Below are positions 1 through 64,000 of a stretch of 64,000 nucleotides of DNA, piece by piece. The notes beneath the pieces were generated by a model. The model was not told the origin of the DNA. It saw nothing but the letters and a program-made list of their open reading frames with translations, and did not search any database. The stretch's first letter is position 1; every line of letters starts with the position of its first letter. This DNA is from Thiorhodospira sibirica ATCC 700588 (GTDB taxonomy: Bacteria; Pseudomonadota; Gammaproteobacteria; Ectothiorhodospirales; Ectothiorhodospiraceae). The DNA lies in NCBI RefSeq assembly GCF_000227725.2, contig NZ_MU255056.1, positions 2,158,511 to 2,222,510 of the forward strand, in the 5' to 3' direction. The position numbers were made by a program, and so were the translations under genes.

Positions 1-366
1 CTGGGGCTGGTGCTGGCCGTCGTTGTCACCGCCGCCAGCGTGCAAGACCGTGATGGGGCGCGCCAACTCCTGCGCCATCTCCCCGGTCATTGCAAAAAGC
101 TGCGCAAAATCTGGGTTGACGGCGGCTACAGTGGACGCCTGGTTGACTGGGTTGCCCAGCGCTTTCGTTTCGTCTTGACGGGGGTCTTGCGTCCCAAGGA
201 GCGCCGAGGGTTTGTTTTGTTGCCGCGACGCTGGGTTGTTGAGCGGACCTTTGGCTGGCTGAACCACTCACGCCGTCTGAGCAAGGACTACGAGCGCTTG
301 ATGTCGAGCAGCGAAGCCTGGATTTATCTCGCAATGAGTCGACTGATGGCTAACCGCTTGGTTTGA
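1..366 (+). CDS. IS5-family transposase, C-terminal part (cut by window edge)
   Basis: The reading frame is open from the first base, so the true start lies outside the window. What remains is the C-terminal third of a DDE transposase of the IS5 family (ISL2/IS1031-like). It has the conserved WVDGGYSG segment, which carries the second catalytic Asp, and the [12 protein letters not shown] segment with the catalytic Glu followed by [11 protein letters not shown]. It ends at a TGA next to a likely terminal inverted repeat. The product would cut and join the ends of its own element. Whether the whole element is intact cannot be judged from here. Confidence 0.85.
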
Positions 367-396
367 GGCGGTAGTTTCCAAACAGCTTCTTAGTCA
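367..396. repeat. likely right terminal repeat of the IS5-type element
   Basis: Just after the transposase stop comes GTAGTTTCCAAACAGCTTCT, which resembles the ends of ISL2/IS1031-type elements. The matching left end is outside the window, so this is inferred from position and general resemblance only. Confidence 0.35.
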
Positions 397-405
397 TGCT
401 TGCGT

Positions 406-427
406 GGCGACACCTTCCCGGTGTCGC
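406..427. repeat. two-hairpin repeat family, copy 1 (single hairpin)
   Basis: A perfect stem-loop: arm GGCGACACC, loop TTCCC, arm GGTGTCGC. The same loop and the GGCG..C / G..CGC stem frame recur at five other intergenic places in the window with different but compensating stem bases. Confidence 0.6.
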
Positions 428-496
428 GCCGGGAGCGAGCGCCAAGTCCCTGCCTGGCGGTTTTTTCCGGGCGGATATCCGGCATTTCATAAAAGC

Positions 497-519
497 GGCG
501 GCATCTGCATGATGTCGCC
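497..519. repeat. two-hairpin repeat family, copy 2 (degenerate)
   Basis: Arms GGCGGCATC and GATGTCGCC around TGCAT. It has the stem layout of the other copies but a changed loop, about 30 bases before the nucleotide-sugar dehydrogenase start. It could lie in that gene's leader. Confidence 0.45.
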
Positions 520-549
520 ATACAGCATATACAGCATCCGGTAAATCTG

Positions 550-1830
550 ATGACCGAACAAATTGCGGTGATCGGCTTGGGCTATGTGGGCCTGCCGGTT
601 GCCTTGGGCTTTGCCCGGCATTACCCCGACACCATCGGTTTTGATATTGACCCGCAGCGGATTGCGCAGCTGCGCGCCGGGGTGGATCATACCGGCGAGG
701 TCGGAAGCGAGGCATTGCACGCTGCCCCGCTGTGTTACACTGATTCACTGGAAGACCTGTGCGGCTGCAGTTTTTTTATTGTCACCGTGCCCACCCCCAT
801 AGACCAAAATCGCCAGCCTGATTTGCGCCCCTTGATCCGTGCCTGTGAGATGCTGGGGCCGGTGCTGGGCAAAAATGCGGTGGTGGTGTTTGAATCGACT
901 GTCTATCCCGGTGTGACCGAGGACATCTGCGGCCCGATCCTGGCGCGCACTTCTGGACTGGTGCAAGGGCAGGATTTCAGTCTGGGCTATTCCCCCGAGC
1001 GCATCAATCCCGGTGACAAGGAGCATACCTTCGAGCGCATCGTCAAGGTGGTAGCCGGTGAGGATGCCGCCACCCTGGCGCGGGTGGCGACGGCTTATGG
1101 CCGGGTGATTGCGGCGGGAATTCATCAGGCCCCCAGCATCAAGGTTGCAGAGGCCGCCAAGGTCATCGAAAACACGCAGCGTGACCTCAATATCGCCCTG
1201 ATGAATGAGCTGGCCCTGATTTTTGACCGCATGGGGCTGCGCACGCACGATGTCCTGGCGGCTGCACAGACCAAATGGAATTTCCTCCCGTTTACGCCGG
1301 GCCTGGTCGGCGGGCATTGCATCGGGGTTGATCCCTATTATTTGACCGCCAAAGCGAAAGCCTTGGGCTATTATCCGCAGGTCATCCTGGCGGGACGGCG
1401 CATCAACGATGGCATGGGGGCCTATATCGCCCAGCGCACCGTCAAACTGCTGATTGAGCAAGACCGCCCGATCAAACAGGCGCGCCTTGGCATTCTCGGG
1501 CTGACCTTTAAAGAAAATGTCCCTGATCTGCGCAATTCGCGCATTCCCGACATCATCCGGGAACTCCAACAATTCGGCATTGAGCCACGGCTGCACGACC
1601 CGCTGGCCAACCCCCACGAAGCGCAACGCGAATATGGGCTAACGCTCAGTCCGTTGGAGGACTTTGCGGCCCTGGATGGACTGATTTATGCCGTCACCCA
1701 TCAGGCCTATCGCGATTTAGGGGCTGCCGGACTTTCGCGGATGCTGGCCACAGGGGCGGTGCTGGTGGATGTCAAATCGGCGCTTGATCCGCAGCATATC
1801 CGCGCCGATCTGGCCTACTGGAGCCTGTAG
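550..1830 (+). CDS. UDP-sugar 6-dehydrogenase, TviB/WbpO type
   Basis: A 426-residue UDP-glucose/GDP-mannose dehydrogenase-family enzyme, closest in pattern to the UDP-GlcNAc(GalNAc) C6 dehydrogenases that make uronic acids for capsule or O antigen. The NAD-binding GLGYVG is at residues 9-14. The catalytic Cys is C257, in GGHCIGVDPYYL. The C-terminal UDP-binding domain has LTFKENVPDLRNSRIPDI. It oxidises the sugar 6-OH to a carboxylate in two NAD-dependent steps in the cytoplasm. No epimerase or glycosyltransferase lies beside it here, because the left side is an insertion element. It may therefore be the cut-off end of a polysaccharide cluster. The exact sugar cannot be read from sequence alone. 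Confidence 0.88.
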   Translation: MTEQIAVIGLGYVGLPVALGFARHYPDTIGFDIDPQRIAQLRAGVDHTGEVGSEALHAAPLCYTDSLEDLCGCSFFIVTVPTPIDQNRQPDLRPLIRACEMLGPVLGKNAVVVFESTVYPGVTEDICGPILARTSGLVQGQDFSLGYSPERINPGDKEHTFERIVKVVAGEDAATLARVATAYGRVIAAGIHQAPSIKVAEAAKVIENTQRDLNIALMNELALIFDRMGLRTHDVLAAAQTKWNFLPFTPGLVGGHCIGVDPYYLTAKAKALGYYPQVILAGRRINDGMGAYIAQRTVKLLIEQDRPIKQARLGILGLTFKENVPDLRNSRIPDIIRELQQFGIEPRLHDPLANPHEAQREYGLTLSPLEDFAALDGLIYAVTHQAYRDLGAAGLSRMLATGAVLVDVKSALDPQHIRADLAYWSL

Positions 1831-1831
1831 G

Positions 1832-2737
1832 ATGCGTCGCCTAGTGGGCGTCTATCTGTGGCTGTTCAGCCGCCTGCCCTTGCGCTTGAATCATGCCGTA
1901 GGGGCCACTTTAGGCTGGCTGGCCTGGGTCTTGCCCACCCCGCTGAAACGTCGCTCCCTGGTGCATCTGGCCCGCGCCTTTCCAGACCGTGATCCGGCCT
2001 GGCATCGGCGTATCGCCCGCGCCAGCCTGCTGGAAACCGGCAAAGCCTTCAGCGAGGCACCGTTGTTGTGGCAGGCGGATAGCGCGCAATTAAGCCGCTG
2101 GCTCCATGGCATCGAAGGCAGCGAAGTGATATCTGCCGCCATCGCCCAAGGGCGTGGGGTCTGCTTTGCGGTGCCGCATCTGGGAAGCTGGGAGTTTGCC
2201 GGTTTATATGGCACAGTATTTGGTCCGCTGACCACCGTATACCGTCCACCACGCCAGGCCTTTCTGGAAAGCGTGCTACGCCAAGCGCGGGAACGCACCG
2301 GCGCCCGGCTGGTACCCGCCAATCGCAGCGGTATCAAAGCACTCAAACAGGCCCTGCAGAGCAAGGAACATATCGGCATCCTGCCAGATCAAGCGCCCAA
2401 GGGTAACAGTGGCATCCTCGCACCGTTTTTTGGCCAACCCGCCCGCACCATGCTGTTAGTCTCACGCCTCACCCACGCCGAACGCATCCCGATCGTGTTC
2501 GCCTTTGCGCAACGCCTGCCCCAAGGCCAGGGGTTTCGCTATCACTTTGTCAGCGCCCCTGACACGCTCTATAGCACAGACCCCGTCGAAGCGGTGACTG
2601 CCCTTAATCAACGTCTGGAAGAGCTCATCCGCCGCCACCCCGAACAATACCTCTGGAGCTACCGCCGCTGGCCGCGCACACGGCCTGATTCATCAGTTTG
2701 CGCGGGAAACCCCGGCCGCAAGGCCAAGGAGGGATAG
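1832..2737 (+). CDS. lipid A / lysophospholipid acyltransferase, LpxL-HtrB family, with an altered C-terminus
   Basis: About 301 residues if started at the ATG two bases after the dehydrogenase stop. That start is preferred over one 63 bases earlier inside the dehydrogenase gene. The family's HxxxxE acyl-transfer motif is H116-LGSW-E121. It is followed by the TVYRPPR block, LPDQAPKGNSG and FFGQPARTM. The family transfers acyl chains from acyl-ACP to lipid A at the inner membrane, and an N-terminal hydrophobic stretch fits this. The normal family ending (LWSYRRWPRTRP) is followed by about 16 residues encoded by a mobile-element end relic, so the C-terminus has been rewritten. Tight spacing suggests cotranscription with the dehydrogenase. 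Confidence 0.88.
   Translation: MRRLVGVYLWLFSRLPLRLNHAVGATLGWLAWVLPTPLKRRSLVHLARAFPDRDPAWHRRIARASLLETGKAFSEAPLLWQADSAQLSRWLHGIEGSEVISAAIAQGRGVCFAVPHLGSWEFAGLYGTVFGPLTTVYRPPRQAFLESVLRQARERTGARLVPANRSGIKALKQALQSKEHIGILPDQAPKGNSGILAPFFGQPARTMLLVSRLTHAERIPIVFAFAQRLPQGQGFRYHFVSAPDTLYSTDPVEAVTALNQRLEELIRRHPEQYLWSYRRWPRTRPDSSVCAGNPGRKAKEG
2689..2735 (+). repeat. IS200/IS605-type right-end relic inside the acyltransferase 3' end
   Basis: Bases 2689-2717 are identical over 29 bases to 51347-51375. The core CGGGAAACCCCGGCC starts the stem usually found at the 3' end of tnpB-type elements. The rest of the stem is degraded here (GGCCGCAAGGCC, then GGAGGGA). It supplies the last codons of the acyltransferase. 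Confidence 0.55.
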
Positions 2738-2740
2738 CGC

Positions 2741-2757
2741 AGCACGCAAAGCGTGCT
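2741..2757. terminator. small hairpin after the acyltransferase
   Basis: AGCACGC-AAA-GCGTGCT, a perfect 7-bp stem two bases after the stop. No T-run follows, so termination is only a guess. Confidence 0.25.
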
Positions 2758-2828
2758 CCTGTTCCCGACGCCTCCTCTTTGGTAGCTTGCTCTCTTTATA
2801 CATTGATGCTATCTATATTTTAACCGGC

Positions 2829-2999
2829 GGGCTGGCGGGGTTAGTCTGTGGAGAAACTGTAAGTCCGGTGTCTCTTTGAGGCATTTGGCAGGTCTCGGCG
2901 AAGCAGAAAGCGCTCAGCAGCAATGCTGGGAATCCCCCTCCTTCCTGCCTGCCGCGACGCACGCGGCTCAGGCAGGTAGGGCGGGGAGGATGTCAAAAG
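2829..2999 (+). pseudogene. relic of a TnpB (IS200/IS605 orfB) C-terminus and element end
   Basis: A short frame reads GLAGLVCGETVSPVSL before a stop, which resembles the C-terminal end of IS605 TnpB proteins (the CGE..SP segment). It is followed by degraded codons and then a long stem: GGGAATCCCCCTCC, an inner CTGCCTG/CAGGCAG arm, and GGCGGGGAGGATGTCAAAA. GGAGGATGTCAA is the usual 3' edge of such elements and matches the copy near 51.39 kb. No start and no catalytic domain remain. This is a dead remnant. Confidence 0.5.
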
Positions 3000-3239
3000 T
3001 GATACGCAGCGTGCGCCGCTTTTAGTGCGCTGCATACCTTAAATGTGGCGGTCAGGATGACAGTATGCTCATGCGCATTGATCGTGTGAGCCGCGTAACG
3101 CTTCAAGACGCTGAGACTTCAAAACAGGCTTTGTCTTGTTTGCCTGCCACGCGCTATACTATGCACCAGTGGGTTTGCTTTTTGCCCCTGACACGCACAG
3201 CGATCACAACCTTGATTCCCTCCTTTTAGCCATTTGTCC
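3000..3239. other. gene-free stretch before nikR
   Basis: No convincing coding frame. It probably holds the nikR promoter, but no clear -35/-10 pair and no E. coli-type NikR operator were recognised. Confidence 0.4.
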
Positions 3240-3656
3240 ATGACCGAACGCTTTACCGTATCCCTTGAGGCAGAACTTGCCAACGCATTTGACGAATACC
3301 TCAGACGTTTGGGCAGCCGTAACCGCTCTGAAGCGGTGCGCGACTTGATCCGTGAGGCGCTCGTGCGTGAACAACTGGAAGCCCAGCCCATTCAGCCCTG
3401 CATCGGGGTGTTAAGCTATTTTTTTGATCACCATGCCCGCTCCCTAAGCAAACGCCTCACCCAAAGCCATCATGCGCACTATGATCTGACCCTGGCAAGT
3501 GTGCATGTCCATCTGGATCAGGATCATTGCCTGGAAACCGTTTTACTTAAGGGTAACAGTGATGCGGTGCAGGCGTTTGGGGAGTCGGTGATGACGCGCC
3601 CAGGGGTGCATCACGGCCATTTATATCAAATTCCTTTCGGCAAAAAGGGCACATAG
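3240..3656 (+). CDS. nikR: nickel-responsive transcription regulator NikR
   Basis: A 138-residue ribbon-helix-helix repressor. The N-terminal DNA-binding ribbon is RFTVSLEAEL, followed by helices containing SRNRSEAVRDLIREAL. The C-terminal ACT-like domain carries the four nickel ligands in the family spacing: H78, H89, H91 and C97 (VHVHLDQDHC). When nickel is sufficient it binds DNA and shuts off nickel uptake. No nickel transporter, hydrogenase or urease gene is in the window, so its targets lie elsewhere. The ATG was chosen over a TTG six bases upstream because family proteins start here. Confidence 0.92.
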   Translation: MTERFTVSLEAELANAFDEYLRRLGSRNRSEAVRDLIREALVREQLEAQPIQPCIGVLSYFFDHHARSLSKRLTQSHHAHYDLTLASVHVHLDQDHCLETVLLKGNSDAVQAFGESVMTRPGVHHGHLYQIPFGKKGT

Positions 3657-3763
3657 TGCATGTCATGTCACGATGTTGTCCCACGCCGTCTCTACCTGTC
3701 ATTGAACATACCGCCTGAGTGCATCCGAAATCCCCTGGCGCCGACGCGCCACACTAAACACTT

Positions 3764-5587
3764 ATGAAAAACAAACAATTACGCAATATCGCCATCATCG
3801 CCCACGTCGATCATGGTAAAACTACGCTGGTGGATCGTCTGCTCCAGCAGTCCGGCACTTTTTCCGAGCGTGCGACCTTAAGTGAGCGCATGATGGATAG
3901 CAATGATCTGGAAAAGGAACGCGGGATCACCATTCTGGCCAAAAATACCGCGATTGAGTGGCGCGATTACCGTATCAATATTGTGGATACGCCGGGACAT
4001 GCGGATTTTGGCGGCGAAGTCGAGCGCGTGTTGTCGATGGTGGATTCGGTGCTGTTGCTGGTGGATGCGGTCGATGGGCCGATGCCACAGACCCGTTTTG
4101 TTACCTCCAAGGCTTTTGCGATGGGATTCAAGCCCATTGTGGTGGTGAATAAAATCGACCGCCCCGGCGCCCGGCCTGAATGGGTGGTCGATCAAGTGTT
4201 TGATCTGTTTGATCGTTTGGGCGCGAGCGAAGAACAACTGGATTTCCCGGTGGTGTACTGCTCGGCGCTGAAAGGTTTTGCCGGACTAAGCCCAGACATC
4301 GAGGACGGCGACATGACGCCGCTGTTTGAGACCATCCTTGAAAAGGTGAGTCCGCCGGACGTGGATTTTGATGGCCCCTTCCAGATGCAGATCTCTTCGC
4401 TGGATTACAACAGTTTTCAGGGCTTGATCGGTATCGGGCGGATTACCCGTGGCCAGATCAAGAGTAATTCCCCGGTGAAGGCGATTGATCGGGAGGGCAA
4501 TGTGCGTTCCGGGCGTATTTTGCAGATTCTGGGCTTTAAAGGGCTGGAGCGGGTGGAAGTGCCACAGGCCAATGCCGGTGACATCATTGCCTTTTCCGGC
4601 ATGGATGAGTTGTATATCTCCGATACGCTGTGCGCCCCGGCGGCGGTTGAGGCGCTCAGAGCGCTGACGGTCGATGAACCCACCATGAGCATGACCTTTC
4701 AGGTGAATACCTCGCCGTTTGCCGGACGCGAGGGCAAGTATATTACCTCGCGCAATCTGCGTGAGCGCCTGTTTGAAGAGGTCAAGCATAACGTTGCCCT
4801 GCGGGTGGAGGAAACCGCTGATCCAGACAAGTTCAAGGTCTCCGGGCGTGGCGAGCTGCATCTGTCCATCCTGATTGAGAACATGCGCCGCGAAGGCTAT
4901 GAACTGGGCGTCTCGCGTCCTGAAGTGATCGTGCGTACCCTGGAAGACGGCAACAAGGAAGAACCCTATGAAATGGTCACGGTGGATGTCGAGGAGGCCC
5001 ATCAAGGCGCGATCATGGAAAAACTCGGCAGTCGGCGGGCGGAATTGCTCGACATGATACCCGACGGCAAAGGGCGGGTGCGGCTGGATTACAAGATCCC
5101 TTCACGCGGCCTGATCGGCTTTCAAACCGAGTTTTTAACCACCACCTCGGGCACCGGCATTCTCCACCATGTCTTTGACAGCTATGGCGAATATCGCCCC
5201 GGTCGGGTCGCCAAGCGCAATAATGGCGTGCTCATTGCTAACGGCGTGGGGAAATCGCTGGGCTATGCACTGTTTAATCTGCAAGAGCGCGGGCGCTTGT
5301 TCATCGGCCCCGGTGAAGAGGTGTATGAGGGCATGATCATCGGTATCCATTCGCGTGATAACGATCTGGTGGTTAATCCGCTCAAGGCCAAGCAGCTCAC
5401 CAATATTCGCGCCGCCGGTTCGGATGAAAATATTCTGCTGACCCCACCCATTCGCTTATCGTTGGAGCAGGCTCTGGAATTTATTGAGGAAGACGAGCTG
5501 GTTGAGGTGACGCCTAAGTCCATTCGCCTGCGCAAGAAATTGTTGTTGGAGCATGAGCGCAAGAAGGCCTCGCGCACGGCGGCCTGA
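3764..5587 (+). CDS. typA: ribosome-binding GTPase TypA/BipA
   Basis: A 607-residue translation-factor GTPase of full length. The G motifs are in order near the N-terminus: [10 protein letters not shown] (G1), RGITI (G2), DTPGHADFG (G3), NKID (G4) and SALKG (G5). After these come the EF-G-like domains, the DRLxGR-type [13 protein letters not shown] segment, and a BipA-specific C-terminal domain ending in a lysine/arginine-rich tail. It binds ribosomes and helps 50S assembly and growth under cold or stress. It stands alone between nikR and the protease trio. Confidence 0.96.
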
Positions 5588-5644
5588 GAATAGCTTGCTG
5601 CGTTTGCTTGAAACGATTGCTTTGCCTCTATCACGAGTTTTTCC

Positions 5645-6487
5645 ATGATGACGCACGCGCTGCACACCTTCCTTAAGCCATCGGCATGGTCGCTGTCCGC
5701 TGTGACGGGGATTTTTGGGGGAATGGCTTTATTTTTGCTGACCGGCTGTGCTCCCGGCCATCTGCTGGTTGAGCAAGGTGATCTCAACCAGCTGGATGCG
5801 CGCCTGAGTGTGGTTGATGAGGGTCTGCTTACGCTGTCGCAGGCACAGCAGCAGGCTGTGGAGGCATTGAATGCCCAGTGTCTGCAGGCGCAACAGGAAC
5901 TGCAACACGCCTTTGCGCAGAATCTTGATGAGGTGCTGGCGAAAATTCCGGTGTGCCCGCCGCCGCCGGTTTGTCCACAACCGCTGCCGCCACCGCAAGC
6001 ACAGAGTACCGCCCCGCCGCCCGCTCCAACCAGTCTGGGTGACAAGCAGATCATCGGCGCGATTGAGCAGGTCAGTATCTCGCCGCCCGGCATTGTTTTT
6101 ACCGCCCGCATTGATACCGGTGCCGAATCGGCCTCGCTGGATGCCCGCGATATTCAGCCCTTTGAACGCGACGGACAGCGCTGGGTGCGCTTTGTGGTGG
6201 TTGATCGGGAGAGCCAAAAGCGCATTGAGCTGGAGCGGCGGGTATTGCGCTATGTGCGCGTGGTGCAGGCGGTGACTGACGAGGCAGAGCGCCGTCCGGT
6301 GGTGGAATTTCATCTGCAGCTGGGCACACTGTCGCAAACTGCCGAGTTTACCTTGTCTGATCGCAGCCATTTGCAGTTTCCGGTGTTGATTGGCCGCAAT
6401 GTCTTGCAAGATATGATGTTGGTGGATGTGGCGCTGGAATACATCGCCCCCCTGCCTTCGCCCACGGATAACCCGACGCAGCCTTAA
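5645..6487 (+). CDS. retropepsin-like lipoprotein, RimB / 'ATP-dependent zinc protease' family
   Basis: 280 residues. An N-terminal hydrophobic segment ends in a lipobox LTG-C35, so it is predicted to be a lipoprotein. Next come a coiled-coil part (about 40-100), a proline-rich linker (CPPPPVCPQPLPPP) and the family domain (about 135-270). That domain has an aspartyl-protease-like RIDTGA (D157) and FPVLIGRNVLQD. The family was named a zinc protease, but the DTGA motif and fold point to a retropepsin-like enzyme. It is immediately followed (0-bp gap) by a 7TM protein and an ATP-grasp ligase, a combination also seen in other proteobacteria. It may process a peptide made by the ligase. The substrate is unknown. 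Confidence 0.82.
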   Translation: MMTHALHTFLKPSAWSLSAVTGIFGGMALFLLTGCAPGHLLVEQGDLNQLDARLSVVDEGLLTLSQAQQQAVEALNAQCLQAQQELQHAFAQNLDEVLAKIPVCPPPPVCPQPLPPPQAQSTAPPPAPTSLGDKQIIGAIEQVSISPPGIVFTARIDTGAESASLDARDIQPFERDGQRWVRFVVVDRESQKRIELERRVLRYVRVVQAVTDEAERRPVVEFHLQLGTLSQTAEFTLSDRSHLQFPVLIGRNVLQDMMLVDVALEYIAPLPSPTDNPTQP

Positions 6488-8008
6488 ATGTCCCGGCCCC
6501 TGTTTTATTCCCTGATCGCCTTTCTTATCGTCACCGCCATCGGTACCGCCTGGCTGCGTCATATTTATACGCAGATTCCCTTCCTGCCCGGCGAACAAAC
6601 CACGGCCTGGATTGTGGAGGCGCGCATTGATTTCAGCGCCCAGGGCGAGCCGGTGTTGCTGAGTCTGAATATTCCCGAAGATCCGCCGGGTTTTCAGATT
6701 GTCAGCGAGCAGACCGCCTCACCGGGTTATGGTTTCTCCATTGTTGAATATGACGGCGATCGGCGCGGCGAGTGGTCGATCCGCACGGCCTCCGGGCGCC
6801 AGACGCTGTATTACAAGATCAAGATTATCCCGGAACGCAGCGGCTTGAGCGGACCGCATGAACCACAAGCCAAACCGCGCATTGAACCGGTGTTTTGGGA
6901 AGAGTCCGCCGTTGTTGCCGCCGAACAGCTTCTGGGGCGGGCGCGTGCCCTTTCCAGTACACCACAAAGCATGACCCGCGAGCTGATCAAGCTGCTTAGC
7001 CAGCCTGAACCGGGACAAAATGCGGCCTTATTATTGACGCATCACCCGCGTGAGGTATTGCTGGAAAAATTACTCAATCAGGCGGGGGTTCCCACCCGCC
7101 TGGCGATGGGCTTGTGGCTTGAGGATGCACGACGCAATCAAACACTCACGCCGATGCTGGAGATTTATGTGGAGGGTCGCTGGATCATGTTTGATCCGCG
7201 CACCGGGCGTCAGGGTGTGCCGGAAAATCTGCTGCTGTGGCAGCGTGGCGGTCCCTCGCTGATTGATCTGATGGGCGGTGCGCGTTCGCAGGTCAGCTTT
7301 TCGATGATTCGCCAGACCATCCCCACGCTGGAACTGGCACATACCCAGTATCGCGAAAGTGGCTTTGACATTCTGGGGATTCACCGCCTGCCCATTGAAG
7401 AGCAGGGGGTGTTCAAATTGCTGCTGTTGTTGCCGATGGGGGCGCTGGTCACGGTATTTATGCGCATCATTATCGGCCTGCGCACCTCCGGCACCTTCAT
7501 GCCGGTGCTCATCGCCCTGGCGTTTTTACAGACCTCCCTGCTGCAGGGGCTGATCAATTTTGTCGTCATTGTCGCCATTGGGCTGCTATTGCGCAGTTAT
7601 CTTTCACATCTGAACCTGTTGCTGGTGGCGCGCATTGCCACAATTATTGTCATCGTCATCTTTATCGTCGCCCTGATCAGCCTGCTGGGCTATCAGTTGG
7701 GATTAAATACCGGCATGACGGTCGCCTTCTTCCCGATCATTATCATCGCCTGGACCATTGAGCGCATGAGTATCCTATGGGAGGAGGAAGGCCCGTGGGA
7801 GGTTCTGGTGCAAGGTGGCGGCAGCCTGCTGGTCGCTGTCGCCGCGTATCTTTCCATGACTCACCCTTTGGTCGGACATCTAAGCTTTAATTTCCCGGAG
7901 CTGAATCTGGTGCTGGTGGCGCTGATCATGCTCATGGGTCAATACACCGGCTATCGCCTCTCGGAGCTGTATCGTTTTCGTGATATTGAGCAGCATGTGC
8001 GTCGATGA
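6488..8008 (+). CDS. inactive transglutaminase-like domain fused to a 7-helix membrane domain
   Basis: 506 residues. An N-terminal anchor (about 5-23) leads to a large extracytoplasmic part with a transglutaminase-like region (about 150-260: LLEKLLNQAGVPTRLAMGLW, FDPRTGRQG). No clear Cys-His-Asp triad is seen. A C-terminal domain of about seven helices follows (about 308-495) with conserved RTSGTFMPVLIALAF and PIIIIAWTIERMSI. It matches the 'UUP1 family / inactive transglutaminase fused to 7 TM helices' proteins. It sits between the lipoprotein protease and the ligase and overlaps the latter by 4 bases, so the three are likely translated together. It may act as a membrane scaffold or peptide-binding partner. 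Confidence 0.85.
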   Translation: MSRPLFYSLIAFLIVTAIGTAWLRHIYTQIPFLPGEQTTAWIVEARIDFSAQGEPVLLSLNIPEDPPGFQIVSEQTASPGYGFSIVEYDGDRRGEWSIRTASGRQTLYYKIKIIPERSGLSGPHEPQAKPRIEPVFWEESAVVAAEQLLGRARALSSTPQSMTRELIKLLSQPEPGQNAALLLTHHPREVLLEKLLNQAGVPTRLAMGLWLEDARRNQTLTPMLEIYVEGRWIMFDPRTGRQGVPENLLLWQRGGPSLIDLMGGARSQVSFSMIRQTIPTLELAHTQYRESGFDILGIHRLPIEEQGVFKLLLLLPMGALVTVFMRIIIGLRTSGTFMPVLIALAFLQTSLLQGLINFVVIVAIGLLLRSYLSHLNLLLVARIATIIVIVIFIVALISLLGYQLGLNTGMTVAFFPIIIIAWTIERMSILWEEEGPWEVLVQGGGSLLVAVAAYLSMTHPLVGHLSFNFPELNLVLVALIMLMGQYTGYRLSELYRFRDIEQHVRR

Positions 8009-8979
8009 ACTGGCTCAGACATCTGCGCTGGCCGCTGATCAGCCCAAAGCGCCTCGCAGAGATCGGGATTTTGGGCATGAACGGGCGCAATATCGACTTC
8101 ATCAGTCGCTACAATCCGCGCCACTGTTATCCGCTGGTCGATGACAAGCTCAAGACCAAACTGCTGGCGCAACAACATGGCCTGTCCACGCCCCAGCTGC
8201 GCCTGATCATCCAAAGCCAGCACCAGGTCAACCACCTTGCCCAGGCGCTGGCTGATTTGAGCGCCTTTGTGATCAAGCCGGCGCGTGGCTCCGGGGGCAA
8301 AGGCATCACCGTGATCACCCAGCGTGACGGCGAACAGTTCCTCAAAGCCTCCGGTCAGGCGCTGAGTCTTGGCGATCTGCAACGCCACCTGTCCAATATT
8401 CTTGCGGGCATTTACTCACTGGCTGGCGCCCCGGATATCGCCATCATTGAAGACCTGATCCAGCCTGACCCTTATTTTCGTGATTATTCCTATGAAGGCG
8501 TGCCGGATATCCGCGTGATTGTCTTTAAAGGCTATCCGGTGATGAGCATGTTGCGCCTGTCTACCCACGCCTCCGATGGCAAAGCCAACCTGCATCAAGG
8601 CGCCGTCGGCGTGGGTCTGGACATTGCCAGCGGGCGCGCCATCTATGCCGTACAGTTTGGGCGGCGCGTAGAACAACACCCCGACACCCAGCGCCCCTTG
8701 GTCGAAATCTGCCCGCCGCACTGGTCTACCATTCTCACCCTGGCCGTGCGCTGCCAGCAAATGACCGGCCTTGGCTATCTAGGCGCTGATATTGTGCTGG
8801 ATGCCCAACATGGCCCCACCATGCTCGAACTCAATGCCCGCCCCGGACTGGCCATACAAGTCGCCAATGGCTGCGGCCTGCTGCCCCGCCTGCGCCACAT
8901 CGAAGGCCTCAGCCAAGCGCACAACACCCCGCACGACTGCGTAAATTACGCCATGCAGCAATTTGCTACCTTCAAATAA
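8005..8979 (+). CDS. ATP-grasp ligase, RimK-like 'alpha-L-glutamate ligase-like' protein
   Basis: 324 residues with an ATP-grasp fold: the nucleotide-binding FVIKPARGSGGKGI, IIEDLI, and the Mg-binding carboxylates near the C-terminus (LGADIVLD, then ELNARPGLAIQ). The N-terminal GMNGRNIDFISRYNPR is typical of this branch. RimK relatives add glutamate or other amino acids to a carboxyl end. This branch always sits with a transglutaminase/7TM protein and a RimB-like protease, as here. The likely job is making an isopeptide or amino-acid tag that the partners bind or remove, which is inferred from context. Confidence 0.85.
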   Translation: MNWLRHLRWPLISPKRLAEIGILGMNGRNIDFISRYNPRHCYPLVDDKLKTKLLAQQHGLSTPQLRLIIQSQHQVNHLAQALADLSAFVIKPARGSGGKGITVITQRDGEQFLKASGQALSLGDLQRHLSNILAGIYSLAGAPDIAIIEDLIQPDPYFRDYSYEGVPDIRVIVFKGYPVMSMLRLSTHASDGKANLHQGAVGVGLDIASGRAIYAVQFGRRVEQHPDTQRPLVEICPPHWSTILTLAVRCQQMTGLGYLGADIVLDAQHGPTMLELNARPGLAIQVANGCGLLPRLRHIEGLSQAHNTPHDCVNYAMQQFATFK

Positions 8980-9020
8980 CCGCCGTCGCTTGGGGCGGCG
9001 CCCCAGCCCAGGGGCGGATC

Positions 9021-9503
9021 TTAATCTTTACCCGCCAGCAGGCGATCCAGGCGCTGTTGTTCCTCGGGGGTTAAGGTTGCTGCGTTGTGCGTCTGTGCGG
9101 TTTTATCACGGCTGCGGCTGCGCAGTACCCAGAATAAGGCGCCCAGGGCGATGATGAGCAGGATGATGGGGCCAAACCACAGGGCATAGGTCAGCGGACT
9201 CATGCGCGGACGATACAGGACAAATTCGCCGTAGCGGCTGACCATGTAGTCCACCACCTGTTCGCGTTCGGCGCCTTCCTTGACCATGCCGTAGATCTGG
9301 TTGCGCAGGTCGATGGCCAGCGGCGCGTTGGAATCAAACAGGCTTTCATTCTGGCAGACGGTGCAGCGCAGCTCACGCACCAGTGACTGATAACGCATTT
9401 CCTGTTCCGGATTCTCAAAGATCAGGATTTCGCGTGCGCCCAGCGGCTGCATCAGTACACCGATGACCAGCAGCAGAGCGCTTAACAGCAGGAGGGATTT
9501 CAC
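9021..9503 (-). CDS. ccmH: cytochrome c maturation protein CcmH
   Basis: 160 residues: a signal peptide/anchor, then the redox motif LRC47-TV-C50QNES, then a C-terminal membrane helix (about 105-128) and a short charged tail. It reduces or holds apocytochrome c cysteines in the periplasm so heme can be attached. This is the single-domain form. No ccmI or TPR part follows, because the next gene is convergent. The gene overlaps ccmG by 4 bases and ends the ccm run. Confidence 0.95.
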   Translation of the reverse strand: MKSLLLLSALLLVIGVLMQPLGAREILIFENPEQEMRYQSLVRELRCTVCQNESLFDSNAPLAIDLRNQIYGMVKEGAEREQVVDYMVSRYGEFVLYRPRMSPLTYALWFGPIILLIIALGALFWVLRSRSRDKTAQTHNAATLTPEEQQRLDRLLAGKD

Positions 9504-10045
9504 GAGGAGGGCACCTCTTCGGCCAGTAGCTGGTGATACAGAGGGATGATGGTGTCACGGGCAATCTGTGGACTGATCGGGCCGATGTGTTTGTAGCGGA
9601 TGATGCCCTGGCTATCCAGCAGGAAGGTTTCCGGGGTAGCGTAGACCCCCCAGTCAATCCCCACCAGGCCGCGCTCATCAAAGGCAATCGCGGTATAAGG
9701 GTCTTCACCGGCAGCGCGCAGATAGCGCAGGGCGTCATCGCGGGTATCGCGATAATTCAGGCCGTAAATGGGGATGCCGTATTTATCCAGCTCAACCAGT
9801 ACGCCATGCTCATGGCGGCAGGATACGCACCACGAGGCAAAGACATTAAGCAGCACCGGCTCGCCGAGTAAATCGGTATGACTGACCTGTTTTTCCGGGT
9901 CATGCAGCTCGGGCAGGCTAAACGCCGGCGCTGGTTGGCCGATCAAGGGCGAGGGAATCTCGCGGGGATTGAGGCTTAAGCCCACCCACAACAGGGCTAC
10001 GAGTACCACAAAGGCCAGCAGCGGCCACACAAAACGTAAACGCAT
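9500..10045 (-). CDS. ccmG: thiol:disulfide interchange protein CcmG/DsbE
   Basis: About 181 residues from the ATG that begins MRLRFVWPLL. An upstream in-frame start would run deep into ccmF and is unlikely. One N-terminal helix anchors a thioredoxin domain with the active site W-C73-VS-C76. It keeps the CcmH and apocytochrome thiols reduced in the periplasm. It starts 4 bases after the ccmF stop and overlaps ccmH, so it is part of the same transcript. Confidence 0.94.
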   Translation of the reverse strand: MRLRFVWPLLAFVVLVALLWVGLSLNPREIPSPLIGQPAPAFSLPELHDPEKQVSHTDLLGEPVLLNVFASWCVSCRHEHGVLVELDKYGIPIYGLNYRDTRDDALRYLRAAGEDPYTAIAFDERGLVGIDWGVYATPETFLLDSQGIIRYKHIGPISPQIARDTIIPLYHQLLAEEVPSS

Positions 10046-10049
10046 GGGA

Positions 10050-12065
10050 TTATCCTGTGCCTGAGGGCTTGGCGTTCGCCAAAACAGCGGGATCGGGGTG
10101 AGCAACGCTGGCCTGTGCGGTCTTGAGGCGATAGCGTCGATCTGCCGCCGCAATCAGTCCACCGAAGGTCATCAACAGACAGCCCAGCCACACCCAGTTC
10201 ATGTAGGGCTTGTAGTAGACCCGCGCAATCCATGAACCATCCGGCAAGGGTTCGCCCAGTGAGACATACAGATCACGAAAGATGCCGCGATTGAGCGAGG
10301 CCTGGGTCATGGGCATTTCCTGGCTCGGATAGTAGCGTTTTTCCGGGTACAGGGTAGGGAGCTGGCGTTCGCCATCAAAGACCGTGACCTCGCCCCGGTC
10401 GGCGACATAATTCGGCCCCTGCACACGGCTGATGCCTTCCAGACGGAAATCATAGCCCGCCACGGTGATGGTTTCGCCGATGCGCAGATGCACATCACGT
10501 TCCTGATCATAGCCGATGACGAAGGTGATTCCGACTACCATCAGCGCCATACCAAAATGCGCCAACTGCATGCCGACATAGCCAAGCCCAAGACGGCGCA
10601 CGCGCGGACTCTTAGCCTCATCATGCTCAGGCACAGGCGGTGTCTGACGCAGGCGCACAAAGACATCATGCACAATGGTGGCCATGATCCACAGGCCCAG
10701 GAAGGTGCCCATCGCCGCCAGCAAAGACCAGCTTCCCACCGCCAGCGGCCACAGCATCCCGACGACCAGACTGAAGGCCAGAATCAGGCGCAAACGCCGC
10801 AATACCTGTAGCGGATCGTCTTGTTTCCAGCGCACCGTGGGGCCAAAGCCCAACAGCAGCATCAGCGGCAGCATCAATGGCAAAAAGACACTTTCAAAGT
10901 ACGGCGGGCCGACCGAAATCTTGCCCAGCCCCAGGGCATCCAGTACCAGCGGGTAAATGGTCCCCAGCAAGACCGCCGCACAGGCAACCACCAAGATGAC
11001 ATTATTGAGCAACAGCCCGGTTTCGCGTGAAAACATCCCAAAGGAGCCGCCCAGGCCGACTTTGGGGCCGCGCCAGGCAAACAGGCTTAAAGAGATACCG
11101 ACCACCACCGCCATATAGCCCAGCAGATAGCTGCCGCGACTGGGGTCTACCGCAAAGGCATGTACTGAGGTGAGCACGCCGGAGCGCACCAGAAAGGCCC
11201 CGAGCAGGGTTAGCGAAAAGGTCAGAATGGCCAGCATCACCGTCCAGTTTTTGAAGGTGCCGCGTTTTTCGGTCACGGCCAGCGAATGCAGCAGGGCCGT
11301 GCCGGTCAGCCAGGGCATCAGGGAGGCATTTTCAACCGGGTCCCAAAACCACCAGCCGCCCCAGCCGAGTTCATAATAGGCCCACCAGCTCCCCAGCCCA
11401 ATGCCCAAGGTGAGAAAGGCCCAGGCCACCGCCGTCCAGGGTCGCGACCAGCGCGCCCACGCCGCATCCAGGCGACCACCCAGCAGGGCCGCAATGGCAA
11501 AGGCAAAGGGCACCACAAAGCCCACATAGCCCATGTATAGGGTCGGGGGATGGAAAATCAAACCAGGGTCTTGCAGCATCGGGTTGAGATCGCGGCCATC
11601 CAGCGGCGCGGGGATTAAACGCTCAAAGGGGCTGGAGGTGAATACCATAAAGCCGATAAAACCCACGGCAACCAGACCCATCACCCCCAGCACCCGTGCC
11701 AGCACATCGGCGGGCAGGCTGCGGCTGAATATCGAAACCATGACGCTCCAAAAGCCCAGCATCAAGGCCCACAGCAGCAAGGATCCCTCATGACCACCCC
11801 ACACCGCGGACAGCTGGTACTTCAAGGGCAAGGCCAGATTGGAGTGCGAGGCCACATAGGCCACGGAAAAATCATGGGTCAGGAAGGCGTGGGTGAGAAT
11901 CAGGTAGGCGATGAACAAAAAGACAAACTGCCCCCAGGCTGCACTGCGCCCCACCGCCATCAAGGCCTGATCGCCACGCGCTGCACCCAGCAAGGGCAAG
12001 ACGCCTTGTAACAGTGCTAAAATCAGCGCCAGAATCAGCGCCAGTAAACCAATCTCTGGCAACAT
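10050..12065 (-). CDS. ccmF: heme lyase subunit CcmF
   Basis: 671 residues, full length, with many membrane helices. The heme-handling tryptophan-rich motif is GGWWFWDPVENASLMPWL, flanked by conserved histidines, and a periplasmic domain lies near the C-terminus. With CcmH it moves heme from holo-CcmE onto the CXXCH motif of apocytochrome c. The ATG directly follows the ccmE stop and ccmG follows by 4 bases, giving a tightly packed operon. Confidence 0.97.
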   Translation of the reverse strand: MLPEIGLLALILALILALLQGVLPLLGAARGDQALMAVGRSAAWGQFVFLFIAYLILTHAFLTHDFSVAYVASHSNLALPLKYQLSAVWGGHEGSLLLWALMLGFWSVMVSIFSRSLPADVLARVLGVMGLVAVGFIGFMVFTSSPFERLIPAPLDGRDLNPMLQDPGLIFHPPTLYMGYVGFVVPFAFAIAALLGGRLDAAWARWSRPWTAVAWAFLTLGIGLGSWWAYYELGWGGWWFWDPVENASLMPWLTGTALLHSLAVTEKRGTFKNWTVMLAILTFSLTLLGAFLVRSGVLTSVHAFAVDPSRGSYLLGYMAVVVGISLSLFAWRGPKVGLGGSFGMFSRETGLLLNNVILVVACAAVLLGTIYPLVLDALGLGKISVGPPYFESVFLPLMLPLMLLLGFGPTVRWKQDDPLQVLRRLRLILAFSLVVGMLWPLAVGSWSLLAAMGTFLGLWIMATIVHDVFVRLRQTPPVPEHDEAKSPRVRRLGLGYVGMQLAHFGMALMVVGITFVIGYDQERDVHLRIGETITVAGYDFRLEGISRVQGPNYVADRGEVTVFDGERQLPTLYPEKRYYPSQEMPMTQASLNRGIFRDLYVSLGEPLPDGSWIARVYYKPYMNWVWLGCLLMTFGGLIAAADRRYRLKTAQASVAHPDPAVLANAKPSGTG

Positions 12066-12518
12066 TTACAGTTCCTCAGGCGGCATCACGCGGGCCTGCT
12101 CACGCTGCGCCTGCTTGATGGCCTCAGCCGCTTCAGGCGGCATATAGGTTTCATCGTGTTTGGCCAGTACCTGATTGGCGTGGAAGACGCCTCCTTCCAG
12201 CAAACGCCCCACGGCAACCACCCCTTGTCCCTCACGAAACAGGTCCGGGAGAATGCCGTCAAATACTACTGGCACCACCGCCGCTGTATCGGTGACATTG
12301 AAGCTGACACGGATACCCTCGCGCTGCACACTGCCATCCTCGACCAGACCGCCGATGCGAAAGGCCCGATCCAGCGGAGCTTCTTGCGCCAGCACCTGTG
12401 AGGGGCTAAAGAAAAATACCAGATTATCGCGAAAGGCATTGAGGGTTAATGCCACAGCCAGCGACACCCCACCAAGCCCGACCAGTACCGCGACCAGGCG
12501 TTTAGTACGTTGTTTCAT
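12066..12518 (-). CDS. ccmE: heme chaperone CcmE
   Basis: 150 residues: an N-terminal anchor helix, an OB-fold body, and the heme-linking motif LAKHDETY with the covalent His at H121 and Tyr at Y125. It receives heme from the CcmABCD complex and hands it to CcmF. Its start overlaps the end of ccmD by 17 bases. Confidence 0.96.
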
Positions 12519-12687
12519 TGTCTTTTTTCTCCTGATCTATAAGCCGTGCCATGCGCTGCAAGCGCTTCGTAACGGCTTTACGCCGAGAATACAAAAACAG
12601 GATTTCGCCGATCAGCAGCAGCGCGGCAACACCATACGCACCCCAAACATAGGGCGCATGAACCCCCATCTGCAAAAACTCAGGCAT
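12502..12687 (-). CDS. ccmD: heme exporter subunit CcmD
   Basis: A 61-residue protein starting [19 protein letters not shown]. The aromatic start, one membrane helix (about 15-33) and basic tail ([13 protein letters not shown]) are typical of CcmD. It stabilises CcmE in the CcmABC complex and helps release holo-CcmE. It overlaps ccmC by 8 bases and ccmE by 17. A longer in-frame start exists inside ccmC but has no family support. Confidence 0.88.
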
Positions 12688-13453
12688 GTGGCGTCTCCTT
12701 GGTACGGGGAAGATTGAGGCGTTCGCTGACCCAGGCGGCATGTTTTTCCCGTTCCAGCAACTCCAGGCGGGCCCGCGCCAGCACGGCGGCAATGGAATAC
12801 ATCCAATAGGCAAAAACCATCACAATCACGGTGAAAAACATGATAGCCGCCATGCTCGGCGCACTGGTGGCCTTGATGGTGGCACCTTGGTGCAGGGTAT
12901 TCCACCAATGCACGGAAAAATAGATGATCGGCACATTGATAATGCCCACCAGCGCCAATACCGCACTGGCATTGGCGGCACGCTGGCGATCCTCAATGGC
13001 CGCATGCAGGGCGATAAAACCCAGGTACATAAAAAACAATATCAATGAAGAGGTCAGACGCGCATCCCAGACCCAGAAGGCGCCCCAGGTCGGCTTGCCC
13101 CAAACGGCCCCGGTCCACAACGCCAAAAAGGCCATCAGTGCCCCGGTGGGGGCAATGGCCTTGGCCATGATTTCAGCGGTTTTGATGCGCCAGATCAGAC
13201 CCACGGCGGCATAAATCGCCATCACTACATACAAAAACATCGCCATCCAGGCACTGGGCACATGGATGAAGATGATGCGATAGCTGTTGCCTTGCTGATA
13301 ATCCGGCGGCGCGAGAACAAAGCCCATATACAAACCGACGACAAATAACACCGCTGCAAGGATGCCAAAGCCCCACACCAGCCGCCCGGTCAGATCATAA
13401 AACCGCGCCGGTGAGGCAAATTTAAACCATTGAATGGATTTTTCAGCCACCAA
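12680..13453 (-). CDS. ccmC: heme transporter subunit CcmC
   Basis: 257 residues, six membrane helices. It has the tryptophan-rich heme motif WGAFWVWD (123-130) and flanking histidines (FIH64VPSAW and H184 in SVHWWNTLHQG). It attaches heme to CcmE on the periplasmic side. Unlike most ccm operons it is separated from ccmB by about 180 bases of repeated hairpins. Confidence 0.96.
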   Translation of the reverse strand: MVAEKSIQWFKFASPARFYDLTGRLVWGFGILAAVLFVVGLYMGFVLAPPDYQQGNSYRIIFIHVPSAWMAMFLYVVMAIYAAVGLIWRIKTAEIMAKAIAPTGALMAFLALWTGAVWGKPTWGAFWVWDARLTSSLILFFMYLGFIALHAAIEDRQRAANASAVLALVGIINVPIIYFSVHWWNTLHQGATIKATSAPSMAAIMFFTVIVMVFAYWMYSIAAVLARARLELLEREKHAAWVSERLNLPRTKETPHA

Positions 13454-13490
13454 TCACCTCATCAAATCATGGAACGCCGCTTACCAGAGT

Positions 13491-13530
13491 GGCGGCATCT
13501 TCCAGATGCCGCTTCAAAAAAAGCGACAGC
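13491..13530. repeat. two-hairpin repeat family, copy 3
   Basis: GGCGGCATC, loop TTCCA, GATGCCGC, then a TTCAAAAAAA linker and AGCGACAGC. It is nearly identical to the copy 63 bases downstream, forming a tandem pair between ccmC and ccmB. Confidence 0.75.
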
Positions 13531-13553
13531 TAGACGCTGACGCTATATTACGC

Positions 13554-13593
13554 GGCGGCATCTTCCGGATGCCGCTTCAAAAAAAGCGACAGC
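13554..13593. repeat. two-hairpin repeat family, copy 4
   Basis: It differs from copy 3 only in the loop (TTCCG for TTCCA) within the 40-base core. A second AGC-rich hairpin follows each core, with different bases in the two copies. Confidence 0.75.
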
Positions 13594-13631
13594 CAGAAGC
13601 TGCCGCTAACGTGTGGCATAACCAACCGCAC

Positions 13632-14297
13632 TCAATCAAGCATGATACGCAAGGCTGCTGCGGTGGCCCACGGCGTGAGCATCACCGCCAGAATCAGCAA
13701 GGCCCCCAGCAGGGACAAATGCGCCTGTGCGCTCAGGCCATGCATCACCGCATCCACCGCCCCTGCGCCAAGAATCAACGTGGGCACATACAAGGGCAAA
13801 ATCAGCAGCGAGATCAGTACCCCGCCGCCGCGCAGCCCCAAGGTCAAGGCCGCCCCGATAGCCCCAATCAGACTGAGAATCGGGGTGCCGATGAGTAAGG
13901 CGATGGCCATCATGAGAATCTCCTCGCTCTGCAGACCCAGCTGGATTCCCAAAAGCGGCGAGATCAAGACCAGAGGCAACCCCGTGATCAGCCAGTGCGC
14001 CAGCACCTTAGAAAGCACCAGGAAGGCCAAAGGTTCCGGCGCGATCAATAATTGTTCCAGTGAGCCGTCGCGGTAATCGTCCATAAACAGGCGCTCCAGC
14101 GCCAGCATGGTCGCCAGCAGCGCGGCAACCCACAGCACCCCCGGTGCCAGAATGCGCAACAATTGCGGATCCGGGCCAACGCCCAGCGGAAACAGCGCAA
14201 CCACCACCACAAAGAAACCCACGACGGTCAAGGCATCCTGCGGACGGCGCAGCGCAAGGGTCAGGTCACGACGCAGCAAAGGCAGATTGATCAGCAT
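13632..14297 (-). CDS. ccmB: heme exporter permease CcmB
   Basis: 221 residues with six predicted helices. The family landmark is FMDDYRDGSLEQLLIAPEPL. It is the membrane partner of the ATPase CcmA in the CcmABCD complex that releases holo-CcmE. Its start overlaps the ccmA stop by 7 bases, showing coupled translation. It is followed by the repeat pair rather than directly by ccmC. Confidence 0.95.
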   Translation of the reverse strand: MLINLPLLRRDLTLALRRPQDALTVVGFFVVVVALFPLGVGPDPQLLRILAPGVLWVAALLATMLALERLFMDDYRDGSLEQLLIAPEPLAFLVLSKVLAHWLITGLPLVLISPLLGIQLGLQSEEILMMAIALLIGTPILSLIGAIGAALTLGLRGGGVLISLLILPLYVPTLILGAGAVDAVMHGLSAQAHLSLLGALLILAVMLTPWATAAALRIMLD

Positions 14298-14947
14298 TGT
14301 GCCGCACCCAGGTTAAGGGTTTTCACCGGCACGCCCACCTCAATGGTCTGATGGGTGGTCAACACCACCATTCCGCCCTGCCCCAGGTGATTTTGCAGCG
14401 CCTCCAGCACCAGGTCGATGACCTGCACATCCAGTGCCGTGTAAGGCTCATCCAGAATCCACAAAGGCCGCCCCTGCAAGAGCACACGCGCTAAGGCGAC
14501 ACGCCGCTTCTGACCTTGCGAGAGCACTTTAATCGGCAGGTCGGTGTACGCCCCCAAACCGATGCGCTCCAGCAGATCCTGCACCTTCTTTAAGGCGATA
14601 TGCCCACCGTTTAAGCGATGGCCAAACAACACATTTTCTTCAGCGGTGAGTTCATCTTTCAAACCGTTGTGATGACCCAGATAGGAAAAGCTGCCGGCAA
14701 ATTCCGTGTCAGTGGCACGAACATCACTGCCATACCAGCATACTCGGCCCGCCACCGGGCGTGTCAGACCGCACAGCACACGCAGCAAGGTGGTCTTGCC
14801 TGCGCCATTGCGCCCGCGCACATGCAAAATTTCGCCGGGATGGAGGGCAAAATCCAGTTGGCGAAACAAGGGGCGTTCACCGCGTTCTGCGGCCAGATCA
14901 ATGGCGTGCAAGGCTGGCGTCGGCGCCGTGCCTGAAGCATGTAGCAT
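14291..14947 (-). CDS. ccmA: heme exporter ATPase CcmA
   Basis: 218 residues from the start MLHASG. A further in-frame start 66 bases upstream is possible but adds a non-family extension. Walker A is GRNGAGKT (45-52), the ABC signature is LSQGQKRRVALARVLL, Walker B is LWILDEPYTALD, and the H-loop is TTHQ. It powers release of heme-loaded CcmE from CcmC/D. It is the first gene of the minus-strand ccm operon. Confidence 0.95.
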   Translation of the reverse strand: MLHASGTAPTPALHAIDLAAERGERPLFRQLDFALHPGEILHVRGRNGAGKTTLLRVLCGLTRPVAGRVCWYGSDVRATDTEFAGSFSYLGHHNGLKDELTAEENVLFGHRLNGGHIALKKVQDLLERIGLGAYTDLPIKVLSQGQKRRVALARVLLQGRPLWILDEPYTALDVQVIDLVLEALQNHLGQGGMVVLTTHQTIEVGVPVKTLNLGAAQC

Positions 14948-15056
14948 ATGAGAAGCATCTTGAAAATGGCAAAGAAGCGGAGCAAGCGGCATCACACCCA
15001 AGCCCCGGATCATCGCCCGAGGCTAGGGTGTGGCGTCGGGCATTGCGCGTATCGAG

Positions 15057-15326
15057 TTATTGCGGTGCGACAAACTCATCGGGCAAGGCAGAGCCGCTGC
15101 CGAAGAAAAATTTCTCCATCTCTTCTTCGATGAATTTGCGTGCCTTGGGGTCAATGGGGGTGAGACGATATTCATTGATCAGCATAGTCTGATGTTTGAT
15201 CCAGCGCTGCCAGGCTTCTTTTGAAACCTGTTCAAACACGCGCTTGCCCAATTCACCGGGATAAGGGGGGATTTCCAGCCCCTCGGCTTCTTTGCCCAGG
15301 AGTACACAATTCACCATACGCGCCAT
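15057..15326 (-). CDS. yggX: Fe(2+)-trafficking / oxidative-damage protection protein YggX
   Basis: 89 residues starting [10 protein letters not shown], with the conserved C7 and the family core [18 protein letters not shown], then [17 protein letters not shown]. It protects iron-sulfur enzymes and limits free iron. It lies directly downstream of mutY, the usual gammaproteobacterial pairing. MutY is itself a 4Fe-4S enzyme. An in-frame start eight codons upstream would overlap mutY and is less likely. Confidence 0.94.
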
Positions 15327-15346
15327 TGCATCAAACCCTATGTTTA

Positions 15347-16405
15347 TCAATTATTTTGAAAAAGTTGTGCCAACAGATTGGCCACCGGGGCGGGGACCCC
15401 CACGGCGATGGCATCGCTATAGTTATACCAGAGCCAACCGCCCGCTTCCATGATTTTAGCCGGATCGTGCGCAAGCCCAAGCCATACCGGGGTGATTTTC
15501 CAACGAAAATGACTGAACACATGGGTAAAAGGTTCCCAGGCTTGCAGCGTCTGCGGCGCCGTGCCCAGATGCGCAAGACACCACGGCGTGACCTCATCGA
15601 GCTGTTCTACCTGCGGAAAGGCCCACAGACCGCCCCACAAACCGACCGGTGGGCGCTGCTGCAACAACACCCCCTGCGGCCCCTGAATCATCAGCATCAC
15701 CGTATGGCGCAGCGGCTGAGCACGCGCCTTGCGGGGCGTGGGCAGGCACTGTTGCTGTCCCGTAGCGCGAGCCTGACAATCCGCGTGGATCGGGCAGCGT
15801 GCGCACTGCGGACGGCTACGGCTACAAACCCCTGCCCCCAGATCCATGATTGCCTGCGTATACTCCGCAATACGCACCGTAGGCGTGTATTGCTCGGCCA
15901 AGGCCCATAAGGTATTCGCCACTGCCGTCTCGCCCGGCCAGCCGACAATCCCGCCATGTCGCGTCAACACCCGTTTCACATTGCCATCCAGAATGGCATA
16001 GCGCTGTTCAAAGGCCAGGGCCATGATCGCCCCGGCGGTTGAGCGCCCGATCCCTGGCAATGCCTGCACTTGGGCAAAATCTGCCGGCATCTGTCCGGCA
16101 TACTGATCGCGTAATTGCTGTGCCGCACGGTGCAAATGCCGCGCACGGGCATAATAGCCAAGCCCGCTCCAGTGCTCCAGCACCGCATCCAGTGGCGCAT
16201 CCGCCAAGGTGATAATCTCGGGAAAACGCGCCATAAAGCGCTCAAAATAGGGGATAACCGTGCGCACCTGGGTTTGCTGCAGCATAATCTCGGATACCCA
16301 CACCCGATAAGGTGTGCGCGGCTGCTGCCAGGGCAAATCATGGCGCCCGTGCTGATCAAACCAGGCCAGGATCTTGGAGGAAAAACTGAGTTCGTTGGTA
16401 AGCAT
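15347..16405 (-). CDS. mutY: A/G-specific adenine DNA glycosylase MutY
   Basis: 352 residues. The helix-hairpin-helix glycosylase core has the catalytic Glu in [10 protein letters not shown] and Asp in [13 protein letters not shown]. The HhH loop is [13 protein letters not shown]. The 4Fe-4S cluster cysteines follow the C-x6-C-x2-C-x5-C pattern ([17 protein letters not shown]). A C-terminal NUDIX-like domain recognises 8-oxoG. It removes adenine mispaired with 8-oxoguanine. The ATG was chosen over a TTG four codons upstream. Confidence 0.96.
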
Positions 16406-16484
16406 GGCGAGAGGCAAAAATATCCGCTCCTTGAGAAATCGTTATACACTATTGTCATTATCGCACTAAATCCGGAGGCGCTAG

Positions 16485-17534
16485 ATGACGACGACTCAGA
16501 CATACGGCTTGAGACAGCAAATCATTGAAATTTATGCCGGCGTATGGGGGGCGGCCCCTGATTGGCAGGGTCTGGATTATTGGTTTGAGGCTATAGACAG
16601 CGGCCGGATGAGCCGCATTGATATCGCCAGCAGTTTTTTTGAACAACCTCTGATTGCGGAAAAATATCAGGGATTGAGCGGCGATGCGCTGTTATTGGCC
16701 CTGTATCGTAATATCTTCAGAGTAGAAAGCCCGGATGCGGATGGCTTTAGGTATTGGCAGGGCGAGATCACTGCAAATCCGACCTTGCTGGGGTCGCAGA
16801 TCGGTACCCTGGTTATCCAGATGCTGGACGGGATGCGCGCCAACGCCGAGGCTGCAACGACCCAGACGTTGTATGATCGCTTTATCAGTGCCAGCGAGCA
16901 GTTTTATACACAACAAAAAGCCGCCAATATTCCGTCTTATGCGCAGATGCGTGATGCCGAGCAGGGAGCGTTTTTGCACATTGCGGCACAACTGACGACG
17001 GCGCTGGATGCCCAAAGCACCCCGGCACAAATCAACGCCTTAATCGCTAGCGCCATGGATGATCTGCGAGGGCTGTTTGATCAAGCGCCTGGGCCGGTGG
17101 CGATTCACATCGCACACAATGGGGTTGCCAACCAGACCTTAACGGGCAGCCCGGAACAAACAGACATCTTTGTATTTTCAATCCATGCGGATAACAGCGG
17201 GGCTTTTGCCGCGTTTGGACAGGCGCGCATTGCGCAGTATGAGCTGCGAGACGGTGATCTGATCCTGTTGATTGATGAGCAGAATCAGTGGAATCAGCTG
17301 GCACAGATTACCAATAATGTGCAACCGCAGGCGGGTAATGCCTTGATTGAATTCAATCATGATGTCGCGGAGACTGCGCATACACAGTCTTTGCAGATTC
17401 TCGGCGCCCAAACCAGCGGGCCTTTCGGGCAGCGTCTCACCGACATTCATAACGTGACATTTGTGCTGGAAACGGCGCAGGCCATTGAGGCCGCAGGCGG
17501 TGTCAATGCATATATCAATCATGTACTTATCTAA
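16485..17534 (+). CDS. DUF4214 domain protein, possibly surface or matrix related
   Basis: 349 residues, no signal peptide. The N-terminal half (about 5-140) matches DUF4214: YAGVWGAAPDWQGLDYWFEAI and LYRNIFRVESPDADGFRYWQGEI are two repeats of the 'A.D..G..YW' unit. The C-terminal half (about 200-349) is beta-rich and holds HIAHNGVANQTLTGSPEQTDIFVF, which resembles type I secreted repeat proteins but without the calcium-binding nonapeptides. DUF4214 occurs in large secreted proteins. What this small one does is not known. It is divergent from mutY and 11 bases before an HDOD regulator. Confidence 0.75.
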   Translation: MTTTQTYGLRQQIIEIYAGVWGAAPDWQGLDYWFEAIDSGRMSRIDIASSFFEQPLIAEKYQGLSGDALLLALYRNIFRVESPDADGFRYWQGEITANPTLLGSQIGTLVIQMLDGMRANAEAATTQTLYDRFISASEQFYTQQKAANIPSYAQMRDAEQGAFLHIAAQLTTALDAQSTPAQINALIASAMDDLRGLFDQAPGPVAIHIAHNGVANQTLTGSPEQTDIFVFSIHADNSGAFAAFGQARIAQYELRDGDLILLIDEQNQWNQLAQITNNVQPQAGNALIEFNHDVAETAHTQSLQILGAQTSGPFGQRLTDIHNVTFVLETAQAIEAAGGVNAYINHVLI

Positions 17535-17545
17535 GGGATTGTGGC

Positions 17546-18805
17546 ATGTCTCATCTTGATAGTATACCGATCAGTTTACTGGAGCGCTTATATCCTATCA
17601 GTGAGTTATCATCTGAACATCAAAAGCACATCAGCGGCAAAGCCCAGATTGTGCCGATAAAAGCCGCACAAACTATATATGCTGCTGAGCAGCATCGCTG
17701 GCTTTTGTATGTTCTGGATGGGAAGGTGACCTTGTTTGCTGATGGGAAGGAAGAAACCATTGAACCCAACACGCTGCGAGCACGCTATCCCATTTTTGAG
17801 GAAGGCCGTCTCAAGGGGCACCTGCAAGCGGCCTCAAGCGGACGCTTACTGACACTGGATCGTAATCTTTACCATACCTTACGCGAACATCAAAGCAAAC
17901 ACAGTTATGAAGTGGAGGATATGGAACTTACAGAGATAGAAAATCAGATTTTTGTCGAGATGTATCATTGCTGCTTGGGTAAGGTATTGCGTTTGCCAGT
18001 ATACCCGGATGTCAGTCGCAAACTGATCAGTGTTATCGATAAGCCGGAGCTTGAGGCGGCTTTATTGACGCGCATTGTGCAATTTGATTTAGGATTAACG
18101 GCTGGATTATTACGCACCGTGAATGCCAGTCTATATGGCGGAATCAGTCCTGCTGTACATACCCGTGAGGCCATCAGTCGTCTTGGCCTTGATAATACTC
18201 GCAAGACACTCAACGAAATAGCCTCCGTTTATCTGTTTAAAACCCAATCAATTTTACTCAAAAAACTAGCGCATGACCTCTGGAAAAGTAGCCTGCATAT
18301 TTCAGCACTGAGTTATGCGATAGCCCGTCATGTGAATGTGGCGCATTTAGACCGAGAGCGTGCCATGCTGACCGGCTTTTTGGCAGATATTGGTAAATGG
18401 GGATTGATTGATTACCTGGCTCGCAAGGAGGCTGATTTTCCCGATGAAGAGCAGGCTCAGATAGTCGAACGACTGAATCTGATGGTTGGAGAAATGATCG
18501 CTGCCAAATCCTTAGGCCTGGGAGATGATATGGTGCAGGTGATCAAGGAATCACGTTGCTGGCAGCGCTTAGGCAGTGGTCCAGCGCCGGATTATACTGA
18601 TGTCGTTTTGGCCGCCCGTTTTTATTACCTGACGACGCATGCCCCCAATATATCACTACCGCCCGCTAACACAGTCTCAGCCTTACAGCGTCTATCCCTG
18701 GATCATAATAGTGCAGCGTTGAGATCAACGCTATTTAAAACCGCGCAGCTTGAGATTAACCGTGTGACTACGTTTTTGAAAGAAAAAAGAACGCAAGGTA
18801 ATTAA
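17546..18805 (+). CDS. HDOD-domain signalling protein with an N-terminal cNMP-binding-like domain
   Basis: 419 residues. Residues about 15-125 look like a cyclic-nucleotide-binding fold (LLYVLDGKVTLFADGKEETI) but lack the usual phosphate-binding Arg motif, so ligand binding is doubtful. Residues about 150-345 are an HDOD domain (LLTRIVQFDLGLTAGLLRTVN, AISRLGLDNTRKTL, AMLTGFLADIGKWGL). HDOD proteins are regulators related to HD phosphohydrolases but usually catalytically dead. The gene is visibly more AT-rich than its neighbours. It follows the DUF4214 gene closely and converges on rpoD. Confidence 0.8.
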   Translation: MSHLDSIPISLLERLYPISELSSEHQKHISGKAQIVPIKAAQTIYAAEQHRWLLYVLDGKVTLFADGKEETIEPNTLRARYPIFEEGRLKGHLQAASSGRLLTLDRNLYHTLREHQSKHSYEVEDMELTEIENQIFVEMYHCCLGKVLRLPVYPDVSRKLISVIDKPELEAALLTRIVQFDLGLTAGLLRTVNASLYGGISPAVHTREAISRLGLDNTRKTLNEIASVYLFKTQSILLKKLAHDLWKSSLHISALSYAIARHVNVAHLDRERAMLTGFLADIGKWGLIDYLARKEADFPDEEQAQIVERLNLMVGEMIAAKSLGLGDDMVQVIKESRCWQRLGSGPAPDYTDVVLAARFYYLTTHAPNISLPPANTVSALQRLSLDHNSAALRSTLFKTAQLEINRVTTFLKEKRTQGN

Positions 18806-18844
18806 AAGCAGGATAGAGATAAAACGCTCTACCCTGCCTTTTCG
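18804..18844. terminator. bidirectional terminator between the HDOD gene and rpoD
   Basis: Stem AAAAGCAGGATAGAG paired with CTCTACCCTGCCTTTT, with A-rich and T-rich flanks on both strands. It lies exactly between two convergent genes. Confidence 0.75.
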
Positions 18845-18850
18845 CGCATC

Positions 18851-20734
18851 TTAATCCATATCCAAAAAGCTGCGTAGCATTTCTGAGCGTGAAGGATGAC
18901 GCAGTTTACGCAGGGCTTTGGCTTCGATCTGGCGAATCCGCTCGCGGGTGACATCAAACTGCTTGCCAACCTCTTCCAGGGTGTGGTCGGTGTTCATGTC
19001 AATGCCAAAGCGCATCCGCAGTACCTTAGCCTCGCGTGGCGTCAGGCTGGAAAGCACATCGCGTGTGGTTTCCGAGAGGCTTTCGCGGGTAGCCGATTCG
19101 ATGGGTGACATGACATTGCTGTCTTCGATAAAATCGCCCAGATGTGAATCTTCGTCATCGCCAATGGGTGTCTCCATCGAGATCGGCTCTTTGGCAATTT
19201 TTAGCACTTTGCGTACCTTATCCTCCGGCATTTCCATACGTCGGGATAACTCTTCAGGCGTGGCCTCGCGCCCCATTTCCTGAAGCATCTGCCGACTGAT
19301 GCGATTGAGCTTGTTGATGGTCTCAATCATGTGTACCGGAATGCGAATCGTGCGCGCCTGATCGGCAATCGAGCGGGTAATGGCCTGGCGAATCCACCAG
19401 GTTGCATAGGTCGAAAATTTATAACCGCGCCGATATTCAAATTTATCCACCGCCTTCATCAGGCCGATGTTTCCTTCCTGAATCAGATCCAGAAATTGAA
19501 GGCCGCGATTGGTATATTTTTTCGCAATAGAGATGACCAAACGCAGATTGGCCTCGACCATTTCCTTTTTCGCCCGCCGCGCCTTGGCCTCGCCAATCGA
19601 CATGCGTCGATTGATATCCTTGATTTCAGAAATGCTTAAGCCGGTTTCTTCTTCAATGGCAACGAGCTGTTTCTGAATCCGCAAAATTTCGTCTTTGTTT
19701 TGCTGTAAGGCCGCTGCATACGGTGTTTTTTCCTTAACCAGCCCGTCTAACCATTTGAGATTGGTTTCATTTTCCGGAAAGGAGTGTATGAAGTCTTTGC
19801 GCGGCATTTTGCAGCGATTGATGCAGGTATCCATCACGGCCCGTTCGTGACTGCGAATCCGTTCTACCACGCCATGCAAGTCGATGGTTAATTGATCGAC
19901 CAGACGCGGTACCAACTTCATTTCCATGAAATAATGCGCCAATTCTTCGCGTGCCTGGCGATACTTTTCCTTTTGTTTTTTCTCGGCAAAGCCGACAGCG
20001 CGCTCATACATTTCACGCAATTTGCTAAAGCGCTCCTGTGCTTCTTCAGGATCGGGGCCGGCATCGACCAGATCATCTTCAGCGCTGGCGACTTCTTCGT
20101 CTTCCTCATCATTGCTGACGCTATCTACATCATCATCGCTGGCTTCCATCGCGGTGACGTTGTTTTCATCGTCGAGTAATTCGCTGTCAGGCGCTGAGGA
20201 ATTCACCACATCACCCGTCGTTATGTCCATAAAGCCGACGAGGACATCGCTGAGCTTGATTTCCTCGCTTTGTACCTTTTCGTATTCGGCCAGCAAGGAG
20301 GCGATGGATTGCGGATAATGCGCTAAAGCAAACAGGACCTGCGCCAGCCCTTCTTCAATCCGCTTGGCAATCTGAATCTCGCCATCGCGGGTCAGCAGCT
20401 CGACAGTTCCCATTTCACGCATGTACATGCGCACCGGATCGGTGGTACGACCAAATTCACCATCTACCGAAGCCAGTGCTGCCGCCGCCTCTTCAGCGGC
20501 ATCATCATCTGCGGTAACGCCGGTATCCGATAACAACAAGGTATCGGCATCGGGCGCCTGCTCGTGTACCGCGATCCCCATGTTGTTGATCATGAAGATA
20601 ATATCTTCAATCTGCTCAGGGTCTACAATGGTGTCCGGCAGATGATCATTGACCTCTGCATAGGTCAGGAAACCTTGCTCTTTGCCTTTGGCAATAAGCT
20701 CTTTGAGTCTGGACTGCTGTTCTTCTTGATCCAT
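18851..20734 (-). CDS. rpoD: primary sigma factor RpoD (sigma-70)
   Basis: About 627 residues from [20 protein letters not shown]. Region 1.1 is followed by region 1.2 ([11 protein letters not shown]), then a long acidic non-conserved insert, then regions 2-4. Region 2 has the core-binding and -10-melting segments ([38 protein letters not shown]). Region 4.2 has [19 protein letters not shown] for the -35 box. The usual upstream partner dnaG is not adjacent: upstream are hairpin repeats and the MscS-type gene. A longer in-frame extension upstream has no family support. Confidence 0.97.
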
Positions 20735-20789
20735 AAACACCCGCTTGATCTGCAAGATCCACAGATTAAAATGAACCTGATAGTTTATC

Positions 20790-20840
20790 ACACTTCGAGT
20801 TTTTTGTTTGCAAAAAATTCCGTCATTGTCAAGTTTTATC
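20790..20840 (-). promoter_or_regulatory. candidate rpoD promoter region
   Basis: On the minus strand a consensus TTGACA (20832-20827) lies upstream of TTGCAA and TGATAAACTAT. TTGCAA with a 17-base spacer and TGATAA is one possible pair. The TTGACA is a perfect box but lacks a good -10 at 17 bases. This is pattern evidence only. Confidence 0.35.
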
Positions 20841-20874
20841 GTCTGCGGAGAGCGCATGGCGGACACTGACATGT

Positions 20875-20927
20875 GGCGAACGCATCTTGCGTTCGCCGTT
20901 TTAAAGCAGCATCTGGAAGATGCCGCC
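20875..20927 (-). repeat. two-hairpin repeat family, copy 5 (inverted)
   Basis: Read on the minus strand: GGCGGCATC, loop TTCCA, GATGCTGC, linker TTTAAAAC, then GGCGAACGCA, loop AGA, TGCGTTCGCC. This is the same two-hairpin order as copy 6 near 47.6 kb. It lies between rpoD and the MscS-type gene. Confidence 0.75.
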
Positions 20928-20957
20928 ACAAAGCGACGACTGGAAGTCAGCGTCACC

Positions 20958-23900
20958 TTATGGGTGAGGGAAGTTGTCTTTGGGGGTGTTGGGTGAGGCG
21001 AAGCTGACGTGGATGTCGCGTTGCGGGAAGGGGATTTCCAGGCCGTGTTGGCGCAGCGCGGCTTCGATGTTCATGTGCAGTTCGTGCATGAGGGGCATGC
21101 GGTCGGCGAGTTCGCTGGCAAAGACGTAGACATCGAAGTTCAATGCGCTATCGCCAAAGCCGGAGAAGTAGACACGCGGTTCGGGGTCGTTGCGTACCAG
21201 GGGGTTGGTGCGCACGGCCTCTAAAATGGTTTGATAGGCGAGTTTGGTGTCTGAACCGTAGGCAATGCCCACGCGCAGGGTGACGCGGGTGATGGCATCA
21301 GAGAGCGTCCAGTTGATGACGCGCTGGGTGATGAGTTCTTTGTTGGGGACGATGATTTCTTTGCGATCCCAGTCGGTGATGGTGGTGGCGCGGATCTGGA
21401 TGCGGCTGACGCGCCCGGTAAGGTTGCCGACGGTGACGGTATCGCCTACGCGCACCGGGCGTTCAAACAAGATGATCAAACCGGAGATGAAGTTACCAAA
21501 GATTTCCTGCAGACCAAAGCCCAGTCCCACGGTCAGCCCGGCAGCCAGCCACTGGATTTTCGACCAGGTAAAGCCCAGGGTACTAAAGACCAGCCCCAGA
21601 CCGAGCAGGGCGATGCCGTATTGCATCAGGTGGGTGACGGCGTAGCGGCTGCCCGATTGCAGCGAGGTGCGTTGTAATAAAATAATCTCCAGCAGCGCGG
21701 GGAGGTTACGCCCCAAAACCAGGGCACCAATCGCAAACACCAGCGCCAGTAACAGGTCAGCCAGGGTGATCGGTTTGACCAGGGTTTCGTTGCCAACCTT
21801 GACTTCATGGCCCCACAGGTGAACGGCATCAAGAAATGACAACGCGGGCAGGACATCTGACCAGATCATCCATAGACCGCCAAAGGCCAGCAGGTATAAA
21901 AAGGCGCGCAGCAGGCGGCGGGTTTTTTCGTCCACCAGATCGAGGTCAATCGCCGGGGTTTCTGAGGGCGGCGCTTCGGCTTCTTCATGCGGGCTGCCGC
22001 TGTCGCTTTGGCCTTGTTTGGCCCGCGCAGCGCGGGCAGCCTCGCGGCGTTCCAGGGCCTGTTGAAAGGCAACCCGGCGGCGGGTCAGGGTGAGCCAGCG
22101 CAAGGTCAGATCGTGCAGAAAGATACCGGCGACCACCAGCCAGAAGGTGTTGACCATGCGCAGGGAGAGGGCCTGGGCGCTGTAGTAATAACCCAGCCAG
22201 GCCAGCACGGCCAGGGCCAATGGAATGCCAACCCCCAGCAGATACCAGAGATAACGCAACCGCACCAGCCAGCCCTGACGTTTTGCGTACGTAGGGGCTA
22301 CGGCGCCGCCGCGGGGTCTGAGCATGTGCTCCATGAACAGGGCAAAGGCCAGCAGGGTGATGATGAAGGCAATGCGTCCCAACCCGGCAGCATAGAGCTC
22401 TGGGGCGTATGCGCTTAGCGTCGTCGCCACAAAGACTGCCGGGACGGCAATCAGGGTGAGCTGTTTAAGTTGGCGGCGTAAAATCCCCAGCGCATGGCTA
22501 TTCCATAGAAAATGGCGAGTGGCTACGCCACGGGCATTGCACATGCGCAAAAACAAGGCCAGATTGAACCAGATCGGTGCTGCCCATAAAAAGCCCAGAC
22601 CTGCGGCGCGGGTGAAGTCATCGGCCTCGGAGGCTGAGTACATGAGCCAGCCGGCAAAGCCTAACAGCCACGGGCCGGGCAGCGTCAATAGCAGGGTGAG
22701 CAGCAGGGCAAAGAGGGTGTGGCTGAAACGATCCAGATGCACACGTCCTACCTTGGCACCGACCTTTTCCAGGTGCGCCATCATGCGCGTGCGCAGCCAT
22801 AACAGCGGTATGGCGACCAGCAAGGCCAGCAGCGACAGATGCGGACGCGCCCAGATTTCCAGTCCAAGATGATCCAGCGCCACCGACCAGTTGCGCGGCG
22901 ATAACAGCCAGGCCGCCGCCTCAGCCACATCCCAGGCCATGTGCGGGATCAGGATGGCATGACTGGGTACCCACAGCAGGTGTTCGGCAAGAAAATCGGC
23001 ATATTCAGTGGCGCGCTCAATCAGCAGGCGTTCAGCAAAGTCAAGCTCGCTCAAGGCGCGCAGATACATCGAGCGGGTGTGCGCCAGGCGTTCCAAAAGA
23101 TCATGCTGGGTATGCAGCAAGGTGGTGAGTTCTTCGCGGATTTGCGCTATGGTCTGGGCCTCCGGCAACGGCGCCAGCTCGGTGTCCATCAGCCGCTCGA
23201 CAGTGGCAGAAATCGCGCCCATTTTGCGCCGTTCATCGGCGGCCAGCAGATCAGCCAGACCCATGTCGGCAATGAGCCTGACCCGCTGGGCAGCGGCGGC
23301 GCGGTATTGGCGGATATCGGGGAGCGCATCGCGCTGCTCCAGTAGCACGCGCCCCAGGGTGACGCTTAAACCGGCGATGGCCAGTTTTTGCTGGGTATTG
23401 TGGAAGTCCTTTTCCAGGATTTGCACCTCGCGCTCCACCGCTTCACGCTGGCGGGTCGCTGCTTCCAGTTCGTGGGTGAGAATGGCCAGCTCGCTACCCA
23501 GGGCGGCATTACGTTCCGCCAGTTGGCGGATCACCGCCGGTCGATCCGCCAACGCACGCTCGGCAGAGGCGACCTGATGCAGCGCCACGGCGGCTTGGGT
23601 GCGGCGCAGTTCGTTGAGCGTTTCTTGCACCCACTGGACGCGCAATTCAGCCTGCTGCACCTCGCGGTTGGTCTGGTCGCGGCGCAGGGTGCTTAACTGG
23701 ATGCGCAGCGGCAGGCTGGCGATTTCCTGTTCCAGGCGGCCAATTTCGGTTTCGCGATGATATTGGCGGGCCAGCAATGATAGACGGCGCGCCTCGCTGA
23801 GCTCAGCCGTCTCACCGGGCAGCGGTGTAGCACGCAGTTCGCTTTGGATTTCTTGCAGCGCCTGGCGGGCATCGGCGATACCTTGGCGGGCAGTGCTGGT

Positions 23901-24410
23901 ACGCGGCTGAGCCTCGCGCAAAATCCGCTCCTGTTCGGCCAGGCGGGATTTGGCGGCGTTGAGCTCGGTTTGTTCAAGGCTTAGGCGCTGTTCCAGTTCG
24001 CTGATGGCCAGCGCTTGCAGGGCCTGGGTCTGCTCAGGCGTGGGTACGGTGGCGGCAGGGCTGCGTTCCTGTTGCTGGCGCAGGGCCTCGATTTCCTGCG
24101 GCGCGGTTTCCAGCGCATTGAGGTACATGGCGGTCGCCCGCGCATGGGTGCGCGCACTTTCCAGATGCCCTTTGGCGCGGTTAAGCAGCTCTTTGATCTG
24201 GGTCCGCACCCCCTCATCCAGGGCTGTATTGGCCTCGATTTCCTGCAGGCGTGTCTCAAGGTGGGTGACGCTGACGGTGTTTTCATAGGCCGTCTCTTGC
24301 GCCTGCGCCGCTACCATTAGCAACAGTACCAGCACACCCACCCACAGCGCGCAAAACCTCAGCAAAACCACCCCGCTTTGCATAGATGGGGTGGTTTTAA
24401 AGCGCGACAC
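20958..24410 (-). CDS. large MscS-family mechanosensitive channel (MscK/MscM type)
   Basis: 1150 residues from a GTG, or 1141 from an ATG nine codons later. A signal peptide (ending near AAQAQE) precedes a long periplasmic coiled coil (about 45-490: many E/Q/R heptads such as [20 protein letters not shown]). A membrane region of about ten helices (about 530-960) then leads into the MscS core ([21 protein letters not shown]) and beta domain ([30 protein letters not shown]). The size and layout fit the giant MscK/YjeP group. It releases solutes on osmotic down-shock. It follows purN with its start inside purN's terminator-like hairpin. Confidence 0.92.
24364..24398. terminator. strong hairpin overlapping the purN stop and the MscS-type gene's start
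   Basis: A perfect 11-bp stem AAAACCACCCC / GGGGTGGTTTT with a 13-base loop. On the minus strand it ends in TTTT like an intrinsic terminator for purN. Its loop contains the ATG of the downstream channel gene. Confidence 0.6.
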
Positions 24411-25080
24411 AGGCCAGATCCAGCGGCTGATCCAGGCGCTGCTGATCCAGCCATACCGTGTTAGCCTTAAGTTGCAAACGTCCCTGACAGAACAGCCGAA
24501 CCACCGCCGGATAAAGGCGGTGCTCCTGGATCAAGACACGCGCTGCCAAGGTCTGCGGGGTGTCATCGGGTAAAACGGGGACACGCGCCTGCATGATCAC
24601 CGGGCCGCCGTCGAGTTCTTGATTGACAAAATGCACACTGCAGCCGTGGACGCTCAAACCCTCTGCCAGTGCCCGCTCATGGGTATGCAGACCGCGCAGG
24701 GCGGGCAATAGCGAAGGATGGATATTCACCAGCCGCCCGAGGTAATGGGTGACAAACACGGGGGTGAGGATGCGCATAAAGCCCGCCAGCACCACCAGCG
24801 TCGGCTGATACGCCTCAATGGCCTGAATCAGCGCCTGATCAAAGTCTTCACGTCGGGCATAGGCGCGATGCGCGATCACTTGGGTAGCAATGCCTGCCTG
24901 CTGCGCCCGCTGCAAACCTAGGGCATCAGGCTGGTTGCTGATCACGGCGGCAATGCGCCCTGGGATAAAACCGCTGGCGGTGGCGTCGATCAGTGCCTGC
25001 AGATTACTGCCAGAACCGGAGATCAACACCACCATCGTCGGCGGGGCCGGGGTTTGTAACTGCTGGCTAAAATCTATCAT
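24397..25080 (-). CDS. purN: phosphoribosylglycinamide formyltransferase PurN
   Basis: 227 residues. The N-terminal VLISGSGSNLQALIDA is the phosphate-binding loop. The catalytic Asn-His lies in NIHPSLLPALRG and the Asp in HFVNQELDGGPVIMQ. It transfers a formyl group from 10-formyl-THF to GAR in purine synthesis. It follows purM on the same strand after about 220 bases, as in many gammaproteobacteria, although there the two genes are usually closer. It runs into a hairpin at its stop. Confidence 0.95.
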   Translation of the reverse strand: MIDFSQQLQTPAPPTMVVLISGSGSNLQALIDATASGFIPGRIAAVISNQPDALGLQRAQQAGIATQVIAHRAYARREDFDQALIQAIEAYQPTLVVLAGFMRILTPVFVTHYLGRLVNIHPSLLPALRGLHTHERALAEGLSVHGCSVHFVNQELDGGPVIMQARVPVLPDDTPQTLAARVLIQEHRLYPAVVRLFCQGRLQLKANTVWLDQQRLDQPLDLACVAL

Positions 25081-25301
25081 TTTTTATAAAAACCTTGTCT
25101 TTTTGCGCCCGGTTGAGCTGTGCTTTGTTATGTAGTAGGCTGTCCTTGTGCGCTTTTGCACCGTCCAGACAGGCTACGGCTGGACGTTAATCCGTACGCA
25201 AGAGTTATGTAAGACCCGGTTTTTCCTGGCAATAGCAGTGACGGCGTATACAAATCCGTGAAATAGATTTTTAGTAGCGGTTGTACGGTCCATTGGCAAG
25301 C

Positions 25302-26363
25302 TTAGGCCAGCTGCACAGCAGGCGGGGTGTCTGCTGCGGTGGCCATGATGTCGCCGATATGAAAGGCACCAATCCCGGCCTGTTCAAAATGAATGCGGGC
25401 AGCCTCAATGCCTTCTTTGGGTAGAATCACCACCATGCCAATGCCGCAGTTGAAGGTACGCAGCATTTCCTCGCGGCTCACCTTACCGGCACTGCGCAGC
25501 CAGTCAAACACCGCCGCACGCGGCCAGGCGGCCTCATCAATCAGGGCTGCCGTGCCCTTGGGCAAGACACGCGGAAGGTTTTCCAAAAGCCCGCCGCCGG
25601 TGATATGTGCCAATGCATGAATGCGGTGGTGCGCGAGCAGTTGCAGCAGCGGCTTGACATAGATGCGCGTGGGCATCATCAGGGCATCGGCCAGGGTGGT
25701 GTTGCCACAGGGTGAATCCATATTCACCGAAGTGCTCTCCAGAATTTTGCGGATCAGGGAGTAGCCGTTGGAGTGCGGCCCGGAGGATGCCAGCCCTAGC
25801 ACGGCATCACCGGGACCAACCCGCGAGCCATCGAGAATCGCCGCTTTTTCGACAATCCCTACCGCAAAGCCAGCCAGATCATACTCACCGTTGGCATACA
25901 TGCCCGGCATTTCAGCGGTTTCCCCACCTACCAGGGCGCATCCGGCCTCGGTGCAGCCGTGGGCAATGCCTTGTACCACCTGCGCGGCCTGCTCCACATC
26001 CAGCTGGCCGGTGGCAAAATAATCCAGGAAAAACAACGGCTCAGCGCCCTGCACCACAATATCATTGACACACATGGCGACCAGATCAATGCCGATGGTG
26101 TCATGACGCTGCAGGCGCTGCGCTAGCTTGAGCTTGGTACCCACGCCATCGGTTCCAGACACCAGCACGGGCCGTTGATAGCGCTCCAGCGGCAGTTCAA
26201 ACAAGGCCCCAAAGCCGCCCAATCCGCCGAGCACCTCCGGTCGCAAGGTGGCTTGGGCAAAGGGCTTAATGCGCTGCACCAGGGCATTACCGGCATCAAT
26301 ATCAACACCGGCATCGCGATAAGTCAGGCCGGGGGTTTTTGGTGCGTCAGGAACTGAAGGCAT
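25302..26363 (-). CDS. purM: phosphoribosylformylglycinamidine cyclo-ligase PurM
   Basis: 353 residues. It has the AIR synthetase signature segments [54 protein letters not shown] and [11 protein letters not shown]. The C-terminal half carries [17 protein letters not shown] and [15 protein letters not shown]. It uses ATP to close the imidazole ring of AIR. It is divergent from the DUF2066 gene and upstream of purN. Confidence 0.97.
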
Positions 26364-26550
26364 GGCGATGGTCTTTTATCATTGGGTTAGGGTTGGCAAG
26401 CGGCAAACGCCAAGGGATCATGCTGAAGTTTTTGGCGGCTGGCAAGTGAGGGCGTGTGCACGTCACGGCAAAAGACGATACCCTGACCGTTACGCGCTTT
26501 GTGTGCTATTTTAGCGAAAAACCGCGTGAGGTTATAGCCATTTGCGCCCG

Positions 26551-27441
26551 ATGTACACCCCATCTCCCATCATGGCCTGCGTGCTCAGTCTTTGCCTGAG
26601 TGTCACCGCTTCGGCGGCCTTTGCAACAGAGCCTGCGTCTGTACCCGGTGACAGCACTACGCTGACCGCCTTAAGGCCCATCGCAGCAGACCCGCGTCCC
26701 TTATGGTTGTTATGGGGCACAGCGCTGCATACCCAGGCCCAGACACATGGCTTTATTCAGTCCCCGCCACCAGAAGAGCTGCCCTGGATGACGCCCTTGT
26801 ATGCGGCGCTTAATGCCGGTGAAGTGCGCTGGTTATGGCCGCTGTTTGACCTGCAAGATCAGCTGGCAGTGCCATTGCCAGTGCTGGAAGCAGGTCACGA
26901 AGCGGCGGTTATGGACGCCTCGGTACGCTATCACGCCGATGGCGTGGTTATGCTCAGGCTGGAAATCGACGAGCACGGTGCCTGTCAGGCGCGCTGGCAA
27001 GCACACACGCAGGCGATGACGCGGCGCTGGCACACGCAAGGCCCCACCCCCCCGGCCTGTGTGCAGGAAGGGCTTGCATTACTGAGCAAACCTGTAGATG
27101 CCCTGTTTGCACCGATTCTGGCCGAGATTCCCGCCATTTCCGAGGACTCGCCGTCCGCTGACGAGCAGGTGATTCTCATTGCGATTGACGGCGTTCGCCA
27201 TTATGGTGATATGGTGCAGCTGCGTCAGCTGATGGCAAGACAAGCGTCGCTGCATACCGTTAAAATCAGCGCAGTTTATCCGCAGCGGGTCATTTTCCAG
27301 GCCGTTGCAGCGCTTGCCCCCGAAGCGCTTGCGCAGGTACTGGCAACCTCGCCCACGCTCGAACCACTGCCGGAACATATAAATACCGATGCTCTGGCGG
27401 GGACACATCATCATTTTTTAGGTTTTAGGCTCATCCCGTGA
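26551..27441 (+). CDS. DUF2066 exported protein
   Basis: About 296 residues from ATG (an in-frame TTG lies three codons earlier). A signal peptide ends near AAFATE. The body has the DUF2066 landmarks RPLWLLWG, then PWMTPLYAALNAG and WPLFDLQDQL. It appears shorter at the N-terminus than typical DUF2066 proteins, which start with a first repeat before this block. It overlaps the next gene by 4 bases. In many gammaproteobacteria DUF2066 sits beside a CDP-alcohol phosphatidyltransferase and hda, but hda is missing here. Its function is unknown. Confidence 0.7.
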   Translation: MYTPSPIMACVLSLCLSVTASAAFATEPASVPGDSTTLTALRPIAADPRPLWLLWGTALHTQAQTHGFIQSPPPEELPWMTPLYAALNAGEVRWLWPLFDLQDQLAVPLPVLEAGHEAAVMDASVRYHADGVVMLRLEIDEHGACQARWQAHTQAMTRRWHTQGPTPPACVQEGLALLSKPVDALFAPILAEIPAISEDSPSADEQVILIAIDGVRHYGDMVQLRQLMARQASLHTVKISAVYPQRVIFQAVAALAPEALAQVLATSPTLEPLPEHINTDALAGTHHHFLGFRLIP

Positions 27442-28025
27442 ATTGGCATTATCTACCAAACGTCATTACGATAGCGCGTATCGCCCTGGCCTTACCCATT
27501 GTCTGGAGCCTGTGGCAAGGCCAGTATGCGCTGGTCTTGTTACTTTTATTCATCGCTGGCCTCTCGGATGCGCTGGATGGCTGGCTGGCAAGGCGCTATG
27601 GCTGGCAAAGCCCCCTGGGTGCCTATCTTGATCCTCTGGCCGATAAGGTCTTGATGGTGGCAACCTACTTTACCGTAGCGCTCACCGGGCTGTTGCCGTG
27701 GTGGCTGGTGCTGGCGGTGGTGGTGCGTGATCTGGTCATTGTTGCCGGGGCCATCGGCTATCGCGGTGTCACCAAACAACTGGAGATGCAACCGCTGCTG
27801 ATCAGCAAGCTCAATACCTTCATGCAGATTGTGCTGGTGTTATCAGTAATCATCAACGCCGGGGTATATCCCTTGCCGCCGCTGTTGCTGCACAGCCTGA
27901 TCGGTATCGTACTGTTTACCACCTTAAGCAGCGGCGCGGCCTATGTCTGGCTGTGGTCACGCAAAACCGTGGTGTATCGCCGAAAAAAAAATGCAGCTCC
28001 TTTGCAAGAAGATGAGCCCCGCTAG
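27438..28025 (+). CDS. CDP-alcohol phosphatidyltransferase (PgsA-like)
   Basis: 195 residues, about five membrane helices. The family active site is complete: SDALDGWLARRYG followed by GAYLDPLADK (D-x2-DG-x2-AR-x8-G-x3-D-x3-D). It joins a CDP-activated lipid to an alcohol, most likely glycerol-3-phosphate or a cardiolipin-type reaction. The ATG overlaps the DUF2066 stop, so the two are translationally coupled. Confidence 0.9.
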   Translation: MNWHYLPNVITIARIALALPIVWSLWQGQYALVLLLLFIAGLSDALDGWLARRYGWQSPLGAYLDPLADKVLMVATYFTVALTGLLPWWLVLAVVVRDLVIVAGAIGYRGVTKQLEMQPLLISKLNTFMQIVLVLSVIINAGVYPLPPLLLHSLIGIVLFTTLSSGAAYVWLWSRKTVVYRRKKNAAPLQEDEPR

Positions 28026-28077
28026 CGAGACAGGTTACAAAACGCTGCATCAACCCAACAAGGAGGCCTTTTTTGCC

Positions 28078-28860
28078 ATGAGCACTTCACACACTCCCGC
28101 TCCCACGCTTGACGATGTGTGGCGCGCATTTATGGAAACCGACCGTCGTCTTGATCAACGATTCCAGGAAACTGAGCGTCTGATAAAACAACTTTCGAAA
28201 AATCTGGATGAAAAATTTCAGGAAACTGACCTGAAATTTCAGGAAACCGACCGAAAATTTCAGAAAACTGACCTGAGATTCCAGGAAACTGAGCGTCTGA
28301 TAAAACAACTTTCGAAAAATCTGGATGATAAATTTCAAGAAACTGACCTTAAATTCCAAGAAACAGACCGAAAATTTCAGAAAACTGACCTTAAATTCCA
28401 GGAAACTGATCGCCTGATCAAGCAACTTTCAAAAAACCTGGGCGAGCTAGGCAATCGACTCGGCGAGTTTGTCGAGCATCAGGTCGCGCCCGCTGTGGTG
28501 CGCTTGTTTCGCGCCCAAGGGATTGAGGTGCATGAGGTTTATCCAGGGGTGTCTGCCAAGCGCAACGGCGAGGCGCTGGAGATTGATCTGTTAGTGGTCA
28601 ATGATGGGGCGTTGGTCGCGGTGGAATGCAAAAGCAAGCTCAGCACTGAACACATTGACGCGCATCTGATCCGTTTGGAAAAGCTCAAACGCGTATTGCC
28701 TTTATACAAAGATCATCAAGTGATGGGCGCCGTGGCCGGGATGGTCATCCCCACCTCTGTCGCAGACGAAGCCATCGCTAAAGGGCTATATGTGTTATGT
28801 CAAAACGGCGAACATATCGAGGTACGCAACCCGGCGGTATTCACTCCGGCGGTGTGGTAG
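28078..28860 (+). CDS. coiled-coil protein with a PD-(D/E)xK nuclease-like domain (DUF3782-like)
   Basis: 260 residues from the ATG after a clear AAGGAGG site. Residues about 20-125 form a coiled coil built from seven-residue units of the FQETDRK type. A 39-residue block (117 bases) appears nearly twice, with a partial third. Residues about 130-255 are a restriction-endonuclease-like fold with EIDLLVV (D170) and VAVECKSK (E183-x-K185), the PD-(D/E)xK core. It may bind or cut nucleic acid. The target is unknown. It stands alone between the phosphatidyltransferase and the permease. Confidence 0.78.
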   Translation: MSTSHTPAPTLDDVWRAFMETDRRLDQRFQETERLIKQLSKNLDEKFQETDLKFQETDRKFQKTDLRFQETERLIKQLSKNLDDKFQETDLKFQETDRKFQKTDLKFQETDRLIKQLSKNLGELGNRLGEFVEHQVAPAVVRLFRAQGIEVHEVYPGVSAKRNGEALEIDLLVVNDGALVAVECKSKLSTEHIDAHLIRLEKLKRVLPLYKDHQVMGAVAGMVIPTSVADEAIAKGLYVLCQNGEHIEVRNPAVFTPAVW

Positions 28861-28947
28861 TGTTGCGGGCGAAATTTTCGGCGGGAACGCCGATCGCTTG
28901 GCCGGGTGTGACTCGGCGCTTGATCAACCATCATCCCGCATGAACCG

Positions 28948-30330
28948 ATGACTACCTACATTCTGCGCCGTTTATTATTGATGATTCCCACCTTGCTGGG
29001 GATTACCCTCGTGGTGTTTGTGGTGATGGCGGCGGCCCCCGGCGGAATCAGCTCGCAATCGTTGGTGGACGGGCTCAATCTTGAGCCGCAGGCCAAGAAG
29101 GCCATGGAAGATTACTATAACCGCATGTATGGGCTGGATCAGCCCGCCCCGGTGCAATATCTGCGCTGGCTGAACAACGTATCGCCCGTGGGTTTTGTGT
29201 TTGATGCGCAGGGACAGATGAGCGGGTTTTCCTGGGTTAAAGGCGTAGATCTAGGCCTAAGCTTTCGCTATGGACGCCCAGTGACGGATCTGATTGCCGA
29301 GCGCTTGCCCATTACCTTATTACTCAATGTGATCTCCATCCCGATCATTTATGTGATTGCCATTGCCGTGGGGGTCCATGCGGCAACCCGTCGGGGCAGT
29401 CGTTTTGATGTCGGCTCCGGGGTGGTGCTATTGGGCTTGTGGTCAGTGCCGACCATGCTTACCGGGGTGCTGCTCATTGGTTTTTTCGCCTCTGATCAAT
29501 TCTGGCGCTGGTTTCCCACCGGCGGCATCAATCGGCGCGAAGCTCTGGACATGCCTTTTTTGCCGCATTGGGGCGCCTTGGGCGATGTCTTTGGGGTGCT
29601 GTTATTGGCCGGTCTAGGGGCCAGTGTGCTGGTTTGGCTCAGTCTGTTTGCCCGCGCCCGCTGGCGCGCATTGGTCATGGGGGGAATCGGGCTTGTGCTC
29701 GGTGGCCTCATGGCGCAGCAGTTGCAGCCAGATCATCTGGGGCTGTTGCATATTAGTCTGGCTTTGGTGTTTGCCCTCAGCCTTGGCGGGATTGCCGCCA
29801 GTGAGTTTGCGTGGTTACGCACCCTGACACTGGGCTTGCTCGGCTGCGCGCTCGGCGTGGCCCTGGCGGCACAGTTTAGCCAAGGCGTCTTTGTGCGCGG
29901 TTTCTTACTGGACCGGCTGTGGCATCTGGTATTGCCGATCATCTGCCTATCCTATGGCGGTTTTGCCTTTTTAGCCAAACTCACCCGCTCAGCCGTGCTG
30001 GAAAATCTCCTGGCGGATTATGCACGCACCGCCCGCGCCAAAGGCGTCGCCGCGCGGGATGTCTTATGGCGCCATGTATTTCGCAACTCCCTGCTGCCCT
30101 TGATCACCGTCGCTGCCACCCTGTTACCCAGCTTACTGGCCGGTTCTGTCATTGTCGAAACCATTTTCAGCATCGACGGCATGGGCAAGCTGGCGGTGGA
30201 GGCGGTGCGCACCCGCGACCGCGAACTGGTGCTCTCCATCACCTTAATCAGCGGCTTACTTACCCTGGCAGGCTACCTGCTTGCAGACCTGTGCTACGCC
30301 ATCGCCGATCCCAGAGTCACCTATGATTGA
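28948..30330 (+). CDS. DppB-type ABC transporter permease, enlarged and orphan
   Basis: 460 residues, longer than the usual 310-360. The N-terminal ILRRLLLMIPTLLGITLVVF and C-terminal binding-protein-dependent permease signature (DYARTARAKGVAARDVLWRHVFRNSLLP) are those of DppB/YejB-type peptide permeases. A hydrophobic block of about 100 residues (about 210-310, three or four extra helices) sits in the middle. No DppC partner, ATPase or binding protein follows: the next gene is convergent tamA, 8 bases away. The partners must be elsewhere, or it has a different role. Confidence 0.82.
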   Translation: MTTYILRRLLLMIPTLLGITLVVFVVMAAAPGGISSQSLVDGLNLEPQAKKAMEDYYNRMYGLDQPAPVQYLRWLNNVSPVGFVFDAQGQMSGFSWVKGVDLGLSFRYGRPVTDLIAERLPITLLLNVISIPIIYVIAIAVGVHAATRRGSRFDVGSGVVLLGLWSVPTMLTGVLLIGFFASDQFWRWFPTGGINRREALDMPFLPHWGALGDVFGVLLLAGLGASVLVWLSLFARARWRALVMGGIGLVLGGLMAQQLQPDHLGLLHISLALVFALSLGGIAASEFAWLRTLTLGLLGCALGVALAAQFSQGVFVRGFLLDRLWHLVLPIICLSYGGFAFLAKLTRSAVLENLLADYARTARAKGVAARDVLWRHVFRNSLLPLITVAATLLPSLLAGSVIVETIFSIDGMGKLAVEAVRTRDRELVLSITLISGLLTLAGYLLADLCYAIADPRVTYD

Positions 30331-30338
30331 GCCCTATC

Positions 30339-32294
30339 CTAAAATTCAGGCCCTACGGTGAAGTGGATGCGGAAGCGATCCAGCGCCTCTTCATCTAAGG
30401 GCACGGCAGTATCCAGGCGCACCAGACCGATGATGGGGGAGCGCCAGCGCAGGCCCAGGCCGATACCGCCTTTGATATCCATATCATTGAAGTCATTAAA
30501 GGCATTCCCGCCATCTACAAAAGCCGCCGCGCTGAAGTCTTTAAACAGGGTGCGTTCATATTCCAGGCTTATTACGCTGAGGTGTTTACCGCCGGTAATG
30601 CCCTCTCGGGGCAACAGGCTTTCGTAGCGATAGCCACGCACGCTGCGATCTCCGCCAGTGCGAAACTCATAATCCTCCGGCAGACGATTCAGCGAAGCCC
30701 CCAGCACAGACGCCGTGGTGGCATCGGTATAGCCCCAGTCGCTGCGGAAAATCAGGCGATCATTGCCAAAAACCGGACGGATGTGCATGGCCGCCAGGCG
30801 GGTTTGCCAGAAGCGCACATTGGAGCCCAGGCTTTCATGGGCACCGTGCAGGCTGAGATTGAGATAATTGCCGTGTGTGGTATGCAAGGGGTTGTCGGCC
30901 TGGCGATAGGTCCATTCGACGCCGGGTACCAGCGCCTTGAAGGCGGGCGCCAGCAGCGCCCGATCACTGCCTAATACGCTGGCGATATGCTCTTGCGATA
31001 GCGGTGGCAGGTTGCCAAACAGCACCTCGAACAGATCATATTCCTCTTCCACCCAGCTCAGGCTCAACCGCTCTGACCAATGCTGGCCGCGCAGACTGCG
31101 GTTACGGGGCAGGCGCAGACTGATGGCCTGGTGGGTGATGCGGGTTTGTCCACCCTCATCCAGCGAGACATCACCGTAATTCAAATCCTTGCCCTGGCGG
31201 CGGGCGGCCAGTTCCAGGTGATAACCCAGCCAGGGGTCTGCAGGCAGGGTGTATAAAAAATCCAGGGCGGCTTTGTTGCGCTGCTCGACCCAGACCCCGC
31301 CGAGGCGCATTTGGTGGCCGCGATCCCATAGATAACGCCGCGTCCAGTCCAGTTGTGTACCCACACCGCTGTCAGTACCCCAGCCCAGGCGTGCCCGGTA
31401 GCGGTTGCGCTTGAGCGGCTGCAGGCGGATCAGCAGCGGAATCAGGTCAGGCGTGGCCGGATCGGGGCTGAGGCGCTCGATTTCCACCTGGGCAAAATAG
31501 CCGCTGGCGCTGAAGATATGGCGCAATTCTGATTGCAAATCCAGGGTGAGCGGAGCCCCGCGCCGCACGGGAATCAGGCTGTGCAGATAGGCTTCATCAA
31601 AGCCTTCCTGCTCAATGTGAATCTCACCCACACGCAGCAGGGGGCCGGTTTCCACATGCAAAATAATCTGTGCGACATAGGTGTGCAGATCAACCGCCAC
31701 CCGCTGTAGGCGGAACTGGGCCTGCAGATAACCGGCCTGTTGCAGACCTTGCAAGAGCTGTTGCTTGCCTTGTTCATAGCGCCGATGATCCAGCGTCTTG
31801 CCAAGGCCGGAGTGCAACTGCTGGCGCAGCTGCCTCAACAGCGGGGTGTCCTGGGCATGATCCACAAAGCGCAACTCAATCTGGTCAATCGGTATGGGCT
31901 CGCCGGGCGTAATCTGATAGTGTGCCTGCCAGGCCTGTCCCGGCTGTGACGGCGGGGTGAGGCTTCCAGTGATCTGTGCCTGATAATAGCCAAAGGGCTC
32001 CAAGGCACGGCGGATTTCTGCAAAGCCGCGTTGATGCAAGCGCTCGATCAATGGCGGCGATAATACCGCTTGTGTCTCTTGCGGCGCTTGCTGCTGGGCA
32101 CGAACCAGACTCAACAGCCCTTGCACATTGCGCAGGGCTTCACCGCTTAAGCCCTCAAGACGCACTTCGATGCGCTCATTGAAGTGTTCTGCAAAATGCG
32201 CTTCATCGGCCCACGCGGGCCACCACAGCAGCATTGACAGGGCTGCGGTGAGCAGCAGGCAGCAGTAATGCACGCGAGGGTCGGACATCATCAT
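30339..32294 (-). CDS. tamA: autotransporter assembly factor TamA (Omp85 family)
   Basis: 651 residues: a signal peptide, three POTRA-like domains (about 40-290, e.g. LLRVGEIHIEQEGFDEAYLHSL), then a 16-strand Omp85 barrel ending in the outer-membrane Phe (TVGPEF). The barrel holds GGDRSVRGYRYESLLP, the conserved L6 VRGY motif. It acts with TamB in the outer membrane to insert proteins or move phospholipid. Its start codon overlaps the tamB stop region by one base, although the order is tamB upstream, tamA downstream, the reverse of E. coli. Confidence 0.95.
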   Translation of the reverse strand: MMMSDPRVHYCCLLLTAALSMLLWWPAWADEAHFAEHFNERIEVRLEGLSGEALRNVQGLLSLVRAQQQAPQETQAVLSPPLIERLHQRGFAEIRRALEPFGYYQAQITGSLTPPSQPGQAWQAHYQITPGEPIPIDQIELRFVDHAQDTPLLRQLRQQLHSGLGKTLDHRRYEQGKQQLLQGLQQAGYLQAQFRLQRVAVDLHTYVAQIILHVETGPLLRVGEIHIEQEGFDEAYLHSLIPVRRGAPLTLDLQSELRHIFSASGYFAQVEIERLSPDPATPDLIPLLIRLQPLKRNRYRARLGWGTDSGVGTQLDWTRRYLWDRGHQMRLGGVWVEQRNKAALDFLYTLPADPWLGYHLELAARRQGKDLNYGDVSLDEGGQTRITHQAISLRLPRNRSLRGQHWSERLSLSWVEEEYDLFEVLFGNLPPLSQEHIASVLGSDRALLAPAFKALVPGVEWTYRQADNPLHTTHGNYLNLSLHGAHESLGSNVRFWQTRLAAMHIRPVFGNDRLIFRSDWGYTDATTASVLGASLNRLPEDYEFRTGGDRSVRGYRYESLLPREGITGGKHLSVISLEYERTLFKDFSAAAFVDGGNAFNDFNDMDIKGGIGLGLRWRSPIIGLVRLDTAVPLDEEALDRFRIHFTVGPEF

Positions 32295-35200
32295 CAGCGC
32301 TCAAGAATGTAGGAAAAGCTGAAAATCTTGTCAGCCTCGCTGATGTGTACATCCAGGCCCAGTTGCCGCAAGATGTCGTAGCGCAGGTTGAATTCATGAC
32401 TGCGTTCCAGCAGGTTGACACCATAGCCCACATAGATGGCATCACTGAGATACACCCCATGTCCCAGCACCAGGGTCCCGGCATCCAGCCCTCGCCCGGA
32501 AATCAGATAACTGCGGATGGTAATGGCATCCAGCTGGGCGGGGCGGGAAAACAGGCTGATCTGGGTGCGCTCCAATGGGCCGCTTAGCTGCACCCCAACC
32601 GCTTGCACGGCATCGGCATCACGAATCCAGCGCACCGCATGGATATCCAGTTCCGGCGCTGTGACTAAAACCTCATTAAACAGAATACGCCCCCATTCCA
32701 CCGCCAGATCCTGACCAAAGGCGCGAAAGGTGCCATCCACCACATACAGAATGCCTTGTGCCGTTGGAATCAGGGTGTTGTTATCCGGCGCATGCTGTAG
32801 CCGCACATGCCCCCCGAGGCGGCTTTTGAAACCGATGGCATCCACATGCACCGCCCGCCCGAGTACCACATTGATATCAGTGCGCAAGCGAAATGGGGTT
32901 TGCGGAGAAAGATCGGGTGCGCTGTCTGTTTGACCGCTGATAACCACATCCGGTGAGGCGGTGATCAGTGCAGGGCTGTCACTGCCCCCGGCCACTCCCA
33001 GCCCGGGCGTGATGGCGGCTACCGGAATAAATAACTCTCCTTCGATATGCAGGGCCTGCCGATCGGCCTTCAGCTCAAGTCTGGGCACTACGGTGGCACG
33101 CAGACTGGGCGTGTGCAACACGCTGAAGGCATTGCTATGGGGATTGGCGCGCAGGCGTTCATCCGCATCAATGCGCAGCTGTAGCTGCTGCTGGCGCAGA
33201 TCGGCCAGCCCGGCCAGCACCACCCGCCCCTGACCGGAGCGCAGATGGCCATGGATGTTTACCTGCTGCGCCGGGGTGGTGCTGGGGGTGAGGGCTACCG
33301 TGATCTCGCGCAGCGCCACCCCCAGCAGCGGGATATCCGCCGCGCCTTCGTGTAGCTGAATATCGCCCCCCAGCTGCGGGTTGGCAAGGGTGCCACCGAT
33401 GGAGATATCCGCCGCCAGACGCCCTTGGGTATTGCTGACGTTGGGCAAAAACACCTGCAGGACTTCCAGCGAAGGCAATTGGGCGCGTATCCCCGCCTGT
33501 ATCGGCTGGGTCGGCGGCGGTGGCCAGTGCCGTAAACCCGGCAGGGCGAGCACCACCTGTGCCCTGCCTTGCGGCAGAGGCGCCAAAGACAGCTCCGCCG
33601 CCAGACCCGCCTCGGTCATCAGGGCCGTCAGCCAGCCGCCTTCATGCGGGATGCGATGCTCACGCAGCCCCACCGGCACGCGAATCACCCCTGAGGTTAA
33701 GCCCAGGCGGGCATCCACACGCAGCTGCCCGTCGGCATTCTGCTGACCTTCCAGGCGACCACTGAGGGTCCCGGTTATCGCGGGATGAAACAGGCGGGCA
33801 GGCAATTCAGATAAGTGCGCCTGCAGCTGGCTCTGTCCCTGCGGGATCCACTGCAGGCGCGTACACACGGTGGTGGCAACGGACTGGCGACCCGGATTGC
33901 AGCTGGGACATTGCACACAGGCTTCTTCCAGCGCAATCCCCTTCACACCCACGGCCAGCGCTGCCGGGGCCTGCATTTGCCAGGCGCGTAACCCATCGCT
34001 ATCCAGATCAAGCTGCTGCACATGTCCCTGCCACGTCCAGTCCGGCAGTCTCAGGCCGCCGTGTAATTGCGTGCGCAGATGCGCGGTGGGTGATTGCAGT
34101 GCCAGCTGGATATGATGCGCCTGTACCTGCCCCTGGCTGTCGGCCTGCAGACGGCTCACTCGCTCTAATCCTGCCTGTTGCAGGCCCGTGGCCTCAAGCT
34201 GCCAGTTGAAGGCGCCTTGCGGATGCGCCCCTAGTGACACCTGCGCGTTTAGCTGCTCCAGCGCTACATCGGCCCATTGCAAGGATTTTGCCTGAATGCG
34301 GGCGTCAAGCTGTGGGCGTGATAATGTGCCATGAAACTGCCCCTGAGCATCCACCATGCCCGCAGCTTCCGGTAGCCACTTGGCCAAATCAAGCTGCGCC
34401 CGCCACTGCGCCACCGTGATCACAGGCTCAACGGCTTGCGCCTGGCCTGCGCTGCCGGGAAGCTGAAGCGTGGCGTTGTCTGCCTGTAACTGCCAGCTTT
34501 GTTGCGGATCACTCAGACGCAGATGCGCGATCTGATACGCCGCACCGCTGGCCTGTAGCTGTCCTGTGGCCTGCAGTGCCTGCCCGGCCACCTCGGCACT
34601 CAGCGCCGTCAGTGCCAGATCCCACACCGCTTGGCCACGCTCCAGACGGCCAGCAGTACGGGCCTGCAGCGATAGCTTTTGAGGCCAGGCGGCCTCCATG
34701 GCCTGAAGATCCAAATCCTCGGTCTGCACCTCCAGCGCCCAGCGCAATTCCGGTGCCCAGCCCAGCTCACCCGTGGCCGCAAGCGTACCATCCAACAACT
34801 CAGCGTGAAGCGCCTGAATCTGCATTCCCTCAAGATTACCCTGAGCCTGCAACGAGGCGGCAGACACCGCCAGCGTCGGGGTATGCACTGCCGTCTGCAG
34901 ATGCAGGGTGTAATCGGAAAGCGAGCCTGTCAGGCGTAATTGCCCGTGTGGACTATCTGCCACCGCCAATGAGGCTTCAGCCTGCAATGGCCAGCGCAGC
35001 CCTTGCCAGCTCAGCGCAAGCGCCACCGGGCTTTGCTGCCACTCCGGCTGCAATAACCACTCGCCCCGCAACGTCACCTGCCCGGAATGCTGCGGACTGT
35101 GCAGACGCAAACCAGAGCTGGTCAGCTGGGCACCGTGCAACGCCACCTGACCGGATAAATGCGCCGAGTGATCTGTCGGCCACACCGCCAGATGTTGCGC

Positions 35201-36127
35201 CAGCCCGTCAAGCTGCGTGTGCAGGTTTAAGGTCATCTCCAGGATCGGCGACCAGACCAACGCACCACTGAGCGACACCGCGCCGTGCAGCCCCCATGCC
35301 GCCAGCGAATCCACATGCACCACATCCATCTCCAGACGGTTGCTGTGCGTCAGATAAAGCTGCGTATGCACCGGGCCATTGAGCACCGCAGGAAAGGCCG
35401 GAACCAGCGCCGCCAGTGCCAAATCCGCTGCCTGGGCATTCAGGGTCATCTCCAGCCGCTGTCGCCAGCGCAATTCACCGTCTGCCAGCAACGCCCCCTG
35501 TTCGGTTTGCACGCGCAAAGCCTGCAGCACGGCCCCGTCACGATCACCGTGCAACTGCGCCTGCCAATGCCCGGCGGGCAAATCCCCGCCACGATGCTGC
35601 AACTGCGCCCTGAGCTGATAATCCTGAGTATGCCCATACAGCAAAAGTTCAGCCTGTGCGACATGCAAGGCCTCAGCCGCTCCTCGCTGCACCACGGCAT
35701 CCTCAATCAATAGCTGCAGATCAACGGAAAACGGGAGCAGCGGCAGCCTGAAACCGCTCAGCGCCTGGGGCTGGGATACCTCAGAGGTCGTTGTTTGCAG
35801 CGAAAGCATTGCTCCTTTAACCATCACCCGCTCAAGGTGTAGATGACGACGCCATAGCGCCATCGGCTGCCAACGCACCTCCAACCGCTCAATGTGCTGT
35901 TCCTGACCCTGTTGCACAAAGCGCAGGCCATTGAGCGCAAACGCATCCGCCAGACGCCCTTCCACAGATTCCACCTGCAACACCTCAGCCGGCACATGAT
36001 GCTGCAACACATAAAAGACCACAGCATTGCCCTTTTGCGTCCCCACCAAAAACGCGGCACTGCCGATCAACAGCAGCACCAAGCCCAAGGTCACAGCCAA
36101 CAGATACCACAGTGCGCGCGCAAGCAT
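32294..36127 (-). CDS. tamB: translocation and assembly module protein TamB
   Basis: 1277 residues. An N-terminal anchor helix is followed by a very long beta-helical groove, rich in short alternating strands, spanning the periplasm. The C-terminal DUF490 domain (about 930-1277) is conserved: ALITASPDVVISG, LGRAVHVDAIGFKSRLGG and AQGILYVVDGTFRAFGQDL. It carries lipids or hydrophobic chains between membranes with TamA. A CxxC-type pair (CVQCPSC, about 740) in the middle is unusual for the family. Confidence 0.95.
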   Translation of the reverse strand: MLARALWYLLAVTLGLVLLLIGSAAFLVGTQKGNAVVFYVLQHHVPAEVLQVESVEGRLADAFALNGLRFVQQGQEQHIERLEVRWQPMALWRRHLHLERVMVKGAMLSLQTTTSEVSQPQALSGFRLPLLPFSVDLQLLIEDAVVQRGAAEALHVAQAELLLYGHTQDYQLRAQLQHRGGDLPAGHWQAQLHGDRDGAVLQALRVQTEQGALLADGELRWRQRLEMTLNAQAADLALAALVPAFPAVLNGPVHTQLYLTHSNRLEMDVVHVDSLAAWGLHGAVSLSGALVWSPILEMTLNLHTQLDGLAQHLAVWPTDHSAHLSGQVALHGAQLTSSGLRLHSPQHSGQVTLRGEWLLQPEWQQSPVALALSWQGLRWPLQAEASLAVADSPHGQLRLTGSLSDYTLHLQTAVHTPTLAVSAASLQAQGNLEGMQIQALHAELLDGTLAATGELGWAPELRWALEVQTEDLDLQAMEAAWPQKLSLQARTAGRLERGQAVWDLALTALSAEVAGQALQATGQLQASGAAYQIAHLRLSDPQQSWQLQADNATLQLPGSAGQAQAVEPVITVAQWRAQLDLAKWLPEAAGMVDAQGQFHGTLSRPQLDARIQAKSLQWADVALEQLNAQVSLGAHPQGAFNWQLEATGLQQAGLERVSRLQADSQGQVQAHHIQLALQSPTAHLRTQLHGGLRLPDWTWQGHVQQLDLDSDGLRAWQMQAPAALAVGVKGIALEEACVQCPSCNPGRQSVATTVCTRLQWIPQGQSQLQAHLSELPARLFHPAITGTLSGRLEGQQNADGQLRVDARLGLTSGVIRVPVGLREHRIPHEGGWLTALMTEAGLAAELSLAPLPQGRAQVVLALPGLRHWPPPPTQPIQAGIRAQLPSLEVLQVFLPNVSNTQGRLAADISIGGTLANPQLGGDIQLHEGAADIPLLGVALREITVALTPSTTPAQQVNIHGHLRSGQGRVVLAGLADLRQQQLQLRIDADERLRANPHSNAFSVLHTPSLRATVVPRLELKADRQALHIEGELFIPVAAITPGLGVAGGSDSPALITASPDVVISGQTDSAPDLSPQTPFRLRTDINVVLGRAVHVDAIGFKSRLGGHVRLQHAPDNNTLIPTAQGILYVVDGTFRAFGQDLAVEWGRILFNEVLVTAPELDIHAVRWIRDADAVQAVGVQLSGPLERTQISLFSRPAQLDAITIRSYLISGRGLDAGTLVLGHGVYLSDAIYVGYGVNLLERSHEFNLRYDILRQLGLDVHISEADKIFSFSYILER

Positions 36128-36295
36128 GTCGTGTTTTCTGGATATAAGGATAAAAAAAGATCAAAGGAATACGCCAGAGCGCACAAAGCCGCCCAGACAC
36201 AAAAATAGCAGCCCATGTTAGAGCCAGATCAAGACCAAAGCAATCCGCTGTACGCGCTATTGCCTTGTCTTTGGGGCCCTTGTATTGTAGCAATG

Positions 36296-37102
36296 ATGCG
36301 TATCATGACTTTCAATGCCAATGGCCTCCGTGCCGCCGCCCGCAAGGGATTTTTTAGCTGGTTTTTACAGCAGGATGTCGATATTTTGTGTTTGCAGGAG
36401 ACTCGCGCCCAGCCCGAGCAGCTGCGCGACCCCCTGTTTCATCCACCGGGTTATCAGATACTCCATCATCCTGCCGAGAAAAAAGGCTACAGCGGGGTAG
36501 CGCTGTTTAGCCGTCTTGCAATCACGCAGACGCAAACCGGTATCCCGACAGCACCGGAATTTGATAGCGAAGGCCGCTGGCTGGAGGCGCATATCGGCCC
36601 GCTGACAGTGGTTTCCGCCTATCTGCCCTCGGGTTCTTCCAGCGAGGCGCGTCAACAGGCCAAATTCCGCTATCTGGAGGCGTTATTGCCCTATCTGCAA
36701 ACACTGCACAAGGCGCAGCGCCCCTGCATTGTGTGTGGTGACTGGAATATTGCACATAAAATCATTGATATCAAAAACTGGAAAGCGAACCAGAAAAACT
36801 CCGGTTTTTTACCCGAAGAGCGCGCCTGGCTGGATCAGCTGTTTGATGAGGTGGGCTGGTTGGATGCCTTTCGCCTCAAGCAAACGGCGGGGGATCACTA
36901 TACCTGGTGGTCCAACCGGGGGCGCGCCTGGGAAAATAACGTCGGCTGGCGCATTGATTACCAGATCATCACCCCTGATTTGGCACCGTGCGTAGAAGCG
37001 GTGACGATTTACACGGCGGCGCGTTTTTCCGATCATGCGCCTTTAATCATTGATTATGCGTTAAATCCCGACCCATTTACCCGGATAGCTGACCCTGCAT
37101 GA
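36296..37102 (+). CDS. xthA: exodeoxyribonuclease III XthA
   Basis: About 268 residues from the second of two adjacent ATGs (MRIMTFNANG). An in-frame start 81 bases upstream has no family support. The AP-endonuclease catalytic residues are present: Asn in FNANG, Glu in CLQETRAQ, Asp/Asn in GDWNIAH, and the final FSDHAPL. It cuts DNA at abasic sites and trims 3' ends. It overlaps ampG by 4 bases (ATGA). Confidence 0.94.
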   Translation: MRIMTFNANGLRAAARKGFFSWFLQQDVDILCLQETRAQPEQLRDPLFHPPGYQILHHPAEKKGYSGVALFSRLAITQTQTGIPTAPEFDSEGRWLEAHIGPLTVVSAYLPSGSSSEARQQAKFRYLEALLPYLQTLHKAQRPCIVCGDWNIAHKIIDIKNWKANQKNSGFLPEERAWLDQLFDEVGWLDAFRLKQTAGDHYTWWSNRGRAWENNVGWRIDYQIITPDLAPCVEAVTIYTAARFSDHAPLIIDYALNPDPFTRIADPA

Positions 37103-38439
37103 ATGCTTGGCTTGAGAGCCTAAAGAGCTATTACGACCGGCGTATGCTCACCCTGCTGGCGCTGGGTTTTTCCTCGGGCCTGCCGGCGCCGCTGGTCTTT
37201 GCCAATCTCTCCATCTGGCTGCGCGATGAGGGCGTAAGCCGCACCGACATCGGCCTGTTTGCCCTGGCCGCTACACCCTATGCGCTGAATTTTCTGTGGG
37301 CGCCGCTGGTCGATCGGCTGTCTTTGCCGTGGTTTAGCAAAACCTTTGGACGGCGGCGCGGCTGGGCCTTGTTTACCCAGCTCTGGCTGATGCTGGCGAT
37401 TGGCCTGATGGCGCTGACCAGTCCGGCGCATAATCTGATGATGGTGGCGCTGGCGGCCTTGTTTGTGGCCTTTGTTTCGGCCACGCAAGACATTGTGATT
37501 GACGCCTATCGCATTGATATTCTGGAGCCGGAAAAGTACGGCAGCGGCTCCGCCGCCACCATCTGGGGCTGGCATTTAGGCGGCACGCTGGTCGGCGGTG
37601 CGGGGGGGCTTTATCTGGCGGCCACCTTTGGCTGGAATATCGCTTATGCGGTGCTGGCGCTGGCCGTGGGAATCGGGATGCTGGCGATCCTGCTGGCCGA
37701 AGAACCCAAGATCAAGCCAACGGCACAAACTCTGGAGCGCGAAGCGCAGTTGTTGGCGCAGGCGCGAGGCTGGCGCTTTATGGGGGGGCGCCTGCGAGAG
37801 GTCGTCGCCTGGCTCTATGTCAGCGTGATTGCGCCGTTTTGGGATTTTATGCAGCGGCGCGGTTGGCTGCTGATTTTAGTGTTTATCTTTGTATTCAAGC
37901 TCGGTGATGCCCTGCTCGGGCGCATGTCCGGGGTATTTTATCGGGAACTGGGCTTTGAACTGACCGAAATTGCCAACGTCGCCAAGGTCTATGGCCTCGG
38001 TGCAACCGCCATGGGCGTATTGATTGGCGGCTTTCTGGTGCATCGCTTTGGCTTGATGAAATCGCTGTTTGTGGCCGGCTTTCTGGCAGCAGCCACCAAC
38101 CTCACCTATTCCTGGCTGGCGATGTCTGGCAAGAATCTGCTGATTTTTAAAATTGCGGTGATCACCGATAACTTCACCGGCGGCCTGGCAACCGTCGCTT
38201 TTGTGGCCTACCTGTCAAGCCTCACCAATGTCGCCTATAGCGCCACCCAATATGCCTTACTCGCCTCCTTGGGCAATCTGGCGCGCATCTGGTTTTCGGC
38301 CGCCAGCGGCTGGATGGTTGATCATCTGGATGGCGACTGGGCAGTATTTTTTGCCATGACGGCAGGCATTGCCCTGCTGGGCATTCCCTTACTGCTACTG
38401 CTTATGTGGCTTTTTCCCGCTCCCAAGCCCCAACGATAG
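37099..38439 (+). CDS. ampG: AmpG-type muropeptide permease (MFS)
   Basis: 446 residues, twelve predicted helices. The start MLTLLALGFSSGLPAPLVF, then SIWLRDEGVSRTDIGLFAL and FAFVSATQDIVIDAYRIDIL are typical of AmpG. It imports GlcNAc-anhydroMurNAc peptides for wall recycling. A soluble loop of about 60 residues lies between the two halves. It is coupled to xthA by a 4-base overlap, though the two have no obvious shared function. Confidence 0.92.
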   Translation: MNAWLESLKSYYDRRMLTLLALGFSSGLPAPLVFANLSIWLRDEGVSRTDIGLFALAATPYALNFLWAPLVDRLSLPWFSKTFGRRRGWALFTQLWLMLAIGLMALTSPAHNLMMVALAALFVAFVSATQDIVIDAYRIDILEPEKYGSGSAATIWGWHLGGTLVGGAGGLYLAATFGWNIAYAVLALAVGIGMLAILLAEEPKIKPTAQTLEREAQLLAQARGWRFMGGRLREVVAWLYVSVIAPFWDFMQRRGWLLILVFIFVFKLGDALLGRMSGVFYRELGFELTEIANVAKVYGLGATAMGVLIGGFLVHRFGLMKSLFVAGFLAAATNLTYSWLAMSGKNLLIFKIAVITDNFTGGLATVAFVAYLSSLTNVAYSATQYALLASLGNLARIWFSAASGWMVDHLDGDWAVFFAMTAGIALLGIPLLLLLMWLFPAPKPQR

Positions 38440-38503
38440 GCGTCGCCACTGAAAGCGGCCCCGCTCAAGCTCGAGCCTGGCGGATCAGGACACTACCCGC
38501 AGC

Positions 38504-39757
38504 CTAAATAGGGTCGATGCTGGCCGCCAGTGCTTCCAGTTGTTTAATCTCGGGGTTCAACAGCCCTGCAGTCCGCGCCCGCTGCACGCTTTCCGTAGAC
38601 AGGTACAAGGCGGGCTGCGCAAACCCGCCCGGTGGTTGCGCAGCGAGGGTGATCAAGGCTTTTTGCAAACGGATTTGCACCTCAATCAGGCCCGCCCCAT
38701 CACGCGCCAAAGGACGCAGCGCATCTTCAAGCATCTCGCCTTCGCGTACCGGGGGCAGATGCAGGCGTGGATAAACAACGTCCGGGGTCTGTGCGGGCTG
38801 CCAGTGCGACAACACCCTGACCAATCGCCCGATGACCTCAATCGCCGTACCTGGATCATTCACGGCGGGAGATAAGGCCCGCGAGGCAATTTCAGCCAAG
38901 ACAATCAGCCCAAAGCGTGGATCCTGGTCAAAGGTGCGGGCATTGGCACAGCTAAAGGCGGCGCGCACAGCCTCCGCGTCTTCATCCGACACGCTCGCTC
39001 CTTCGATCCATAGCAAAGGCACCCGCTGATGCACAAAGCATCCCGGCAAGGCGGCAAGATAAAACTGTGCTTTCAGCGTCTCGGCAGACAGCGACAATGC
39101 CGCCAGATCAATATGTTGCACATAGCCCACCTTCACCGCATACAGCGGCGTGGCCGTTGGCGGGGGTGCGGTGTGCAGCGGATGCCCGCCCAGATAGGGA
39201 TTGGCGGCCCGGGCGGTGAGCGCCTTGATACTGACCTTTTCGACCCGATCCAGGGTATCGCTCAACCGTCCAAAGCGCATCAGATGCGTCATCCAGCGTA
39301 ACAGCGCAATGACCACCAGACTCACCACGGCCACCGTGGCCACAAACAGCAACAACCGCCCGCCGCCATCATAAAACCCGGCTTTAAGCGCAAGAATGCC
39401 GACCAGACTGAACAAAAAAGCCCCGAGAAAGGTGGCCAGTACATATTGCGTGGTGCGGTCTTCTTGCAGCAATTCCGTGGCTCTGGGGGTCGCATTACCA
39501 GCAGCAGCGGCAAAGGCTGAAACCGAAATAGACAAAGAAAAGGTGGTCACTGCCAGCATGGAAGACGCCAGGATATTGAGTACCTGGTTCACCGCCTCCA
39601 TACTAATCACCTCTTGCAGCGTTTCAGGCATCCACGGCGAAAGCCACTGCGCCAGGATGGCGATCAACACCGCCACTATGGCATAGCCTACAACACGCAC
39701 CCAGACCTTGCGCAGATGTTGCTTTAAAATCCAGCCCGTTTTGGAAACCATATTCAC
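38504..39757 (-). CDS. DUF2254 predicted membrane protein
   Basis: 417 residues. Four N-terminal membrane helices occupy about 20-170 (SSMLAVTTFSLSISVSAFAAAA is the family's best-conserved segment). A soluble C-terminal half carries LIVLAEIASRALSPAVNDPGTAIEVIG. The family is widespread with no proven function. It converges on ampG and shows no operon partner. Confidence 0.85.
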   Translation of the reverse strand: MNMVSKTGWILKQHLRKVWVRVVGYAIVAVLIAILAQWLSPWMPETLQEVISMEAVNQVLNILASSMLAVTTFSLSISVSAFAAAAGNATPRATELLQEDRTTQYVLATFLGAFLFSLVGILALKAGFYDGGGRLLLFVATVAVVSLVVIALLRWMTHLMRFGRLSDTLDRVEKVSIKALTARAANPYLGGHPLHTAPPPTATPLYAVKVGYVQHIDLAALSLSAETLKAQFYLAALPGCFVHQRVPLLWIEGASVSDEDAEAVRAAFSCANARTFDQDPRFGLIVLAEIASRALSPAVNDPGTAIEVIGRLVRVLSHWQPAQTPDVVYPRLHLPPVREGEMLEDALRPLARDGAGLIEVQIRLQKALITLAAQPPGGFAQPALYLSTESVQRARTAGLLNPEIKQLEALAASIDPI

Positions 39758-39814
39758 TCAATATCGTTACTTGGAAAGATCTCTAATAGTGCCCAACTCA
39801 AAACCGGCCAAGAC

Positions 39815-39917
39815 GACTTTAAGGAGGGGCTCCGTAGGAGCGGGGTGGTTCTTTGTAAAAAAACCTTACCCCCTCCCCGCCTGCGGCGGGACTCCTCCTT
39901 AACAGGGGGAGAATCTT
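39815..39917. repeat. MITE-like palindromic repeat, copy X
   Basis: AAGGAGGGG, GCGGGGTGGTT, an A-run, CCCGCCTGCGGCGGG (hairpin) and CTCCTCCTTAACAGGGGGAG (hairpin). The order and sequence match, in inverse orientation, a copy at 51.53-51.64 kb. It lies between DUF2254 and queA. Confidence 0.7.
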
Positions 39918-39949
39918 TAACCGCTACTGAGTGCAACTCGGCGCTCCGG

Positions 39950-40978
39950 CTAGGCAGGTGTCAGCAACATGCAGTCGCCGTAGCTGTAGAAGCGATAGCC
40001 CTGGGTGACGGCGTGGCGGTAGGCGTGCATGACGTTTGTATAGCCTCCAAAGGCGCAGACCAGCATCAAGAGGGTGGATTCGGGGAGGTGAAAGTTGGTG
40101 AGCATGGCATCGACCACATGGAATTCAAAGCCAGGGGTGATGAACAGTCGAGTATCGCCGGATAAGGGCTGCAAGGTGCCGTGCTGGGAGGCGGCTTCGA
40201 GGGCGCGTACGACGGTAGTACCGACGGCAATGACCCGCCCGCCTTGCGCTTTGCAGTGTTCGATCTGTGCCAGCAGGTCGGCGCTGACTTCTACCCATTC
40301 CGGGTGCATGATGTGTTCTTCAATCTGCGCGGTGCGTACCGGCTGAAAGGTGCCGGCGCCCACATGCAGGGTGAGAAAACCCTGGGCAACGCCCTGCTGT
40401 TTCAGCGTTTCGAGGATGCCTTCATCAAAATGCAGGCCCGCCGTGGGGGCGGCCACGGCACCCGGAATGTCGGCATAGACGGTTTGATAACGGCGCTGAT
40501 CGGCGGCTTCATCGGCGCGCTTGATGTAGGGCGGCAGGGGGACATGCCCGTGGCTTTCCAGCAGTTCCAGCAGCGGTTTGCTGTCAACGAAGTTGAGCTG
40601 GAAGAGATCACCCTCGCGACCTTTGACCACCGCTTCGATGGCATCTTCCAGCCACAGGCGTTGTCCTTTGCGCGGGGCCTTGCTGGCTTTGACATGCGCG
40701 AGCGCGTCGTGTAACCCGGTGATGCGCTCAATCAAGACCTCGACCTGACCGCGTGAATCCAGCTTGTGGCCATGCAGACGGGCGGGGATGACGCGGGTGT
40801 TGTTGAATACCAGCAAGTCGTGCTTGCGCAGTAACTGGGGCAAGTCGGTAAACGTTCGGTCACTGAGCGCACCACTGGCCCCATCCAGGCAGAGAAGGCG
40901 CGATGCGGTGCGGGTTTTGAGGGGAAACTGGGCAATCAATTCAGGGGGGAGGTCATAGGAAAAATCGGTCAGTTGCAT
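39950..40978 (-). CDS. queA: S-adenosylmethionine:tRNA ribosyltransferase-isomerase QueA
   Basis: 342 residues, full length. It begins MQLTDFSYDLPPELIAQFP and has the family blocks DLLVFNNTRVIPARL, AAPTAGLHF and NFHLPESTLLMLVCAF. It transfers the ribosyl part of SAM to preQ1 in tRNA to make epoxyqueuosine. The tgt, yajC and secDF genes that often follow are absent here. Confidence 0.97.
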   Translation of the reverse strand: MQLTDFSYDLPPELIAQFPLKTRTASRLLCLDGASGALSDRTFTDLPQLLRKHDLLVFNNTRVIPARLHGHKLDSRGQVEVLIERITGLHDALAHVKASKAPRKGQRLWLEDAIEAVVKGREGDLFQLNFVDSKPLLELLESHGHVPLPPYIKRADEAADQRRYQTVYADIPGAVAAPTAGLHFDEGILETLKQQGVAQGFLTLHVGAGTFQPVRTAQIEEHIMHPEWVEVSADLLAQIEHCKAQGGRVIAVGTTVVRALEAASQHGTLQPLSGDTRLFITPGFEFHVVDAMLTNFHLPESTLLMLVCAFGGYTNVMHAYRHAVTQGYRFYSYGDCMLLTPA

Positions 40979-41010
40979 GCGCGTACGCCTTCAAGAGGTA
41001 AGAGATAAGC

Positions 41011-41049
41011 AAGCCTTGCCACCGGCTGCATGGCATGGCGGCAAGGCTT
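41011..41049 (-). terminator. hairpin after tonB
   Basis: A perfect 10-bp stem AAGCCTTGCC / GGCAAGGCTT with a 19-base loop between the tonB stop and queA. The T-run is weak, so it could be a Rho-assisted terminator of the gpx-nuo-tonB transcript. Confidence 0.45.
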
Positions 41050-41077
41050 GGCAAAGTGGGTGCGACAAAAAAGAGGG

Positions 41078-41956
41078 TCAGCGTGTTGTGATGGCGTGTG
41101 TGCCTTGAAAAATCCAGGTGCGAATAATCCAGAGCTGATCATAGGTCTCTTTCATGTCCGCAGGAAAAGGATCAAAGGGCTTGGCCAGATCCACAATCCG
41201 GCGGGCGGCATCATCCAGCACCTGTTCGCCGGAGCTGGTGGCGATGCGGGTTTCCAGCACCTCGCCGGTGTGATTGAGCAACACATTGACGACCAGGGTT
41301 CCGTGCAAGCGCCGCCGCCGGGCATCGTCGGGGTAATTCAGATTGCCGATGCGCTCGACGGTATTGACCCAGCTATCCAGGTAGGCAGCTTCTACGGCGG
41401 TTTTGGTGCTCACGGAATCCATGAAATGCACTCTGGGGCGCTCCGCATAGCGCTGATCCCGTTCAGCAATTTCAGCGGCGAGGCGCGCCATTTCCAGGCT
41501 GCGTTCGGCAAAGCGGTCAGCAGGCGGCAATTCATGCGGGGCCTGCTGTTGGCGGTCTTGTTGGGCCAGCAGTGCCGGCGCTTGTCCGACCAGCACTTGC
41601 TGCGCCTGTGGATCGGTTGCCCTGGGGGTTGTGGCCTGAGCCGCCTGGGTGTGCGCCAGGCCGTCTGTGGGTAGTGGCTGCACGGCGCTCAACGGGGCAC
41701 TGGGGCGCAGGCTTTCTTCCAGCGTACCGCTGCCGAGTTGATCTGCCTGGGCAATCAGCTTTGCCTGTTCGGGCGACTGGTCGCTGGCGGTTTGCACCAG
41801 GGTGACATCCAGATGCGCGCTGTGCGCAGGCGCCCGCCCTTGGGCAAAGCCAAAGGAAACGCCGAGAATCAGCACCGCATGTACCGTGGCCGCCAGAAAC
41901 AAAGCCAGCCCCAGACGATCAACCGGTGTCACGGAATCCGCAGCAAAGGTGTTCAT
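41078..41956 (-). CDS. TonB-family energy transducer
   Basis: 292 residues: one N-terminal helix (about 14-36), a long Q/A/P-rich periplasmic linker and a TonB C-terminal domain (about 195-290: NYPDDARRRRLHGTLVVNVL, then ATSSGEQVLDDAARRIV). It couples inner-membrane energy to outer-membrane receptors. No exbB/exbD is adjacent. It starts 10 bases after nuoL, an unusual place for a TonB gene. Confidence 0.88.
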   Translation of the reverse strand: MNTFAADSVTPVDRLGLALFLAATVHAVLILGVSFGFAQGRAPAHSAHLDVTLVQTASDQSPEQAKLIAQADQLGSGTLEESLRPSAPLSAVQPLPTDGLAHTQAAQATTPRATDPQAQQVLVGQAPALLAQQDRQQQAPHELPPADRFAERSLEMARLAAEIAERDQRYAERPRVHFMDSVSTKTAVEAAYLDSWVNTVERIGNLNYPDDARRRRLHGTLVVNVLLNHTGEVLETRIATSSGEQVLDDAARRIVDLAKPFDPFPADMKETYDQLWIIRTWIFQGTHAITTR

Positions 41957-41966
41957 GGGCGCGTGA

Positions 41967-43853
41967 TTAGCTCAGCAACACGGCAAGCACCAGACCCAGC
42001 AGGGCCAGCCAGAGATACCATTGCACCTGTCCGTTGTGCAGATAGGCCAGCAGGCGCGCGGTCAGGCGGGCGGTGGCGGCGGCCAGATGCAGGCTGCCAT
42101 CCAGCAGACGCTGATCACTCCAGCGCCACAGCAGGTGTTGCGCGATAAACTGCAAGGGGGTGCGCAGGGTGCGCTGATAGAGCGCATCGACATAATAGGC
42201 ATTGGTCAGCAGATTCTGTAGGCCGAAGGCCATTGGCGCGCCTGCCGGGGCCGGTTGATAACGCGACCCGCCATAGCGCCAGACGGCCAGACCCAGACCC
42301 GCCAGCGCCAGCGCAATGGCTAATCCGGCAACCCCGCCATGCCATCCCGCCAGCGCGGGCATGATGGCGGGAGCGGGTAACAGGGTGTGCAGATAGCCGG
42401 GAACTGCCCAGAATCCGGCGACGAGCGAGCCAGCGGCCAGGAGTAATACCGGGATATTCATGTTCCAGGGGGCCTCATGCAGCTGTGCCCTGAGTGCAGG
42501 CTCAGTACGAGGTTGCCCTAAAAATACCAGCCACAGCAGGCGGAACATATAAAAGGCGGTCAGAAAGGCACTGAGCGCCGCCAGACCCCACAGCACGCCA
42601 TGTCCGCCCTGACTACTGGATAAGGCAAACCAGAGGATTTCATCCTTGGAGAAAAAGCCCGCCAGCGGGGGCAGCCCGGCAATGGCGGCGGTGGCGATGG
42701 CAAAGGCGATAAAGGTCAGCGGCAAAGCCCGCGCCAGTCCGCCCATTTTGCGGATATCCTGCTCGCCCTGCAGGGCATGAATCACACTGCCCGCCGCCAG
42801 AAACAGGCAGGCTTTAAAAAAGGCATGGGTGAACAGGTGGAAAATCGCAACCCCATAGGCGCCCACCCCCAAGGCGATAAACATAAAGCCTAATTGCGAG
42901 ACGGTGGAATAGGCCAAGACCTTTTTGATATCGGTTTGCACCAGGGCCACGGTGGCGGCAAACAGGGCAGTTGCCACGCCGATACTGGCAATGATGGCCA
43001 GGGCCAGCGGTGCGGCTTCATAGACGCCGCTCAGTCGCGCCACCAGATACACCCCGGCGGTGACCATCGTGGCGGCATGAATCAGGGCCGAGACCGGAGT
43101 TGGCCCGGCCATGGCATCAGCCAGCCACACATGCAGGGGAAGCTGTGCGGATTTACCCATCGCGCCGATAAATAACAGCAGGCCGATTACGGTGGCGGTG
43201 ATGACCGGAATGTCTTCGTGGAGAAAGTGTTGCTGGATGATGTCCAGTTGCAGGCTGCCCACCAAGCTAAACAGGGCAAAGATGCCCAGCAAAAAACCGG
43301 CATCGCCGATACGATTGACGATAAAGGCCTTTTTCCCGGCCTTGGCATTGAGCGTGTCCTTAAACCAAAAGCCGATGAGCAGATAGGAAACCAGCCCCAC
43401 GCCTTCCCAGCCAACAAACACCACCAGCAAGGAATGCCCCAAGACCAGCAACAACATGAAAAATAAAAACAGGTTGAGATAGGCAAAATAGCGGGCATAT
43501 CCGGCATCGCCTTTCATATACCCGCTGGAATAGAGGTGGATCAGGCTGCCGATGCCGGTGACAATCAAGGCCATCAAGGCACTCAGGCGATCCAGATAAA
43601 GATCAATGGCAAAGTGATGTTCGCCGATCACCGCCCAGGTGAATAAAGGCTCAATGAGCGCCGCTTCCGGATGAGCTTCCAGGGCCCACAGCGCCCGCAC
43701 GGCAAAGCCAAAGGCCAGCAGCGGCAATACACAACCAATCAGCGTCACGGCTCGCAAGGCCACAGGATCACGTCGCCCGGAAAGCGCGATCAAGCCGTTG
43801 AGCACAAAACCCAGCAATGGCAAGACAACAATCGGGGAAAGCAAGGCCATCAA
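41967..43853 (-). CDS. nuoL: NADH-quinone oxidoreductase subunit L
   Basis: 628 residues of an antiporter-like complex I subunit. Conserved parts are LFVGWEGVGLVSYLLIGFW, the NuoL lysine helix GAMGKSAQLPLHVWLADAM, and GPTPVSALIHAATMVTAGVYL. The C-terminal amphipathic lateral helix (YYVDALYQRTLRTPLQ) and final helix are present, so it is complete. It pumps protons as part of complex I. It is 4 bases after nuoK. nuoM and nuoN do not follow. Confidence 0.93.
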   Translation of the reverse strand: MMALLSPIVVLPLLGFVLNGLIALSGRRDPVALRAVTLIGCVLPLLAFGFAVRALWALEAHPEAALIEPLFTWAVIGEHHFAIDLYLDRLSALMALIVTGIGSLIHLYSSGYMKGDAGYARYFAYLNLFLFFMLLLVLGHSLLVVFVGWEGVGLVSYLLIGFWFKDTLNAKAGKKAFIVNRIGDAGFLLGIFALFSLVGSLQLDIIQQHFLHEDIPVITATVIGLLLFIGAMGKSAQLPLHVWLADAMAGPTPVSALIHAATMVTAGVYLVARLSGVYEAAPLALAIIASIGVATALFAATVALVQTDIKKVLAYSTVSQLGFMFIALGVGAYGVAIFHLFTHAFFKACLFLAAGSVIHALQGEQDIRKMGGLARALPLTFIAFAIATAAIAGLPPLAGFFSKDEILWFALSSSQGGHGVLWGLAALSAFLTAFYMFRLLWLVFLGQPRTEPALRAQLHEAPWNMNIPVLLLAAGSLVAGFWAVPGYLHTLLPAPAIMPALAGWHGGVAGLAIALALAGLGLAVWRYGGSRYQPAPAGAPMAFGLQNLLTNAYYVDALYQRTLRTPLQFIAQHLLWRWSDQRLLDGSLHLAAATARLTARLLAYLHNGQVQWYLWLALLGLVLAVLLS

Positions 43854-43857
43854 CAGA

Positions 43858-44160
43858 TCACCCCTTCAGATCGGCATACAGGCCGGGATCAAGGCTGCGC
43901 TTCTGGCGCACCAGCAGCACCACAATGGGAATCGCCAAGGCAATCTCGGCAGTAGCGACCACAAACAATAAAAACACCAATACCCCGCCGGATACGGCCG
44001 CCAGCTGATAGCTAAAGACCACCAGACTCAATAACACCGCATTCAGCATCAACTCCATAAACATCAGCATAATCAGCAGATTGCGGCGAATCATCAGCCC
44101 CAGCAGGCCGATGGAAAACAGCGCCAGACTTAAGCCCAGCAAGAGATTGAGCTTATCCAT
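43858..44160 (-). CDS. nuoK: NADH-quinone oxidoreductase subunit K
   Basis: 100 residues, three helices, starting MDKLNLLLGLSLALFSIGLLGL. The conserved Glu lies in the second helix (MFMELMLNAVLLSLV) and a second in AEIALAIPIVVLL. It is a membrane subunit of complex I. A long in-frame upstream extension inside nuoJ was ignored. It overlaps nuoJ by 8 bases. Confidence 0.94.
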   Translation of the reverse strand: MDKLNLLLGLSLALFSIGLLGLMIRRNLLIMLMFMELMLNAVLLSLVVFSYQLAAVSGGVLVFLLFVVATAEIALAIPIVVLLVRQKRSLDPGLYADLKG

Positions 44161-44674
44161 CGTGGCTGACCGCCGGGGCTTTAAGCACTGCGACCACCGC
44201 CACCACCGCCACCACCAGCAGCACCGAGGCCAGCTCAAAATACAGCCAGTAGTCATTGAGAAACACCTGCGCAAACTGTGCCAGCGCAAAGGGGTGTTCT
44301 TCGCTGGACAGCGTGCCTAAGCCCTCGTGCAGACTGGGTTGCAGATGCACAGAGAGCACCAGCAGCACGGCCACAAAGCCCAGGATACCCGGCCATTTCA
44401 TCTTGGATAGCGGCAGGCGCAGCACCCGGTCTTGCCGATCCAGCAGCATGATGGCATACACCATAAACACCATCACCGCGCCGACGTAAATCAGCACCTG
44501 GAATATCGCCACCACATGCATGTACAAGGCCGCATACAGCGCCGCCAACGACAGCATGGTGGCAATCAGCGCCAGGGCCACGCGCATCGGATGCGTCTGG
44601 GTCAGCATCAGGGTGGCGCTCCCCAAGGCCAATAGTGAAAATAGCACAATCACCAGGGTGTGTAAGCTCAGCAT
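44153..44674 (-). CDS. nuoJ: NADH-quinone oxidoreductase subunit J
   Basis: 173 residues, five helices. The pi-bulge helix region is HVVAIFQVLIYVGAVMVFMVYAIML. It is a membrane subunit next to NuoK and NuoA in complex I. The gene starts a short nuoJ-K-L set just after gpx. nuoA to nuoI are not in the window. Confidence 0.93.
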   Translation of the reverse strand: MLSLHTLVIVLFSLLALGSATLMLTQTHPMRVALALIATMLSLAALYAALYMHVVAIFQVLIYVGAVMVFMVYAIMLLDRQDRVLRLPLSKMKWPGILGFVAVLLVLSVHLQPSLHEGLGTLSSEEHPFALAQFAQVFLNDYWLYFELASVLLVVAVVAVVAVLKAPAVSHDG

Positions 44675-44693
44675 GATCTTTATGTCTATCGGG

Positions 44694-45188
44694 TTAGGCG
44701 GAGGCGGCCAGCAGACGCTCGATATCCGGGGCGATTTTTTCCGGGGTGGTGGCCGAGGCGTAGCGTTTCACCGGCTGGCCGGAACGATCCACCAAAAATT
44801 TCGTAAAATTCCATTTCACCGACGCAGAACCCAAAAAACCTTTGGTCTGCTGTTTTAGAAAGGCAAACAGCGGGTGAGTCTGTGGCCCATTGACTTCAAT
44901 TTTGGCAAACATCGGAAAACTGACCCCATAGTTTACCTGGCAAAACTGACCGATGTCCTCGGCACTGCCGGGCTCCTGATGGCCAAATTGATTACAGGGA
45001 AAGCCCAGCACCTGAAAGCCCTGCCCGGAAAAACGCTGCTGTAAGGCCTCAAGCCCGGCATACTGCGGGGTAAAGCCACAGCGGCTGGCGGTATTGACGA
45101 TCAGCAATACCTGCCCCTGATAGGCACTCAAGGCCTGCGGTGTACCATCCAGACGTTCGGCACTGAAGGTATAAATGCTTTGCTTCAT
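44694..45188 (-). CDS. glutathione peroxidase family protein (cysteine type)
   Basis: About 164 residues from MKQSIYTFSAE. The active-site tetrad is visible: Cys in NTASRCGFTPQ, Gln in FPCNQFGHQEPG, Trp-Asn in VKWNFTKFLV. It uses Cys rather than selenocysteine and, like most bacterial homologues, probably uses thioredoxin to reduce peroxides. It lies 19 bases upstream of nuoJ and may lead that transcript. Confidence 0.93.
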   Translation of the reverse strand: MKQSIYTFSAERLDGTPQALSAYQGQVLLIVNTASRCGFTPQYAGLEALQQRFSGQGFQVLGFPCNQFGHQEPGSAEDIGQFCQVNYGVSFPMFAKIEVNGPQTHPLFAFLKQQTKGFLGSASVKWNFTKFLVDRSGQPVKRYASATTPEKIAPDIERLLAASA

Positions 45189-45366
45189 CAGCGTTCTCCA
45201 GATTAGGATTTGCCAGACTATCTGGCCAATCACGACGCCTGTACAATAGCATATTGCTTCGATTCGTTAAAAAACATCAAATACACCGAATGCCGACAGG
45301 CCCGCAACACCGGCTGCATTGATTGACTCGTTGCTTCTGCCATTTATTGTAGAGACACATACGCTC

Positions 45367-46839
45367 ATGTTTTCCTTGCTTTTTTGGCGTGAAACCCTCA
45401 CGCACATCCGGCGCAGCACCGTCCCTGTGATGCTTTTAGCCGTGCTCTCGCCCAGTCTGTGGGCCCAGGCGGCGCCAATCCAGACCCTGCCGGCGCCGAT
45501 TGCGCAAGCCATGCAGCGGCATAATATCCCCGCCAGTACGGTGGGTATCTGGGTACAGGAAATCGGGGCCAATGCCCCCATCCTGGTGCATAACCCCGAT
45601 ACGCCACTGAATCCGGCCTCGGTGAGCAAACTTCCGGCAAGCTTTGCCGCCCTGGCTGAGCTTGGTCCCAACTATACCTGGAAGACCGAATTTTATACCA
45701 ACGCCCCCATTCGCAATGGCGTCTTGCAGGGGGATTTATGGATCAAGGGGCATGGTGATCCCTTCCTGGTGGCCGATGAAGTTTGGAAAATGCTGGGTGC
45801 CTTACAACGACGCGGCATCCGGCGCATCGAAGGCGACCTGGTGTTTGATCTGAGCTACTACAACCTGCCTTATGAAAATCCGGGGGCCTTTGATAATCAA
45901 CCGTATCGCGCCTATAACCAGACACCCCATGCGCTGCTAACCAACTTCAATACCATCACTCTGGAGATGGAACCCGAGGGCACACAGCTACGCGTGGTCA
46001 CTGATCCGCCGCTGGATGGGCTGCGCATCGATAACCGCGTACAACTGACCGATAGCAAGTGTGAAAGCGGGCAAAACACCATCAGCTACAACGTCGTGGA
46101 ATCAGTCAGTGGGGTGCGCCATATCGTGCTTGAAGGGCGCTATCCGCGATCCTGTGGGCGTTATCGACTGGTACGCACCGCACTTGCGCCCGAGGCCTAC
46201 ACCAATGCCTTGATCCGTGCCCTCTGGAAGCAATGGGGCGGGGAGATTCAGGGCGGCTGGCGTACCGGCACCTGGTCTAATCCGCGCAGCCGTCCCTTGC
46301 TGGTGCATGAATCGCGCACCCTGGCCGAGGTGATCCGCATGGTCAACAAGTTCAGCAACAATGTCATGACCCGGCAAATGGCCCTGGCGCTGGGGGCTGA
46401 AATGTACGGCGCCCCCGCGACCTGTGACAAGGCCTCTCGCGCCGTCCTCAAAGTGCTCAACGATCATGGCATCGATACCCAGGGCATGGTCATGGACAAT
46501 GCCTCAGGGCTTTCGCGCAATAATCGCATCAGCGCCCGTCAACTGGCGCAGCTTTTATGGATTGCCCGTGAACACACCTTCATGCCCGAGTTTGTTTCCT
46601 CGCTGGCCCTGGTCGGTCAAGATGGCACGGTGCGCCGTCGCTTCCAGAGCGGCCCGAAAAACGGGCGCATGCATCTTAAAACCGGCACCTTGAACGGCGT
46701 GTCTGCCGTCGCGGGCTATGTGCGCAGCAACAGCGATAAAAACATGCTGGTGGTGGTGCTGATCAATCACCGTGAGGTTCAGTGGGGCAGCGGTCGCGAG
46801 CTGCAAAATGCGGTGCTGGCGTGGGTCTTCAATCACTGA
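45367..46839 (+). CDS. dacB: D-alanyl-D-alanine carboxypeptidase/endopeptidase PBP4 (DacB)
   Basis: About 490 residues from the ATG before a signal peptide ending near WAQAAP. Penicillin-binding motifs: S85-VS-K88, S330-N-N332 and K438-T-G. The large domain II insertion between the first two motifs is that of class C low-molecular-weight PBPs. It trims or cleaves peptidoglycan cross-links in the periplasm. Divergent from gpx. A TTG 48 bases upstream is an unlikely start. Confidence 0.94.
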   Translation: MFSLLFWRETLTHIRRSTVPVMLLAVLSPSLWAQAAPIQTLPAPIAQAMQRHNIPASTVGIWVQEIGANAPILVHNPDTPLNPASVSKLPASFAALAELGPNYTWKTEFYTNAPIRNGVLQGDLWIKGHGDPFLVADEVWKMLGALQRRGIRRIEGDLVFDLSYYNLPYENPGAFDNQPYRAYNQTPHALLTNFNTITLEMEPEGTQLRVVTDPPLDGLRIDNRVQLTDSKCESGQNTISYNVVESVSGVRHIVLEGRYPRSCGRYRLVRTALAPEAYTNALIRALWKQWGGEIQGGWRTGTWSNPRSRPLLVHESRTLAEVIRMVNKFSNNVMTRQMALALGAEMYGAPATCDKASRAVLKVLNDHGIDTQGMVMDNASGLSRNNRISARQLAQLLWIAREHTFMPEFVSSLALVGQDGTVRRRFQSGPKNGRMHLKTGTLNGVSAVAGYVRSNSDKNMLVVVLINHREVQWGSGRELQNAVLAWVFNH

Positions 46840-46925
46840 GTCGCGTGCAAAAAACGGTGACATCGTGGGATTTTTTGTTAAGATTCCCTCTCAATGTCTC
46901 TAAAAACCATTAAGGTCATCACCCT

Positions 46926-47597
46926 ATGCAAGCAGAAGAGAAGCAACTTATTGACGGTCTTTTTGATCGCTTACGTCAGGCGGAAGAGCAAACCGGGCCA
47001 CGTCATGCCGAAGCTGAGGCCGTGATTCAGGACGCCGTGCGCCGCCAGCCCGCTGCACCCTATTACATGACCCAGGCCATCCTTATCCAGGAACATGCCC
47101 TTGAGCAGCTTAACCAGCGGGTACAGGAACTGGAAGAAGAACTCAGCCGCCGTCCACAACAAGCCAGCAGCGGCAGCTTTCTCGGCGGTTTGTTTGGCGC
47201 GGGCAAGGCAGAGCCTGCCGCCGCCGCCCCGGCAGTGCCACAACGGCGTTTTCAGCCACCACCCGGCGTGACGGTTGGCGGACAACATGCACCGAATGCG
47301 ATGGCCGCAGGCACACCCGCCGCCGGCGCTCAACCGGCCCAAGGGGGCAGCTTCATGGGTTCGGCCATGCAAACCGCCGTCGCAGTAGCGGGCGGTCTGG
47401 TGATCGGCAGTATGCTGTCCAATATGCTATTTGGCGATGATGGCGCGGATGCGCTGGCAGAAGGCGCTGATTTAGCCGGCGATACGCTGGCAGACGCCAG
47501 TTCTGCGGTGGAATATGATGATATTCCGAATACCTCCCTGCCTGAAGACGATGGCGGCGGCTTTGCCGATATGGATTTTGGAGATTTTGAGGACTAA
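46926..47597 (+). CDS. DUF2076 protein
   Basis: 223 residues. The N-terminal MQAEEKQLIDGLFDRLRQAE and PYYMTQAILIQEHALEQLN with a coiled coil (about 55-80) are the DUF2076 hallmark. Next are a Gly/Ala/Pro-rich middle (SFLGGLFG), a short hydrophobic stretch (AVAVAGGLVIGSML) and an acidic end rich in D and F. The family is of unknown function and is sometimes called a periplasmic ligand-binding sensor. Confidence 0.85.
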   Translation: MQAEEKQLIDGLFDRLRQAEEQTGPRHAEAEAVIQDAVRRQPAAPYYMTQAILIQEHALEQLNQRVQELEEELSRRPQQASSGSFLGGLFGAGKAEPAAAAPAVPQRRFQPPPGVTVGGQHAPNAMAAGTPAAGAQPAQGGSFMGSAMQTAVAVAGGLVIGSMLSNMLFGDDGADALAEGADLAGDTLADASSAVEYDDIPNTSLPEDDGGGFADMDFGDFED

Positions 47598-47616
47598 GCC
47601 AGCGGGTATTGCAGTT

Positions 47617-47699
47617 CCCCTCCTTGCAGCATGGTGACACCTTTCCGGTGTCGCTTTAAAACCGGCGAACGCAAGCTGCGTTCATGACACAAGGAGGGG
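47617..47699. repeat. two-hairpin repeat family, copy 6 (inside a larger cruciform)
   Basis: Outer arms CCCCTCCTTG and CAAGGAGGGG enclose two hairpins: GGTGACACC/GGTGTCGC around TTTCC, a TTTAAAAC linker, then GAACGCA/TGCGTTC around AGC. It lies in the leader of lolC. Confidence 0.75.
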
Positions 47700-47749
47700 C
47701 GTCTTTTTCAGCGGTATTCATCCCTTTGCATCGGTGGCCCGATTTCCCC

Positions 47750-48997
47750 ATGTTTCGACCCCTTGAGCTGTATATCGGCCTCAAATACACCCGCGCCAAG
47801 CGGCGCAATCACTTCATTTCCTTTATCTCCTTGATCTCCATGCTGGGCATTGCCCTGGGGGTTACGGCACTGATCACCGTGCTATCGGTGATGAACGGCT
47901 TTGAGCGCGAGCTGCGTGAGCGAATTCTCGGCATGGCCTCACATGCCACTATCTCGGAATTTAATGCCCGCCTGCGTGACTGGGAATCGCTGCTGGGGAG
48001 CGTTGCACAGCATCCCCGTGTGGTTGGCGTGGCGCCCTATGTACAGGCGGAAGGGATGCTGTCCAGCGGGCCGCAGGTCAGCGGTGTTTTGCTGCGTGGC
48101 ATCCTGCCTGAATGGGAGAAACAGGTATCCGATGTGGATCAGCACATGGTGTTTGGTGCCATGGAGGATCTACAGGGCGGGGCTTTTGGCATTGTATTAG
48201 GGCGTGAGCTGGCGGTTCTGCTGGGGGCGGGTGTAGGGGATCGCGTTACCCTGGTCACGCCACAGGCCGCCGTGACCCCGGTGGGGGTATTGCCCCGCCT
48301 GCGGCGTCTGACCGTTGTGGGCATCTTTGAGATCGGCATGTATGAATATGATCGCGGCACCGCCTTTTTACACCTTGACGATGCCCGCCTGCTGTATCAG
48401 ATGGATGAGGAAATCAGCGGGCTGCGTCTGAAACTGGATAATATGCTGCAAGCCCCGGCCATTGCCCGCGAGGTCGCCGCCACCCTGCCGGGTTATTATT
48501 GGGTCAATGACTGGACCCGCCAGCACGCCAATTTTTTCCGGGCGGTGCAAACCGAAAAAGTGGTGATGTTTGTGATTTTGTCGCTGATTGTGGCGGTGGC
48601 CGCCTTTAATATTGTCTCCACGCTGGTGATGGTGGTCACTGACAAACAGGCCGACATTGCCATTTTGCGCACCCTGGGACTTACACCGCTGTCGGTGATG
48701 GCGGTGTTTATGGTGCAGGGTACATTGATTGGGTTGATCGGTACGCTGCTCGGGGTGCTTGGGGGCATCAGTCTGGCTCTGAATGTGGAGGTGATTGTGG
48801 CGGGCATCGAGCAATTATTTAATGTCCACTTTCTGCCGCCGGATGTGTATTACATCAGCCGCTTTCCCTCGGAATTGCGTCAGTTTGATGTGTTGCGTGT
48901 CGCCGGGCTGGCCTTTGCCTTGACCGTGATTGCCACGCTGTATCCGGCCTATCGTGCCTCGCGCACCCATCCTGCCCAGGCGCTGCGCTATGAATAA
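47750..48997 (+). CDS. lolC: lipoprotein-releasing system permease LolC/LolE
   Basis: 415 residues from [18 protein letters not shown]. An in-frame start 66 bases upstream falls in the repeat region. There are four helices with a large periplasmic loop between the first and second. [18 protein letters not shown] and the final [20 protein letters not shown] are typical. With LolD it extracts lipoproteins from the inner membrane and passes them to LolA. Only one permease gene is present, so it may be the LolF-type homodimer version. It overlaps lolD by 8 bases. Confidence 0.95.
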
Positions 48998-49718
48998 ACA
49001 CCCAGACCCAGGCCAGGCCGTTTTGCAGTGCCAGCAGCTGGTCAAGACCTTTCGTGAAGGCCCCTTGCATGTAGAGGTTTTAAACGGGGTAGAGCTGTGC
49101 GTGCAGGCCGGAGAAAAGGTCGCCATTATCGGCGCCTCGGGCAGTGGCAAAAGCACCCTGCTGCATCTGTTAGGCGGCCTGGATACCCCGGATCGCGGTG
49201 AAGTGATCATCTGTGGTCAGGCCATGCACCGCCTTGGATCCGCGCAGCGCGGCCACCTGCGCAACCGCCATGTCGGCTTTGTCTATCAGTTTCATCACCT
49301 CCTGCCCGAATTCACCGCCCTGGAAAATGTCGCCATGCCGCTGGTCATCGGCGGCAGCTCCGCCAAAGGTGCCAAGGCCGAGGCATTACAGCTGTTACAG
49401 GCCGTAGGCATGGGCGAACGCATCGCCCACAAACCAGCAGAGCTTTCCGGCGGCGAACGGCAACGCGTCGCGATTGCCCGCGCCCTGATCACCCAACCCA
49501 AGATCGTGCTGGCGGATGAACCCACCGGCAACCTGGATCGAAACCGCGCCAAGGCAACCTATGAACTGATGCTGGAACTCAACCAGCGCCGGGGAACCGC
49601 CTTATTGATGGTCACCCATGACCCGGAACTGGCCGCCTGCATGGATCGGGTGTTATTACTGAGCGAGGGCCGCTTACAGCCCACGAGCATACAAAAAAAC
49701 ACCGCGCACCCGGAATAA
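48990..49718 (+). CDS. lolD: lipoprotein-releasing ATPase LolD
   Basis: 242 residues. Walker [11 protein letters not shown]-loop [16 protein letters not shown] (the LolD-type LLPEF), signature [15 protein letters not shown], Walker [12 protein letters not shown] and H-loop VTHD. It powers lipoprotein release with LolC. Its start lies inside the lolC end, so translation is coupled. The next gene is a recombinase, so the accessory zone begins right after it. Confidence 0.96.
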
Positions 49719-49746
49719 ATCGCCATCCTTCAGGGCGGCGCGGCGG

Positions 49747-50772
49747 TCAATGCGATGGCGTCTTGATCAGCGTTTGTGCATGGCGCATGAGAGAGATCAC
49801 CGCATTCCCCTTAAAGGCGCTGTCAGGGCGATCATAAATATTCAGCGTGCGCTCGTCACGATGTTGACTCTGGCGCATGATTTGCCAGTTTTGTGCTTCA
49901 AGCTCACGCGCTGCGGTGATAAACCCGGCGCGCAGAGAATGCGTAGACAGTTGCGCCCAGTGCGCAATGCCAGCAGCGCGGGCGCGTTCTTTGATGATCC
50001 GGTTCGCACTGGGGTGCGTGAGTGGCGTGTGGCGCAAGGTGCGATTGCGATCAATCCCGCGAAAAACATAACCCTCATGGATTTGGCTGGCCGCCAGCCA
50101 GGCGCGCAGCGCCGCCAAAGGGCATAACTCAGGCGCGCCCTCGACAAACGCCTTGGCGGCGCGGTGTTCATTGAGTGGATCCGTCTTGGTCGGCCCCATG
50201 TGAATCAATAACCCCTCATCCACCCATTGCAGCTGTGCCACCTTAAGCGCGCTCAATTCCGATTGGCGAAAAGCGCCGAAAAAGCCCAGCAACAGATAAC
50301 AGCGATCCCGCAAAGCCCGTTGATCCTGCCCACAGCCTTGCACCATCTTCCACAACTGCTCCAGCTTCAGCGGCGGCACCTGCTGCGTTTGCCAGCCCTG
50401 CTGTTGCGCATGATGGCGATGAATCCCACGCAACACCGCCCGCACCTGAGCATCTTGCGTGGGATCGGGGGCGTTGAGCAGCCGATGCGCAAAGGACAGC
50501 GCCGCCACACGGTGTGATAGAGTGCTGGGTGCCAGACACTGGGCATGATCGCTGAGATACGCAGCAATCATACGGCTGGACGTAGGCAAAGGCTGCGCAA
50601 TCCCGCACCAGGCGCAAAAATGCTCAAGCCCGGCGCGATAGCCGCGTAAGGTATTGTCCGCCCAGGATTGGCTCAGCCAGTATTGCGTATTCTGCGGATT
50701 CACCTGCCGGGCCTGCGGCATCATCTCCACCAGCCAGGCGGGAATATCTCTTAGCGGTTCAGTGGTAGACAT
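49747..50772 (-). CDS. tyrosine recombinase / integrase
   Basis: 341 residues from MSTTEPLRDI. An N-terminal core-binding domain (about 30-120) precedes the catalytic domain with R169 (GAFRQSEL), K196, H278-xx-R281 (STHSLRAG), H304 and the nucleophile Y313 (NIYDR). All catalytic residues are present, so it should be active. It lacks the extra patch of integron integrases and is not IntI. It sits at the left border of the accessory zone, immediately beyond lolD. It may move, or once have moved, a genomic island. Confidence 0.9.
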   Translation of the reverse strand: MSTTEPLRDIPAWLVEMMPQARQVNPQNTQYWLSQSWADNTLRGYRAGLEHFCAWCGIAQPLPTSSRMIAAYLSDHAQCLAPSTLSHRVAALSFAHRLLNAPDPTQDAQVRAVLRGIHRHHAQQQGWQTQQVPPLKLEQLWKMVQGCGQDQRALRDRCYLLLGFFGAFRQSELSALKVAQLQWVDEGLLIHMGPTKTDPLNEHRAAKAFVEGAPELCPLAALRAWLAASQIHEGYVFRGIDRNRTLRHTPLTHPSANRIIKERARAAGIAHWAQLSTHSLRAGFITAARELEAQNWQIMRQSQHRDERTLNIYDRPDSAFKGNAVISLMRHAQTLIKTPSH

Positions 50773-50908
50773 AAAGCTAACCTGCGATGCGTTGAATGTT
50801 TGCACATCATCGAGCTGTATTTGGATATAAACATAAAGAAGAAAATGGCTTATAGTGCCTAAACGGCGTTGTGTAAACAATGCCAGGTACACTCTAAATT
50901 GCGAGGTT

Positions 50909-51298
50909 ATGCCCATGTATTACATTGTCAATACGACCCAATCCTTTGCTCATACGGTCGCTGCCTTGGAAGCGGCGGTCAAGCGTCACCACTTTGGTGT
51001 GCAGCATATCCATGATATCGGCACCACCTTGAGAAACAAGGGGATGGAGTTTACCGAGGAGTGCAAGGTGTTTGAGGTGTGCGATCCGGTCTATGCGACG
51101 CAGGTCCTGGCGCTGGATTTGCGCATCAATATGGCATTGCCGTGTCGTATTTCGGTCTACACTGAAAACGGGCAAACCCGCGTCGGCTTTATCAAACCCA
51201 CGGATATGCTTAGCAGTTTGTCAGATCATCCGGCATTGATGGACATCGCCACCCATGTTGAAAATGCCATGATGCAGATGGTGGATGATGTCCGTTAG
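50909..51298 (+). CDS. DUF302 protein
   Basis: 129 residues from MPMYYIVNT after a GAGGT site. The DUF302 body shows YIVNTTQSFAHTVAALEAAV, then FEVCDPVYATQVLALDLRI and the end LPCRISVYTENGQTRVGFI. The fold is a small heat-stable beta-alpha dimer, with no agreed function. It is divergent from the integrase. Confidence 0.85.
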   Translation: MPMYYIVNTTQSFAHTVAALEAAVKRHHFGVQHIHDIGTTLRNKGMEFTEECKVFEVCDPVYATQVLALDLRINMALPCRISVYTENGQTRVGFIKPTDMLSSLSDHPALMDIATHVENAMMQMVDDVR

Positions 51299-51338
51299 GC
51301 ATGTTACCAGCCGCCTTGTCGATCGGCTTTGTTGAGTT

Positions 51339-51397
51339 CGATGAGGTTCATCAGTTTGCGCGGGAAACCCCGGCCTTCAGGCCGGGGAGGATGTCAA
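51339..51397 (+). repeat. IS200/IS605-type right end (omega-RNA-like scaffold end)
   Basis: CGGGAAACCCCGGCC-TTCA-GGCCGGGGAGGATGTCAA. The first 29 bases of the unit repeat exactly at 2689-2717. A GGCCGGGG stem ending GGAGGATGTCAA is the common right end of tnpB-type elements. No tnpB frame remains upstream. Confidence 0.6.
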
Positions 51398-51485
51398 CTG
51401 CAGGATGTTCCCAAAGGTCACATGCGGCTGTCTTTTATCGCGCATTTCAAAGCGCTATAGCGCTTGGTGACGTTCGCTTTCCGTG

Positions 51486-51520
51486 GGAGCGCGCAGCACC
51501 CGCTCCGCCCTGGGGTGGGA
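51486..51520. other. rest of the 51.3-51.75 kb gap
   Basis: The 450-base gap between DUF302 and the KilA-N gene holds only repeat material: the IS605 end, the MITE-like copy Y and a large inverted repeat. I see no gene in it. Confidence 0.5.
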
Positions 51521-51525
51521 GCCCC

Positions 51526-51644
51526 AAAACTCTCCCCCTGCCAAGGGGGAGTCCCGCCGCAGGCGGGAATGGGGTTGGTTTTTTAAACACATAACCACCC
51601 CGCCCCTGACGGGGCACCCCTCCTTGAAAAGGAGGGGAGTTTTT
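51526..51644. repeat. MITE-like palindromic repeat, copy Y
   Basis: CTCCCCCTGCCAAGGGGGAG (hairpin), CCCGCCGCAGGCGGG (hairpin), a T-run, CGCCCCTGACGGGGC, and CCCCTCCTTGAAAAGGAGGGG (hairpin). It is the reverse complement of the copy at 39.8 kb with scattered changes. Confidence 0.7.
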
Positions 51645-51661
51645 GACGTGACGGCCACCCT

Positions 51662-51748
51662 GGGAGCGCGTAGCACCAGCTACGCATTAAATACGCTAAA
51701 CCCCACGAGGCCTGCGGCCTCGATGCGCAGCTGGTGCTGTGCGCTCCC
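51662..51748. repeat. 20-bp near-perfect inverted repeat
   Basis: Arms 51662-51681 and 51729-51748 (GGGAGCGCGTAGCACCAGCT and its complement with two changes) enclose 47 bases with a further hairpin (GAGGCCTGCGGCCTC). It abuts copy Y and the end of the KilA-N gene. It could act as that gene's terminator. Confidence 0.6.
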
Positions 51749-51750
51749 GG

Positions 51751-52698
51751 TTACTCCACGTCCCACGCTTTTAACTGTTTGAGCACATGAAGATTCAAGG
51801 CGCGCAGGTTGGAAACCCGCCGTCCGTCGATGTTGCGCTCGTGGGGTTGGTCACTGAGCAAGATGCCATGCGCCCGCAGTTCCCGTTTAAACGCGGGGAT
51901 GGAGTATTTCATTAACCCCTGAGCGGTGTCGCGCTGTTCTCCCAGATATTGCAGGATGTGGTTTAAACGCACCAAAACCACGGGTTGATCTTCGATGCGA
52001 TCTCGGTGGAAGGTGGTGAATTCGCCACGGCTGACGGCTTGTGACCAGTGTTTGAGAATGGCCAGCCACGGCGGGTCTGCGGGGGTGAATGCGTCTGTGG
52101 GGATAGCGTGTGGAACATCCGTGGAAGGCGGTGGTGGCGGGGGTGTGGATGAAACGGGATGGGCGTTTATATCCGCTTCCACAGCTTTTCCACAGCGGAC
52201 AAGGTCATGGTTTTTTAAGTCAATGACGGTTTTCAGTAAGGCGATCTGCTCCTTGAGTCGCTGGTTTTCCTGGTCGAGCTGCTCGCAAAAAAACGAGATT
52301 GGAGAATGCTTTAGCTTGGGTTTTGGAGCGGCAATTAGTCTGAGATGATGTTCCCGAAACGCCTGAATCACCCGCAATTTGAACGCTGGACTGATCCACA
52401 TGGCGTAGTCAATCAGCAGGTCTTTATCGGCATAGGTACCGGGATGATTGCCTCCGTTGATGGTTTTTACCGGCTCAAATGGCGCTGCGTCATCATTACT
52501 CAGATCTGTGTAATGTATAAGCGCCTGGATTAAATCTCGCGTCTGCTGTAGCCGCAGCCATAAAAAGGGTTCGTGCCTACGTTCGCCGCCCGAGGCTTTA
52601 TGCAGATCAGTGATGCGGTAACGGCCTGCGCTGTCTTGCGCGATGGCTACGCCGTTAATGGTCAGGGAGATATGAGGATTATCAGAGGTGTGAAACAT
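51751..52698 (-). CDS. KilA-N domain protein, phage-like
   Basis: 315 residues from MFHTSDNPHI. Residues about 10-125 are a KilA-N DNA-binding domain (INGVAIAQDSAGRYRITDLH, then KTINGGNHPGTYADKDLLIDY and WISPAFKLRVIQAFREH). A coiled coil (about 145-175) and a proline-rich linker precede a C-terminal domain ending SNLRALNLHVLKQL. KilA-N proteins are phage antirepressors or regulators. This supports a mobile origin for the region. No other phage genes are seen. Confidence 0.85.
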   Translation of the reverse strand: MFHTSDNPHISLTINGVAIAQDSAGRYRITDLHKASGGERRHEPFLWLRLQQTRDLIQALIHYTDLSNDDAAPFEPVKTINGGNHPGTYADKDLLIDYAMWISPAFKLRVIQAFREHHLRLIAAPKPKLKHSPISFFCEQLDQENQRLKEQIALLKTVIDLKNHDLVRCGKAVEADINAHPVSSTPPPPPPSTDVPHAIPTDAFTPADPPWLAILKHWSQAVSRGEFTTFHRDRIEDQPVVLVRLNHILQYLGEQRDTAQGLMKYSIPAFKRELRAHGILLSDQPHERNIDGRRVSNLRALNLHVLKQLKAWDVE

Positions 52699-52923
52699 TG
52701 TATTGCCAACTCCATACAGATTCGGGAAAACCCGGCCCAGATGGGCGCGGGGACTGTATGGGTTAGCAGACCGGGCACAAGTAACCGGCGCACCTTGCGG
52801 CGCCCCACACACTCACCCGCATGGAGAGGTGCGCATGATGGAACAGGAAAAAACCGCAATGCGGTTTTATTGCATGTCCACTTGTGCTGAAGGGCTGCTA
52901 AACCCGCGCAGCGGTAAACCGCC

Positions 52924-53195
52924 ACCGCGCTACTTTACCCAAGCCCCCGGCCTAAAGCAACTTCCATGGCCGGGTCTGCGTAGGCGAACCACGGCGGCAT
53001 GAAGGAGAGTCGGGATCGATCAAGGCCACCCGCCGGGACCAGGGCTCCACTTCGTTAAACTTTGCCTTGCGGGTCTTCTTGGCGTGCTTTACAAAGCCCG
53101 CCTCGTTCAAGCCCAACGGTTTCATCGTGCGCTCTGTTGCTCCGTGAGGTGGGTTCAGTGATTATCCCAGGCGGCGGGACTTAATCAGAGGTTCC
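52924..53195 (-). pseudogene. degenerate IS5-family transposase with one element end
   Basis: On the minus strand an ATG at 53125 opens MKPLGLNEAGFVKHAKKTRK followed by KFNEVEPWSRRVALIDP, the N-terminus of an IS5-family transposase. The frame then breaks. In another frame WFAYADPAMEVAL matches the conserved 'WY.LSDPAMEEAL' block that follows in intact proteins. Upstream, GGAACCTCTGATTAAGTC (53195-53178) looks like the left terminal repeat. The rest of the gene and the other end are missing. Confidence 0.62.
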
Positions 53196-53198
53196 TTA

Positions 53199-53357
53199 GT
53201 GGTAATCAGTTCATTCTACTTCGTCGGGCCCAGCTTCAGTCCATTTAAAGCAGATCCTGTATTGATCGTTCACTCGAATCCTGTGTTGCCTCTTTTTGTC
53301 GCCAGACAAAGCTTCCAAACGTTTACCCGGAGGAACTTTCCTATAACATACCCTAGT
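53199..53357 (-). pseudogene. HigB-type toxin relic (plasmid-maintenance killer family)
   Basis: The frame reads KVPPGKRLEALSGDKK, then RIRVNDQYRICFKWTEAGP and DEVE, the C-terminal two thirds of a HigB toxin. A TGA follows, but the same frame continues T-D-Y-H-stop, the family's usual ending (..VDYH), so the TGA is a nonsense change a few codons from the end. The normal N-terminus is replaced by unrelated sequence. No HigA antitoxin follows: the IS5 end starts right after the original stop. Confidence 0.7.
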
Positions 53358-53505
53358 GTACGCTTCCCCTCTTTTGTTCGCGTGTGCCGTAGCTTGCACC
53401 ACAGTCTCCGCTCCACCAGAAGCGCAACACTCGGTAATGGTGGGTGGTTAACCCTTACCATGCCGGGACTTTCACCCGACCAGATGCGCCACGCTTTGCG
53501 CGGCG
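53340..53505 (-). pseudogene. fragment resembling the 5' part of a group II intron
   Basis: Read on the minus strand, right after the attC-like site: GCGCGCCGCGC..., then TCGGGTGAAAGTCCCG, the domain I motif (GGGTGAAAGTCCC) shared by many bacterial group II introns, then GGTAAGGGTTAACC and CTACGGC. No reverse transcriptase follows. Position next to attC is typical of the IIC-attC group. This is recognition by motif only. Confidence 0.5.
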
Positions 53506-53575
53506 CGCTAACGCCTAGCTCAGCCGAGAAGCGCCGCATCGCGGCCCGACGTCGGCTGGAACGCCGTGTTATGCC
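53506..53575 (-). other. attC-like cassette recombination site
   Basis: On the minus strand, 10 bases after the stop of the zinc-protein gene: GCATAAC ... GTTAGCG as outer R boxes, inner arms CAGCCGA/TCGGCTG, and a central GCCGC-GAT-GCGGC hairpin, about 70 bases in all. The spacing and nesting match integron attC sites. No integron integrase is in the window. Confidence 0.55.
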
Positions 53576-53584
53576 TGTTTTTAG

Positions 53585-54031
53585 TTAATCGGCGCATCTC
53601 ATATTTGGCGTAACTATTCTGTGCCATTTTGAGTGGCACTCCTGACAGAGGTAAGAGCGTGGCCATTTTTCGGACTCACCACCAAATAAAGCGTATGGCG
53701 CCCAATGGTGATTCTCTGCGCCTTCTTTACCGCACACCTCACAACTTGGAAGCTTCCAAGTTGTTTTTATTTCGCACGGTTCAACTCCTGCGTCAATCAC
53801 AGACTGGCACGCAACGAAATGCGTTGTTCTGTGAGAGCAGTATCCACAATAGAACACACAGACATTGTGGCCCCCTGAATTCTTGGCCTTGCCTACCAGC
53901 CATTGTTTCTCAAACCCGCATTCAGGGCAAGGATAGTCGGGCCACTCAAAAGGTTTTTTGCCATGAAAAATTTCCCGTTCCGCGCTGGAATCACTATTGG
54001 CCCATGCAGTAATACTTATCTGCATGGACAT
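53585..54031 (-). CDS. zinc-ribbon protein with an HNH-like C-terminus
   Basis: 148 residues (146 from the second ATG). The first zinc knuckle pair is CPECGF and CGYC (about 35-67). The second half has CEVCGKEGAENHHW and CQECHSKWHR, a C-x2-C ... HH ... C-x2-C-x3-H pattern like HNH nucleases, though the central Asn is not obvious. It is followed 10 bases on by an attC-like site, so it looks like an integron gene cassette. The start region overlaps a Lar-like fragment on the other strand. Function unknown. Confidence 0.65.
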   Translation of the reverse strand: MSMQISITAWANSDSSAEREIFHGKKPFEWPDYPCPECGFEKQWLVGKAKNSGGHNVCVFYCGYCSHRTTHFVACQSVIDAGVEPCEIKTTWKLPSCEVCGKEGAENHHWAPYALFGGESEKWPRSYLCQECHSKWHRIVTPNMRCAD

Positions 54032-54148
54032 GAAATTATCATGATCTTTTGCAATGACTGTGGAGCAATCGATCCTGTCATTATTTATAAATTACCTGGT
54101 GAAAAAGAGACGGCTATTAATGCTTGGAATCATAGGCAGTCGCAGTAG
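53999..54148 (+). pseudogene. Lar-like (restriction alleviation) fragment
   Basis: The frame reads PCSNTYLHGHEIIMIFCNDC, GAIDPVIIYK, then ETAINAWNHR, the pattern of Lar-family zinc proteins (CPFCG ... C..CGA ... A...WN.R). The first CPxCG is damaged (PCS) and there is no clean start. It overlaps the 5' end of the minus-strand zinc gene, so one of the two is probably only a remnant. Confidence 0.4.
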
Positions 54149-54149
54149 G

Positions 54150-54205
54150 AACGCCGGTTACCCGACGTGCGGTTTTCCCGCACCGGGCTCCTCATTCATA
54201 CTCAC
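54150..54205 (-). other. second group II intron-like hairpin
   Basis: Minus strand: GAGCCCGGTGCGG, GAAA, ACCGCACGTCGGGT. It resembles the GAGCC...GGTTC hairpin near the ORF of bacterial group II introns. There is no intron body around it. Confidence 0.35.
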
Positions 54206-54299
54206 ACGCGCAGAGGGTACAATGTACCCTGTAGATATTTTCGCCAGGAAGGTTTGCCTCTTATAATCGAGCCCTACATTGTCCCGAAGAGGTTGTCTT

Positions 54300-54497
54300 T
54301 GACGAATATGCATGACTGTCACCCCCTTATCGAGTTCGATCGCCTCTTGGATGAGATCAAGAACCTCTTCTTTGGTTTCCGCTGCCGCGATGCACCCCCG
54401 GAAGATCAGGGACATATGCACCAAAACTGCTCGGGCCTTTCTCAATACTAACATCGTCAGAAAATACCCTGCCCCGACATTCCGCATCAATTTTCAT
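54300..54497 (-). pseudogene. HicB-family antitoxin relic with a frameshift
   Basis: From an ATG at 54497 the frame reads MKIDAECRGRVFSDDVSIEK and GPSSFGAYVPDLPG. At a run of five G the frame must shift by one to continue CIAAAETKEEVLDLIQEAIE. YVPDLPGCIAA.ETKEEV..LIQEAIE is the HicB signature. One extra G explains the break. The C-terminal DNA-binding part is gone, and hicA is not seen. The IS1-family element begins 17 bases upstream. Confidence 0.72.
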
Positions 54498-54571
54498 GAC
54501 ATACTTAATACGCGGGTAGTCCTGAAAATGGTAGTGCTGGATGTGGTAAGATGTAGTAAGATGTAGAGGAA

Positions 54572-54892
54572 ATGGGTTCTAAAGAGCAAAAAGCCATGCA
54601 GTGTCCTTCGTGTCATTCAGAGAATGTGATTAAAAATGGCCGTATCCATAACCACAAGCCGAAATTCGCGTGCAAGGCGTGTGGTCGGCAATTTGTCGAA
54701 AATCCCCAGAATCGAATCAGTGAGGATAAAAAAGCGCTGATTGATAAACTCTTATTGGAAAGAATTTCACTAGCCGGTATTGCTCGGGTGGTTGAGGTTT
54801 CAGAGCGTTGGCTACAAAGCTATGTGAATCAAAAATATAAAGAAACCCCTCGAAAGGTGCAGGTAAAAAAAAACCTAAAGGGAAGCTTGTGA
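54572..54892 (+). CDS. IS1-family InsA-like protein
   Basis: 106 residues. The N-terminal zinc ribbon has CPSCHSENVIKNG and CKACGRQFVENP, followed by a helix-turn-helix (SLAGIARVVEVSERWLQSYV). In IS1, InsA alone binds the ends and represses. The transposase is made when ribosomes slip back one base at the A-run (nine A then C, 54865-54874) near its end. The frame here ends in ...KGSL soon after that slip site. Confidence 0.88.
   Translation: MGSKEQKAMQCPSCHSENVIKNGRIHNHKPKFACKACGRQFVENPQNRISEDKKALIDKLLLERISLAGIARVVEVSERWLQSYVNQKYKETPRKVQVKKNLKGSL
54865..54874 (+). promoter_or_regulatory. -1 programmed frameshift site of the IS1-family transposase
   Basis: Nine A followed by C, containing AAAAAAC, the heptamer used by IS1. 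Slipping back one base here joins the InsA frame to KKKPKGKLVIQCDELWSFVG of the second frame without a stop. Confidence 0.75.
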
Positions 54893-55308
54893 TCCAATGC
54901 GATGAACTGTGGTCTTTTGTAGGAAATAAGCATAACAAACAATGGGTTTGGTTAGCAATCGATCAAGAGACGGGCGAAATTGTTGGCGTGTTTGTCGGGG
55001 ATCGAAGTCGGCAAGGGGCCCAAGGGCTTTGGGAGTCGTTACCTGCGGTGTATCGTCAATGTGGTGTGTGTTACACCGATTTTTGGGAGGCCTATCTGGG
55101 GGTATTGCCTACACAACGCCATCGGGCCGTTGGAAAAGAAACCGGCAAAACCTCTAAAATTGAGCGCTTCAATGCCACATTAAGACAACGTGTATCTCGC
55201 TTCGTCAGAAAAACCCTGTCATTTTCAAAAAAGCTCGAAAACCACATCGGCGCTATCTGGTATTTCGTTCACCATTACAATGAAACCTTGTCTGTCGCTG
55301 CTGATTGA
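54889..55308 (+). CDS. IS1-family InsB-like transposase (catalytic part)
   Basis: About 139 residues as a separate frame, made in life as the C-terminal part of an InsAB' fusion. The DDE residues are in IQCDELWSFVG, CYTDFWEAY and KIERFNATLRQR, all conserved. It ends HHYNETLSVAAD. No stop or frameshift breaks the catalytic part, so the element looks able to move. Confidence 0.88.
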   Translation: MIQCDELWSFVGNKHNKQWVWLAIDQETGEIVGVFVGDRSRQGAQGLWESLPAVYRQCGVCYTDFWEAYLGVLPTQRHRAVGKETGKTSKIERFNATLRQRVSRFVRKTLSFSKKLENHIGAIWYFVHHYNETLSVAAD

Positions 55309-55335
55309 CTATTCACTATCTTGTGCAGGACTACC

Positions 55336-55532
55336 CGAGGTGTTTGTGGTGAATTTGATAGTGGCTATATCGCCTGATACCTCAATCGAGTACGTGTAAA
55401 TGAATACGTTCGGCACCAAGACTTCCCCGCTGGTCGTTGCCACAGGTGAGCTGAGGTCAGCAATCAGTGGATTGCCACCGACGAGCAGTGATTCCGTGTT
55501 CCCATTGACGAATTTGGTTTTGTCAAAACTGA
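55336..55532 (-). pseudogene. gene fragment trapped between the IS1 and IS3 elements
   Basis: A frame on the minus strand stays open across the whole 197 bases: FDKTKFVNGNTESLLVGG, then NPLIADLSSPVATTSGEVLV and FIYTYSIEVSGDIATIKF. It has no start and no own stop. It is beta-strand-like, as in a sensor or surface domain. I do not recognise the family. It may be the far half of the sensor gene cut by the IS3 element. Confidence 0.45.
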
Positions 55533-56879
55533 GGTAGACCCCATTGTCAAGACAAAAGGTGGCCGAGTTAAAGTTATCGCCTGCCCCTCACTCTCAGCTG
55601 CACAGCGCTGCCCTGATGCCGCAGATTCACCGTCGGTAGGCGTCACCGCCCCGGGCCGTATTTGTCTACGATCAATGCACCTCCTCCCTGCCGGGTCCTG
55701 TAGACCGTTGCTGGCGTCTCGTCGGCCTGTGCTTGGTGCGGGCGCTCTTCGTTGTAAAATGAGAAGTCTTCCAGTAGCCCAAGAGTCACCTCACGCAGGT
55801 CAGCGTCGCCTTTGAGGTCGGTGTCCTCATGCTTCACCGTTCGCCAGAGCCGCTCTACGAAGATGTTGTGAAAGGCTCGCCCTCGGCCATCGATGCTGAT
55901 CGTCATGCCTTCACGCTTGAGCACGCTGGTGAATGGCTCCGCCGTTTTCTGAGCGCCTTGGTCGCTGTTGAAGACTTCAGGAGGGCGGTTCAGCCGCAGG
56001 GCTTCCTCAAGACAGTCGAGGCAAAAGCTCGCATCGATGGTGTTGCTGAGCCGCTCACTCAAGACCTTTCGGCTGTACCCGTCGATGATCGCGACCCGGT
56101 CGCAAAAGCCTCGCGCTAGCCGCACGTACGTGATGTCAGTGCTGCAGGCCTGGTTGGGCCGAATGACCTGAATGCCACGCAACCGGTACGGATAGACTTT
56201 GTGCTGCGGGTGCGGGCTGCGGGTGTGAGGGCCCGGCGCGATCGCCGCCAGTCCCATCCGGCGCATCAGTCGCTGCACGCACTTGCGGTTGACTTCATGG
56301 CCCTGTGCCCGCCGCTCGGCTACTATCCGGCGGTTCCCGTAGAGCGGTCGCCGCGTATAGATTTCGTCGAGCAGACGGCACAGCAGCAGCGCCGTCGCGT
56401 TCTCCTGTGATGGATGGCGATGCGCGTATACGGTCGCTCGAGCTACCTCCGCCCGCTCACACTGCCGCACGATGGAGCGCGCACCCTCCGCCTCAATCCA
56501 GCCCTGGCGGCTCATGGCAGGGTGATCCCTGTTTTTTTTGAGCCAGTCCCCGTCCAGCTCCATCTTCAGGCGGCCCATCTCGCTGTAGAGCCGATCCGGC
56601 GAGTCCTGCTCCGCTGCCGGTTTCGGACCACGCTTGCCCTCAAAGCGCGTACCTGCCTGCTCAACGATTGCCTTCTTCCACTTGCTGACCTGCACCGGGT
56701 GAACCCCGTAGGCTTGACCCATCTCGTTGACGGTCTTGACCCCATGGATCGCCTCACGCCCGACCTTGGCCTTGACTCTCGGCGTTGTATGTGTTCCGCT
56801 TCTTCTTTTCGCTCATCTCTTCGCTACCCCATGCTGGAGGCTTTGTCATCGCTTAAGCTGTTGTCCAGATTTCGGGGTC
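55533..56879 (-). mobile_element. IS3-family element
   Basis: About 1.35 kb. The right end on the minus strand reads TGGACCCCGAAATCTGGACA. The other end reads TAGACCCCATTGTCAAGACA on the plus strand. These share GACCCC and GACA in register, as imperfect terminal repeats. It carries a minus-strand orfAB transposase with a damaged start. It lies in a membrane-sensor gene. Confidence 0.7.
55643..56800 (-). pseudogene. IS3-family transposase with frameshifted OrfA start and fused OrfA-OrfB
   Basis: The open frame (from 56722) reads MGQAYGVHPVQVSKWKKAI, the OrfA helix-turn-helix, then runs directly into OrfB without the usual frameshift. The rve/DDE core has STDITYVRL, VFNSDQGAQ and FVERLWRTVKHED. 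The true OrfA start MSEKKKRNTYNAE lies about 77 bases upstream in another frame, so a small change broke the reading. Other odd points are a GD insertion in LKMELDGDWLKK and KTAEPF in place of the usual FTS.. after SDQGAQ. It is probably inactive. Confidence 0.75.
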
Positions 56880-57260
56880 CACTATCTTTGTCGGCATCCC
56901 TGGCCAGCCAGACACCTGCAACACAGGGTCGTAAGTTAATGGCGGCAGCGGTGTTGTATGTGGTGGCGGGGTGTCGATCAGGTTTTGTGCATAACGCGCC
57001 AGAATCACCAGCTCATCTTCGATGGTTTTAATGTGTAGGTTGATTTTTTCACTCACCGAGTGGGTGGAGTGAGTCAGCAAGGATTCATAAACTGCCTGCA
57101 GTTGTGTGGCAGTAATCTGGGTTGATTGCTGACTGAAGCCCTGCAGCTTTAAGTGAACTAACGCCAGTGAAAATACAGAAAGCAACACCACCGTCAGGGT
57201 GGCAAGCAGCATCATGCGCTGGCTGTAGTTGGCCTTTTTGAGAGGTGGTATGGTTTTCAT
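56880..57260 (-). pseudogene. truncated membrane sensor, N-terminal part
   Basis: About 127 residues before the frame runs into the IS3 end. MKTIPPLKKANYSQRMM is followed by a membrane helix (LLATLTVVLLSVFSLALVHL) and then a helical periplasmic stretch (EKINLHIKTIEDELVILARYAQNLI) like the sensor domains of chemoreceptors or histidine kinases. The last native residues are about QVSGWPGMPTKI. The rest of the gene is lost or separated by the insertion. Confidence 0.6.
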
Positions 57261-57435
57261 TGCCAGGCTCCTCTGGCCTTTTTTCTGTTGGTATCAGGCA
57301 CAGAGATGGCTAAAATGACGGCAATTTATCCAAACCCGCCGCCAGCGAATACACAAAAAACGAAATGGGCCTGCACTGAATACGAAAATGCCTCTTCGGG
57401 GCTTTGTTTTCCCTATATTTTGCTAATTCAATCCT

Positions 57436-58799
57436 ATGAATGCTTGCTCCCAGCCTGCACCACGCCTTTTGTTTGGTGATGCCAAAGCCTTGAGTCAACG
57501 TAACTTTCAGGCGTTGGCTGATCAGTTTTCTCCCACGAGCACACGGGATGAGTACGACACTTCCAGCACGGCAAACTTTTTCTACAAAGGCAGTTCGCTG
57601 GCCATGGACGGGCTCATTTTTTACCATTCCGTCATCAGTAACTTGTTTGTCAGCACTCGCCTTGACCATTACACGTTGAGCCTTGTCTTTACAGGTAAAA
57701 GTCATGTGCAAGAGGGTCGCCGTGGGTATGCCATTACTGCTGCTCCTAAAAACCTAAACAAAGTTGCTTATGCGATTTTTAGGCACTTCGCTCTCCGTTG
57801 ATAACACCCTTGCGGGCGAGCAACTGGAGTCCTGGTTGAGCAGTCCCAACCGAATGGCCGGTCAACACCGGCAACATGGGCGGTTTCAGCCGTCGAAACC
57901 CAGCTTGCGCCATAAAACTTGCCTCGGCGTTCATCCTGAACAGAGAACAACTTTGCGATTCGACTTAGACCCCGACCATGGAACGCGAAACCTTCGCGCT
58001 TGTAGATAACCTATCTACAATGGAGAATTCTGATAAAGAATGAATAAAAAATCAAGAACTGTTTTTTGCTCCCACTAAAGCCGTGCTGATACCGCCAGGC
58101 ATTCCCTTGCAGCGTTGGATCAGCCCGGAATGTCTGGCCATAAACCTTTGCATTAGCTTTGACCTTAACCGCCTGAATCGTGTCAGCCTCGCCATGCAAG
58201 GTGGCGAAGGTTTACCGGTGACACCAACTCACTTGAGCACCGTAAAGCTCCAACATGGCCCCATCAACTTGCGGCAACTGTTCCAGCAATTGATCCAGAA
58301 AATTGACGCCCTGGATGCTAATCCTGCATTACTCGCTGCTTCAGGCTTTGATGACCAGGTTTATCGTTCATTGGTGATGGCCCTGCAACCGAAAGTATTC
58401 CTCAAGGAGTATGTAGCGGAAACAGACGGTCTTGCAGCACAAAGGATCAGTGCGCTGAGCGCCTTTGAGCGTTATGTCGAGGAGTATCTGTTAAGCCCCT
58501 TGTCATTGACTGAAATGGAAATCATGCTCGGTATTTCAGCGCGTGCGCTGCAGTACGCCTGCCTCAAACGCCACGGTTGCTCACCGATGACCTACATACG
58601 CAACCGCAAACTGGATTATGCCTATCAACAGCTGCTGCACCGCCAAGGCAGTACCAAACTCGCGGATCTTGCGGCGGAGTTATATTTTTCCAGTCAATCC
58701 CGGTTCACCCGCTATTTCCGTGAGCGCTTTGGCATAAAACCATCAGAACTGCTGGCAGGCCCTGGCAATCTGTCGGATTTAATGCCCGAGATGAGATAA
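57436..58799 (+). pseudogene. AraC-family regulator split by a 0.3-kb insertion
   Basis: The N-terminal half (57436-57750) reads MNACSQPAPRLLFGDAKAL to HYTLSLVFTGKSHVQEGRRG and ITAAPK. The C-terminal half (from about 58068) resumes APTKAVLIPPGIPLQRWISP, as expected for a cupin-type ligand domain, and ends with two helix-turn-helix motifs (LSLTEMEIMLGISARALQYA; KLADLAAELYFSSQSRFTRYF). The family tail FGIKPSELL is intact. GCTCCTAAA at the left junction and GCTCCCACTAAA at the right suggest a target duplication. Targets are unknown. Confidence 0.75.
57751..58067. mobile_element. unidentified insertion inside the AraC gene
   Basis: About 320 bases with stops in the host frame. On the minus strand it holds a 51-codon frame (57934-57779: MNAEASFMAQAGFRRLKPPM ... 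ending GVINGERSA) that I do not recognise. No terminal inverted repeats were found. It may be a MITE or a scrap of a larger element. Confidence 0.4.
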
Positions 58800-58954
58800 T
58801 AACCGTCAGTGCATATGGCTCGTGGATTGAGCATGAGCAACTGCCGCTGATGCCGTTGCCTTGCGTTTCATGGTGTTTTTGCTGGCCGGTACGGGGTAGG
58901 TCAAGGCATCCCATAAACTCATGTTTGACATGAGGTTGCGAAAGGTTATAACCG

Positions 58955-61393
58955 TTGCATTCAAGCTGTTTTCACTGCGGTCTGCCCAATCCCTCTGGGG
59001 CGCCTTATCAGGCGGTGATTCTGGGGGAGTTGCGCACGTTCTGCTGTCCCGGTTGCCAGGCAGTGGCGCAGGCCATTGCTGCTGGGGGGCTGGAGGCTTA
59101 TTACCGTCAGCGCAGCGCAAGCGCTCAGGCCGTGCCTGTGCCGTCTGCAGAGCAACAGCAGCGTCTAGCGCTGTATGACCATCCGACGCTGCACGCCCGT
59201 TTTGTGATCTCGCAGCCCGATGGCACGCAGGAGACGGCGCTGCTGCTGGAAGGGATTGTCTGCCCGGCCTGTATCTGGCTCAATGAGCGCCATATCGGTG
59301 CATTGCCAGGGGTGCTGGAATTTTCGATCAATTACACCACGCACCGGGCGCGGGTGCGCTGGGACCCACAGCATATCCGCCTGAGCGAGATTCTCGCCGC
59401 CATTCAGCAGATTGGCTATCAGGCACACCCTTATGACACTGAGCGCCGCCAGGCCGCCTTTGAGCGGGAACGCAACGCGCAGTTGCGCCGCCTGGCGGTG
59501 GCCGGACTGGGCACCATGCAGGTGATGATGCTGGCGGTGGCCTTGTGGTTTGGGGCCAATGATCCTACGCAAGGCGAGATCATGCAGTTTTTACGTTATA
59601 CCGCGCTCGTCATCACCACGCCGGTGGTGTTTTATGCCGGGAGCATATTTTTTCACAATGCCTGGCGTGATCTTCAGGCCCGGCGAGTGGGCATGGATGT
59701 GCCCATTGCCCTGGCGATCGGCTCAACCTATCTGGCCAGTGCCTGGGCCACGCTGGCCGCGCACGGTGAGCACGTCTATTTTGAATCGGTCAGCATGTTT
59801 GTCTTTTTTGTGCTGCTCAGCCGGTATCTGGAGATGATGGCCCGCCAGCAGGCCGCTCAGGCCAGCGAGGCGCTGGGCAAGGCCGTGCCCGCCATGGCAT
59901 TGCGGATTCAGGCCGGTGAAGAGTGCTGGGTGGGGGTTGCCGAGCTGCGCGTCGGGGATCAGCTGCGCATCCGCCCCGGCGACCCCATTCCCGTCGATGG
60001 GCGGGTGCTTGAGGGGGACTCGGCAGTCAACGAGGCGATACTTACCGGCGAATCCTTACCGCGAAGGCGACGACCGGGAGATGCTCTCATCGGCGGCAGT
60101 ATCAACATGAGCAGCCCGCTGGTGATGGAAGTTACGCATGTGGGTCAAGACACCGTGCTGTCGGCAATGCTGCGCTTGCTGGATCGGGCGCAGAGCGAAA
60201 AGCCCCATCTGGCCCAATGGGCACAGCGCGGCACCGGCTATTTTGTCAGTGCTGTGCTGCTGCTGACGGCCGTCGTTGGCCTGATCTGGTTTTTGTGGAT
60301 TGATCCGACGCGGGCGTTTTGGGTGATGGTGGCGATGTTGGTGGTCAGCTGTCCATGCGCCTTGGCGCTGGCCACACCGGTGGCGATCACCGCAGCGGTC
60401 GAACGACTCGCCAAGCAAGGGGTCTTGGTCACGCGAGGCCATGCCTTGGAAACCCTTGCGCAGGTGCAGCAGATCATTTTTGATAAAACCGGCACCCTGA
60501 CCACCGGCCAATTACAACTTCAATATGGCCATTACTTTGATCCAGCGCACACGGAGCCCTATTGTCACGCTCTGGCCAAGGCGCTGGAACACGGCAGTGA
60601 ACATCCGGTGGCCCAGGTGTTTCAGGCTCTGTCGCCTGAGATAACCATCCGGCTGGACGATCAGCAGCGCGCCGTGACCGGCGCCGGCATTGAAGGTCGG
60701 CTCAACGGTCAGGCCATCCGCATCGGCTCCCCGGCCTTTGTGCTGGAATTGGCGCCCCGCAGTCCGGCACTGATCCGCCAACTGCATGAATATGCACAAC
60801 AATACCCCGCCGCTACGCCCGTCCTGTTGGGCAACCGTCAGCAAGTGCTCGCTCTGTTTGGTCTGAGCGACACCTTGCGCAGTGATGCCGGGCAGGCGAT
60901 CCGCCAGCTTCAGGCACACGGTTTGGCGGTGCGCATCCTCTCCGGCGACAGTCATGCCGCGACCCAGGCCATCGCCCAACGCTTGCAGATTGCGCAGGCT
61001 CAAGGGGAATGCACACCCGAGGATAAAGTCCGCGCCCTGCAGGCCGCCCAGACACAGGGCCACATCGTGGCCATGGTCGGCGACGGCATTAACGATGCCC
61101 CGGTACTGTCACAGGCCCATGTTGCCATTGCCATGACCAGCGGCGCCCATCTGGCACAAAATAACGCCGATATGCTGCTATGTTCTCAACAGCTGAGCGC
61201 CTTGCCACAGGCGGTACACAAAGCCCGGCAAACGCTGCGCATCGTGCGCCAGAACATCACCTGGGCCATCGGCTATAATCTCATCGCCATCCCTATTGCC
61301 GCCACCGGCCTGCTCACCCCGTGGCTTGCCGCCCTCGGCATGTCCGCCAGCTCCCTGCTCGTCGTTCTTAACGCCTTACGCTTGCGCAAATGA
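58955..61393 (+). CDS. copper-transporting P-type ATPase, FixI/CcoI type
   Basis: 812 residues from a TTG. The frame has a stop just upstream, and the family N-terminus (CFHCGLPNPSG) begins at once. Two N-terminal cysteine motifs are the knuckle CFHCG / CCPGC (5-33) and HMA-like C103-PA-C106. The ion channel motif is C466-P-C468 (SCPCALALATP). Phosphorylation occurs at D510 (DKTGTLT), and the hinge is GDGINDAPVL. It exports Cu(I) needed for cbb3 oxidase assembly. The ccoNOPQ/GHS genes normally nearby are not in the window. Confidence 0.92.
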   Translation: MHSSCFHCGLPNPSGAPYQAVILGELRTFCCPGCQAVAQAIAAGGLEAYYRQRSASAQAVPVPSAEQQQRLALYDHPTLHARFVISQPDGTQETALLLEGIVCPACIWLNERHIGALPGVLEFSINYTTHRARVRWDPQHIRLSEILAAIQQIGYQAHPYDTERRQAAFERERNAQLRRLAVAGLGTMQVMMLAVALWFGANDPTQGEIMQFLRYTALVITTPVVFYAGSIFFHNAWRDLQARRVGMDVPIALAIGSTYLASAWATLAAHGEHVYFESVSMFVFFVLLSRYLEMMARQQAAQASEALGKAVPAMALRIQAGEECWVGVAELRVGDQLRIRPGDPIPVDGRVLEGDSAVNEAILTGESLPRRRRPGDALIGGSINMSSPLVMEVTHVGQDTVLSAMLRLLDRAQSEKPHLAQWAQRGTGYFVSAVLLLTAVVGLIWFLWIDPTRAFWVMVAMLVVSCPCALALATPVAITAAVERLAKQGVLVTRGHALETLAQVQQIIFDKTGTLTTGQLQLQYGHYFDPAHTEPYCHALAKALEHGSEHPVAQVFQALSPEITIRLDDQQRAVTGAGIEGRLNGQAIRIGSPAFVLELAPRSPALIRQLHEYAQQYPAATPVLLGNRQQVLALFGLSDTLRSDAGQAIRQLQAHGLAVRILSGDSHAATQAIAQRLQIAQAQGECTPEDKVRALQAAQTQGHIVAMVGDGINDAPVLSQAHVAIAMTSGAHLAQNNADMLLCSQQLSALPQAVHKARQTLRIVRQNITWAIGYNLIAIPIAATGLLTPWLAALGMSASSLLVVLNALRLRK

Positions 61394-61446
61394 TCCTATA
61401 GAAGGTCGCTATCGCCGATAGCAAAGTGGCCCATGGGATACAGCGG

Positions 61447-62244
61447 CTAAGCCATTACCGTGATATGACTGCCGGGAATATTGGGGCTTGGAAACATCGC
61501 TTGGATGCGTTCCAGCAGGCTTAGCTGTAATTTTTGCGCCCCAAATGTGCGCACTTTGGTTTCATGAAAAATGGTGTGCAGATTGAAGTCAGTATTGCCT
61601 GACTGCGCTTTTTCGCGCTGTTTTTGTAAATTTTCTTCAGCCAGCTCGCGCCGCGCCTGCAGTTCCATGGCCCCGGCTTTGGCGGCAACCTGATAATCTT
61701 GCGGCGAGGGATCGACCGGGGCCAACGCCGCACGACGAATCGCCTGAGCCTTGGTGATGGTGGCTTGCGGATCATTGGGCACCGGCGAGACATTGATACT
61801 GACCTCACCACCGACCGCATAACGCCGTCCATCTGGGCCCACCCTATATTCATAGCTGGCCGGCTTGGTGACATATTGCCCGCCAGCGACCACATGCGCC
61901 ATTTCATGCGCCCGCACCGCCTGATCACGCACCCGCAGCTGCTCCACCTCGCGCTGTTCCTGTGGGCTTAGCTCGCTCAGGATGCGCTCGCCGGGCGTTT
62001 GTGCCTGCTGTTCTTGCGGCTCTTCTTCTGCAGACGCCTCAGCAGGACTTTCTCCTCCCGGCTTTTCCGTCTCGGCACGCTGAGGCAGCGGTGGTGCCAG
62101 GGAGGCACTCTGCTGCCCATGTGGATGGTCAGCCGTTTGCTCTGGCGATGTCACCTCTGGAGGTATCACCGCTGAGGATGTGACCGGTTTGGGAGCGGGG
62201 CCGCGCAATAGGTGCGGCATGGCGCTGACTGAATAGATTTCCAT
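61447..62244 (-). CDS. SprA-related putative metalloprotease
   Basis: 265 residues. Low-complexity Pro/Glu/Gln-rich N-terminal half (about 20-85), then the family domain (about 95-200) with the zinc motif H113-E-M-A-H117, RVGPDGRRYAVGGEVSIN and the helix DYQVAAKAGAMELQARREL. The family is named after a 'putative metalloprotease catalytic domain' and has no proven substrate. Its zinc motif is intact. It converges on the copper ATPase and lies 37 bases downstream of the yajL stop on the same strand. Confidence 0.85.
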   Translation of the reverse strand: MEIYSVSAMPHLLRGPAPKPVTSSAVIPPEVTSPEQTADHPHGQQSASLAPPLPQRAETEKPGGESPAEASAEEEPQEQQAQTPGERILSELSPQEQREVEQLRVRDQAVRAHEMAHVVAGGQYVTKPASYEYRVGPDGRRYAVGGEVSINVSPVPNDPQATITKAQAIRRAALAPVDPSPQDYQVAAKAGAMELQARRELAEENLQKQREKAQSGNTDFNLHTIFHETKVRTFGAQKLQLSLLERIQAMFPSPNIPGSHITVMA

Positions 62245-62281
62245 GGAAATGACCCTCCGCTAAATCATCAAAGCGTTATCG

Positions 62282-62839
62282 CTACACTGTGGGACGTTTT
62301 AAAGCTTCTTCAACCGCCATGCGGCTGGCCTGACCCTGTAACACTTCAATCAAGGCCAGCGCAAAATCCATCGCCGTACCGGGACCCCGCGAGGTAATGA
62401 CATTGCCATCCATTTCCACCGGCGCGCCGGTCAATTCGGTGTCTGCCAGGTGCAGCGATTCCAGCACACCGGGATAACCTGTGGCACGACGCCCATCAAG
62501 CAGGCCCAAGGCCGCCAGAACTTTGGGCGCCGCGCAGATGGCAGCGACATAGCGCCCCTCGTGATGCAGCTTTTGAAGCAGCGCCCGGATGCGCGGATCA
62601 TGGTTGAGATAATCCGAACCGGGCAAGCCACCCGGCAACACCATCAAATCATACTCGCCGCTGGCGGCCTCTTCGAGCGTGGTATCCGGAATCAAAACGG
62701 TCTGATGCGAACAGGTCACCGGCCCGCCTTCCAGGCCAGCGGTGACCACCTCAATGCCTGCACGGCGCAACAGATCAATCAGGGTAACAGCTTCAAGTTC
62801 TTCACAGCCTTGGGCGAGGGGGATAAGGACGCGTGCCAT
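62282..62839 (-). CDS. yajL: DJ-1/PfpI family protein YajL
   Basis: 185 residues from MARVLIPLAQGCEELEAV, preceded by GGAGAAAACCCT. The reactive Cys is C102 (AAICAAPKVLA) and its partner Glu is E15. The end GTAMDFALALIEVLQG is typical. It protects proteins against oxidative and carbonyl damage. A 70-codon in-frame extension upstream has no family support. Confidence 0.92.
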   Translation of the reverse strand: MARVLIPLAQGCEELEAVTLIDLLRRAGIEVVTAGLEGGPVTCSHQTVLIPDTTLEEAASGEYDLMVLPGGLPGSDYLNHDPRIRALLQKLHHEGRYVAAICAAPKVLAALGLLDGRRATGYPGVLESLHLADTELTGAPVEMDGNVITSRGPGTAMDFALALIEVLQGQASRMAVEEALKRPTV

Positions 62840-63191
62840 AGGGTTTTCTCCGGTTTGCTTTGATATAGACAGTTTTTGCCACGGTTTTGATCGGGGTGCG
62901 GCCATCGACAAAATACAACAAAGCCTCACGATATTCATAGATCCCACGTTCACAAAGGCTTCAGCGTTATGGTCATCCGTGCAGACCACGATACGAGCGC
63001 GAGCACGCACCTCTCGTATAGAATCCTGAGCGCGGTTTGTCCAGTACATGCGTCATCCCCGTTTGGTGTTGCGCAGGAAAAAACGCGGCTTCTTTGGGCA
63101 TTAGGCGGTGCAAGGCCTTATAATAGGCCGCATTTGCGCGCAGGCGGCGCGTGGTGTCTTTAAATTTTAATTTTCAGGAAAGCAAACCATT
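62840..63191. other. 352-base intergenic stretch
   Basis: Divergent region between yajL and pmbA. No gene is seen. It contains the likely pmbA promoter and a GGCCT/AGGCC hairpin around TATAAT. Confidence 0.4.
63094..63124 (+). promoter_or_regulatory. candidate pmbA promoter
   Basis: A perfect TATAAT (63119-63124) with TTGGGC 19 bases upstream, about 68 bases before the ATG. The -10 lies inside a short GGCCTTATAATAGGCC palindrome, so a regulator might bind there. Confidence 0.35.
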
Positions 63192-64000
63192 ATGTCCGAT
63201 ATTCAGGCCCTACCTAAAACGAAAGATGCCTTGCATGCCCTGGTCGAGCAGGTCTTGCACGAGGCCCGGTTGGCCGGTGCAACGGCGGCGGAGGCGGCGG
63301 TAAGTTGTAATACCGGGCTTTCGGTGAATGTGCGTCTGGGTGAGGTGGAGACGCTGGAATATCATCAGGATCAAGGGGTGGGGGTCACGGTGTATCTGGG
63401 GCAGAGCAAGGGCAGCGCCAGTACCTCGGATCTCAGCCCGGCGGCCTTGAAAGAAACGGTGGCAGCGGCCTGCAGGATTGCCCGCTATACCGCCAATGAT
63501 CCCTATGCCGGTTTGGCGGATGCAGCGTTGATGGCGTATACCTATCCGGATCTGGATCTGGATCATCCGTGGTCGTTAAGCGCAGAAGAGGCGATTGCCT
63601 TGGCACGTGCGTGTGAAGATCATGCGCGCAGTGTGGATGCGCGCATCACTAATTCTGAGGGAGCGGGTGTGGATTCTTTCCGGGGGACGGCCGTGTATGG
63701 TAATTCCCACGGCTTTATCGGCGGCTATACCAGCACGCGCCATGCGCTATCGTGTACGGTGATTGCGCAGCAGGATGAGGATATGCAGCGCGATTATTGG
63801 TACAGCGTTGCGCGCCAGGCCGAGGGTCTGGCGTCTGCCCATGAGATTGGCAGCAAGGCCGCCCAGCGGGCGCTGAGTCGTCTGGGAGCGCGGCAGCTGT
63901 CCACCCGGCAATGCCCGGTATTGTTTAGCCCGGAGGTGGCGCGCTCGCTGATTGGGCATTTCATCGGTGCGGTGCGCGGCGGCAGTTTGTATCGCAAGGC
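63192..64000 (+). CDS. pmbA: metalloprotease PmbA/TldE (cut by window edge)
   Basis: At least 269 residues, still open at the end of the window. It starts MSDIQALPKTKDALHALVEQ. The TldD/PmbA blocks are SVNVRLGEVETLEYHQDQG, GVTVYLGQSKGSASTSDLS, then DARITNSEGAGVDSF and STRQCPVLFSPEVARSLIGH. With TldD it matures microcin B17 and cleaves unfolded peptides. TldE itself lacks the zinc motif in E. coli. The conserved C-terminal part lies outside. Confidence 0.93.
   Translation, partial: MSDIQALPKTKDALHALVEQVLHEARLAGATAAEAAVSCNTGLSVNVRLGEVETLEYHQDQGVGVTVYLGQSKGSASTSDLSPAALKETVAAACRIARYTANDPYAGLADAALMAYTYPDLDLDHPWSLSAEEAIALARACEDHARSVDARITNSEGAGVDSFRGTAVYGNSHGFIGGYTSTRHALSCTVIAQQDEDMQRDYWYSVARQAEGLASAHEIGSKAAQRALSRLGARQLSTRQCPVLFSPEVARSLIGHFIGAVRGGSLYRK

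Follow-up and report, generated by a model that had tools for sequence, protein, structure and literature searches.

The window, a 64,000-nucleotide stretch of the Thiorhodospira sibirica ATCC 700588 genome, contains a three-gene locus on the forward strand with the following features.

5645-6487, + strand: rloA-like gene, 280 aa lipoprotein retropepsin (PF05618 Zn_protease, E 8.3e-38; the AlphaFold2 model matches RloA2, Lpg0085 and RloA structures)
5738-5749, + strand: lipobox Leu-Thr-Gly-Cys35 (LTGC) of the RloA-like protein (read from the sequence, by pattern comparison)
5774-5941, + strand: stalk of the RloA-like protein, one predicted helix, residues 44-99 (AlphaFold2 model)
6113-6124, + strand: catalytic motif D157-T-G-A of the RloA-like protein (alignment to 9g58)
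6488-8008, + strand: rloB-like gene, 506 aa (PF14400, PF14402)
7256-7987, + strand: 7TM part of the RloB-like protein, which holds R326, R369 and R426
8005-8979, + strand: rloC-like gene, 324 aa RimK-like ATP-grasp amide ligase (TIGR02291, PF14397)

The stop codon of rloA ends at 6487 and the ATG of rloB lies at 6488, a gap of 0 bp, while rloB and rloC overlap by 4 bp (ATGA at 8005-8008). These ORF coordinates bear out the coupling claimed in a preliminary description of this DNA, and the Pfam and NCBIfam matches agree with the families it had named. The gene order, A-B-C, is that of RloABC, and we assign the locus to a lipid-anchored sub-type of rloABC, an envelope-stress operon already known from Pseudomonas aeruginosa. 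From ORF reading, we take the gene that ends 57 bp upstream of rloA (3764-5587) to encode a TypA/BipA-like GTPase, and the genes downstream of rloC on the opposite strand (9021-12518) are presumably for cytochrome c maturation.

The rloABC operon was named by Lormand et al. (2025) in P. aeruginosa, where it comprises PA14_41690, 41710 and 41730 (PA1768-1767-1766; PMC12239564). RloA is reported there to cleave poly-Glu in runs of 8 or more Glu, including internal or terminal runs within proteins. Loss of all three P. aeruginosa RloA proteins reportedly stops growth and is lethal in low salt, alters cell shape and increases beta-lactam sensitivity; when rloB or rloC is deleted as well, growth in low salt is restored completely and the other phenotypes in part. 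The RloA residues required for poly-Glu cleavage are also required in vivo (PMC12239564). No substrate candidate was found for P. aeruginosa RloA, and the sections of the paper on which we draw assign neither a product to RloC nor a transport role to RloB (PMC12239564). The preliminary description was correct on the families, but since this 2025 report its statement that their role is not settled no longer holds in that form.

The secretion signal of the RloA-like protein, judged by pattern, is the lipobox at Cys35, which the preliminary description had already reported on the protease; the residues after it are A-P-G-H, with no Asp at the +2 position. Lipoproteins are sorted to the outer membrane by the +2 rule, and the lipid anchor is probably in the outer membrane. 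In the AlphaFold2 model (mean pLDDT 68.3, and about 58-87 in the helix blocks), the stalk helix is followed by a Pro-rich linker that reaches about residue 137 and then by the retropepsin domain, whose fold resembles RloA2 9g59 (E 4e-10), Lpg0085 2pma and RloA 9g58. Lipid anchor and stalk together would set RloA at a fixed distance from the membrane. When D48 of P. aeruginosa RloA is placed at D157 in the 9g58 alignment, R155, R202, R217 and R240 correspond to the poly-Glu contact positions K46, R92, R114 and R137; these positions were counted by hand, and the offsets for R92, R114 and R137 land on Arg in 9g58. All four Arg are invariant in the nine aligned RloA proteins of clade I-B, the clade of the window copy. 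The disulphide Cys pair, termed conserved in periplasmic RloA orthologs rather than defining for them (PMC12239564), is absent, and residues 133-280 contain no Cys at all. Both Rlo models of NCBIfam, for RloA and for RloB, are narrow equivalog/exception models; each is the best match of its window protein, but at 107 bits against a cut-off of 210 for RloA and at 320 bits against 900 for RloB. The RloA-like gene is the single PF05618 gene of the window genome. This genome (98% complete) encodes no run of eight Glu codons, so a substrate like that of P. aeruginosa RloA would have to arise without the ribosome.

The RloB-like protein comprises an N-terminal TM helix, a transglutaminase-like domain (Transglut_i_TM PF14400, residues 24-185, E 4e-52) and a 7TM domain (7TM_transglut PF14402, residues 257-500, E 1e-103). 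From this layout we infer a periplasmic transglutaminase-like domain and seven TM helices. The transglutaminase Cys and His are missing in all 47 type I RloB proteins, the window copy included, in line with the preliminary call of a dead domain. Among charged residues, only R326, R369 and R426 are invariant across 55/55 RloB proteins of three types, and all three lie in the 7TM part, which suits, rather than proves, an anionic partner. In a structure model built from a nine-sequence alignment the 7TM part was poor (pLDDT about 43-64), and a Foldseek search with this model returned the transglutaminase-like entry 3isr as its sole significant match and no transporter fold for the 7TM part.

A by-eye motif likeness (G..P.LIA) had prompted the idea that the RloB 7TM part is a CapC/PgsC homologue, which we found unsupported. 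The hhalign probability of RloB against CapC was about 1% (0.6% with a broader profile), hmmscan of 38 RloB proteins gave zero CapC (PF14102) matches, and in hmmsearch the CapC proteins were outranked by numerous decoy membrane proteins and reversed ones. The profiles compared were shallow (Neff 1.8 to 3.2), and these scores mean that homology failed to show, yet they are no disproof. The 'CapC' match in the lipocone paper (PMC12419801), in the part of it that we draw on, refers to CapCone only. One Pseudomonadota family (L032-L036, L051) carries CapC PF14102 twice in a single protein of about 1080 aa.

The RloC-like ligase scores 411 bits with TIGR02291, over the cut-off of 314, and matches ATPgrasp_ST PF14397 at E 4e-91. 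RimK is a relative of RloC and RimB a relative of RloA, but the lipobox and a score of 17.6 bits with the RimK model NF007764 (cut-off 331) set the locus apart from RimB-RimK itself. No canonical RimK or RimB was found in the window genome; of the two PF08443 matches listed for it, one is a RimK-like protein of 490 aa that falls short of the TIGR00768 cut-off and the other is glutathione synthase.

We surveyed 239 class-level genomes, with a ligase threshold of E up to 1e-40 for TIGR02291. PF14402 occurs in 49 of them, TIGR02291 in 44 and PF05618 in 108. RloC was never found without RloB, all 44 ligase genomes falling within the 49 RloB genomes (hypergeometric chance 8e-43, ignoring kinship of genomes), and the gene linkage is not chance. 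It bears out the claim that the three genes form one functional unit. Scattering and independent loss are not the pattern seen: RloB and RloC stay together, and RloA-type genes also occur alone. Hand-sorting placed 40 of the 49 RloB genomes under type I (one of which, G033, has type II too), 4 under type II alone and 3 under type III; the other two were unusable, G196 being a fragment and G077 scoring under the family cut-off. By coordinates, the retropepsin is directly upstream in 38/40 type I genomes (exceptions G167 and G120), and the ligase is adjacent in 39/40, the remaining one (G114) being cut by a contig end. Most intergenic gaps at the examined loci fall between -4 and +16 bp, although a few are as long as 248. 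Three RloB copies, those of type III, are entirely without RloC. At one type II locus (L059, genome G181) RloB and RloC are fused in one 838-aa ORF (Transglut_core; 7TM_transglut, 338-528; ATPgrasp_ST, 556-823). The fusion places the RloB C-terminus beside the ligase, and since the ligase needs ATP, this C-terminus would face the cytosol. The related operons suggest that RloB and RloC function as a single unit, which may carry an acidic peptide through the cell envelope.

We rejected the idea that Rlo is a stand-in for osmoregulated periplasmic glucans. Although MdoG is missing from the window genome, the two are not mutually exclusive: across the 239 genomes, MdoG occurs in 11/44 genomes with RloB and RloC against 24/195 others (p 0.056, positive direction).

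In a tree of 55 RloB proteins, the window copy falls in clade I-B (15 rows, support 100/100). Type II, with 5 rows (100/99), and type III, with 3 rows (100/100), form their own groups, and the remaining type I proteins, I-A (32 rows), are grouped weakly (60/71). All 15 clade I-B RloA proteins have a lipobox by pattern, in the relaxed form AGGC in L044 and L045, against 0/30 of the I-A rows with a visible RloA gene. L018 and L067 (I-A) have no adjacent RloA, and L007 (I-A) was flagged as a lipobox by script, but its signal ends SYA-ET. The spacing from lipid Cys to catalytic Asp is 105-148 residues in the 14 I-B RloA proteins with a D[TS]GA motif, and the RloB motif reads [TS]SGTFMP in I-B versus mostly TFGTFMP in I-A. 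The stalked lipoprotein RloA is the mark of a well-supported clade, I-B, which we add here to the known rloABC; the lipobox that the preliminary description placed 'in this copy' is present there but not peculiar to it. The window genome (I-B) and G223 (I-A) belong to one family, another member of which (G106) has neither, and this points to patchy inheritance.

In the I-B locus L081 (genome G179) the catalytic motif of RloA is degenerate (DPGV), RloB and RloC look intact and the genome holds no further PF05618 gene; this locus is a counter-example to an always-active RloA. L044 and L045 are MAG contigs labelled Desulfuromonadales/Desulfuromonadaceae with I-B rloABC and an RloB 62% identical to that of the window, which reflects either gene transfer or wrong labelling of the bin.

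A profile of four type II RloB proteins, run against a draw of 369 genomes, found eight type II genomes, five previously known here and three new (G683, G686, G700; operon loci L056-L060 and L121-L123). Type II is set apart by E values below 1e-200 with this profile, against 1e-77 or weaker for type I. Its transglutaminase triad of Cys, His and Asp is intact in 8/8, so the role of this sister looks catalytic, and none of the eight operons has a retropepsin beside it. Three of these genomes, G071, G197 and G686, have no PF05618 retropepsin anywhere. The type II ligase (or fusion) is followed by a TPR protein in 8/8 and the TPR protein by a beta-barrel-like protein in 7/8 (not L077); a TPR lipoprotein precedes the operon in 4/8. 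Because the downstream profiles came from the first five loci, only L121-L123 test them independently (3/3 TPR, 3/3 beta-barrel), and the beta-barrel call consists of weak Pfam matches in 3/4 proteins tested (best MtrB_PioB, 3.7e-9; none in L073). The type II RloB of L123 is divided between two frames and gives two matches. We found no description of the type II operon in open-licence PMC papers. GGDEF proteins, one with protoglobin and one with a sensor propeller, lie near type II operons in two of the eight loci (L075 and L077), these two being the neighbours that the search covered.

An adjacent retropepsin is thus found in 38/40 type I against 0/5 type II genomes of the first draw (Fisher p 2e-5, ignoring kinship). 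A live site without retropepsin and a dead site nearly always with one suggest that the two domains are alternative processors of one product. Type III (L053, L054, L055) misfits this rule: the transglutaminase Cys is missing in 3/3, and there is no adjacent co-directed retropepsin. Type III might use another ligase, but ORF reading of L088-L090, with family searches for a minority of the ORFs, gave no adjacent one, save a RimK-like gene about 4 kb off in L089. Ion or osmotic channels are found near type III RloB: ZntB and a P-type ATPase in L054/L089 and an MscS-type channel in L055 (L054 and L055 belonging to genomes G132 and G214).

The published epistasis, the pattern of live and dead sites and the three invariant Arg point to RloC as the maker, RloB as the passage and RloA as the trimmer of an acidic periplasmic peptide. 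In this proposal, cytosolic RloC would use ATP-dependent amide ligation to build a chain of glutamate or a comparable acidic residue. RloB, its C-terminus facing RloC, would carry this chain, growing or finished, across by way of its 7TM part, and in the periplasm the dead transglutaminase domain of RloB would hold or guide it. A presumably dimeric RloA retropepsin on its lipid-anchored helical stalk would then cut the chain down, and the operon would set the amount and length of the acidic peptide. We put the probability of this whole scheme at roughly one half. The preliminary description had instead envisaged a cycle in which the ligase makes a peptide tag, the TG-7TM protein binds it and the protease cuts it, a model that reportedly originates with Iyer et al. 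(2009). Its own prediction that protease and ligase lie on opposite sides of the membrane held up, and with RloB between the two, outward transfer fits better than the tag cycle, which is unsupported as worded. The evidence favours an acidic polymer that would cross the envelope over a cytoplasmic tag cycle. By extension, RloB-RloC could be the core of unrecognised trans-envelope machines, in which rloABC trims an acidic peptide in the periplasm and type II processes it at the transglutaminase site and releases it through a TPR/beta-barrel exit; we regard this wider idea as possible but doubtful.

The regulated object could also be a protein, with RloC adding Glu tails to one or a few envelope-bound proteins, RloB acting as a scaffold that recognises the tail and RloA removing it, as RimK and RimB are reported to do on RpsF (PMC12239564, PMC11957791). 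The reported cutting of poly-Glu inside and at the ends of proteins by RloA would agree with this (PMC12239564), but with ligase and protease on opposite membrane sides the modified proteins would need later export, and the P. aeruginosa work yielded no substrate candidate (PMC12239564), so we consider it unlikely. Less likely still is that RloB is a receptor whose dead domain binds a periplasmic acidic peptide or cell-wall fragment, the 7TM part signalling to RloC and RloA destroying the ligand. Dead transglutaminase domains have been proposed as peptide-binding, for toxins (PMC3482391), and the phenotypes reported are envelope-wide (PMC12239564); the apparently catalytic role of the type II sister speaks against a receptor, however, and RloB and RloC are paired as strictly as one would expect of a synthase and its channel. 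The Pfam name of PF14397, Sugar-transfer associated ATP-grasp, and transposon insertions in PA1766, PA1767 and PA1768 reported from an exopolysaccharide-related suppressor screen (PMC7314104) raise a further alternative, in which a sugar or lipid-linked precursor is the acceptor for an amino acid ligated by RloC, RloB passes the product and the poly-Glu activity of RloA is incidental. Given the reported in vivo need for the poly-Glu cleavage residues of RloA (PMC12239564), together with the TIGR02291 match and RimK similarity of RloC, we think this very improbable.

P. aeruginosa requires its Rlo proteases for cell shape and biofilm, for survival in low salt and for tolerance of beta-lactams, and the window genome, with its single retropepsin, lacks the redundancy that hid the phenotype there. 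If type II does secrete a ribosome-free acidic peptide, it would represent a new kind of polymer export.

Among known systems, the poly-gamma-glutamate synthase PgsBCA/CapBCA likewise makes an anionic peptide with a ligase and a membrane protein, but its ligase family differs from that of RloC, and RloB is not supported as a CapC/PgsC homologue. Type II RloB-RloC operons share with the window locus a 7TM protein and an RloC-type ligase, adjacent or fused, and differ from it in their intact triad, the lack of an adjacent retropepsin and the presence of TPR (all) and beta-barrel (most) proteins. RimB-RimK, which acts in ribosomal protein S6 glutamylation, also pairs a retropepsin with a RimK-like ATP-grasp ligase, and RimK with RimB present is reported to make poly-alpha-L-glutamate of up to 28-mers (PMC11957791); RimB, however, is cytoplasmic and without a 7TM partner, whereas the window protease has a lipobox. 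P. aeruginosa RloABC is alike in its three families, gene order, secreted retropepsin and poly-Glu contact residues. The window RloA differs from it as a lipoprotein with a helical stalk and without the disulphide Cys of the catalytic domain, the window RloA and RloB both fall under the NCBIfam Rlo cut-offs, and the window genome has one PF05618 gene only, where P. aeruginosa has three RloA proteins and RimB.
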